32,393 bases of DNA from Chromatiales bacterium (lineage in GTDB: Bacteria > Pseudomonadota > Gammaproteobacteria > Granulosicoccales > Granulosicoccaceae). The position numbers were made by a program, and so were the translations under genes. The number at the start of each line of letters is the position of its first letter. Position 1 is the stretch's first letter. The notes under the pieces were generated by a model, which was given only the letters and a program-made list of their open reading frames with translations, was not told the DNA's origin and searched no databases. Below are positions 1 to 32,393 of this stretch, one piece after another. The DNA lies in NCBI GenBank assembly GCA_020631335.1, contig JAHDHK010000008.1, forward strand, positions 1 to 32,393, written 5' to 3'.

Positions 1-1816
1 GCGAGGACCAATTGGTACCGGGTGAAATTGACGACATCAGATTACGTGCAAGCGGGCCTGCCACCACCAGTGCGGTATGAGTATGAGTCAGACATTCAAT
101 CGTTATATCAGTGTGGTCAGGCAGCTTTGCAGTCAGCCAGTCCATATCGTGCAATTCTGCCGCTGCGGCTGAGCAATACCACAGACAATCATCAGCCACT
201 CTGACTACCGTTGCTTCACATTCAACGTTGCCGTAGTCATTGAGAAAGTAGCAAAGGTTTACCTTGCCAGTCTGATCATTTAATGCAGTGCAGCTTAAAC
301 TGCTGATCCATTGAAAGGCTTCGCTGCCACGTATTTCGTATCGGGTGAATCCGCTGAGTTCAGCCACACCTACTCGCCGCCGGACTGCCTGCACCTCTGC
401 GCCAACCAGGTTATGCCAGTTCGGAAACTGATAGGTATGTTGCTCCACAAAGTCCGTAGCGTTTGTGTAGTATTCAGCGCGCTCCCATCCATTCACCACA
501 CCGAACCGGGCCCCGGCGTTGTGTAAGGTGGAATACAACGGTGAGGTGTTCAAGGGTCTGCCGGCGGGGCGATGTTCATGAGGCATGTGCCATTGAAACT
601 CGTGCCGGTAGTCTTCTACCGCCTTTGCTTTGGTATAGGCGATAGTGCTGTGCTTCGGAATTCTTCGTGGATCGAGCTGCCAGGTATCCCACTCGGTTTC
701 ACCATGCACCATCATCTGCGCCAGCATTTTACCGTAGCCACCACCTTCGCCAATGCCCACACGAATACCATTCATTGACCACAGGTTATGCCTTCCCGGT
801 TGCCTGCCCACCAGCGGGCCGGCATCTGCAGAGTACGCTATCGGCCCGTTCACAATAGATTTAATACCGGCATCACGTAATGCCGGCAGTCGCTCAAAGA
901 TCGCCTCAAGCTTCGGCAGGCATCGATCCAGATCATTCGGGCACAATGCATTGACAAAGTCTTTATCAATACCTTCCATGCCGAATGTCTTACAATCGTG
1001 TTCATAGACACCGATGAGCATACCCTGCTTTTCCTGCCGCATATAAAACGTATCACGCGGGCATCGCACCATGGGCACACGGGTGGATCGGCTGACAAGC
1101 TGAGGAATATCGTCGGTAATGAAATACATATGTTCCATGCTGATGACCGGATAAGTAATACCCAGCATCTGACCGACTTCGTTAACCCGGTAACCCGCTG
1201 CCACCACCACATGTTCGCATTCTATGCTGCCCCGGGCGGTCTGCACCTGCCACTCATGATCTGGCTTGCGGGTAACGCCGGTAACCGGACAATGGCGGAT
1301 GATGATCGCGCCCTTATTGCGGGCGCGACGAGCCAGCGCCTGACATAACTGAGCCGGGTCGATATCTCCGTCCATTTCATCCCAGAGCGCGCCGTACATA
1401 TCATCGGTATTCAACAGTGGATTACGCAGACGTGCCTCGTGGTTATCGAGCAGTTCGAAATCAATCCCGATACCTTTGGCCACAGACATGATGTGATGAC
1501 AGGCATCGACATGCTGCTGACTTGTCAGCAGGCGCATGCCACCGGTACTATGGTGATAGTTAATCGGATAATCCGGGTCATCTGCCAATTCCCTGTACAA
1601 ACCGATGGTGTACTGTCGAAGCAGAAGCAACAGCTGATTAAACGCAAGCTGGGGACACTGTGCAGCGGAATGCCAGGTGGTACCGGATGTTAGTTCATTG
1701 CGTTCCAACAACACGCAATCGCTCCATCCCTCGAGCGTCAGATGGTATAGCGCAGACAATCCACTGATACCGCCACCGATAATAACCACACGTGAAGGCT
1801 TTGGTATATCGGCCAT
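1..1816 (-). CDS. Dimethylglycine/sarcosine dehydrogenase-like FAD oxidoreductase (partial, C-terminus off the left edge)
   Basis: The minus-strand frame is open from the ATG at 1816 to the window edge, about 605 residues; relatives with the C-terminal GcvT (aminomethyltransferase-like) part are about 800-850, so roughly a quarter is missing. Residues 10-17 give the dinucleotide-binding motif VVIIGGGISG. The motif GTTWH (His49) matches the histidine that carries covalent FAD in dimethylglycine dehydrogenase, although the following residues read SAAQCP rather than the usual AAG-type stretch. The DAO-type oxidase domain covers about 1-370. The segment from about residue 420 (AGARFGVVNGWERAEYY) matches the start of the folate-binding GcvT-like region. 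Family knowledge: oxidative N-demethylation of methylated glycines, with the C1 unit passed to tetrahydrofolate. The exact substrate cannot be assigned. The start overlaps the stop of a possible small upstream ORF (ATGA). Confidence 0.85.
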   Translation of the reverse strand, partial: MADIPKPSRVVIIGGGISGLSALYHLTLEGWSDCVLLERNELTSGTTWHSAAQCPQLAFNQLLLLLRQYTIGLYRELADDPDYPINYHHSTGGMRLLTSQQHVDACHHIMSVAKGIGIDFELLDNHEARLRNPLLNTDDMYGALWDEMDGDIDPAQLCQALARRARNKGAIIIRHCPVTGVTRKPDHEWQVQTARGSIECEHVVVAAGYRVNEVGQMLGITYPVISMEHMYFITDDIPQLVSRSTRVPMVRCPRDTFYMRQEKQGMLIGVYEHDCKTFGMEGIDKDFVNALCPNDLDRCLPKLEAIFERLPALRDAGIKSIVNGPIAYSADAGPLVGRQPGRHNLWSMNGIRVGIGEGGGYGKMLAQMMVHGETEWDTWQLDPRRIPKHSTIAYTKAKAVEDYRHEFQWHMPHEHRPAGRPLNTSPLYSTLHNAGARFGVVNGWERAEYYTNATDFVEQHTYQFPNWHNLVGAEVQAVRRRVGVAELSGFTRYEIRGSEAFQWISSLSCTALNDQTGKVNLCYFLNDYGNVECEATVVRVADDCLWYCSAAAAELHDMDWLTAKLPDHTDITIECLTHTHTALVVAGPLARNLMSSISPGTNWSS

Positions 1817-1998
1817 CACTTTATTGCCAGAACCAAAGAGTACACTTTAGCGACCTGCACTAATTCGGCAGTGGCCTCACAACAGTCACTCAAAGGCAAT
1901 ACCTGTGTTTTGTAACAATTTTCACTGATATTAATCTGCGATCTCAGCCGATGCAGGTATTTGCTAAGATACACATCATATTTACCTATTTTTGACAT
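1816..1998 (-). CDS. Possible small ORF (60 aa) coupled to the dehydrogenase
   Basis: I do not recognise this 60-residue product (starts MSKIGKYDVYLSKYL). Two observations argue that it is translated. A strong Shine-Dalgarno GGAGAG lies at 2009-2004, 5 nt before the ATG at 1998. Its TGA also overlaps the start codon of the flavoprotein by 4 bp. It has no signal peptide or membrane segment and is rather hydrophilic, with one Cys pair (DCCEA). The counter-argument is that it would leave only 33 bp between this start and the divergent permease start at 2032, so both promoters would have to lie inside coding sequence. It could instead be a leader peptide, or a chance ORF in a divergent promoter region. 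Confidence 0.35.
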   Translation of the reverse strand: MSKIGKYDVYLSKYLHRLRSQINISENCYKTQVLPLSDCCEATAELVQVAKVYSLVLAIK

Positions 1999-2031
1999 CT
2001 GATCTCTCCGCAGCCCGACGCTGATGCAACC

Positions 2032-3810
2032 ATGGTAACCATGACCACACCACAGATCAGCATATTTATCATCCTGGCACTGACGATGTCACTGTTCATC
2101 TGGAATCACTGGCGGTACGACATTGTCGCCGGCCTGGCGCTGATGGCAAGCGTATTCACCGGCGTGGTACCGGTAGATCATGCTTTCGACGGTTTTTCCC
2201 ACCCTGCCGTTATCACAGTCGCCTGCGTGCTGGTCATCAGTCAGGCGCTGCAGGCATCCGGTGTCGTTGGTTTTTTCCTCTCGCACCTCGCAAGATTTAG
2301 AAAAACCGCACGCTCTCAACTGGCCGCAAATTGCATCACTACCTCTGTGCTGTCTGCCTTTATGAACAATATAGGTGCACTTGCACTTATGCTACCTATC
2401 ACTATTCGCGACGCGCGAAAGGCAAAGCGAATGCCATCCACCTTGCTAATGCCATTGTCTTTTGCCAGTTTACTCGGCGGCCTGGTGACGCTGATCGGTA
2501 CACCTCCGAATATCATTATATCCACCGTGCGTGCTGATCACTCCGGCGAACCATTCAGCATGTTCGACTTCACACCGGTTGGATTAACCGTTGCACTTTC
2601 AGGTATTTTGTTTCTGGTATTTGCCAGCCGGTATCTGTTACCCAGACACCAGCAGCAGGCATCTGACAATCAGTCCCGCATTGCGCGCTATCTGACAGAG
2701 ATCGTCATTCCCGAAAACTCCCGGCTGACGGGTCAAAGTGTCGGGCAGCTTGAAGCACTGTGTGACAACGAAGCCACAGTTATGGCAATAATACGCAATA
2801 ACTACCGACGTCTTGCCCCGAGCACTCACGAAATAATCAGGGCCGATGACAGTTTAATCCTGCAGGGTGACAGTGAAGTGCTGCAACCTTTGTTTGAAGA
2901 TACCTCACTGGTACATGCCGGTGCTGAACTGACCGACCCTGAATGGCTAAAATCACCCGACGTCATTGTGATAGAGGCGGTTGTAATGCCTAACTCCATG
3001 ATTGAGGGTTTTGCCAGCCGCAGCATCAACATGCACAAACGTTTTTCAGTCAACCTGCTGGGTATCGCACGCGAAGATCACTCACCGGTGGCAAGATTAA
3101 AACATATCCGGGTAAAGACCGGTGACGTACTGCTGCTACAGGGAGAAAAGCAGGCACTGGAGCAGCTCTGTGCAACTCTTGGCTGTCTTGCCATTAAAAA
3201 TCGCGGCATGGAAATCACACCCAAAAGAGCCGCCTTAACCACACCGGCAGTATTCGGGCTCGGGATCCTGGCCACCGCTACCGGTCTGATGCCGGTACAA
3301 ATCGCGTTTACTACAGTGGTCGGGGCACTGGTTCTGTTGAAGGCAGTCTCTTTGCGCGAAGCATACCGCAGCATCGAATGGCCGGTCATCGTTTTACTGG
3401 GGTTTCTGATACCGGTAGGCGAAGCCTTACAAAATACCGGAGCTACCGGACTGATTGCAGATGCACTGGTTTCTATTGCCGCAGATATTCCTCTGTGGGC
3501 GCTTCTGGCACTGATACTGATCACCAGCATGGGTCTCTCTGATCTAGTCCATAACACCCCTACTGCCATCCTGATGGCTCCTATTGCACTCAGCCTTGCA
3601 GACACGCTTGGCATGACTGCCGACCCTTTACTGATGGCAGTTGCTATCGGTGCTGCTTCCCCGTATCTGACGCCGGTCGGGCATCAATCAAATACCCTGG
3701 TACTGGGGCCCGGTGGTTATCAGTTCAGCGACTACTGGCGGTTAGGACTGCCACTTGATGCGGTGATCGTACTGGTATCGGTACCTATGATCATGTGGGT
3801 CTGGAGTTAA
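2032..3810 (+). CDS. SLC13/DASS-family anion permease with two RCK_C (TrkA-C) domains
   Basis: This 592-residue protein has the layout of bacterial SLC13 permeases carrying two cytoplasmic RCK_C domains. An N-terminal hydrophobic half (about 5-205) is followed by a soluble insert holding two RCK_C-like repeats (about 215-300 and 305-385), then a C-terminal membrane half (about 400-592). The paired substrate/sodium-site signatures are visible: MNNIGA near residue 111 and HNTPTA at 507-512, each followed by a helix of small residues, plus GTPPN at 157-161. Relatives import sulfate, dicarboxylates or other anions, usually with sodium; the substrate cannot be read from sequence. Translation could begin at ATG 2032 or ATG 2041; neither has a clear ribosome-binding site. 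The gene converges on the dioxygenase gene, with only 23 bp between their stops. Confidence 0.85.
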   Translation: MVTMTTPQISIFIILALTMSLFIWNHWRYDIVAGLALMASVFTGVVPVDHAFDGFSHPAVITVACVLVISQALQASGVVGFFLSHLARFRKTARSQLAANCITTSVLSAFMNNIGALALMLPITIRDARKAKRMPSTLLMPLSFASLLGGLVTLIGTPPNIIISTVRADHSGEPFSMFDFTPVGLTVALSGILFLVFASRYLLPRHQQQASDNQSRIARYLTEIVIPENSRLTGQSVGQLEALCDNEATVMAIIRNNYRRLAPSTHEIIRADDSLILQGDSEVLQPLFEDTSLVHAGAELTDPEWLKSPDVIVIEAVVMPNSMIEGFASRSINMHKRFSVNLLGIAREDHSPVARLKHIRVKTGDVLLLQGEKQALEQLCATLGCLAIKNRGMEITPKRAALTTPAVFGLGILATATGLMPVQIAFTTVVGALVLLKAVSLREAYRSIEWPVIVLLGFLIPVGEALQNTGATGLIADALVSIAADIPLWALLALILITSMGLSDLVHNTPTAILMAPIALSLADTLGMTADPLLMAVAIGAASPYLTPVGHQSNTLVLGPGGYQFSDYWRLGLPLDAVIVLVSVPMIMWVWS

Positions 3811-3833
3811 GTGCCTACCCACTGATACCACCT

Positions 3834-4736
3834 TTACATCATCGCCGTATCGTTCTTGTCTTCACCCGACTGTGTAGCATAGATAGAACTGTAACCGGCC
3901 GACCAGTCGGGTGGAATCTGACACGGACGCGGATCGTGCTCAGCCCAGCTGACAGCCTGACCTCTCACTACTTTATAGGTGTTGGATGTTGGCAAAGGAT
4001 GCGGGGTATAAGGTTTAGCATCAGCCGAGGTGTAGCAGTTGAGTAATAGCGGCCTGGGTACCGGCGACTTTGACGCCGGTGAATAATGCAGCGTACGCGC
4101 ATTGTGGATGGTAATAGTGCCGGCCTTACCGGTAATGTATTCAACGCGATCGGTATCAACGGTTGCAGCGTCTTCTTCAGACAACATACCAGTCCAGTTT
4201 CCATCCGCATCGTACTGATTATAAAGACGCTCGTTATGCGAACCACGCAACGCTGCCAGCGGTCCGTTTTCCATACTGGTATCTGATAAATAACAGCCTA
4301 TCGTTAACACGTTATAGTTAGTATGCGGGAAAAACTGAATATCCTGATGCCATTTGACAGTATCAGACGCGTCAAACCATTTAAAATTCAGTTTGGAATG
4401 ATGGAACACCACGTTCGGCCCGACAAGATCGGCAGCGACATCAGCCATTAGCCCGGTTGCAAATCTCCAGTAAACCTCACTTTGTTCATCCGGGCTTTTT
4501 AACCGGCGCAACACTGGGTGATCAGCAGTGTGACCAGGCCCTATGTCAAAGCACTGATCCGACTCGGTAACTGCCCGGCTTTGATTCACAAAGTCCCCGG
4601 TAGTGCTCTGCAGCTCTTCCAGTATTTCGGCCGGCAACAACCCGGGTACACCGACAAATCCGTGTTCAAAATAGTGCTCGCGCTGCGCCTGGGTGAGCAC
4701 CCTTGCAGGCACCTCAAGTATTTGTTCCGGTTTCAT
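3834..4736 (-). CDS. Phytanoyl-CoA dioxygenase (PhyH) family Fe(II)/2-oxoglutarate oxygenase
   Basis: I place the start at ATG 4736 (300 residues) because GAGAGG lies about 7 nt upstream; an in-frame ATG at 4778 would add 14 residues without such a site. The jelly-roll motif is complete: H130 and D132 in KWHQDIQFF, distal H217 in RTLHYSP, and R228 (PVPRPLL) for the 2-oxoglutarate carboxylate. The early segment YFEHGFVGVPGLLPAE is typical of the family start. Members hydroxylate unactivated carbons of small metabolites, including phytanoyl-CoA, ectoine and halogenated or amino-acid-like compounds. The substrate is not determinable here. It sits downstream of an MFS transporter gene on the same strand but after a 302-bp gap, so it probably has its own promoter. 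Confidence 0.9.
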   Translation of the reverse strand: MKPEQILEVPARVLTQAQREHYFEHGFVGVPGLLPAEILEELQSTTGDFVNQSRAVTESDQCFDIGPGHTADHPVLRRLKSPDEQSEVYWRFATGLMADVAADLVGPNVVFHHSKLNFKWFDASDTVKWHQDIQFFPHTNYNVLTIGCYLSDTSMENGPLAALRGSHNERLYNQYDADGNWTGMLSEEDAATVDTDRVEYITGKAGTITIHNARTLHYSPASKSPVPRPLLLNCYTSADAKPYTPHPLPTSNTYKVVRGQAVSWAEHDPRPCQIPPDWSAGYSSIYATQSGEDKNDTAMM

Positions 4737-5038
4737 CGTTATCCTCTCAATGACATGGTCACTATTCGCTGCGAACACACCTGCCCGACACTGTAGTTTC
4801 CGCCATGTTCATACACATTTGATTCATATTGAAACAAGCCTTGGCGGTGTTACCCGGCATCTTTGACACCACACCGGCGAAACAAGATACAGGCGGATAA
4901 ACAATACAGGCTGACACCTGATTTTAGTTCCATATAGAACAGTGTTCCAGCATTTGTACCGTTATTCAAGTCAGCACCGGTGGTCACATCAGTCACTTTC
5001 ACACTCAGGTGATGGCGTCAATCGCTGATCATGCAGGG
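4737..5038. other. Intergenic stretch upstream of the PhyH-family gene
   Basis: I find no convincing gene in these 302 bp. It lies between the MFS gene end (5039) and the PhyH start (4736), both minus strand, so it should hold the promoter of the PhyH gene. The only organised element seen is an imperfect palindrome at 4927-4940, listed separately. No U-tract terminator was found for the MFS gene. Confidence 0.5.
4927..4940. promoter_or_regulatory. Imperfect palindrome, candidate operator
   Basis: GTTCCATATAGAAC pairs at 6 of 7 positions around an A+T core. It is followed directly by another half-site-like GTGTTCC. Its position, about 190 bp upstream of the PhyH-family start, would fit a transcription-factor site, but no regulator can be named and chance is possible. 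Confidence 0.2.
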
Positions 5039-6286
5039 TTACCCGGGTTCCCGCAGCATCACACAGGCGATAACGGCTACCGCATTGGCCGCAGCAAGGA
5101 GCATAAACGCACTGTGATAATTACCGGCACTGTAAACCCGCACACCTTCCTGCATCAGCCCCTGCCAGCGACTGTCCAGTGCAAAACCTATTAACGGCTG
5201 CATAACTGCACCTGAACCGACCACAAACGTATTGAGCAACCCGAGTGCAGCGCTGGTATTACCACCCGGGTTGTAATGACGCACCAGTGTGAAGCAGATC
5301 ACCATGGTACATCCACCCGCCCCCTGCAGAAAAAATAGCGAACCGATCAGCAGCGGCGACTCAACAGGCACCAGCAGAATAATCAGAAACATCACAAGGC
5401 TCATGGCACTGCCCGCTACCAGCACCGGCTTGCGTTTGCCCAGCCGGTCAGAAATCCAGCCGGCTGCAGGGGCAACAATCAACCATCCCATAAACACCAT
5501 CGACGCAATGCCGGCACTTTGCGTTTGCGTAAAGCCTCTGACTGTCGTCAGCCAGGGCACTGCCCACAATGCTGCAAAACCAAGCATCGGTGCAGCAAGC
5601 CCGAACCCCGCAAGCACGCATAGCCAGTTTTGCGGCAGCTTCAGTACACCGGTAATACCTGCATCTTCAGTGGCGGCGACAGCTTCAACACTGCTTTCGC
5701 TGCGCCGCGGCACGATGAACCAGGCCGCCACCGCTAGCACCACCGCTACCAGACCCAACATCGACACCGCACCGCGCCAACCAGCATTTTCAACGGCCAT
5801 TCGCATAGGTGCCTGCCCCAGCATTGCGCCGACCATACCACTTGATTGCAATATACCGGCATACATGGAAAAACGAGCGGGTATAAACCATCGGGTCAGT
5901 ATTGTCAGCGTGCCCACAAAAGCAAAAGCCACACTGCCCCCGATCACAAATCTGCTCACCGACGCCGCCAGTAACGTATTACCCGAAGCCATACACACAG
6001 ACGCAACCGCACACAGAATAAGCGCACCGGTCATGAGTTTGCGCGGACCGTATCTATCCATAAGCAGCCCCACCGGGATCTGCAACGCCACATACGCATA
6101 GAAATACATTGCCGACAGACTACCCAGCGCAGAACCACCCACCGAGAAATCCCGCATCAGCTCGCCGGTCATGACGCTCGGTGCCACGCGATGTACAAAA
6201 CCATAGGCAAAAAACAAACACCCAAGAATAAACGCCGCGAGCAGACGCATGCCGGATACATCGTGATGTGATTTACTTTCAGACAT
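5039..6286 (-). CDS. Major facilitator superfamily transporter
   Basis: A 415-residue, strongly hydrophobic protein with the 12-helix MFS pattern. The conserved loop 2-3 motif A appears as GLLMDRYGPRKLMTG (about residues 73-87), with a degenerate repeat SDRLGKRKP after helix 8. The N-terminal helix reads FAYGFVHRVAPSVM, typical of anion:cation symporter and nitrate/sugar-acid type MFS proteins with an Arg in helix 1. The substrate is unknown. It lies in a same-strand run with an OYE reductase (upstream, 234-bp gap) and a PhyH dioxygenase (downstream), so uptake of a compound handled by these enzymes is plausible but unproven. Confidence 0.88.
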   Translation of the reverse strand: MSESKSHHDVSGMRLLAAFILGCLFFAYGFVHRVAPSVMTGELMRDFSVGGSALGSLSAMYFYAYVALQIPVGLLMDRYGPRKLMTGALILCAVASVCMASGNTLLAASVSRFVIGGSVAFAFVGTLTILTRWFIPARFSMYAGILQSSGMVGAMLGQAPMRMAVENAGWRGAVSMLGLVAVVLAVAAWFIVPRRSESSVEAVAATEDAGITGVLKLPQNWLCVLAGFGLAAPMLGFAALWAVPWLTTVRGFTQTQSAGIASMVFMGWLIVAPAAGWISDRLGKRKPVLVAGSAMSLVMFLIILLVPVESPLLIGSLFFLQGAGGCTMVICFTLVRHYNPGGNTSAALGLLNTFVVGSGAVMQPLIGFALDSRWQGLMQEGVRVYSAGNYHSAFMLLAAANAVAVIACVMLREPG

Positions 6287-6520
6287 ACCGCTTAAACTAC
6301 CTGCAAACCGGGTTTATAAAAAACGGGCACAACATCAATACACCATTGACACTGATAACTGACTGCACAGTCCGGTGAATGTGTTAATGCCGGATCCACC
6401 CGGCGATCGTAACTTCAACGGACACAGTCATTTTTAACCTGAGGTACATAATAAGCGACAAGCAAGCGCACAGACCTGATCAATTATTATGTTCCCTTCC
6501 TGCTTGTGTTACCGCGCAGA

Positions 6521-7645
6521 CTATCGCTGTCCAACCGGTGTATCACCGAACACACGCCCGGCACTTTGTGGTGCACTACGCCAGTATTGACTGGGAGCAG
6601 TGACTTGCTCACCGAGTTCCGCCGCCGCATGCCAGACCCACCTCGGGTTATAAAGAAACGCTCTTGCCAATGCCACCATGTCCGCCTGCCCGTCGGCAAT
6701 AATCGATTCTGCATGAACGGCCTCGGTAATCAGACCCACAGCCATGACCGGTATATCGACATTGTTTTTAATTGCGTCGGCAAAGTGAACCTGATAGCCA
6801 GTCTTCAATGCAATTTTCTGATGCCTGGATACGCCACCACTGGACACATCAATCCAGTCGCAGCCCAGTGCCTCAAGCTGCTTTGCAAATTCCACAGACT
6901 CCTGCGTATCCCAGCTACTGGAGTCGTCCCAGTCACTGGCGGAAATCCGCACACCCAGCGGCTTATGGCCCGGCCATGCATCACGCATTGCCTGGAACAA
7001 TTGCAGCGGATATCTCATTCGGTTTTCAAGCGACCCTCCGTACTCATCTGTGCGTTGATTGGCTACCGGAGACAAAAACTGATGCAACAGATACCCATGC
7101 GCCGCATGTAACTCAATCGCATCGATGCCCAGTCGATCACATCGTTGCAGCGATTGCAGAAAAGCGTCAGTTAACGCATTAAGCGCATGGTGATCAAGTG
7201 CCGCAGGCGGAGTTTCATCTTCGAGGTGAGGTATTGCCGACGGTGCCACAGTTTGCCAGCCCCCGGACTCCGCAGGTAATAATTGTCCGCCGTTCCATGG
7301 CACATCACTCGATGCTTTACGCCCTGCGTGCCCAAGCTGCATACAGATCGGAACGTAATGAGAAGTGTTCAGGCCTCGGATATTGCGCAACATCACGGCG
7401 AGCGCGGCTTCGTTGTCATCGTTGTACAGGCCTGAACATCCTGGTGTAATACGACCAATCGCCTCGACTGCAGTAGCCTCGAGTATCAGTAGCCCGGCAC
7501 TGGCAATAGCCAGTTGCCCGTAGTGAACCGTATGCCACGGCTGCAGCGTGCCATCGATTGCAGAATACTGACACATCGGTGATACCACCACTCGATTTGC
7601 GAGCTGCAACTCACGCATTGACAATGGTTGAAATAGTGCTGCCAT
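6521..7645 (-). CDS. NADH:flavin oxidoreductase, old yellow enzyme family (YqjM/XenA type)
   Basis: An FMN-dependent ene-reductase of the TIM-barrel OYE family. I choose ATG 7645 (374 residues, starting MAALFQPLSMRELQL), which matches the family start; the reading frame extends 41 residues further upstream in sequence unlike OYEs. Diagnostic features are SPMCQYSA with the flavin-tuning Cys25 of the YqjM class, the long motif around ELHAAHGYLLHQFLSP, NQRTDEYGGS, and a C-terminus ending NPRWVWHAAAELG followed by YW as in YqjM and xenobiotic reductase A. The family reduces the C=C bond of alpha,beta-unsaturated carbonyl compounds. Its neighbour upstream on the same strand is an SDR dehydrogenase (195-bp gap), so the two may act on one carbonyl substrate. 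Confidence 0.92.
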   Translation of the reverse strand: MAALFQPLSMRELQLANRVVVSPMCQYSAIDGTLQPWHTVHYGQLAIASAGLLILEATAVEAIGRITPGCSGLYNDDNEAALAVMLRNIRGLNTSHYVPICMQLGHAGRKASSDVPWNGGQLLPAESGGWQTVAPSAIPHLEDETPPAALDHHALNALTDAFLQSLQRCDRLGIDAIELHAAHGYLLHQFLSPVANQRTDEYGGSLENRMRYPLQLFQAMRDAWPGHKPLGVRISASDWDDSSSWDTQESVEFAKQLEALGCDWIDVSSGGVSRHQKIALKTGYQVHFADAIKNNVDIPVMAVGLITEAVHAESIIADGQADMVALARAFLYNPRWVWHAAAELGEQVTAPSQYWRSAPQSAGRVFGDTPVGQR

Positions 7646-7840
7646 ATTGTGCAAACCCTGTTGTTGTGACTGCCGGTTTTTGACTACGTTTATCATCAGG
7701 CAGTGAGGTGTAATAGTACAGGCAGTGTCGTCACTGTTTGCTTCCGCCCTTAGAAAAGCATGTATCAAAACTGGTCACTGACTGCTTGCCGGTGAGGTTG
7801 TCGTAAACGCTTGCACGGAAGTCCACAAACACTTTACGGA

Positions 7841-8605
7841 CTATGGTCTGCCCAGCGTTAAACCACCGTCCACAATAATCGTCTGACCGGTAATGTAGGC
7901 CGCTCCGGCACACAAGAAGAAAATGGTCTCGGCGTAGTCCTGCGGCAAACCAATACGCTTCAATGGAATGGTTTGCGCTACAGCCGCAGCCTTACTAAAG
8001 GTGCATTCCCAGTTGGATTCCACCAAACCCGGTGCAACAGCGTTTACGCGTACATGCGGACCGAACACCCGTCCATGTTCACGGGTGAGGTTTATTAGTG
8101 CTGCTTTTGATGCGGAATAAGCAGAGCTTGATCCCGCCCCGACAATACCTGCTATTGATGCCGTATTCACAACAGCGCCATGTGACTCCTGTAAGCTTGC
8201 CATGGCAGCAGCAGTGCAGTGAAAAGCGCCCATCAAATTAACTGACAAAATCTTTTGCCAGAATTCTTCGCTCTGCTGCTCCAGATCCTGAGCAGGAATG
8301 GGAGTTCGGGTTGCCGGAGTACCGGCATTATTAATCAGATAGTCCAGGCCATTCAGTCGACTGACGGCACTCGCTACCATCGCTTTCACTTCGCCGGCAT
8401 TGCCAATATCAGCGGCTTCTGCGTGTACCTCAAAGCCTTCACTTTGCAAACGCTCAACCTGCACTGACAGCTCGCGATTAGCAGCAAGATCATTGATAAC
8501 CACCCGCGCCCCGCACCTGGCAAACAGTTCTGTGGTCGCAAGCCCGATGCCCGAGGCACCACCCGTGACCAGCACTCTTTTGCCCGACATGTCTGCTGTA
8601 ATCAT
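7841..8605 (-). CDS. Short-chain dehydrogenase/reductase (classical SDR)
   Basis: This 254-residue protein is a standard classical SDR. It has the TGGASGIG cofactor loop at residues 14-21, NNAGTP at about 92-97, catalytic Ser150, and YSASK with Tyr163 and Lys167. The C-terminal IIVDGG stretch is typical of FabG-like enzymes. Acidic Asp39 after the second beta strand suggests NAD(H) preference. It catalyses reversible oxidation of an alcohol or reduction of a ketone; the substrate is unknown. It is the first gene of the minus-strand run 8605-3834 and is divergent from the Rieske operon across 564 bp. Start ATG 8605 has GGAA a few bases upstream; an in-frame ATG five codons later is an alternative. 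Confidence 0.92.
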   Translation of the reverse strand: MITADMSGKRVLVTGGASGIGLATTELFARCGARVVINDLAANRELSVQVERLQSEGFEVHAEAADIGNAGEVKAMVASAVSRLNGLDYLINNAGTPATRTPIPAQDLEQQSEEFWQKILSVNLMGAFHCTAAAMASLQESHGAVVNTASIAGIVGAGSSSAYSASKAALINLTREHGRVFGPHVRVNAVAPGLVESNWECTFSKAAAVAQTIPLKRIGLPQDYAETIFFLCAGAAYITGQTIIVDGGLTLGRP

Positions 8606-9169
8606 ATTATTCCGCTGTCAATTAATGGTATTCGGCTCATCGAACCGGTTCTAATCACACGATGATTAAAAACGTCTCTGGTGAAAATCAGGTCGGGCAC
8701 GCCTTTGCGAAAAAGTGCAGCTTAAGCATTACCCGGGTGCATTTTTCGGGTGTTTTAAACGCCCGGTTAAACCGCGTCATACTCTGCAATAGGCCGCATA
8801 GTTTTTATAGTACCACCGCACCTATCCACGAAGTGCACCCGAATAATGATGAAGACTTCTCTCCAAAGGCCAAAGGCAGGACCGGTAAAAACAGGTAATG
8901 TACAAGCCGGAGGTGGGCTGCCAGGCACCTGACCTTGTTTACGCTTCGTGTCACTGCTGCCTGCATTGCTCACACCAGCTTGACCGATACACATTATTGA
9001 GCCCTCAGCGTGATGCAAAAATGTCATCACCCTGCTGCTTTTTTTGCACACCCGATTTTAGCATTTGTACTGCGACAGAATAAATAAAAACGGCGTACAC
9101 TGCTTTTCAGTCAACCGATTTGAGTTACCATAACCGAAACAGTTTTCAGTCTTTCAACTCCGCCAGCCT
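8606..9169. other. Divergent regulatory region between the SDR gene and the Rieske operon
   Basis: No convincing gene lies in these 564 bp; the short ORFs present have no family features. The stretch must hold the promoters of the SDR gene (-) and the large purine-type operon (+). A repeated CGGGTG element (8734-8765) stands out and is listed separately. The last 130 bp before 9170 are A+T-rich with weak -10-like hexamers (TACACT at 9096), but I cannot define a promoter with confidence. Confidence 0.5.
8734..8765. promoter_or_regulatory. CGGGTG direct repeat with palindromic second copy, candidate operator
   Basis: CGGGTGCATTTTT (8734-8746) is followed immediately, at a 13-bp period, by CGGGTGTTTTAAA. 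The second copy runs into a near-palindrome (8747-8765) with arms CGGGTGT and ACGCCCG. A third CGGGTGCA copy lies inverted about 100 bp downstream (near 8835). Such repeats in a divergent promoter region suggest a binding site for a regulator of the SDR gene or the Rieske operon. Confidence 0.3.
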
Positions 9170-9496
9170 ATGCCACATCCGTTTTCGCTGAAACTGGTTA
9201 TCCACGGGAAATTTCCCGAGAAAACCATGATTGACTGGATTCTTCACCGTGCCGGGTTGCTTGATCTCAGCGGCTGGGTCCGGTTTCACAACGAAACCTG
9301 TATCGAAATGGTCGCCATCGGAGATCGCATTCTGGTGGAAGCACTTGAAGTCGCCTGCAGCCTCGGCCCGGCCTCCGCACAGGTGGACTCGATTATCTGT
9401 CTGGAACCGTCCCGGCACGAGGTCCCCGGTCGACACGCAAAACAATTCGTAAGATACTCTTGCCCGGGTCCTCGCAAGCTGGCGAACCATCAATGA
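9170..9496 (+). CDS. Acylphosphatase-like protein lacking the catalytic residues
   Basis: A 108-residue protein whose pattern matches the acylphosphatase ferredoxin-like fold. The first strand SLKLVIHGK stands for the family's V.GRVQGVGFR strand-loop. LDLSGWVRFHNETCIEMVAIG then matches the LGLTGWVRN..DGSVEV..G core, and LGPASAQVDSI matches the GP..A.V..V segment. The P-loop-like catalytic loop is not conserved: the position of the catalytic Arg is Ile, and the catalytic Asn position in the WVRN motif is Phe. Acylphosphatase activity is therefore unlikely, and a structural or binding role is my inference. The TGA overlaps the ATG of the Rieske gene by 4 bp (ATGA), which supports real translation. 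The frame opens only 35 bp upstream, so ATG 9170 is the sole ATG option; its ribosome-binding site is poor. Confidence 0.65.
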   Translation: MPHPFSLKLVIHGKFPEKTMIDWILHRAGLLDLSGWVRFHNETCIEMVAIGDRILVEALEVACSLGPASAQVDSIICLEPSRHEVPGRHAKQFVRYSCPGPRKLANHQ

Positions 9497-10170
9497 CTTC
9501 ACATCCCGTTGGCCTGTCCGGCAATCTTGCTCCGCGACAAGTCATGCGGGCGACGATCAATCAGTTCGATATCGCTGTATGGCGCAGCGAGAGCGGCATC
9601 ATCAGCGCCTGGGACAACCGATGCCCACACCGTGGCATGCGCCTGTCACACGGATTTGTACGCGGTGAATCGCTCGCATGTGCCTACCACGGCTGGCACT
9701 ACAACTGTGAAGGATTCTGCCATTACATTCCGGCGCATCCTGAACTCACGCCACCGAAAACAGTACGCCCCGTTATCTACAGCGTGATCGAACGCCACGG
9801 ACTGATCTGGATCAACCCGACCGCCGAAGCCCGGGCACACGAACTCCCCGATAATCTCATACCACTGCGAACCCTGACATTCGAATGCGATGAAAACACT
9901 GCGTTGCATGCCATGTCCAGCACCGCGCAACACGCAGGCGAGTCTTTCGAGCCGGGCGACACTTTGTCTGAGTCACCTCGAATCATCACTGTAAACACCC
10001 CTGCTATCGCGAACGGTATCATCATCGCTTTTCACCAGTGTGCACCACATAATGTGATCGCGCATGTACTGGTGCAGAACACCCTGTCAAGTGCCGCACA
10101 AATCGACGTATCACGCTGGCTCGAGTCAGTGCGGCGTCATGCTGAAGCCAACGTGAGCGAATACCTGTGA
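9493..10170 (+). CDS. Stand-alone Rieske [2Fe-2S] protein with remnant oxygenase C-terminus
   Basis: 225 residues from ATG 9493, which overlaps the preceding stop by 4 bp; an ATG at 9460 in the same frame is less likely. The Rieske cluster motifs are complete: C44-P-H46 and C63-A-Y-H66, followed by GWHYNCEGFCHYIPAHPE and a strand RHGLIWINP as in Rieske oxygenase alpha subunits. After residue 115 about 110 residues remain. They resemble part of the oxygenase catalytic fold (PRIITVNTP, then IIIAFHQCAPHN) but lack an HxxxxH mononuclear-iron site. The inferred role is electron transfer from an unknown reductase to the catalytic subunit encoded next, whose own cluster site is deleted. NdmD of caffeine degraders supplies a Rieske domain to NdmC in a comparable way, but there it is fused to a reductase, which is absent here. 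Confidence 0.9.
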   Translation: MTSHPVGLSGNLAPRQVMRATINQFDIAVWRSESGIISAWDNRCPHRGMRLSHGFVRGESLACAYHGWHYNCEGFCHYIPAHPELTPPKTVRPVIYSVIERHGLIWINPTAEARAHELPDNLIPLRTLTFECDENTALHAMSSTAQHAGESFEPGDTLSESPRIITVNTPAIANGIIIAFHQCAPHNVIAHVLVQNTLSSAAQIDVSRWLESVRRHAEANVSEYL

Positions 10171-11012
10171 GCGCCCGCGAACACGCATTAAAGTACTGGT
10201 ATCCGGTGGCAATGGTCAATGAACTTGCCTCTGGTCAAACCCGTGAAACAGTACTTTTAGAAACACCATTGCAACTCGAAGCTACAGCAGACGGCAACTT
10301 AAACGCCAGTGCTCACAAGCAGTCACTGTCAGTACAAAACGCGTTTGACCACTGGTGGGTTACGCTGTCCGATAACCCGTATCCTCTGTTTAAAGTTCCC
10401 GAAGCCGCAGAAACGGATCGACGCTTTGTACCGTGTGGTGTGGTTCGCGTGTTGTGTTCACCGTTGCGAGCGGTTGAAAATTTTCTCGACATTGCTCACT
10501 TCCCGTTTGTACACACCGATGTGCTGGGTGCAGAGCCGCATACTGAAGTATATAAATACGACGTTAAAATAGATGACACTCATGACGAGGTCATTGCCAG
10601 CAATATCCGCTTTTATCAGCCTCAGGCAGCAAAGTCTGCCGAAGGTGGAATAGAAACGCAGTATATCTATCGAGTGCCCGCACCAATGGTGGCCGTGCTA
10701 TACAAAACCTGTCCGCAACGCGAAGACGCAATGGATGTCATTGCACTGTTTGTACAGCCCGTCGATGAAGAAACCTGTGATGTATGGCCCTGGATGGCTT
10801 TATACGATGACACCAGCTCCATGGCAGATCTTATCCAGTTTCAGCAGTTCATCTTCCTGCAGGATCGCACCATTCTCGAAAACCAGTTACCCAGAAAACT
10901 ACCGATTGATCCCGGGCTGGAAATACCCACCAGAGCAGACCTGACTTCGGTCTCCTACCGACGCTGGTTAAAAAAGCGCGGTGCATACTACGGCGCACTC
11001 GAGGGCAGATGA
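10167..11012 (+). CDS. Rieske-type oxygenase catalytic subunit with deleted Rieske cluster site (NdmC-like)
   Basis: 281 residues from GTG 10167, which overlaps the previous stop (GTGA). The N-terminus reads YWYPVAMVNELASGQ, the usual start of vanillate-demethylase-type Rieske oxygenases. The roughly 45 residues that should carry CxH and CxxH are missing, and the strand FDHWWVTLSDNPYPLF follows directly. The catalytic domain is intact: ENFLDIAHFPFVH gives the bridging Asp108 and iron ligands His111 and His116, and LQDRTILENQ supplies carboxylate Asp233. It must therefore receive electrons from a Rieske centre on another chain, most simply the product of the gene just upstream. The closest functional precedent I know is NdmC, the N7-demethylase of 7-methylxanthine. 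The start overlap and neighbours suggest a purine-like substrate. Confidence 0.88.
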   Translation: MSAREHALKYWYPVAMVNELASGQTRETVLLETPLQLEATADGNLNASAHKQSLSVQNAFDHWWVTLSDNPYPLFKVPEAAETDRRFVPCGVVRVLCSPLRAVENFLDIAHFPFVHTDVLGAEPHTEVYKYDVKIDDTHDEVIASNIRFYQPQAAKSAEGGIETQYIYRVPAPMVAVLYKTCPQREDAMDVIALFVQPVDEETCDVWPWMALYDDTSSMADLIQFQQFIFLQDRTILENQLPRKLPIDPGLEIPTRADLTSVSYRRWLKKRGAYYGALEGR

Positions 11013-11701
11013 TGTCATTTACTCTCTACAACTACGTGCTGTCAGGCAACTGTTATAAAGTCCGACTGATGGCCAGCCTGCTCAAGGTTAGCTACGAAGC
11101 TGTGTCGGTTGACTTCCATCCGGGTAAAGCACACAAGCAGGAACCCCTGTTAAAGCTTAACCCGGCGGGAACATTGCCGGTGCTGGTCACCGCAGACCAT
11201 GAAATCCTCACTGAGACTCAGGCCATGCTGGTATGGCTGGCACAACAGTATGACGTCGATAACACCTGGTGGCCGGCACACAACCAGCCACAGATAACCG
11301 GCATTATGCAATGGCTTGCTTTTGCGTCACGCCTGAGCGCCACGGTCGGTGAGCTGCGATTGCATACCATGTTAAACAAACCGCTCGATGCCGCCCCCAC
11401 CAGAGCCGGCGCGATCAAAGCGCTCAGGGAGCTTGAAAGCCACCTGACCGAACAACGTATCCACGGACACCCGTGGCTCGCAGGCAGTTCACCCACTATC
11501 GCCGACATAGCCTGCTTCCCTTATACCGCATTAAGTCCCGATGCCAACATCGAACACGACAACTACCCGGCCATTCGCAGCTGGCTGCATGCGGTGCGCT
11601 GCCTCGACGGCTTTATCACGATGCCGGGTATTTTTGAACTTCATACCTTGCGCAACCCTGCCGGAGCGGACGCTTCGCCGCTCTCAGATACGGTAGCCTG
11701 A
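11009..11701 (+). CDS. Glutathione S-transferase-like protein (possible NdmE-like oxygenase partner)
   Basis: 230 residues, starting at ATG 11009 in a 4-bp overlap with the oxygenase gene; a second ATG follows at once. The N-terminal thioredoxin-like domain (about 3-80) has LYNYVLSGNCYKVRL with the possible active-site Ser/Cys, the cis-proline motif NPAGTLPVL and the glutathione-binding-like TETQAML. The helical C-terminal domain (about 90-210) contains GSSPTIADIACFPY, with the N-capping Asp typical of GSTs. Family knowledge: NdmE, a GST homologue, is needed structurally for the NdmC/NdmD complex. The gene order Rieske protein, cluster-less oxygenase, GST here suggests the same role, but ordinary glutathione transfer cannot be excluded. 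Confidence 0.88.
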   Translation: MMSFTLYNYVLSGNCYKVRLMASLLKVSYEAVSVDFHPGKAHKQEPLLKLNPAGTLPVLVTADHEILTETQAMLVWLAQQYDVDNTWWPAHNQPQITGIMQWLAFASRLSATVGELRLHTMLNKPLDAAPTRAGAIKALRELESHLTEQRIHGHPWLAGSSPTIADIACFPYTALSPDANIEHDNYPAIRSWLHAVRCLDGFITMPGIFELHTLRNPAGADASPLSDTVA

Positions 11702-11704
11702 CCG

Positions 11705-13090
11705 ATGGCGAACATATTACTGAAGTCCTGCGATGCGGTTGTCACCTGCGACGACAACAACACCGTACTGCGCAACACCGATCTGCTGATCAAAGGCAAC
11801 ACGATAGCGCGCATAGAAAAGCACATCGATGCGTCAGCACTTGAATCAGATACCACCATTATTGATGCCACCGGGCACTTTGTTTATCCCGGCTTAATCA
11901 ATACCCATCATCATTTTTTTCAGTGCTTTGTACGCAACCATGCGCACCTGGACTGGACAAAACTCTCTGTACTCGAGTGGCTTGATCGTATTTACCCGTT
12001 GTTTTCACAGCTCGATGAAGATTGCTTCTATCACTCTTCGGTGGCAGCGATGGGAGAGCTGATTAAACATGGCTGCACCACGGCATTCGATCATCAGTAC
12101 AATTTTCCGCGCCATGCAGGAAAACAACTGATCGACCGGCAATTTGAGGCTGCCGATTTACTGGGTATGCGGTTTCACGCCGGCCGGGGTGGAAACACCC
12201 TGCCAAAATCGCAGGGCAGCACTATCCCTGATGAGATGCGCGAAAGCACTGACGAGTTCATCGCAGACTGTGCACGGTTGATTGATAACTATCACGACGC
12301 CTCACCCGGCAGCATGCGTCAGGTAGTAATCGCCCCCTGCCAGCCCGTCAATTCCTATGTCGATACGTTTATCGAATCCATTGCCCTTGCACGCGATAAA
12401 AAAGTGCTGCTCCACAGCCACGTCGGAGAGGGTGAAAGTGAAGTTATCCGTCAGCGAACCGGCATGCGCACGGTCGACTGGTGTGAAGACATCGGCTTTG
12501 TCGGCAGCGATGTATGGCTTGCCCACTGTTGGGAATTGAACACCGATGAAATAGCCACACTGGCTCGCACAAACACGGGCGTTTCACACTGCCCCGAGCC
12601 GGTTTATCTGGTGGGTGCCGAGGTCACCCCGATCGCACAAATGCACGCGGCCGGCGTACGCATCGGGCTCGGGGTGGATGGCGCTGCCTCCAATGACAAC
12701 TCCAATCTGATGCACTGCATTCACAGTGCGTATATGCTGCAGGCACTGGTAGCATCGCAGCATGAGTTTAGCGTGCCGGAACCAAACGCTTTCCTGCACT
12801 ATGCCACACGCGGCGGTGCAGATCTTTTGCAGCGGCCGGATCTCGGCAGACTGACAGAAGGACTGGCGGCCGATCTGTTTATGCTCGATACACGCAAGGT
12901 TGATTTCATTGGTGCGACACACGCCCCCGAAAGTCTGATTGCCAAAGTCGGTATCTCAGCCCCGGTTGATCTCACCATGATCAACGGCCGTGTCGTATGG
13001 CGCAACGGAGAGTTCCCGGGCCTGGATGAACAGCAATTGTTTGCACAGGCACAAAAGCACGTCGAACGCGTGGTGTACCCGAATTTGTAG
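11705..13090 (+). CDS. Amidohydrolase of the 8-oxoguanine deaminase / COG0402 type
   Basis: 461 residues, beginning 3 bp after the GST stop. The metal site of cytosine/guanine-deaminase-like amidohydrolases is complete: H68 and H70 in NTHHHFFQ, H237 in LLHSHVGE with catalytic Glu242, H274 in WLAHCWEL, and D325 in GLGVDGAASND. The stretches GCTTAFDHQYNFP, FHAGRGG and the ending DLTMINGRVVWRNGEF follow the 8-oxoguanine deaminase subgroup, which hydrolytically deaminates 8-oxoguanine to urate. The substrate loop TGVSHCPEPVYLVGAEVTPI departs from the CPSSNM-type loop I expect in that group, so the true substrate may be a related aminopurine. Its place between oxygenase and importer genes supports purine catabolism. 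Cytoplasmic. Confidence 0.88.
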   Translation: MANILLKSCDAVVTCDDNNTVLRNTDLLIKGNTIARIEKHIDASALESDTTIIDATGHFVYPGLINTHHHFFQCFVRNHAHLDWTKLSVLEWLDRIYPLFSQLDEDCFYHSSVAAMGELIKHGCTTAFDHQYNFPRHAGKQLIDRQFEAADLLGMRFHAGRGGNTLPKSQGSTIPDEMRESTDEFIADCARLIDNYHDASPGSMRQVVIAPCQPVNSYVDTFIESIALARDKKVLLHSHVGEGESEVIRQRTGMRTVDWCEDIGFVGSDVWLAHCWELNTDEIATLARTNTGVSHCPEPVYLVGAEVTPIAQMHAAGVRIGLGVDGAASNDNSNLMHCIHSAYMLQALVASQHEFSVPEPNAFLHYATRGGADLLQRPDLGRLTEGLAADLFMLDTRKVDFIGATHAPESLIAKVGISAPVDLTMINGRVVWRNGEFPGLDEQQLFAQAQKHVERVVYPNL

Positions 13091-13133
13091 TTCAACGATG
13101 TAGATTACACATATCAACAGGAGACAATTTTTT

Positions 13134-14207
13134 ATGAACAGAATGTCAAAAGCACTTGCTGCTATTGTCACCGCCGGATGCATGTTCGGCACCGCACAGG
13201 CAGACACACTGGAGATCGGTGTGCTGTTGCCCTCACCGATTGCCGACGTCGGCTGGTCACATGCCCTCAATGAAGGTATTGCCGCCGTGGTGGAGAAATA
13301 TGGCGACAAGGTCAATGTCAGCACCATAGAAAACATACAGGAGGGGCCCGACGCAGATCGAATCATGAACAAGATGATCGGCGACGGTCATGAGTTTCTG
13401 TTACTCGGCTCTTTCGGCTATATGAATGCCGGACTGAAGCTCGCTCAACGCAACCCTGAACGCACATTTCTGCATGCATCCGGCTACAAGACAGCAAAGA
13501 ACTTCTCACCATTTACTGCCAAGTACTATGAAGGTGCCTATTTAATGGGTATGGCAGCAGCAGAGCTAACTAAAACCAAAAAGCTCGGTGTGGTGTCTGC
13601 CTTTGCGATCCCGGAACTAATCTCAACCATCAACGGCTTTACCCTGGGCGCACGCAGTATAGACCCCGACATAACCGTAGACGTTATCTGGATCAATTCA
13701 TGGTTTGATCCGGCTAAAGCACAGGATTCAGCCAAGGCACTACTGGCCGGTGGTGCAGACATTCTGTTTTCTAATGCTCAGGACACGCCATCAGTTGTTA
13801 CCGTCGGTGAAGAAGCCGGTGCTTATGTATTCAACCTCAACAGCTCCATGAAAGAATACGCACCTACTAAATACCTCGGTGTGGTCAAAACAGACTGGGC
13901 ACCGTTTTTTGTGGCTTCTGTCGATGCGCACCTGGCCGGTACTTTTGAAGGTGCCAACGAATGGCTCGGCATGGACGACGATGTTGTGGTCGTGGAAGAC
14001 TGGAGCAGCGACATCAGCAGCGACATGATGACTCGAATACAGGCCATGCATGAAGAGATCGCCTCCGGTGCACGCCACGTATACGACGGACCGCTGGTTA
14101 ACCAGGCAGGCGAAGAAGTCATTCCCACCGGCCAAAGACTGGAAGACGGTGCAATTCTGGGTATGGACTGGCATGTGGAAGGCGTTAATTCTCCTTTGCC
14201 TAAATAA
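13134..14207 (+). CDS. BMP-family ABC transporter substrate-binding protein (purine/nucleoside type)
   Basis: A 357-residue periplasmic binding protein with a strong ribosome-binding site (AGGAGA, about 10 nt before ATG). The signal peptide ends AQA-DTLE near residue 24; a Cys at about 16 is poorly placed for a lipobox, so I favour a soluble periplasmic form. The mature start EIGVLLPSPIADVGWSHALNEG and the segment YYEGAYLMGMAAAELTK are characteristic of BMP/PnrA-like proteins. Members bind purine nucleosides, and related ones bind purines or riboflavin. With the ATPase and two permeases that follow it makes a complete importer, and its operon with a purine-type deaminase points to a purine ligand (inference). 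A stable hairpin (14230-14260) follows the stop and may raise its mRNA level. Confidence 0.92.
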   Translation: MNRMSKALAAIVTAGCMFGTAQADTLEIGVLLPSPIADVGWSHALNEGIAAVVEKYGDKVNVSTIENIQEGPDADRIMNKMIGDGHEFLLLGSFGYMNAGLKLAQRNPERTFLHASGYKTAKNFSPFTAKYYEGAYLMGMAAAELTKTKKLGVVSAFAIPELISTINGFTLGARSIDPDITVDVIWINSWFDPAKAQDSAKALLAGGADILFSNAQDTPSVVTVGEEAGAYVFNLNSSMKEYAPTKYLGVVKTDWAPFFVASVDAHLAGTFEGANEWLGMDDDVVVVEDWSSDISSDMMTRIQAMHEEIASGARHVYDGPLVNQAGEEVIPTGQRLEDGAILGMDWHVEGVNSPLPK

Positions 14208-14229
14208 CCTCACTCACTGCTACCCATGC

Positions 14230-14260
14230 GACGCTGTGGTTAGTCTTTAATCACAGCGTC
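14230..14260 (+). terminator. Intercistronic hairpin after the binding-protein gene
   Basis: GACGCTGTGGTTA and TAATCACAGCGTC form a 13-bp stem with one G-U pair and a 5-nt loop. No T-run follows, so it is unlikely to be a complete intrinsic terminator. It lies between the binding-protein stop and the ATPase start, where hairpins often stabilise the upstream message or attenuate read-through so that binding protein exceeds membrane subunits. Confidence 0.55.
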
Positions 14261-14280
14261 TGCTTACTAAAGCCCTCCTT

Positions 14281-15858
14281 ATGACTGCAAGTCCGGCGTT
14301 GTTGTCACTTCGCAATATCACCAAGCGCTATCCTGCTGTTGTTGCTAATGACAACATCTGTCTGGAAGTGCACGCCAACTCTATTCACGCGGTGCTCGGT
14401 GAAAACGGTGCGGGCAAATCCACGTTGATGAAGCTGGTCTACGGGCTTATCGAAAGCGATAGTGGGGAATTATACTGGCAGGGTCAGCGTGTTGAACTGC
14501 GCAATCCGGCCGCTGCCCGCAAACTGGGTATCGGCATGGTTTTTCAGCACTTCTCACTGTTTGAGACCTTAAGCGTTGTCGAAAACATATCATTGACAAT
14601 CGCCGGCAGTCGGCAGGTGCTATCGCAAAAGATCATCGATATCGGCGAACGCTTTCAACTGAAGGTTAACCCCGATGCATCAGTACATTCTCTGTCGGTT
14701 GGAGAGCGTCAGCGGGTTGAGATTATCCGGTGTCTGCTACAGGACCTGAAACTGTTAATACTCGACGAACCGACATCTGTCTTACCGCCACAGCATATCA
14801 GCGCATTGTTTGAAGCATTGCGGAAACTGCGCGATAGTGGCGTGGCGATTCTGTTTATCTCGCATAAGCTCGAGGAAATTCGCGATTTATGTGATACCGC
14901 CACCGTACTGCGTGGCGGTAAAGTTGCCGGATCGATCAATCCGGCCCGTGCCAGCACACAGGAACTCGCCACCCTGATGATCGGCCATGAAGTCGCCGGT
15001 GTTAACACCGGATCAAACGCTCAAACATCATCGAATTCGCAGAGCAGTGACCACGCGTTACTGCAGCTGAATGCGGTCACTGTCTCCAGTGACGATCCTT
15101 TCGGCACCAGCCTTCACGATATCAATCTACAGGTAAACAGCGGCGAGATTGTCGGCATCGCCGGTGTGTCCGGCAACGGACAAAAAGAGCTGTCGCGGCT
15201 GATATCGGGGGAGCAGATGGAAAAACACCTGCCTGCCGAATCGATCAAAATGATCGGTCAACCGGTTACCCGTCTCGGCGCTGCAGAACGCCGTGCGCTG
15301 GGGTTTGCATTTGTCCCCGAAGAAAGGCTCGGTCGCGGCGCAGTACCGGTCATGTCACTGGCAAAAAACACCTTACTGACCACGTTTTATCAGGGCATGC
15401 TGTCACAGGGATTCATCAGAGGCGGCAAACTAAAACGCTACACCGATGAGTGCATAGAAAAATTCGACGTTCGATGTGGAGGTGCGCAGGCAATGGCAGG
15501 CTCACTGTCGGGTGGCAATCTACAGAAGTTTATTATCGGCCGCGAGTTGATGCTGTCGCCTCGATTGCTGTTTGTCGCACAACCCACCTGGGGTGTCGAC
15601 ATCGGGGCTGCAACCGCAATCAGGCAACGCCTGATAGATCTTCGTAATACCGGCATCGGCATTTTAATTGTGTCTGAGGAACTCGAAGAACTCTTCGAAG
15701 TTACCGACAGAATACATGTTATCAACAGTGGCAGATTATCGCCCTCACTGACCACCGCCGAAGTCACCCCGAACGATATCGGTGAATACATGATCAGCCA
15801 CAACCAGCGTGGCAGCCACGGCGATAACAGTAACACGGGTGACGGCCATGCAGTTTAA
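14281..15858 (+). CDS. ABC transporter ATPase with two nucleotide-binding domains (nucleoside/sugar type)
   Basis: 525 residues with the duplicated layout of RbsA/YufO-type ATPases. Domain 1 (about 5-240) has Walker A GENGAGKST, signature LSVGERQRVE and Walker B LLILDEPTS. Domain 2 (about 260-505) has a degenerate Walker A (GVSGNGQKE), signature LSGGNLQKFIIGREL and a Walker B-like LLFVAQPTWGVDIG. The second site is therefore probably not hydrolytic, as is usual in this family. The linker after residue 240 is Ser/Asn-rich. It powers the importer formed with the permeases encoded next; the stop overlaps the following start by 11 bp. The ribosome-binding site before ATG 14281 is weak (CCTCCTT precedes it, not a Shine-Dalgarno). 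Confidence 0.95.
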   Translation: MTASPALLSLRNITKRYPAVVANDNICLEVHANSIHAVLGENGAGKSTLMKLVYGLIESDSGELYWQGQRVELRNPAAARKLGIGMVFQHFSLFETLSVVENISLTIAGSRQVLSQKIIDIGERFQLKVNPDASVHSLSVGERQRVEIIRCLLQDLKLLILDEPTSVLPPQHISALFEALRKLRDSGVAILFISHKLEEIRDLCDTATVLRGGKVAGSINPARASTQELATLMIGHEVAGVNTGSNAQTSSNSQSSDHALLQLNAVTVSSDDPFGTSLHDINLQVNSGEIVGIAGVSGNGQKELSRLISGEQMEKHLPAESIKMIGQPVTRLGAAERRALGFAFVPEERLGRGAVPVMSLAKNTLLTTFYQGMLSQGFIRGGKLKRYTDECIEKFDVRCGGAQAMAGSLSGGNLQKFIIGRELMLSPRLLFVAQPTWGVDIGAATAIRQRLIDLRNTGIGILIVSEELEELFEVTDRIHVINSGRLSPSLTTAEVTPNDIGEYMISHNQRGSHGDNSNTGDGHAV

Positions 15859-16942
15859 GCTTGATCGACGTGAGCGTGCATCGAGACGCATGCTGCTGCT
15901 CACACCACTTCTGGCTGTGTTGCTGTCTGTCATCACCAGTTCACTGTTACTGCTTATATTGAACAAGCCAGTGGGCTCAACGCTGCACTCTTTTTTTATT
16001 GCGCCCTTTGAAAATTTTTATTCGATCACCGAAGTGTTCCTGAAGTTCGGGCCACTGTTGCTCATAGCTCAGGCACTGGCGGTTGGTTTTCGCGCAAAGG
16101 TATGGAACATCGGTGCAGAGGGGCAGATGATTATCGGTGCGATTGCCGCCAGCTCAGTACCGGTATACTTCGTCGACAGTACGTCGGGCTGGTTACTACC
16201 GGCAATGATCGCCCTGGGCGCAGCCGGTGGTATGTCATGGGCGGCGATTGCCGCATGGCTTAAAACACGCTTTAACGCCAATGAAATACTGGTGACGCTC
16301 ATGCTCACCTCTATCGCACTGCAATTATTGTATTACCTGTTGCTCGGCCCGTGGAAAGATCCGATGGGATTCAATTTTCCACAAACCGTGATGTTTCAAA
16401 ACGAGGCTCTGTTCAGTCCGCTGTTTTCAGGGGTCAGGCTGAACACCTCCATTATTATTCCAATTATATTCACAGTCGCAGTCTGGCTATTCATGGAGCG
16501 TCATTTCGGCGGCTTCAAGCTGGTGGTAGGCGGCCTGGCACCACAGGCAGCCACCTATGCGGGCTTCAGCGCCAAAAAAGCCGTCTGGGTGAGTTTATTG
16601 CTGGCCGGGTTTGCGGCAGGTCTGGCTGGTATGAGTGAGGTTGCCGGCCCTATCGGTCAGTTACAGCGATCCGTCACTTCAGGTTACGGCTATTCAGCGA
16701 TCATCGTCGCATACCTGGGTGCACTGAACCCGGTGGGCATTGTTTTCGCCGCATTTTTCGTTGCTGTGCTGCAAATAGGCGGAGACGTCGCACTGGTGTC
16801 GGCTAATCTGCCCATCAGTGCTGTCCATGTATTCCAGGGGCTGCTGCTGATTTTTTATCTTGCCACGTACACCCTGGTGAATTATCAAATCAGACCGCTT
16901 CGTCACGCCTCCTCGTCTACCACTGAAGGTCAGCCCACGTGA
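15848..16942 (+). CDS. ABC transporter permease (nucleoside/purine type), first subunit
   Basis: I place the start at ATG 15848 (364 residues, MQFKLDRRERASRRM), inside the end of the ATPase gene and preceded by GGTGA; an in-frame ATG at 15809 would add 13 residues that overlap further. The protein shows 8-10 hydrophobic helices and the family signature KVWNIGAEGQMIIGAIAA in the first cytoplasmic region (about residues 85-105), as in YufP-type permeases of BMP-linked importers. A later stretch, GYGYSAIIVAYLGALNP, is also conserved in this group. It forms the transmembrane pore together with the next gene product. The TGA overlaps the GTG start of that gene (GTGA). Confidence 0.93.
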   Translation: MQFKLDRRERASRRMLLLTPLLAVLLSVITSSLLLLILNKPVGSTLHSFFIAPFENFYSITEVFLKFGPLLLIAQALAVGFRAKVWNIGAEGQMIIGAIAASSVPVYFVDSTSGWLLPAMIALGAAGGMSWAAIAAWLKTRFNANEILVTLMLTSIALQLLYYLLLGPWKDPMGFNFPQTVMFQNEALFSPLFSGVRLNTSIIIPIIFTVAVWLFMERHFGGFKLVVGGLAPQAATYAGFSAKKAVWVSLLLAGFAAGLAGMSEVAGPIGQLQRSVTSGYGYSAIIVAYLGALNPVGIVFAAFFVAVLQIGGDVALVSANLPISAVHVFQGLLLIFYLATYTLVNYQIRPLRHASSSTTEGQPT

Positions 16943-17865
16943 GCACTCTGGAATTCTTCCTGGCGGGAACCTTCAGCGCCGCCACTATCTTTTTACTGGC
17001 CGCGCTGGGTGAACTGGTGGCTGAAAAATCCGGCGTGCTTAATCTCAGTGTCGAAGGCATGATGGCCGTATCCGCCGCGGTCGGCTTTGTCGTCACCTAC
17101 GAGACCGGCAGCCACATAGCGGGCTTTGCCGGTGCCGGATTGGCCGGCGTGCTGCTCTCTTTGATTTTCGCGATCACAGCCATTACGTTTCTGGCCAATC
17201 AGGTGGCAACCGGCCTGGCCGTGGGCATACTGGGGCTGGGTTTGTCGGCGCTGATAGGCCGCGACTATGAAAGCCTGACCATTGCCTCCTCCGCCGGCAT
17301 CAATATTCCGGTCTTAAGCGAAATTCCATTGATCGGCGCGGTACTTTTCCAGCAGCATCCAGTGGTCTATTTGACCTTCCTGCTGGCTTTAATCATCGGT
17401 TTCACACTCAAACATACCCGGCTGGGGCTCGCTATTCGCTCCACCGGTGAAAACCCGCACGCTGCACAGGCACTGGGATTTCCGGTATTTCTTATCCGCT
17501 ACTGTTGTGTCGCCTTCGGCGGATTGCTGGCCGGCTTCGCCGGAGCGTATGCGTCAACGATCTACACACCACTTTGGGCCGACGGCATGATCGCCGGTCG
17601 CGGCTGGATTGCAGTGGCACTGGTGGTGTTCGGCACCTGGAAAACAGGGCGCATCGCATTTGGCGCACTGCTTTTCGGTATGGTCTCACTGGGAGAGCTT
17701 ATCGCTCAGTCCATGGGGGCGGGAATCCCGTCGCAGCTGTTATCCAGCCTGCCTTATATCGTCACTATTATTGTGCTGGCGGTTATTTCCACCGATCGGG
17801 CACGTATGCGGCTGCACTCACCGTTTTCACTGGGTGAGACCTTTGACGGAACCGAGGGACGCTAA
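16939..17865 (+). CDS. ABC transporter permease (nucleoside/purine type), second subunit
   Basis: 308 residues from GTG 16939, in a 4-bp overlap with the first permease. The signature ALGELVAEKSGVLNLSVEGM near residues 22-41 identifies the YufQ-like permease of BMP-dependent importers; it mirrors the VWNIGAEGQ motif of the partner. Hydrophobic segments cover most of the length. The loop HTRLGLAIRSTGENPHAAQALGF (about 155-177, including the EAA-type contact with the ATPase) and GRGWIAVALVVFGTW are typical. It completes the transporter, and no further import gene follows before the 86-bp gap to the small NTF2-like gene. Confidence 0.93.
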   Translation: MSTLEFFLAGTFSAATIFLLAALGELVAEKSGVLNLSVEGMMAVSAAVGFVVTYETGSHIAGFAGAGLAGVLLSLIFAITAITFLANQVATGLAVGILGLGLSALIGRDYESLTIASSAGINIPVLSEIPLIGAVLFQQHPVVYLTFLLALIIGFTLKHTRLGLAIRSTGENPHAAQALGFPVFLIRYCCVAFGGLLAGFAGAYASTIYTPLWADGMIAGRGWIAVALVVFGTWKTGRIAFGALLFGMVSLGELIAQSMGAGIPSQLLSSLPYIVTIIVLAVISTDRARMRLHSPFSLGETFDGTEGR

Positions 17866-17951
17866 CCACACCGGGCCTGGGTTAGCGCCGGCAAAACAGT
17901 TTCGCCATAGCCTGTTAGAATCGGGATTCAATTGACTCAAGTGACAATCCC

Positions 17952-18335
17952 ATGAATGACGAAGCGGTTTTCAACACCATCAAAGCGCTCGACGCACAGC
18001 GCACACAGGCTTTGCTGGCGGGTGACATAGACAAAGTCGAATCCTTTCTTGGCTCGAGTCTGCACTATGTTCACAGCAGCAGCACCGATGAAGATCGTGC
18101 GCTTTACCTGCAAAAATTGCGAGATGGTTTTTACCAGTACAAAGCGCTGGAAAGCACCGGACAGGACTATCGTCGCTTTGGCGACACGGTCATTATCAAT
18201 GGCAAGATACATGTCCATGTGATCGCCGGTGGCAACAATAAGGATTTCAATGCCCGCTATACACAGATATGGGTGGTGGAAAACGGCGACTGGAAAATGG
18301 TTGGCTGGCAAACGACGCTGCTGCCTTCAGCGTAA
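17952..18335 (+). CDS. SnoaL/NTF2-like (DUF4440-type) small protein
   Basis: 127 residues with the cone-fold pattern of DUF4440/NTF2-like proteins. A helix reads DEAVFNTIKALDAQRTQALLAGDIDKVESFL, then come LHYVHSSSTDEDRALYLQKLRDG and the final strands YTQIWVVENGDWKMVGWQTT. No catalytic residues can be assigned with certainty; relatives include isomerases, dehydratases and binding proteins. It lies 86 bp after the second permease gene on the same strand and has no obvious own promoter, so it may be the last gene of the purine-type operon. No signal peptide, hence cytoplasmic. Confidence 0.85.
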   Translation: MNDEAVFNTIKALDAQRTQALLAGDIDKVESFLGSSLHYVHSSSTDEDRALYLQKLRDGFYQYKALESTGQDYRRFGDTVIINGKIHVHVIAGGNNKDFNARYTQIWVVENGDWKMVGWQTTLLPSA

Positions 18336-18366
18336 GCGCCGGTATTCAAGGCAATCAACTAAGCGT

Positions 18367-18392
18367 CATACGAGCTGCGCCGGGCTCGTATG
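18367..18392. terminator. Hairpin between convergent genes
   Basis: CATACGAGC and GCTCGTATG form a perfect 9-bp stem around an 8-nt loop. It sits between the stops of the NTF2-like gene (+) and the pilin gene (-), where it could end transcription from both sides. There is no T-run on either strand, so termination efficiency is uncertain. Confidence 0.4.
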
Positions 18393-18436
18393 GCAATGAC
18401 ACCGTGTTGTGCACAGCGTGAGCTGCAATTTTGGCT

Positions 18437-18940
18437 TTAGCACTGCTCGGGTAAATAAGCGCTCAGCGCCGCACTGGTAGAATCACCCGGCTGACAATAG
18501 GTTCCGCTAATCGAGCCGCCCGCCGCTACTGTCATGTTGTAGCGTATCCACTCCTGTGAACCAGTGAATTTATCGGTTACCAGGACATACACCTGGCCAC
18601 GGCCCGAACGATCGCCCAGATGAGCGCGGACAATACTGTCACTGGCGAAGTCCTCGGCGACATTTACCCCGAGCACAGACATATCCTCGGTGCCTTCAAT
18701 GGGCCAACGTCGTTTAATGGTTTGAAACTCAGCGGCTTTTTTGCGCATCGAGTCCGCAATAGTCAACACCTCTGCCATATCAGCTTTGAGTACAAAGTTC
18801 GAGTATGCGGGGATAGCAAACGATGCCAGGATACCGATAATGGCTATAACAACCATCACTTCAATGAGTGAAAAACCGCCCTGTTTTGCTAAGCGTGGAT
18901 AGGCAACTGGCGTATGAGCCGCCCTCGGGCTGTTTGGCAT
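18437..18940 (-). CDS. Type IV pilin / pseudopilin (prepilin with class III leader)
   Basis: 167 residues. The prepilin peptidase site is clear: KQGG-FSLIEVMVVIAIIGIL, with cleavage after Gly22, Phe23 as the methylated residue and Glu27 at position +5. A hydrophobic helix (about 23-45) continues into FAIPAYSNFVLKADMAEVL. A C-terminal Cys pair (C149 and C167) could close a disulfide D-region, as in major pilins. The leader of 22 residues is long for a type IVa major pilin, and no nearer start codon exists. No other pilus gene is present in the window, so this is an orphan; function could be in a type IV pilus or a type II secretion pseudopilus. Confidence 0.9.
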   Translation of the reverse strand: MPNSPRAAHTPVAYPRLAKQGGFSLIEVMVVIAIIGILASFAIPAYSNFVLKADMAEVLTIADSMRKKAAEFQTIKRRWPIEGTEDMSVLGVNVAEDFASDSIVRAHLGDRSGRGQVYVLVTDKFTGSQEWIRYNMTVAAGGSISGTYCQPGDSTSAALSAYLPEQC

Positions 18941-18960
18941 AGCCTACTCTGTGATCGTTA

Positions 18961-18974
18961 TAATCACGTGATTA
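18961..18974. promoter_or_regulatory. 14-bp perfect palindrome upstream of the pilin gene
   Basis: TAATCACGTGATTA is a perfect inverted repeat 21 bp upstream of the pilin start. Read on the minus strand it directly overlaps a -10-like TATAAC. Its position fits an operator acting on the pilin promoter; no regulator family can be assigned from the site alone. Confidence 0.35.
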
Positions 18975-19191
18975 ACGACGACCTGCTAAATAACTTGAGC
19001 GGTTAACACCATTTCACCCGCAGTTACCTTGTATCCAGCACTGCTTATCAGGATCGCACCGCGCAGACAGCGCGCGGTTGCAGATCGACACGCAGCCAGG
19101 TGATCATCAACAATCAATGCCGGGCTTCGCATCTGCCACCGATTGGATTCGATACATCACTCAACATACCACCGGCGGATAAACATCCTCG

Positions 19192-20718
19192 CTAACGCCA
19201 GGCCTTCTGCGCAATTATTTGAATATACCGGGCTGTCTCCCTGTATGGCGAATTCTCCCCGAGATGTTTTTCCATCGTCAGCAGTTTGTCTATATTTACC
19301 GCTCCCTCATAGGTCGGTGACAGGTTTGGATGGTTATACATACAAAACACACCGTAATTTGCGACGACATTAAAACCGTGGCAGGAAAGCCACTGACAGA
19401 GAAACCCGCTGGTAAAAAAAGAGATATCGGTATCGAACACACCGGACTTGCCCTGCGGCTGCTCGAGCAATTCGTGCAGCTGTTCAATCTCATAATCATC
19501 GAGGCTCGCATCGAAAGGCACAGAATGCTTATTGCGTGTCATCAGTGAGAACAGCCCGCCTGATGCCAAAGGCGCAATCATTGAGGTCAGCAGATCTTCC
19601 CAGTCATCGGAATATTGAATAACGTTGTGACAAAGCAGCAGATCGAAAGTATCGGCAGAGAATCGCTTGCGGATTTCCCTGATATCAAAAGAGTGTGTCT
19701 TCAACTGATGGGCAACCCCGGACTGATCAGCACCGGCCTGAAGATCATGCAACATGGATAGCGATGTATCCACCAGATCCACCTGGTACCCCGACTGCGC
19801 CAGAGCCAGGCTGTCTATACCGTTACCACCCCCGGCATCAAGCGTTCTGAGCACTTTATCTTCGGGCAGATGATTAGACAGATTCTGAGCTGACAACGCA
19901 TATCGAATTTGCCCTTTTAATGAACTCTGCTCCTGCTTCCATTGCGGTAACGCAGATTCAAAAGCAATTTTCCTGGTTGTCGCCTTTAACGCCTGTTTCA
20001 AAATGATTTTACCGGTATGCAATGCCTTACCGATCAATACGCCACTGATACCACTGTGGTTATAGCACTCGACAACATCGTCCATATCACGTACTTCGCC
20101 ACCGACAATGACATTGAGACCGGTCAGCTGAGAAAGCTCTTTGGACACCTCTAAATCTGCACCACTCATTGAACCATCGGCATTAATACGATTATGTATT
20201 GCTGTGGTTATACCAAGCCGGTACATCTGTACACCCAGTGTTACTGCTTTCTGACCACCAGCCATACTCCAGCCGTGAGTCATGACTTCCCCCTGCGGAT
20301 CGGTGTTAATAGAAAGCGCAAAACGCTCACTGCCATATTTTGCAATGGCCTGAGCGACCATCATCGGGTTTTCGACAGCAGCGGTGTTAATCAGCACTCT
20401 GGTCACACCAATTCGTATGGCCCAGTCAATATCTTCCATGGTGCGAATACCGCCACCGTATTGAATCATCACCGGCAGCTTGCATATCTGTTCTACCAGC
20501 GGCCAGTGATGACTGGCGTCTTCGTCATGGGCGGCATCGACGTTAATCACATGAATCCATCCTGCACCCTGCTCAATCCAGTATTGCGCGCAAGCCACAG
20601 GCTCGACAACATCGGGTAAGGCTGAATCAGACTCTGAGTACTGAGTAAAATCGAATGACTTCCCTCCCTTCAGATGCATCGCCGGTATGACTAGAAAATC
20701 GTTATCGTGTGTTGGCAT
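19192..20718 (-). CDS. Fusion of a catalytically altered HisA-like barrel and a CmoM-like SAM methyltransferase
   Basis: 508 residues. Residues about 8-240 are HisA-like (ProFAR isomerase fold): VIPAMHLKGGK at the start, QYGGGIRTMEDI for phosphate binding, NTAAVENP, ADGSMSGADLE and GVLIGKALHTGKI. The two catalytic aspartates of HisA are replaced: the IPAID position is His15 and the SLD position is Asn138. The Thr of the HTEI motif is Asn176. ProFAR isomerisation is therefore unlikely. Residues about 265-508 form a class I methyltransferase with motif I LDAGGGNGID (293-302), VDLVDTS and LLCHNVIQYSDD, resembling CmoM, which methylates a carboxylate on the wobble-uridine modification of tRNA. 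The substrate of either half is unknown. The start at ATG 20718 lacks a good ribosome-binding site. Confidence 0.85.
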   Translation of the reverse strand: MPTHDNDFLVIPAMHLKGGKSFDFTQYSESDSALPDVVEPVACAQYWIEQGAGWIHVINVDAAHDEDASHHWPLVEQICKLPVMIQYGGGIRTMEDIDWAIRIGVTRVLINTAAVENPMMVAQAIAKYGSERFALSINTDPQGEVMTHGWSMAGGQKAVTLGVQMYRLGITTAIHNRINADGSMSGADLEVSKELSQLTGLNVIVGGEVRDMDDVVECYNHSGISGVLIGKALHTGKIILKQALKATTRKIAFESALPQWKQEQSSLKGQIRYALSAQNLSNHLPEDKVLRTLDAGGGNGIDSLALAQSGYQVDLVDTSLSMLHDLQAGADQSGVAHQLKTHSFDIREIRKRFSADTFDLLLCHNVIQYSDDWEDLLTSMIAPLASGGLFSLMTRNKHSVPFDASLDDYEIEQLHELLEQPQGKSGVFDTDISFFTSGFLCQWLSCHGFNVVANYGVFCMYNHPNLSPTYEGAVNIDKLLTMEKHLGENSPYRETARYIQIIAQKAWR

Positions 20719-21225
20719 GATGAGAGGAATTATTTAAAGTTTTAATCGATGGCAGAATTGCCGGTGCTCGATACTCCTTATCGAGAAAAATTCACTATAA
20801 CACGATATGAAGGTGCATACTCCGCACGGTGATTTAGCAGGCCGGGGTTTCAACATCGAACTACACTGCCGCCAATTCACCAACATTGATGCAACCGGGT
20901 ACCCATACGAACGCCTTAGCGGTAAAGTACTGTAAGCACCTGCGTGTCAGAGCAGCACAACCCCGACTCCGGGTATGGAATCGGCTTCACGCCACACAGA
21001 CACCCGTCAGACAAATACCCGGGGCTGCTTTATGCCGGTATTTATCAATCCTGTCATCCCCCAAGAGTGCTGTTTTTACCCACAACTACTACACTATTTG
21101 TGTACCGCTCAGTAACAAGAGATTTCAGCTGCCTGTTCTTCAGCCGGTAGTGACAAACTGGAGATGCCTGCTCACTGTCACTGTCGAAATGAATCCTTAT
21201 CACCACGGAAGCCAGAACATCCGCC
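20719..21225. other. Divergent intergenic region, no gene recognised
   Basis: 507 bp between the starts of the HisA-methyltransferase fusion (-) and the patatin (+). Short ORFs here have no family features, and the longest (20886-21458, +) runs out of frame into the patatin gene. TATAAC at 20796 is a possible -10 box without a convincing -35. I see no hairpin or repeat of note. Confidence 0.45.
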
Positions 21226-22866
21226 ATGGAAAGCGAAACCACGAAAACACCGAAGATTCCCGCACCGTTCACCAATATTGCCGTGTCGTTATCCGGGGGC
21301 GGGTTCCGGGCAACCGCCTATCATCTGGGGTCATTGTCGTACCTGGATCACCGCTCATACAAAACAGAATCACTGCTGAAAAAGGTCAGCATACTCTCGA
21401 CTATTTCAGGTGGAACACTCACCGGCATAATGTACACACTGAAGCTTGCGCAAGGTAAAGAATTCAGCGACTGCTTCAACACGTTGTACGGCCTGTTAAG
21501 GAAAAACAGGTTAGTGGACCTGGCTCTGGAAAAATTGAACAAACCGGCCCAGTGGACGAATCAGACAAAAACCCGCGATCTGATCAACGCATTTTCCGAG
21601 GTGTACAACGAAGAATTCTTCGACGGCGCCACTTTCAATACGCTCTACCAGGGGCAGCAATCCCATATCAAAAACGCTATTTTCGGAGCATCTGAATTCG
21701 GCTTCGGCATGCAGTTTCGATTTCAGGAAACAGACGGACATGGTCGATTCGGTAACAATTACCTGAAAATCACCAGGGATGCCGCAACCGAAGTAAGACT
21801 TGCAGATGCCGCAGCAGCATCAAGTTGCTTCCCGGGCGGATTCGAACCGATGATCATGCCCGGAGACTTCAGCGACGGACCAGACAGCGCAGTGGAACGA
21901 GCGTGGAACAACCGTCCCGATGACAAACCACCCTACCCTGACACCGCTGTAATGGATGGCGGTGTTATCGATAATCAGGGCATCGAAGGGGTAAAACTCG
22001 CTGAATCAAGAAATCGCAAAGACGGCAACCCGTTTATCGGCACTTTTCTGGTATCGGATGTATCGGCCAAATCAATGGAGCCCTATGTCGTACCGACGCT
22101 GAAACACGGCCTTCTAAAAAACGCCTTTTCTATCAAGCGTATCAATCAGTTTGGTACTTTAGTCGCGCTACTGATAGGCGCATTGCTGCTACTAGGAATT
22201 CTACCTATTGCCGGAGTCATCGCCGGCACTGTCGTACTGACACTGCTGGGTATCTGGTTCGTGGTCTATTTCCTTATTAACAGAACCATCACAAAAGCAG
22301 TCAACAAAATTTTTGGCGATGCCAGATCACAGGAACTGCTGGCACACCTGCAAATACTGAAGAAAACCCCCATTTACATACTGATTTATCTCCTCAAATT
22401 TCGAGTAACCTCAGTATTGAAAATGACTTCAGACATCTTCCTTCGCAGAATCCGGCAACTGCAAATGCAGGAACTCTATCGTTCAGGTGACTGGAGCTAC
22501 AGGGTTAAGGCGAATAATATCTATACGCTACATAGCCAGGCACGTGAGGCATTACCCGAAGCAATGATACAGGTAATCGAATCAGCTAACACCATGCCCA
22601 CTACACTGTGGTTTTCGCAAAAAGACATCACTCAGAACCGACTCGACAAACTCATTGCCTGCGGGCAGTTTACGATGTGTTATAACCTGATTAATTATAT
22701 CGAAAGGCTGCTAAAGAATAGTCGACGCAAAGACGTGTGGAGCTCACTGGATGCGGCCGAACAGCAACATATACTTCAATTACATACCGACCTGAAAAAA
22801 GACTGGGAACAGTTTAAAACAAACCCTTTCTGGCTGTTAGAAAAATACAAACCCGACAACCATTAA
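21226..22866 (+). CDS. Membrane-anchored patatin-like phospholipase
   Basis: 546 residues. The patatin domain (about 15-290) shows the oxyanion loop SLSGGGFRATAYHLG, the nucleophile elbow STISGGTLTG with Ser61, and the catalytic Asp244 in AVMDGGVIDNQG. The elbow is of the SGGT/SGGS form rather than GTSAGA. About 20 residues after the catalytic domain come two adjacent hydrophobic helices (about 310-330 and 331-352) and then a 190-residue basic C-terminal region with no recognised domain. The enzyme would hydrolyse acyl esters of lipids at a membrane surface. There is no cyclase, CD-NTase or effector-toxin partner gene nearby, so I do not assign it to CBASS or secretion-effector systems. No clear ribosome-binding site precedes ATG 21226. 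Confidence 0.88.
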   Translation: MESETTKTPKIPAPFTNIAVSLSGGGFRATAYHLGSLSYLDHRSYKTESLLKKVSILSTISGGTLTGIMYTLKLAQGKEFSDCFNTLYGLLRKNRLVDLALEKLNKPAQWTNQTKTRDLINAFSEVYNEEFFDGATFNTLYQGQQSHIKNAIFGASEFGFGMQFRFQETDGHGRFGNNYLKITRDAATEVRLADAAAASSCFPGGFEPMIMPGDFSDGPDSAVERAWNNRPDDKPPYPDTAVMDGGVIDNQGIEGVKLAESRNRKDGNPFIGTFLVSDVSAKSMEPYVVPTLKHGLLKNAFSIKRINQFGTLVALLIGALLLLGILPIAGVIAGTVVLTLLGIWFVVYFLINRTITKAVNKIFGDARSQELLAHLQILKKTPIYILIYLLKFRVTSVLKMTSDIFLRRIRQLQMQELYRSGDWSYRVKANNIYTLHSQAREALPEAMIQVIESANTMPTTLWFSQKDITQNRLDKLIACGQFTMCYNLINYIERLLKNSRRKDVWSSLDAAEQQHILQLHTDLKKDWEQFKTNPFWLLEKYKPDNH

Positions 22867-23199
22867 TCATTTGAACAGCACTCAAGCAAGCAGATCAATA
22901 ACTCATCGAAACAGCCAGGCGCACCTTTCACAGCGCATAACCGATGAAAAAATGTTTACCTTTTTAGAGTTCAACTGAACATATTCAGCGGTATATTCTT
23001 TTTCATTATCAACTGACTTATCGACAAGTCAGTTTACCGACCCGGTAATCGCCACGTAACCGGACAGCCACCATTCAAAGCAGCACTCCAAACGGCGGGC
23101 CGTCGGAATACCCCCCCGGAAGATACAAGCGTCAGATTTAGCTGAAGCACAATGACCCTGCAGACGCAGAAAATATCATCGCACAACGCTTTGCCCGGC
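22867..23199. other. Intergenic region between convergent genes
   Basis: 333 bp between the stops of the patatin (+) and the lipoprotein (-). No gene is supported. It contains one perfect hairpin at 23011-23034, listed separately; otherwise I see only A+T-rich sequence followed by a GC-rich patch (about 23090-23120). Confidence 0.5.
23011..23034. terminator. Perfect 9-bp hairpin between convergent genes
   Basis: AACTGACTT and AAGTCAGTT pair perfectly around a 6-nt loop, about 145 bp after the patatin stop and 170 bp after the lipoprotein stop. Neither strand shows a T-run directly after it, so a bidirectional terminator role is only suggested by position. Confidence 0.35.
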
Positions 23200-24063
23200 T
23201 TACTGATTGGTATTTTCGGACAACCGGATTCTGGCTGACGGGATCAGACTACCTGCAAAACCCACAATACGTTGACTCCAGTAGCCGCCGGGAGGATATG
23301 TCTGCCCCCTGCTGGTATAGGCGGCCGGCCAGTTCCACCAGTGAGTGGTAATCTCGTTATTTTTTCTCTCGTTTTGACCATGATACATGGTCCACTCCAC
23401 CACATTACCCGCACTGTCCCGGGTTACATCAACCACGGTACCCATATGATTGATTGCACCCGAAGTTTCATTGTATAGCGCCGCTTTGCCATCAGACGAT
23501 TGTGGCGTACGACGGGAGAACCACAAGACAGAGCCAGTTTTAATTTTGTTCCTGATCTCCTGTAACGCGACAGGTGCCTGACCGGGTTCGGTATTGTCGT
23601 AATAGATCGGAATAAACATCCCCTTCACGTCATACCATTGCGCCAGACCACGGGTAGTTCGAGCCGTTGCCCGGCCCGGCCTCTTGTTATCACGGCCATG
23701 TCTATACGCTTTAATACCGGGGGGTGCTGCCATTTCTACCCCCGGACACTGAGAGGCAATGTAACTGGATAATCGCAGAAAATTTCCACTGCAGTCACGC
23801 CATTCTTCCGCAGGACTTCGGGAATAGATAATTTTCTGCCCTGCCATCCAGTCTATAGCTCCCTTAATGTCACAGGCCTGAGCAATCATGGATTCTGGAG
23901 GGATAGGGCGTACTCCGCCTTGCGGGCGAGCGCTCCCGGGTTCTGAAACAGGCGTGGCTATATCGGCGGGTGGCAGTGCCGGGGTATCAGAAGAGGACGG
24001 CACCGAAGCGCAGGAGGCAGCCATCAGGCATACCAGAGGAGTGGTTATGTATTTTAGTTTCAT
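23200..24063 (-). CDS. Lipoprotein with NlpC/P60-like peptidase domain
   Basis: 287 residues with a good ribosome-binding site (AAGGAT, about 8 nt before ATG). The signal peptide ends in AAS-C18, a lipobox-like site, so the mature protein is probably lipid-anchored. A Pro/Ser-rich linker (about 20-57) follows. The catalytic part has WRDCSGNFLRL with Cys91 and INHMGTVVDV with His206, the Cys/His pair of NlpC/P60-CHAP-type cysteine peptidases; the third polar residue may be His228 in MYHGQ. Family members cut peptidoglycan stem peptides, or act as amidases on peptides. The 287 residues include an insertion between Cys and His longer than in minimal NlpC domains. It appears to be a single-gene unit. 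Confidence 0.72.
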   Translation of the reverse strand: MKLKYITTPLVCLMAASCASVPSSSDTPALPPADIATPVSEPGSARPQGGVRPIPPESMIAQACDIKGAIDWMAGQKIIYSRSPAEEWRDCSGNFLRLSSYIASQCPGVEMAAPPGIKAYRHGRDNKRPGRATARTTRGLAQWYDVKGMFIPIYYDNTEPGQAPVALQEIRNKIKTGSVLWFSRRTPQSSDGKAALYNETSGAINHMGTVVDVTRDSAGNVVEWTMYHGQNERKNNEITTHWWNWPAAYTSRGQTYPPGGYWSQRIVGFAGSLIPSARIRLSENTNQ

Positions 24064-24381
24064 CTATTCAAATCCTTTTGAATTACGGCAAAAGTCAGTG
24101 AGATGCCGAAGTGTTATCTCTTTAGAATAGTAGTATAGCCAGCTCTGTGGCTCGCGCTGTAAAATTACGACCATGGCTCCACTGTGTGCACAACGACATG
24201 TATTTTTCACAGCAATATAACCTGATCACCAGCGAGAGCAGGCTATTAACATCACTAAGGGCACGCTCTGAATCCGGCTTTTATACTGTTGATCCACGAC
24301 GGCACATCAACTCACTGAACGCAAAAGCAACATACCGTTACAGCCGATGCTGCAACCCGGCCCGTGCGATTGTCTTTCGTT
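24064..24381. other. Intergenic region, no gene recognised
   Basis: 318 bp upstream of the lipoprotein gene and downstream of the small membrane-protein gene, both minus strand. On the minus strand a TATACT hexamer occurs near 24130, about 70 bp before the lipoprotein start, without a properly spaced -35. No hairpin, repeat or credible coding sequence is visible. Confidence 0.45.
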
Positions 24382-24855
24382 TCAGTATACAAGCAACTTA
24401 ATACCGACAATAGGAATCAACAAGGCAGTCAGTATATATACCAGTCGCAATACACGCACATACAACGCCTTTCTCAGCAACCCCTCGCGCGCCTGCACTT
24501 TTCTAATTTCCACAGGATCATCCGGCAGATCATTCAGTGGCGGTCCGGTCATATCGAGACATCGCAACAATACCATCGCAGCAAAAATGTAGGCCAGAAA
24601 CTCGATCGTCAGTAATGCCCTCAGAAAGACACTGTCGACATCAGCAGCCAGAAACCCCAGCACGACAAACATCACTGATATATGGGTCAGCAGACCACTG
24701 CTTTTAGCATCTATAGAGCGAAGGTCACCCCAGATTTTTTCGGTATTTTCTGCCTTTTCCAGTTTCTCGTAATAGTCTTGCGGATCGAATGTGGGATCTG
24801 AAAGACAAGCCTTAAGCATTGGATCGAGAGATCTGAATACACCATCAATAAACAC
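24382..24855 (-). CDS. Small integral membrane protein of unknown function
   Basis: 157 residues from GTG 24855 (AAGAG lies about 7 nt upstream); ATG 24819 is an alternative. An N-terminal soluble part of about 50 residues ends in GDLRSIDAKSSGLLTHISV, and three hydrophobic segments follow (about 53-70, 78-98, 135-157), separated by a charged loop rich in Asp and Arg (about 100-128). The D-x-K-x-x-x-L-L entry into the first helix recalls the PycTM/DUF5706 membrane effectors of Pycsar systems, but no nucleotide cyclase gene is adjacent, so this resemblance is weak evidence only. The gene appears monocistronic. Confidence 0.65.
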   Translation of the reverse strand: MFIDGVFRSLDPMLKACLSDPTFDPQDYYEKLEKAENTEKIWGDLRSIDAKSSGLLTHISVMFVVLGFLAADVDSVFLRALLTIEFLAYIFAAMVLLRCLDMTGPPLNDLPDDPVEIRKVQAREGLLRKALYVRVLRLVYILTALLIPIVGIKLLVY

Positions 24856-25058
24856 AGGTACGCTCTTGAGTAATTAGGTTCTACACCCCGGTAATTTACC
24901 GCCTTAACAGCGTAATTGCTAATATGCATCTGTGTTGTCGGCTGTCGCTGCCAGGCCGGACTGTTCTCCCTCAAATTCTGGCTGACGCTTTATACTGCGC
25001 GGCAGTCACTGCATAATTATCGGAATAGCAGTCACTGGCTGAGTCGGGTGAACCAACC

Positions 25059-25889
25059 ATGAAAGTACAAAAACTAACACCTGCGATCGGCGCTGAATTA
25101 CGCGATATAGATCTCAGAGAACTAACAGACAAAGCCGCCCGGGTGCAAATATACGAGGCGCTCATTGAACACCAGGTAATTTTCATTACCGGCCGGGAGA
25201 TCAGCCCGGCCATCCATTTATCTCTCGCACAGTCTCTGGGCGAACCACAACTGCCCAACCCCTTGTATCCACGGCACCCCGATTCCGAACACATAATGAT
25301 ACTGCGCAGTGGAGCTGGCAATCCGCCGGACACCGGTGGCTGGCATACCGATATGACATACAGGCAAAATCCACCGTTCGCCTGTTTACTGATCGCCAGA
25401 GAAGTACCCGATTGCGGGGGTGATACCCTGTGGCTATCATTGTGCAGCGCATGGGATTCTTTATCTTCAGGAGTCCAGTCGGAAATTGAAGAACTTCAGG
25501 CCGTTCACGATATGGGCGACTTCAGAAATAACTTCACCCTGCACGAAACCGACGCCGGCAGACTCAATGAAGCGCACCAGCAGTTTGGCAGTGCTATTCA
25601 TCCAATGGTAAAAACACACCCGGTATCCGGCCGACGATTCCTGTATATCAATGAAAGTTTTACCCAGCAGATAGTCGGCATGCGGGCCACCGAAAGCAGA
25701 CGCCTGCTCGACTATTTATTTCGACACATAGAACAGCCGGAAAACCAGGTCCGCTTCAGGTGGTCTGCCGGTACACTGGCAATCTGGGATAATCAATGCA
25801 CCTCCCACTACGCCACTGCGGACTACCTGCCACAATCGAGAGAGATGCATAGAATTACTGTATTAGATGATGCAAGAAAGACAGTATAG
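25059..25889 (+). CDS. TauD/TfdA-family Fe(II)/2-oxoglutarate dioxygenase
   Basis: 276 residues, the normal length for the family. The N-terminus LTPAIGAELRDIDLREL is the standard TauD opening. Metal ligands are H96 and D98 in WHTDMTY and H250 in CTSHYATADY; R265 in REMHRITV should bind the 2-oxoglutarate carboxylate. GGDTLWLSLCSAWDSLS matches the conserved GG.T...S...AY..L segment. Family members release sulfite from taurine, cleave aryl-oxyacetates or hydroxylate related acids; nothing here fixes the substrate. It is followed after 91 bp by a nitroreductase gene on the same strand, possibly co-transcribed. Confidence 0.92.
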   Translation: MKVQKLTPAIGAELRDIDLRELTDKAARVQIYEALIEHQVIFITGREISPAIHLSLAQSLGEPQLPNPLYPRHPDSEHIMILRSGAGNPPDTGGWHTDMTYRQNPPFACLLIAREVPDCGGDTLWLSLCSAWDSLSSGVQSEIEELQAVHDMGDFRNNFTLHETDAGRLNEAHQQFGSAIHPMVKTHPVSGRRFLYINESFTQQIVGMRATESRRLLDYLFRHIEQPENQVRFRWSAGTLAIWDNQCTSHYATADYLPQSREMHRITVLDDARKTV

Positions 25890-25980
25890 ATGCTGATGAC
25901 TGACACCCGCCTGCAACAATCAGCCGTGTTAATACCCGGCGCATCTCTGACCACTACTACTATATACGAAGCGGCTGAAC

Positions 25981-26814
25981 ATGACTCATAAGCCAACAGC
26001 ACTGCAGCAGTCTTTGACTGAAAGATATAAAAATGTGCCGGCGCTTCCTTCTGAAAGCAACCCCGCACTTGAACTTATGGCTGCACGCGGATCGTGTCGG
26101 CAATTTCTAAACAAACCGGTAAATGACGCGCTGATAGACATGTTGTGTGCAGTAGCATTGGCATCACCCACCAAGAGTGATTTGCAGCAACGCGACATCC
26201 TGATTGTTAAAGACAGCAACCTGCGCAACAAAATAGAAGCCTTGCTCGGTAAAGACAGCTGGACAGCCGATGCGCCGGTAATGCTAGTTTTTCTGGGTAA
26301 TAATAGACGGCAGCGGCAACTGAGCGAGTGGAGCGTTAAACCGTTTCCAAACGACCACCTCGATGCATTCTTTAACGCTGCAGTCGATGCAGGCATTGCC
26401 ATGTCTGCGTTTGTAACCGCTGCGGAAACAGTTGAACTGGGTTGTTGTCCGATCAGTCAGATACGCAACCACTGCGAAGCCATTAGCACTCTGCTTCATT
26501 TACCTGACCATGTATTTCTGATTGCCGGGCTGGCAATCGGCTGGCCCGCGCAACCACCGGAAATCAGCCCGAGGCTGCCGCTATCAGTCACCGTGCACCA
26601 CAATCAATTCAGTGAAGCAGCAGTCAAACCGGAAGTTGAGGCCTATGACCTCTATCGCAATACTCGACAACCTTACGCACAACAACGCAACGTAGCGCAG
26701 TTCGGCACCTCAGGAACATACGGCTGGTCGGAGGACAAGGCAAGACAATACGCACAACCGCAGCGAACCGACTTCGGATCATTTATCCGTAACAAGGGGT
26801 TCATACTGGATTAG
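25981..26814 (+). CDS. Nitroreductase-family FMN oxidoreductase (NfsA/Frp-like)
   Basis: 277 residues. The FMN phosphate-binding motif MAARGSCRQF appears at about 34-43, and ALASPTKSDLQQRDILIVKD corresponds to the A.SPTs.N.Q...i.V segment of the NfsA/Frp group. AAVDAGIAMSAFVTAAETVELGCCPI forms the conserved core helix, and IAGLAIGWPAQPPEISPRLPL is diagnostic for NfsA-type enzymes. The C-terminal extension with paired arginines (about 235-277) also fits that group. Such proteins transfer electrons from NADPH to flavins, quinones or nitro compounds. It may supply reduced flavin or act on the product of the neighbouring dioxygenase; this is speculative. Confidence 0.9.
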   Translation: MTHKPTALQQSLTERYKNVPALPSESNPALELMAARGSCRQFLNKPVNDALIDMLCAVALASPTKSDLQQRDILIVKDSNLRNKIEALLGKDSWTADAPVMLVFLGNNRRQRQLSEWSVKPFPNDHLDAFFNAAVDAGIAMSAFVTAAETVELGCCPISQIRNHCEAISTLLHLPDHVFLIAGLAIGWPAQPPEISPRLPLSVTVHHNQFSEAAVKPEVEAYDLYRNTRQPYAQQRNVAQFGTSGTYGWSEDKARQYAQPQRTDFGSFIRNKGFILD

Positions 26815-26924
26815 ATACCGCCTGTGCGTAGTATGTAACGCAGCATCTAACACGCAATATTAGTAAAAAGGCAGCGCTGGCCGCGCTACTGGCACAGTCC
26901 GTCAACCCGATGCATAAGTGTGTA

Positions 26925-27848
26925 TTATGCTCGAGCGGATTTTATCGTAAAGCGATTACACAGATCGGCCAGCCATAACTCAAACGGATTACCCCAGTCA
27001 CGACGCAAGGTCAGAATCGCCGGTGCCGGTGGCAACTTGAACTGTGAAGGCGTCCCTGCAGGCAGCAACCCGCGTGGATATCCGTTAACAGCAAAGGGTT
27101 CCTTCAGGGTCGTAAACAGTGCGTTACAGTCGGCGGCAAGGGTGAGCGCGGCATTAAAGTTGGGGGCATAGCAAAGCACCTGACGGCTTACCTTAAGGTC
27201 TTTGACTCTGGTTTCGATCGGACCATTGGACTCACCGGGCTGGCCGACCACGATGTGCCGGGCGTTCTTCCATGTCACCATACTTTGACTTTTGAGGTAG
27301 GGGTGCTTCTTCGGCGCAAACACACACCACGAGAGCTCTGCCACCTTACGCACCTGCAGGTTGGCAGACGCTTTTTCGGAGCCGAACCCGAAACCGATAT
27401 CGGCCTGCATAGAAGCTACAGCCTCTCGAATAGCCGGCGTTTCGATAAAATCTACCGTCATACCCGGTCCAGCCTTAGCAATTGCAGCAACCAGCGGAGT
27501 CAACAGCGGAACGCAGATATCCCGCGTGGCGATTCGAATGGTACGTGTGCTGGAAACCGGATCGAAAGGCACGAACCCGTCAAACAGATTTGCCAGTGCA
27601 TTTGATACCTGCAGCACCTGAGGTAACAGAGACTCGGCGAACGGTGTTAGTGTCATTGCCCAGCCATCTCGCACCAGCAGCGGATCGTGAAAATGCTCAC
27701 GCAGTCTTGACAGGCTGTGAGACATAGCCGATTGCGTTCGCCCGACAGATTCTCCGGCAACAGATACAGAAGCATGCGTGAGCAGCGCATGCAGGGCCGT
27801 CAGCAGATTTAAATCCAGACGGGCCAGATTTACATTATTTTCATTCAT
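26925..27848 (-). CDS. LysR-family transcriptional regulator
   Basis: 307 residues from ATG 27848 (MNENNVNLARLDLNLL); an ATG at 27878 would add 10 residues unlike LysR proteins. The winged helix-turn-helix (about 12-70) reads LNLLTALHALLTHASVSVAGE and then RTQSAMSHSLSRLREHFHDPLLVR, the LysR hallmark. The effector-binding domain begins at TRTIRIATRDI (about 100). It is transcribed away from the exported-protein operon starting at 27924, the classic arrangement in which a LysR protein controls the divergent operon. The ligand is unknown. The 75 bp between the two starts must contain both promoters. Confidence 0.93.
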   Translation of the reverse strand: MNENNVNLARLDLNLLTALHALLTHASVSVAGESVGRTQSAMSHSLSRLREHFHDPLLVRDGWAMTLTPFAESLLPQVLQVSNALANLFDGFVPFDPVSSTRTIRIATRDICVPLLTPLVAAIAKAGPGMTVDFIETPAIREAVASMQADIGFGFGSEKASANLQVRKVAELSWCVFAPKKHPYLKSQSMVTWKNARHIVVGQPGESNGPIETRVKDLKVSRQVLCYAPNFNAALTLAADCNALFTTLKEPFAVNGYPRGLLPAGTPSQFKLPPAPAILTLRRDWGNPFELWLADLCNRFTIKSARA

Positions 27849-27923
27849 ACCATTATCATAAACATCAATTGGAATCATTTCATCAGCTTTGCAAAACTCC
27901 TGTCTCCCAACAGGAGAACAGCG

Positions 27924-28877
27924 ATGAAAAAATTTTCCGTGTTAACCCTTATTTCAGCTTTGGCTTGTGCCACTGAAACAGGTTTCTCTGCGACGGATAT
28001 GCCGGCGCTCGACGGCACCTGGATCAGCACAAGTTGTGAGCTACGCCCGCAGGCAGGTCCCGACGGTGTTAACCCCTGGCACCTCACAAGAAGCGTCATT
28101 TTCAACGGCGATCGAATAGATGCGCACTTCACCACTTTCGCAGATGCCAACTGCAGTACCCCTCTGGTAGAACTGAAGTTTGGCGGAGAGGTTCGTGTAC
28201 TGGGCGCATCCGATGTGGTCAGCGGTGCTAAAAACGTTGATCTGATTGTAAACGACTACCTCACTATCACACCTCGTAGGGATGGTTTCAGTGACTTCCT
28301 GAACTCGGCACAACCCGGTGCCTGTGGCAACGAGCGCTGGCAGACAGGTGTAGAACAGAACATTTATAAAACCGGCTGTTCTGTGATGGGCGTTGCCGCA
28401 GACACACCGTCCAACGAATTCGAGGTGCTCTATGTGGCATCGGGCTTATTGTACTTTGGCGCCCGACCGGTCAATGGTAAGCCGCTTGATACGCCGCAAA
28501 GCCGCCCGACTGCGTTGCAGGTACCGCTGCAGCTGGCTGGAGGTGGTATGACACGGCAGGTAGGTGCAGCAGATGTACGAGTTCCCACGCACGTCGAAAT
28601 AGTGAATTTCACTCAGGCGGACGGTGCTGATCCAGCAGAGGTGCGCGCTTTTTTTGAAGACATAACCATCCGTATGAACCAGAACGACACTCTGCTATAT
28701 CGCACCGTTGCGCAAGGTGAGGACGGTAATTGGCTGTGCATTAATTACTGGCTATCGCATGAAGCCATGAAGGAGCTAAACGCACAGGCGCAAAGCTGGA
28801 CTGAACTCACCTCAGAGATCAACAAAGTGGTCAAGCCAGGGTCCTTCAGACTAAGCAGCTATGCACTTAATCGATAA
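27924..28877 (+). CDS. Exported APCDD1-domain protein fused to a dimeric alpha/beta-barrel domain
   Basis: 317 residues with a strong ribosome-binding site (AGGAGA, 6 nt before ATG) and a signal peptide ending about FSA-TD (24). Residues about 27-205 match the APCDD1 domain known mainly from the animal Wnt inhibitor APCDD1: LDGTWISTSCELRP, WHLTRSVIF, FADANCSTPLVELKFGG, then CGNERWQTGVEQNIYKTGC, LYFGARPVNG and DTPQSRPTALQVPL. Several Cys (38, 77, 134, 152) could form disulfides. Residues about 220-317 (HVEIVNFTQ ... GNWLCINYWLSHEAMKEL) look like a ferredoxin-like barrel of the antibiotic-monooxygenase type. Predicted to be periplasmic or secreted. First gene of a three-gene operon divergent from the LysR gene. 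Confidence 0.78.
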   Translation: MKKFSVLTLISALACATETGFSATDMPALDGTWISTSCELRPQAGPDGVNPWHLTRSVIFNGDRIDAHFTTFADANCSTPLVELKFGGEVRVLGASDVVSGAKNVDLIVNDYLTITPRRDGFSDFLNSAQPGACGNERWQTGVEQNIYKTGCSVMGVAADTPSNEFEVLYVASGLLYFGARPVNGKPLDTPQSRPTALQVPLQLAGGGMTRQVGAADVRVPTHVEIVNFTQADGADPAEVRAFFEDITIRMNQNDTLLYRTVAQGEDGNWLCINYWLSHEAMKELNAQAQSWTELTSEINKVVKPGSFRLSSYALNR

Positions 28878-28913
28878 CCCCGTTGTTAACTGAATCAGGT
28901 ACAAGGCAGGTCT

Positions 28914-29455
28914 ATGAAAAACATCACATCTTTTACCATGGCACTACTCGCCATCACCACCCAGTCGGCACTGGCGAATGATCATTCGAGCGGTCTCACC
29001 GGTGCGCAAGTTGTCGCTACCAACACTTTCCAGGGAGAGCAAACCGACAATATAGAAACCGATGTTTCGGCATTCGGATTAGTCAACAATCAATTTTCTA
29101 CCGTAGGTAAAGATATCGAATTCCCTGATTTCATCACGTTATATTCGGTAGATATCAGCGCCGACAGTATTGCGTTCAGCTGGGGCAGCGGTGACTTCGC
29201 AAAACAGCTGTCCGGCCCGACTCCACAGGGTAATCACGATCGAAATTATTTTGTATTTAACCTGCCGGCCGGCAAACGCATAGCTGCTGTCACGCTGGAC
29301 AAAGAGGCATCATCATTGATCGAAGGCAGTGCCATGCCCACAGCAACGGTGCTCGCACCGAATCGAATCGAATCGTCACTGACTTTGCTGCGGGCGTTAT
29401 TCGCGGTAAAGGATTCAACCCGGTTTTTAAGATAACTGTTGAGGACAAACAATGA
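28914..29455 (+). pseudogene. Exported protein of unknown function, frameshifted near its 3' end at a pentanucleotide repeat
   Basis: The frame from ATG 28914 has a signal peptide ending SALA-ND (about residue 22) and stops at TAA 29435 (173 residues). Its last 20 residues look unnatural. The alternative frame after 29375 reads IVTDFAAGVIRGKGFNPVF and then KITVEDKQ, stopping at a TGA that overlaps the next gene's ATG by 4 bp. The switch point is a CGAAT repeat (three copies, 29359-29373). Removing one 5-bp copy joins the two frames as APNRIVTDF, giving a product of about 178 residues. So the gene is either frameshifted, slippage-variable, or affected by a read error. The protein, rich in Ser/Thr/Gln with SADSIAFSWGSGDFA and RNYFVFNLPAGK, is not one I recognise. 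Confidence 0.75.
29359..29375 (+). repeat. CGAAT pentanucleotide tandem repeat (3.4 copies)
   Basis: Three exact CGAAT units followed by CG. It lies exactly where the coding signal of the surrounding gene changes frame; two copies would keep the gene in frame, three break it. Short repeats of this kind are prone to slipped-strand mutation. Confidence 0.9.
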
Positions 29456-29925
29456 AACCTTCACTCATGATCAGTCTGCTGATCTGCAGTTTGATCAGCA
29501 GTGCGCCGGTATTGTCGGGCAACAGAGACTTCCTACCCTATACACGGGTAGCCACCGGAGTCAGTGCATGCATTGACATGGCAGTCAAAGCAAATGCCAA
29601 TGTAGCCATTGTTGTTATTGACCGTGCCGATCAGATTATTGCGTCAGCGCGAATGGATGATGTACTACCGGCCGCGTACGAGGGCGCCAACCTGAAGGCC
29701 TACAGTGCACTCAATTTCTTTCAGCCAAGCGGAGACATCGCCCCCGTTATGGAAGCATTCCCGGCGTTCAGAAAGATCCCGCGCATAGTCACTATACCCG
29801 GTGGCCACCCGGTATTTTCATCCAACAAAATGTTAATAGGTGCTGTGGGCGTTGCCGGCTTTCCAGACGCACAACAAGACGCAGCCTGCGCCTTACTTGC
29901 TGCCACAACGATGCAAAAGCAGTAG
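29452..29925 (+). CDS. Exported HbpS/GlcG-family (DUF336) protein
   Basis: 157 residues with a signal peptide ending about VLSG-NRD (23). The HbpS/GlcG pattern is clear: an N-terminal helix CIDMAVKANANVAIVVIDRADQ, then SARMDDVLPAAYEGANLKAYSALNF, GGHPVFSSNKMLIGAVGVAGF and the final helix QQDAACALLAATT. Family members bind haem or cobalamin-like ligands extracellularly (HbpS) or occur in glycolate and other catabolic loci (GlcG). The start codon overlaps the restored stop of the upstream gene, which indicates translational coupling in the unbroken state. It ends the operon; a strong hairpin follows. Confidence 0.87.
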   Translation: MKPSLMISLLICSLISSAPVLSGNRDFLPYTRVATGVSACIDMAVKANANVAIVVIDRADQIIASARMDDVLPAAYEGANLKAYSALNFFQPSGDIAPVMEAFPAFRKIPRIVTIPGGHPVFSSNKMLIGAVGVAGFPDAQQDAACALLAATTMQKQ

Positions 29926-29974
29926 TCACGAAAGCCACTCAAATTGGAGTGGGAATTCACAGACAAAACAGTGC

Positions 29975-30000
29975 GCGCTGCCGGCCGTGGCCGGCAGCGC
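29975..30000 (-). terminator. Strong GC-rich hairpin, probable bidirectional terminator
   Basis: GCGCTGCCGGC and GCCGGCAGCGC form a perfect 11-bp stem (12 with the inner C-G) around a 4-nt loop between convergent genes. On the minus strand GCACTGTTTTG follows, giving a short T-run for the gene at 30033-30707. On the plus strand no T-run follows, but the stem may still stop or protect the exported-protein operon transcript. Confidence 0.65.
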
Positions 30001-30032
30001 ATGAGTGTTCGACAGCGCACACCCCGGAGGTA

Positions 30033-30707
30033 TCACTCGATGATCAGGTCGTATTCTATGTCTTGTGCCATTTTTCCATAAGCACCGTTTTCACGTCCAT
30101 ATACAGCTCGAAACACCAGTCGATGCGTCCCTCTTTCCAGCGGTTTTAGCATGACCCAGTAGCCATCCGTTGCAGAGGGAAACAACACCGGCGGGTTATA
30201 TTCGCGCGGTACCGCACCCAGCACATCAAAGCAGTCACCGGAGGCTATACGGGTAGACGCAGGATTCCACGCCGAGACACCATTCAGCTCCACGAATATA
30301 TCGAGCAATTGATCATTGTTAAGCGCTGCAAGTGTTTTGGCGCTTTCACACGTGAATGTCGACGCTTCATACCGGGGAAAGTAAACCATATTGATCACCG
30401 GGAAAAACAGGTGCCTGCCGTATGGAATGGTACATTTCCGCCTGATGGTCGATGACCCGTAGCCACCGGCCAGATACCAGACATCACCGGACTGACCCAC
30501 ATCACAATGCTCACCGCTGGTGTCCCTGACGGGACTCAGTTCGGGCGGCATGGTAAAAGTCCATTGCCACCAGCGGTTTACATATTCTGCAACCGGTTTA
30601 CCGTCAACGTATTCATCGATCGAAACGGTGGCACTGGTGAAATCGGGGCTGGCACCTGTACAGGTACAAAAAGCTAATACGGCAACTGCGGTGAGTAATC
30701 TGTTCAT
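30033..30707 (-). CDS. Exported protein of unknown function (WWQW-type conserved hypothetical)
   Basis: 224 residues from ATG 30707, chosen because MNRLLTAVAVLAFCTCTGA is a clear signal peptide; the frame stays open 60 residues further upstream, but that part is Cys/Arg-rich and unlike coding sequence. Mature residues contain NRWWQWTFTMPPELSP, DTSGEHCDVGQSGDVWYLAGG and CTIPYGRHLFFPVINM. This succession of Trp-rich segment, Cys and FFP..N is something I have seen in uncharacterised bacterial exported proteins, with no function known to me. Five Cys in the mature part (in EHCDV, RKCTI, FTCES, GDCFD and near the signal end) suggest disulfides. The C-terminus (THRLVFRAVYG ... DIEYDLIIE) looks like a beta-sandwich. 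Confidence 0.75.
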   Translation of the reverse strand: MNRLLTAVAVLAFCTCTGASPDFTSATVSIDEYVDGKPVAEYVNRWWQWTFTMPPELSPVRDTSGEHCDVGQSGDVWYLAGGYGSSTIRRKCTIPYGRHLFFPVINMVYFPRYEASTFTCESAKTLAALNNDQLLDIFVELNGVSAWNPASTRIASGDCFDVLGAVPREYNPPVLFPSATDGYWVMLKPLERGTHRLVFRAVYGRENGAYGKMAQDIEYDLIIE

Positions 30708-31058
30708 TCCCAATACTTCGCACAACGGAATCAGCGATATCGACAACCGACCGCGCGGCTTTAACCACGAGCAGCAATTCCAATGACACAACCGACGAAA
30801 ATGGCACTGCGCTGGTGAACACAGTAAACTCAAACGCAGGTTTAACAAACACCTCACAGCCGGTGTTACACCGGCAATGGCTGACAACCAGCTATTCTTC
30901 GCCTCTTACTTGTTTCTCTCACACAAACCTTCCGGGTGCCCTGCTGTTGACACCACATTTCAGATCGCCATCAACGCCATTTGCGTGGATCAATAGCCAG
31001 CCACACACTGTCGACAGCACATCTGCGGCGCACCGTCTCGGGACAATAATAAATTTCT
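30708..31058. other. Divergent intergenic region
   Basis: 351 bp between the starts of the WWQW-type protein gene (-) and the flavoprotein gene (+). No gene is supported apart from the doubtful upstream extension of the minus-strand frame to 30887. A short perfect inverted repeat at 30859-30875 is listed separately. No clear -35/-10 pair was found for either gene. Confidence 0.5.
30859..30875. promoter_or_regulatory. 17-bp perfect inverted repeat in a divergent promoter region
   Basis: GCCGGTGT and ACACCGGC flank a single T. The very short centre favours a protein-binding palindrome over an RNA hairpin. It lies about 150 bp upstream of the minus-strand gene and 185 bp upstream of the plus-strand gene, so it could serve either promoter. 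Confidence 0.3.
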
Positions 31059-32249
31059 ATGTCTGAACACTATGATGTATTGATTCTGGGTGGTGGCGCT
31101 GCCGGACTGATGACTGCCTGGCAGGCTGGTCTGCGCGGCAAAACGGTTCGAGTGCTGGAACGCAGCAACAAGGCCGGTCGCAAGATTCTGATGTCCGGCG
31201 GCGGGCGCTGCAACTTTACCAACCTGCATGTCAGTGCCGGGAACTTCCTGTGCAGTAACCCGCACTTTGTGAAATCTGCCCTCACCCGCTATACGGCGTG
31301 GGACTTCATAGGCAAAGTCATTGAACACGAAGTGCCGTATCACGAGCGTAAACACGGCCAGCTGTTTTGCGACAACAAGGCAAAAGACATTCTGAACCTG
31401 TTACTGGATGAATGTGCACAAGTGAGTGCGCAGGTATCAACACAATGTGAGATCACAGGTATTGAACATCAAAACAGCCAATTCCACGTGACCACCAGCC
31501 AGGGCTTGTTAACAGCAACTGCACTGGTAGTGGCCACCGGCGGGCTATCCATCCCCAGTATGGGTACCACACCGTTCGGCTATGAGATTGCAAAACAATT
31601 CGGTATGCGCGTACAACCCCTGCGGGCGAGCCTGGTGCCCTACACGTTTGACGGGCAACTCAAAGAGATGTTTTCCCGGTTATCCGGCAATGCCATAGAT
31701 ACGCAGATTTCATTCGGTAACACTGCGTTTAATGAAGCCCTGTTGTTTACACACAGAGGCCTGAGCGGGCCGGTGGTTTTACAGATTTCGAATTACTGGA
31801 CACCCGGACAATCCATTGAAGTCAACCTGCTTCCCGATCTCGATGCGCAGGCACTACTGAACGACGCCAAAACCGACTCGCCAAAAAGCCTAGTCAGAAC
31901 CGTATTATCGCGCCACCTGCCAAAAAACCTGGTACTGGAACTCGAAGCCCTTTGGTGGCCGGACCATAAAGACACCACGCTTGCCAACCTGAGCAAAGCG
32001 GCCATAACGGACATCGCCAGTAATCTTAACCATTGGCAGATCGTTCCCGCCGGTACCGAGGGTTATAAAACCGCGGAGGTTACGCTTGGAGGTGTCCACA
32101 CCGACGATCTCTCATCCAGAACGATGGAATCGAAAACGCAACCCGGCCTCTACTTTGTAGGAGAAGTGGTCGATGTGACCGGCCACCTGGGCGGGTTTAA
32201 TTTTCAATGGGCGTGGTCTTCGGGCTTTGCCTGTGCTGAATCACTATAA
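31059..32249 (+). CDS. BaiN/HI0933-family NAD(P)/FAD-dependent oxidoreductase
   Basis: 396 residues, the family's usual length. The FAD-binding motif DVLILGGGAAGLMTAWQAG lies at residues 6-24 and continues to the typical NKAGRKILMSGGGRCNFTN (about 42-60). Later hallmarks are ALVVATGGLSIPSMGTTPFGYEIAKQFG, FTHRGLSGPVVLQIS, TAEVTLGGVHTDD and the C-terminal GEVVDVTGHLGGFNFQWAWSSG, which closes the flavin site. The family is widespread and poorly defined; the gut homologue BaiN was reported to act in bile-acid dehydroxylation, and no role in this organism can be deduced. The gene seems to be a single transcription unit. Confidence 0.95.
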   Translation: MSEHYDVLILGGGAAGLMTAWQAGLRGKTVRVLERSNKAGRKILMSGGGRCNFTNLHVSAGNFLCSNPHFVKSALTRYTAWDFIGKVIEHEVPYHERKHGQLFCDNKAKDILNLLLDECAQVSAQVSTQCEITGIEHQNSQFHVTTSQGLLTATALVVATGGLSIPSMGTTPFGYEIAKQFGMRVQPLRASLVPYTFDGQLKEMFSRLSGNAIDTQISFGNTAFNEALLFTHRGLSGPVVLQISNYWTPGQSIEVNLLPDLDAQALLNDAKTDSPKSLVRTVLSRHLPKNLVLELEALWWPDHKDTTLANLSKAAITDIASNLNHWQIVPAGTEGYKTAEVTLGGVHTDDLSSRTMESKTQPGLYFVGEVVDVTGHLGGFNFQWAWSSGFACAESL

Positions 32250-32337
32250 AAAGAGCTGAATCATAATAAATCGACAAACGCTTGTTTGACTGCCGCAAAA
32301 GCGCGGTATTGTGTTGGCGCTACCGGGTTTAAAGCGT

Positions 32338-32365
32338 TTGCAACACACACATTGGTATTTATAAC
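32338..32365 (+). promoter_or_regulatory. Sigma70-type promoter for a gene beyond the right edge
   Basis: TTGCAA (32338-32343) and TATAAC (32360-32365) are separated by 16 bp. An AAGGA ribosome-binding sequence follows near 32377-32382, and the window ends about 11 nt later with no ATG. The start codon of the next plus-strand gene probably lies just outside the window. Confidence 0.45.
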
Positions 32366-32393
32366 GTTTGATTTATAAGGACTAACCCATAAC

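Follow-up and report, generated by a model that had tools for sequence, protein, structure and literature searches.

Two adjacent genes that probably encode one Rieske oxygenase, within a conserved cassette pointing to purine catabolism

The window analyzed here, a stretch of 32,393 nucleotides from a Chromatiales bacterium of the family Granulosicoccaceae, carries on its forward strand a run of closely spaced genes that includes a stand-alone Rieske gene, P0001, and directly behind it an oxygenase gene, P0002, that has no Rieske site of its own. The members of this cassette, with the basis of each assignment, are as follows:

9170..9496, + strand: P0006, acylphosphatase-like protein, 108 aa (Pfam and NCBIfam matches below cut-off)
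9493..10170, + strand: P0001, stand-alone Rieske [2Fe-2S] chain, 225 aa (Pfam Rieske)
10167..11012, + strand: P0002, Rieske-less NdmC-like oxygenase, 281 aa, GTG start (Pfam VanA_C)
11009..11701, + strand: P0003, GST-like, NdmE-like protein, 230 aa (Pfam GST)
11705..13090, + strand: P0004, amidohydrolase closest to 8-oxoguanine deaminase, 461 aa (NCBIfam, PDB)
13134..14207, + strand: P0005, BMP/PnrA-type periplasmic binding protein of an ABC importer (Pfam Bmp, 6.6e-41)
14281..15858, + strand: ABC transporter ATPase of the importer of P0005 (open reading frame list, gene order in annotated records, tblastn)
15809..16942, + strand: ABC transporter permease 1 (same basis as the ATPase)
16939..17865, + strand: ABC transporter permease 2 (same basis as the ATPase)

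P0001 runs from an ATG at 9493 to a TGA closing at 10170, and P0002 from a GTG at 10167 to a TGA closing at 11012, the two sharing the four nucleotides GTGA at 10167-10170; both the coordinates and the overlap are exactly as given in an earlier, sequence-only reading of this DNA, which had described the pair as complementary halves of one oxygenase. The metal sites that it assigned to the two chains are likewise borne out: P0001 has the complete set of Rieske ligands (C44, H46, C63, and H66), and P0002 has a mononuclear iron site (H111, H116, and D233) together with D108, which we take, from the motif D-x2-H-x4-H, to occupy the place of the bridging carboxylate. Above the Pfam cut-off, P0001 matches the Rieske domain only (residues 5-85, 3e-19) and P0002 only catalytic domains, namely VanA_C (97-270, 9e-21) and KshA_C. 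The best PDB relatives of P0001 are the N-terminal domains of SxtT and SxtDIOX (for SxtT, 7e-22, with its residues 22-118 aligned to P0001 residues 13-107), whereas P0002 is related over the catalytic domain to SxtDIOX, SxtT, NdmA, and NdmB (SxtDIOX 91-333 aligned to P0002 residues 38-277). Unlike the pair, these relatives of solved structure (for the Rieske half, SxtT and SxtDIOX) hold both sites in each single chain, as does the alpha subunit of a standard Rieske oxygenase, and in a three-component oxygenase the alpha subunit carries a Rieske site in addition to the ferredoxin, whereas P0002 has none.

Scanning bacterial genomes with the P0002 family returned at least 526 confirmed relatives, of which we examined the best 80, so that the counts below describe the closest relatives of P0002. 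A script chose the frames and start codons in these loci, and two of the 80 may be genomes close to that of the window (the oxygenase of L031 is 81% identical). At each of these best 80 of 526, a stand-alone Rieske gene with its motif intact, encoding a chain of 196-257 aa, adjoins the oxygenase gene, and a Rieske motif is absent from all 80 oxygenase chains. With the window added, every one of the 81 oxygenase rows has D108, H111, H116, and D233 unchanged. The adjacency of the pair and the Rieske-less state of its second protein, both proposed for checking across genomes alongside the sequence-only reading, are thus conserved at 80/80 loci. Recurrence of the same split state at all 80 excludes chance, and the same arrangement at 80 of 80 other loci rules out an assembly or frameshift error. 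The absence of iron ligands from the C-terminal half of P0001 extends to its family as well: the D/E-x2-H-x4-H motif is missing from all 81 stand-alone Rieske proteins. An HxxxxH at P0001 residues 181-186 was rejected as a candidate metal site, being present in one of the 81.

The gene order is nearly as constant as the pair itself. Among the best 80 of the 526, 71 pairs have a 4-bp overlap (69 ATGA and two GTGA), a GST gene comes next at every locus, an acylphosphatase-like gene lies ahead of the Rieske gene at 78, and BMP and amidohydrolase (deaminase) genes are found at 71 and 70, respectively, with contig ends explaining only part of the absences of these last two. When we counted families of at least 90 aa recurring in at least six of the 80 loci (a count that includes frames opposite genes), those on the coding strand were the cassette with its ABC transporter and a LysR-like regulator, recognized by eye, at six loci. 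A class-wide search matched the Rieske family at full length in four of 369 genomes (G000, G016, G086, and G328), in each of which oxygenase and GST genes adjoin the Rieske gene. P0002 has matches in 268 public plasmid records, with identity in the 60-80% range for 91, and the same gene order is present in records from Shinella, Rhizobium johnstonii, and Agrobacterium (one record each); among the plasmid records listed, annotation calls the oxygenase a ring-hydroxylating dioxygenase subunit or leaves it without a label. The cassette is spread over many rhizobia, Rhodobacterales, and Granulosicoccaceae, and in R. tumorigenes it forms two operons, with the Rieske and GST genes in one and the oxygenase gene apart.

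The flanking proteins differ in how closely they follow known families. P0006 reaches 19.2 bits (0.0016) against Pfam acylphosphatase, under the cut-off of 22.5, and 3e-8, again under cut-off, against NCBIfam. Acylphosphatases have a catalytic Arg and Asn, and these are not conserved in the P0006 family (judged by eye from column counts over 82 rows). This acylphosphatase-like protein diverges fast, and searches could miss homologues. P0003 shares 44% identity over 206 columns with the GST adjoining an NdmC/NdmD-like pair on the P. putida plasmid pKF715A. P0004 matches PRK08203 of NCBIfam at 5e-120 (401 bits, under its cut-off of 532) and the 8-oxoguanine deaminase of PDB entry 7ww2 at 1.4e-87, and P0005 matches PDB entries 3s99 and 6pi5, the latter an atrazine binding protein.

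A comparable division of labor is known from NdmCDE of Pseudomonas putida CBB5, which passages of the review PMC4408171 describe as a 7-methylxanthine N7-demethylase and as the first instance reported in which a Rieske domain is detached and joined to a reductase. They also mention clusters homologous to ndmCDE in 18 other organisms, for the most part Sinorhizobium and Mesorhizobium; excerpts from among PMC13237722, PMC10380055, and PMC7948474 give NdmCDE a 3:3:3 composition in which NdmC lacks a Rieske cluster. As stand-ins for the CBB5 sequences, we used the P. putida plasmids pKF715A and p420352-strA and Sinorhizobium genes. On two P. putida and two Sinorhizobium plasmids, an NdmC-like gene adjoins one for a Rieske protein of 585-588 residues; those of L024 and L026 also carry Fer2 and NAD-binding domains, with NAD_binding_1 clearly over cut-off in L024 alone (30.1 bits, against 22.6 bits in L026). 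An annotated GST gene follows at three of these four fused-type loci, and L026 has a GST-like frame. NdmCDE thus resembles the pair in having an oxygenase chain without a Rieske cluster, the cluster on another chain, and a GST-like third gene. However, NdmD fuses its Rieske domain to a reductase and P0001 is a Rieske chain alone, a difference that the sequence-only reading had pointed out correctly, and the pair's cassette, unlike NdmCDE, includes acylphosphatase-like and 8-oxoguanine-deaminase-like genes and a BMP-ABC importer.

Judged by its sequence, the pair appears to be a variant, so far undescribed, of a caffeine-degrading enzyme already known, and what looks new is a Rieske chain with neither a fused nor a neighboring reductase, set in a cassette with a deaminase, a GST, and an importer. 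Among the open-licence PubMed Central papers listed, no title or abstract opening describes a stand-alone Rieske version. As the review passages (PMC4408171) report ndmCDE homologues in Mesorhizobium, and the Mesorhizobium loci found here are of the stand-alone type, earlier authors may have met such pairs unremarked.

Each chain seems to retain a trace of the half that it lost. Relative to the intact homologue L029, P0002 is missing 50 residues that correspond to the cluster-bearing lobe, with the flanking strands retained; the earlier claim that the cluster-holding residues are gone therefore stands, with a size of 50 against this one homologue in place of the roughly 45 proposed. The fused-type relative L026 keeps 15 residues in the region deleted from P0002. 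Profiles of the stand-alone Rieske and Rieske-less families (A4 and A3) align over 42 scaffold columns (72.8%, E 3.2e-5), and a comparison across the gap, with NdmD rows added to one alignment and intact L029 to the other, gives 97.6% (E 3.3e-12). On these profiles, P0002 is best described as an oxygenase chain that keeps the Rieske beta-scaffold without the cluster lobe.

P0001 would be the converse, with a Rieske domain over about residues 1-110 followed by a vestigial catalytic domain over about 110-225. Its C-terminal profile matches the NdmD linker, that is, the stretch between Rieske domain and reductase, at 94% (E 1.5e-7), and the linker in turn matches the NdmC catalytic profile at 81% (E 1.3e-5), in the region of the QPVD strand and the D233 helix. 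The linker-NdmC score is 38.6; 100 column shuffles did not exceed 19.0, the reversed profile scored 8.5, and the GST, BMP, acylphosphatase, and amidohydrolase profiles gave no more than 14.7. Compared directly, the C-terminus of P0001 matches the NdmC catalytic profile weakly (2.8%, E 0.016), with a score of 18.9 that was equalled in one of 100 shuffles and lies near the 16.9 of the unrelated BMP profile; its comparison with intact oxygenases gives 0.1% (E 0.48), that of the NdmD linker with intact oxygenases is also weak (5.7%, E 0.0067), and the pooled P0001 and NdmD remnants reach 30% (E 6e-4) against the NdmC profile. With the direct comparisons weak, the link from remnant to catalytic domain passes through the NdmD linker as an intermediate, and it is by this route that the C-terminal half of P0001 seems to be a decayed catalytic domain. 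The N-terminal 277 positions of the fused proteins do align end to end with intact oxygenases, under a permissive setting that forced the alignment and with its gap falling on the metal-binding stretch, and the Rieske part presumably accounts for the resulting E of 7.7e-32. Four residues of the remnant (R126, S207, R214, and E218) are at least 95% conserved over 81 rows (the best 80 of 526 plus the window), and such conservation suggests that the remnant has been kept for a purpose.

To place both halves among their relatives, we built trees from 26 stand-alone Rieske proteins and 26 partner oxygenases, picked for spread among those available, together with 15 NdmD, 19 fused-type NdmC, and 42 intact proteins (44 frames less two copies of the same gene); the NdmD rows L152, L155, and L156 were labeled by frame length (596-636 aa) and position. 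The Rieske tree covers 115 columns, without ferredoxins, and both trees are midpoint-rooted. In the Rieske tree, the stand-alone proteins (98/91) and the NdmD-type fused proteins (99/96) join at 98/90, with intact L029 (95/85) and then the f108 intact group (93/76, unstarred in the program's output) next outward. In the catalytic tree, in which several long branches meet (the program issued a warning) and the long-branched L018 is unplaced, all 26 + 19 Rieske-less rows form one clade (95/99), which falls in a looser group (89/80) with L029, the f108 intact proteins, and L018; the division into stand-alone and fused subgroups has weaker support there (88/58 and 83/85). Through the stand-ins, the NdmD-like and NdmC-like proteins are thus sister groups of P0001 and P0002, and each half, in its own tree, sits beside the same intact lineage. 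Homologues of P0002 with an intact Rieske site, which by the terms of the sequence-only reading would count against it, do exist as outgroups (L029, 31-34% identity to P0002), and there are none among the best 80 of the 526.

The shared intact neighbors, together with the remnants in both halves, favor a history in which duplication and reciprocal loss preceded the divergence of the stand-alone and fused types, and the sister position of NdmD-type proteins, which share the remnant, supports a split older than both types. Duplication with reciprocal loss, as first proposed for this pair, is in that sense upheld, and what does not hold is any restriction to it, as the same history is shared with NdmC/NdmD. 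Simple gene fission was rejected, with P0002 retaining a Rieske scaffold and P0001 a catalytic remnant; since both carry a remnant of the lost half, each chain seems to come from a full-length copy. The ancestor would have been a full-length oxygenase encoded beside a BMP-ABC importer; after its duplication, one copy would have dropped the cluster lobe, and the other the iron ligands while keeping a shrunken catalytic domain. One branch would later have gained a fused reductase, as in NdmD, and the other stayed stand-alone, as in P0001, although the order of fusion is our inference. The window's own family holds both types (stand-alone L002-L007 and fused L008-L016).

The intact oxygenases (L029 of Leptolyngbya and L146-L150) are the nearest intact relatives of both halves and share the importer neighborhood of the pair: an ABC ATPase, permeases, and a BMP protein accompany the intact gene at five of the five loci examined (L029 and L194-L197). 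They differ in that a single chain, with a frame 324-387 aa long, carries both metal sites, and in their other neighbors: at those five loci, tblastn found nothing near them that matches the NdmD reductase, the GST, or the acylphosphatase-like protein. A long frame in L196 has a 33-bit reductase match. In the same type of search as for the five, the GST but no acylphosphatase match turned up at the fused loci L198 and L199, and L200, of the stand-alone type, has the full cassette. From these loci, the GST appears to come in together with the split, in agreement with the structural role proposed for NdmE in sources that include passages of PMC4408171, and the missing neighboring reductase looks like the ancestral state.

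The substrate is probably a guanine-type or N7-methyl purine. The job of the enzyme would be to oxidize an imported guanine-type or methylated purine; 7-methylguanine, for example, would be converted to 7-methylxanthine by the cassette deaminase and then N7-demethylated to xanthine. The deaminase gene beside the oxygenase gene in R. tumorigenes is annotated guaD. Of 12 solo-type genomes, 11 have a separate guanine deaminase that clears the cut-off (the match in the window's genome is partial and below cut-off) and 10 an XdhB that does so, and the presence of both in most such genomes suits a modified guanine as the cassette substrate. The main alternative to the 7-methylguanine route is the conversion of 8-oxoguanine, which its deaminase would turn into urate. 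A serious minority possibility is that the oxygenase adds a hydroxyl group to a ring carbon of the purine, or has the urate so formed as its substrate, and does not demethylate: the cassette deaminase is closest to 8-oxoguanine deaminase, and HpxD of the Hpx purine pathway, a purine-related oxygenase and distant relative of P0002 (28%), is annotated as a molybdenum-independent xanthine hydroxylase subunit. However, HpxD (L030) falls outside the clade in both trees and, unlike the pair, is a single chain whose adjacent gene is annotated as a PDR/VanB reductase, and the closest split type that has been characterized, as described in passages of PMC4408171, carries out N7-demethylation.

A more specific proposal, which we consider tentative and on balance unlikely in its full form, is that the cassette encodes a widespread, undescribed multi-protein oxygenase for purine salvage through which Rhizobiales, Rhodobacterales, and Granulosicoccaceae take up and use 7-methylguanine or another modified guanine, with the GST recruited in place of the lost covalent tether and an electron donor that is not NdmD-like. 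Its components would be a detachable Rieske chain that carries the vestigial catalytic domain, the Rieske-less oxygenase, a GST scaffold, the deaminase, and a probably inactive protein of acylphosphatase fold.

As for mechanism, P0002 would form the catalytic body, probably a trimer, with its non-haem iron, and the cluster of P0001 would take the place of the lobe lost from P0002. Excerpts from among PMC13237722, PMC10380055, and PMC7948474 put cluster and iron at about 12 A between subunits and about 44 A within one in NdmA/B and CntA, with a glutamate bridging cluster and iron in CntA. P0001 docked at the site of the lost lobe would give the same geometry between chains, and electrons would pass from its cluster through Asp108 of P0002 to the iron, much like inter-subunit transfer in ordinary oxygenases; we infer on this basis an obligate hetero-oligomer with an inter-chain electron path. 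P0003 probably holds the chains together, as postulated for NdmE, and a reductase encoded elsewhere would reduce P0001. We found no reductase near the pair in the window, and one of the best 80 of 526 loci has an NdmD-type match (L044, a 122-residue frame on the opposite strand). Strong matches to the NdmD-type reductase (1e-47 or better) lie elsewhere in the genome in 8 of the 12 solo-type genomes. That in the window's genome is partial and at a contig end (3.5e-24), that in G680 is weaker or partial, and those in G009 (1.1e-5) and G030 (1.1e-9) are weak.

One oxygenase in two chains, taken jointly with the electron path, the duplication origin, and the purine role, is in our judgment the best explanation of these observations, with a probability of about three in four. 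Small stand-alone Rieske proteins are familiar as the ferredoxins of three-component systems, and P0001, small and stand-alone itself, might simply be one of these, shuttling electrons from a reductase to P0002 without replacing any lobe and without a common oxygenase origin. Matches to Rieske ferredoxins in the PDB (6e-5 to 9e-3) fit such a role, but oxygenase N-terminal domains match P0001 far better, as seen for SxtT; P0001 also adjoins intact oxygenases that are likewise neighbors of P0002 in the catalytic tree, and it has about 110 further residues with the catalytic-domain remnant, making an ordinary ferredoxin quite unlikely. That the stand-alone form is instead a broken NdmCDE, its Rieske part severed from the fused reductase in a decaying system, is very unlikely: the stand-alone and NdmD groups are sisters in a tree whose midpoint root fits either direction, but no NdmD-type reductase match lies near the intact relatives at five loci (the 33-bit match in L196 aside), and the stand-alone form recurs with strongly conserved motifs at 80/80 loci (best 80 of 526).

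Under the preferred reading of one oxygenase in two chains, the pair would represent a two-domain redox enzyme dismantled by duplication and reciprocal loss, in which a remnant of each lost half is still readable, and it suggests how NdmD came by its unusual Rieske domain. With a Rieske chain that stands alone, electron transfer between the subunits of Rieske oxygenases could also be tested in trans by mixing chains, and the cassette as a whole points to an uncharacterized step of purine catabolism.

Three genes of the window are considered here:

9170-9496, acylphosphatase-like gene, the first gene of the cassette
19192-20718, minus strand, fusion of a HisA-like barrel and a CmoM-like methyltransferase, 508 residues (profile matches below cut-off)
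27924-28877, plus strand, bacterial protein with a Pfam APCDDC match (2.2e-12), a domain whose name comes from an animal protein

The acylphosphatase-like gene is present in 78 of 80 loci (the best 80 of 526 relatives of the Rieske-less oxygenase P0002), and G13, W23, L31, G51, G66 and P67 are invariant across the 82 rows of its family alignment. Acylphosphatases use an arginine and an asparagine as catalytic residues; judged by eye, neither is conserved in the cassette's family. The protein is a co-inherited partner in the cassette and probably inactive.

In the fusion product, the barrel matches TIGR00007 at 157 bits and the methyltransferase part scores 89 bits, each below its cut-off. The usual catalytic residues of HisA are aspartates, which seem, by eye, to be replaced in this barrel.

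Beside an intact single-chain relative, within the same importer cluster, an adenosine/adenine deaminase-like gene (by eye) lies 3' (L194:8967-10022). Elsewhere (L027:8944-12567, L152, L155 and L156), two NdmC-like oxygenases in tandem precede one NdmD-like Rieske protein, whose reductase part was seen in L027 only among these four; in such loci, both oxygenases may share a single detached Rieske chain. In R. tumorigenes (L028:2218-11254), one gene group holds the Rieske and GST genes and a divergent group the importer, oxygenase and guaD genes, so that translational coupling of the pair is not obligatory.
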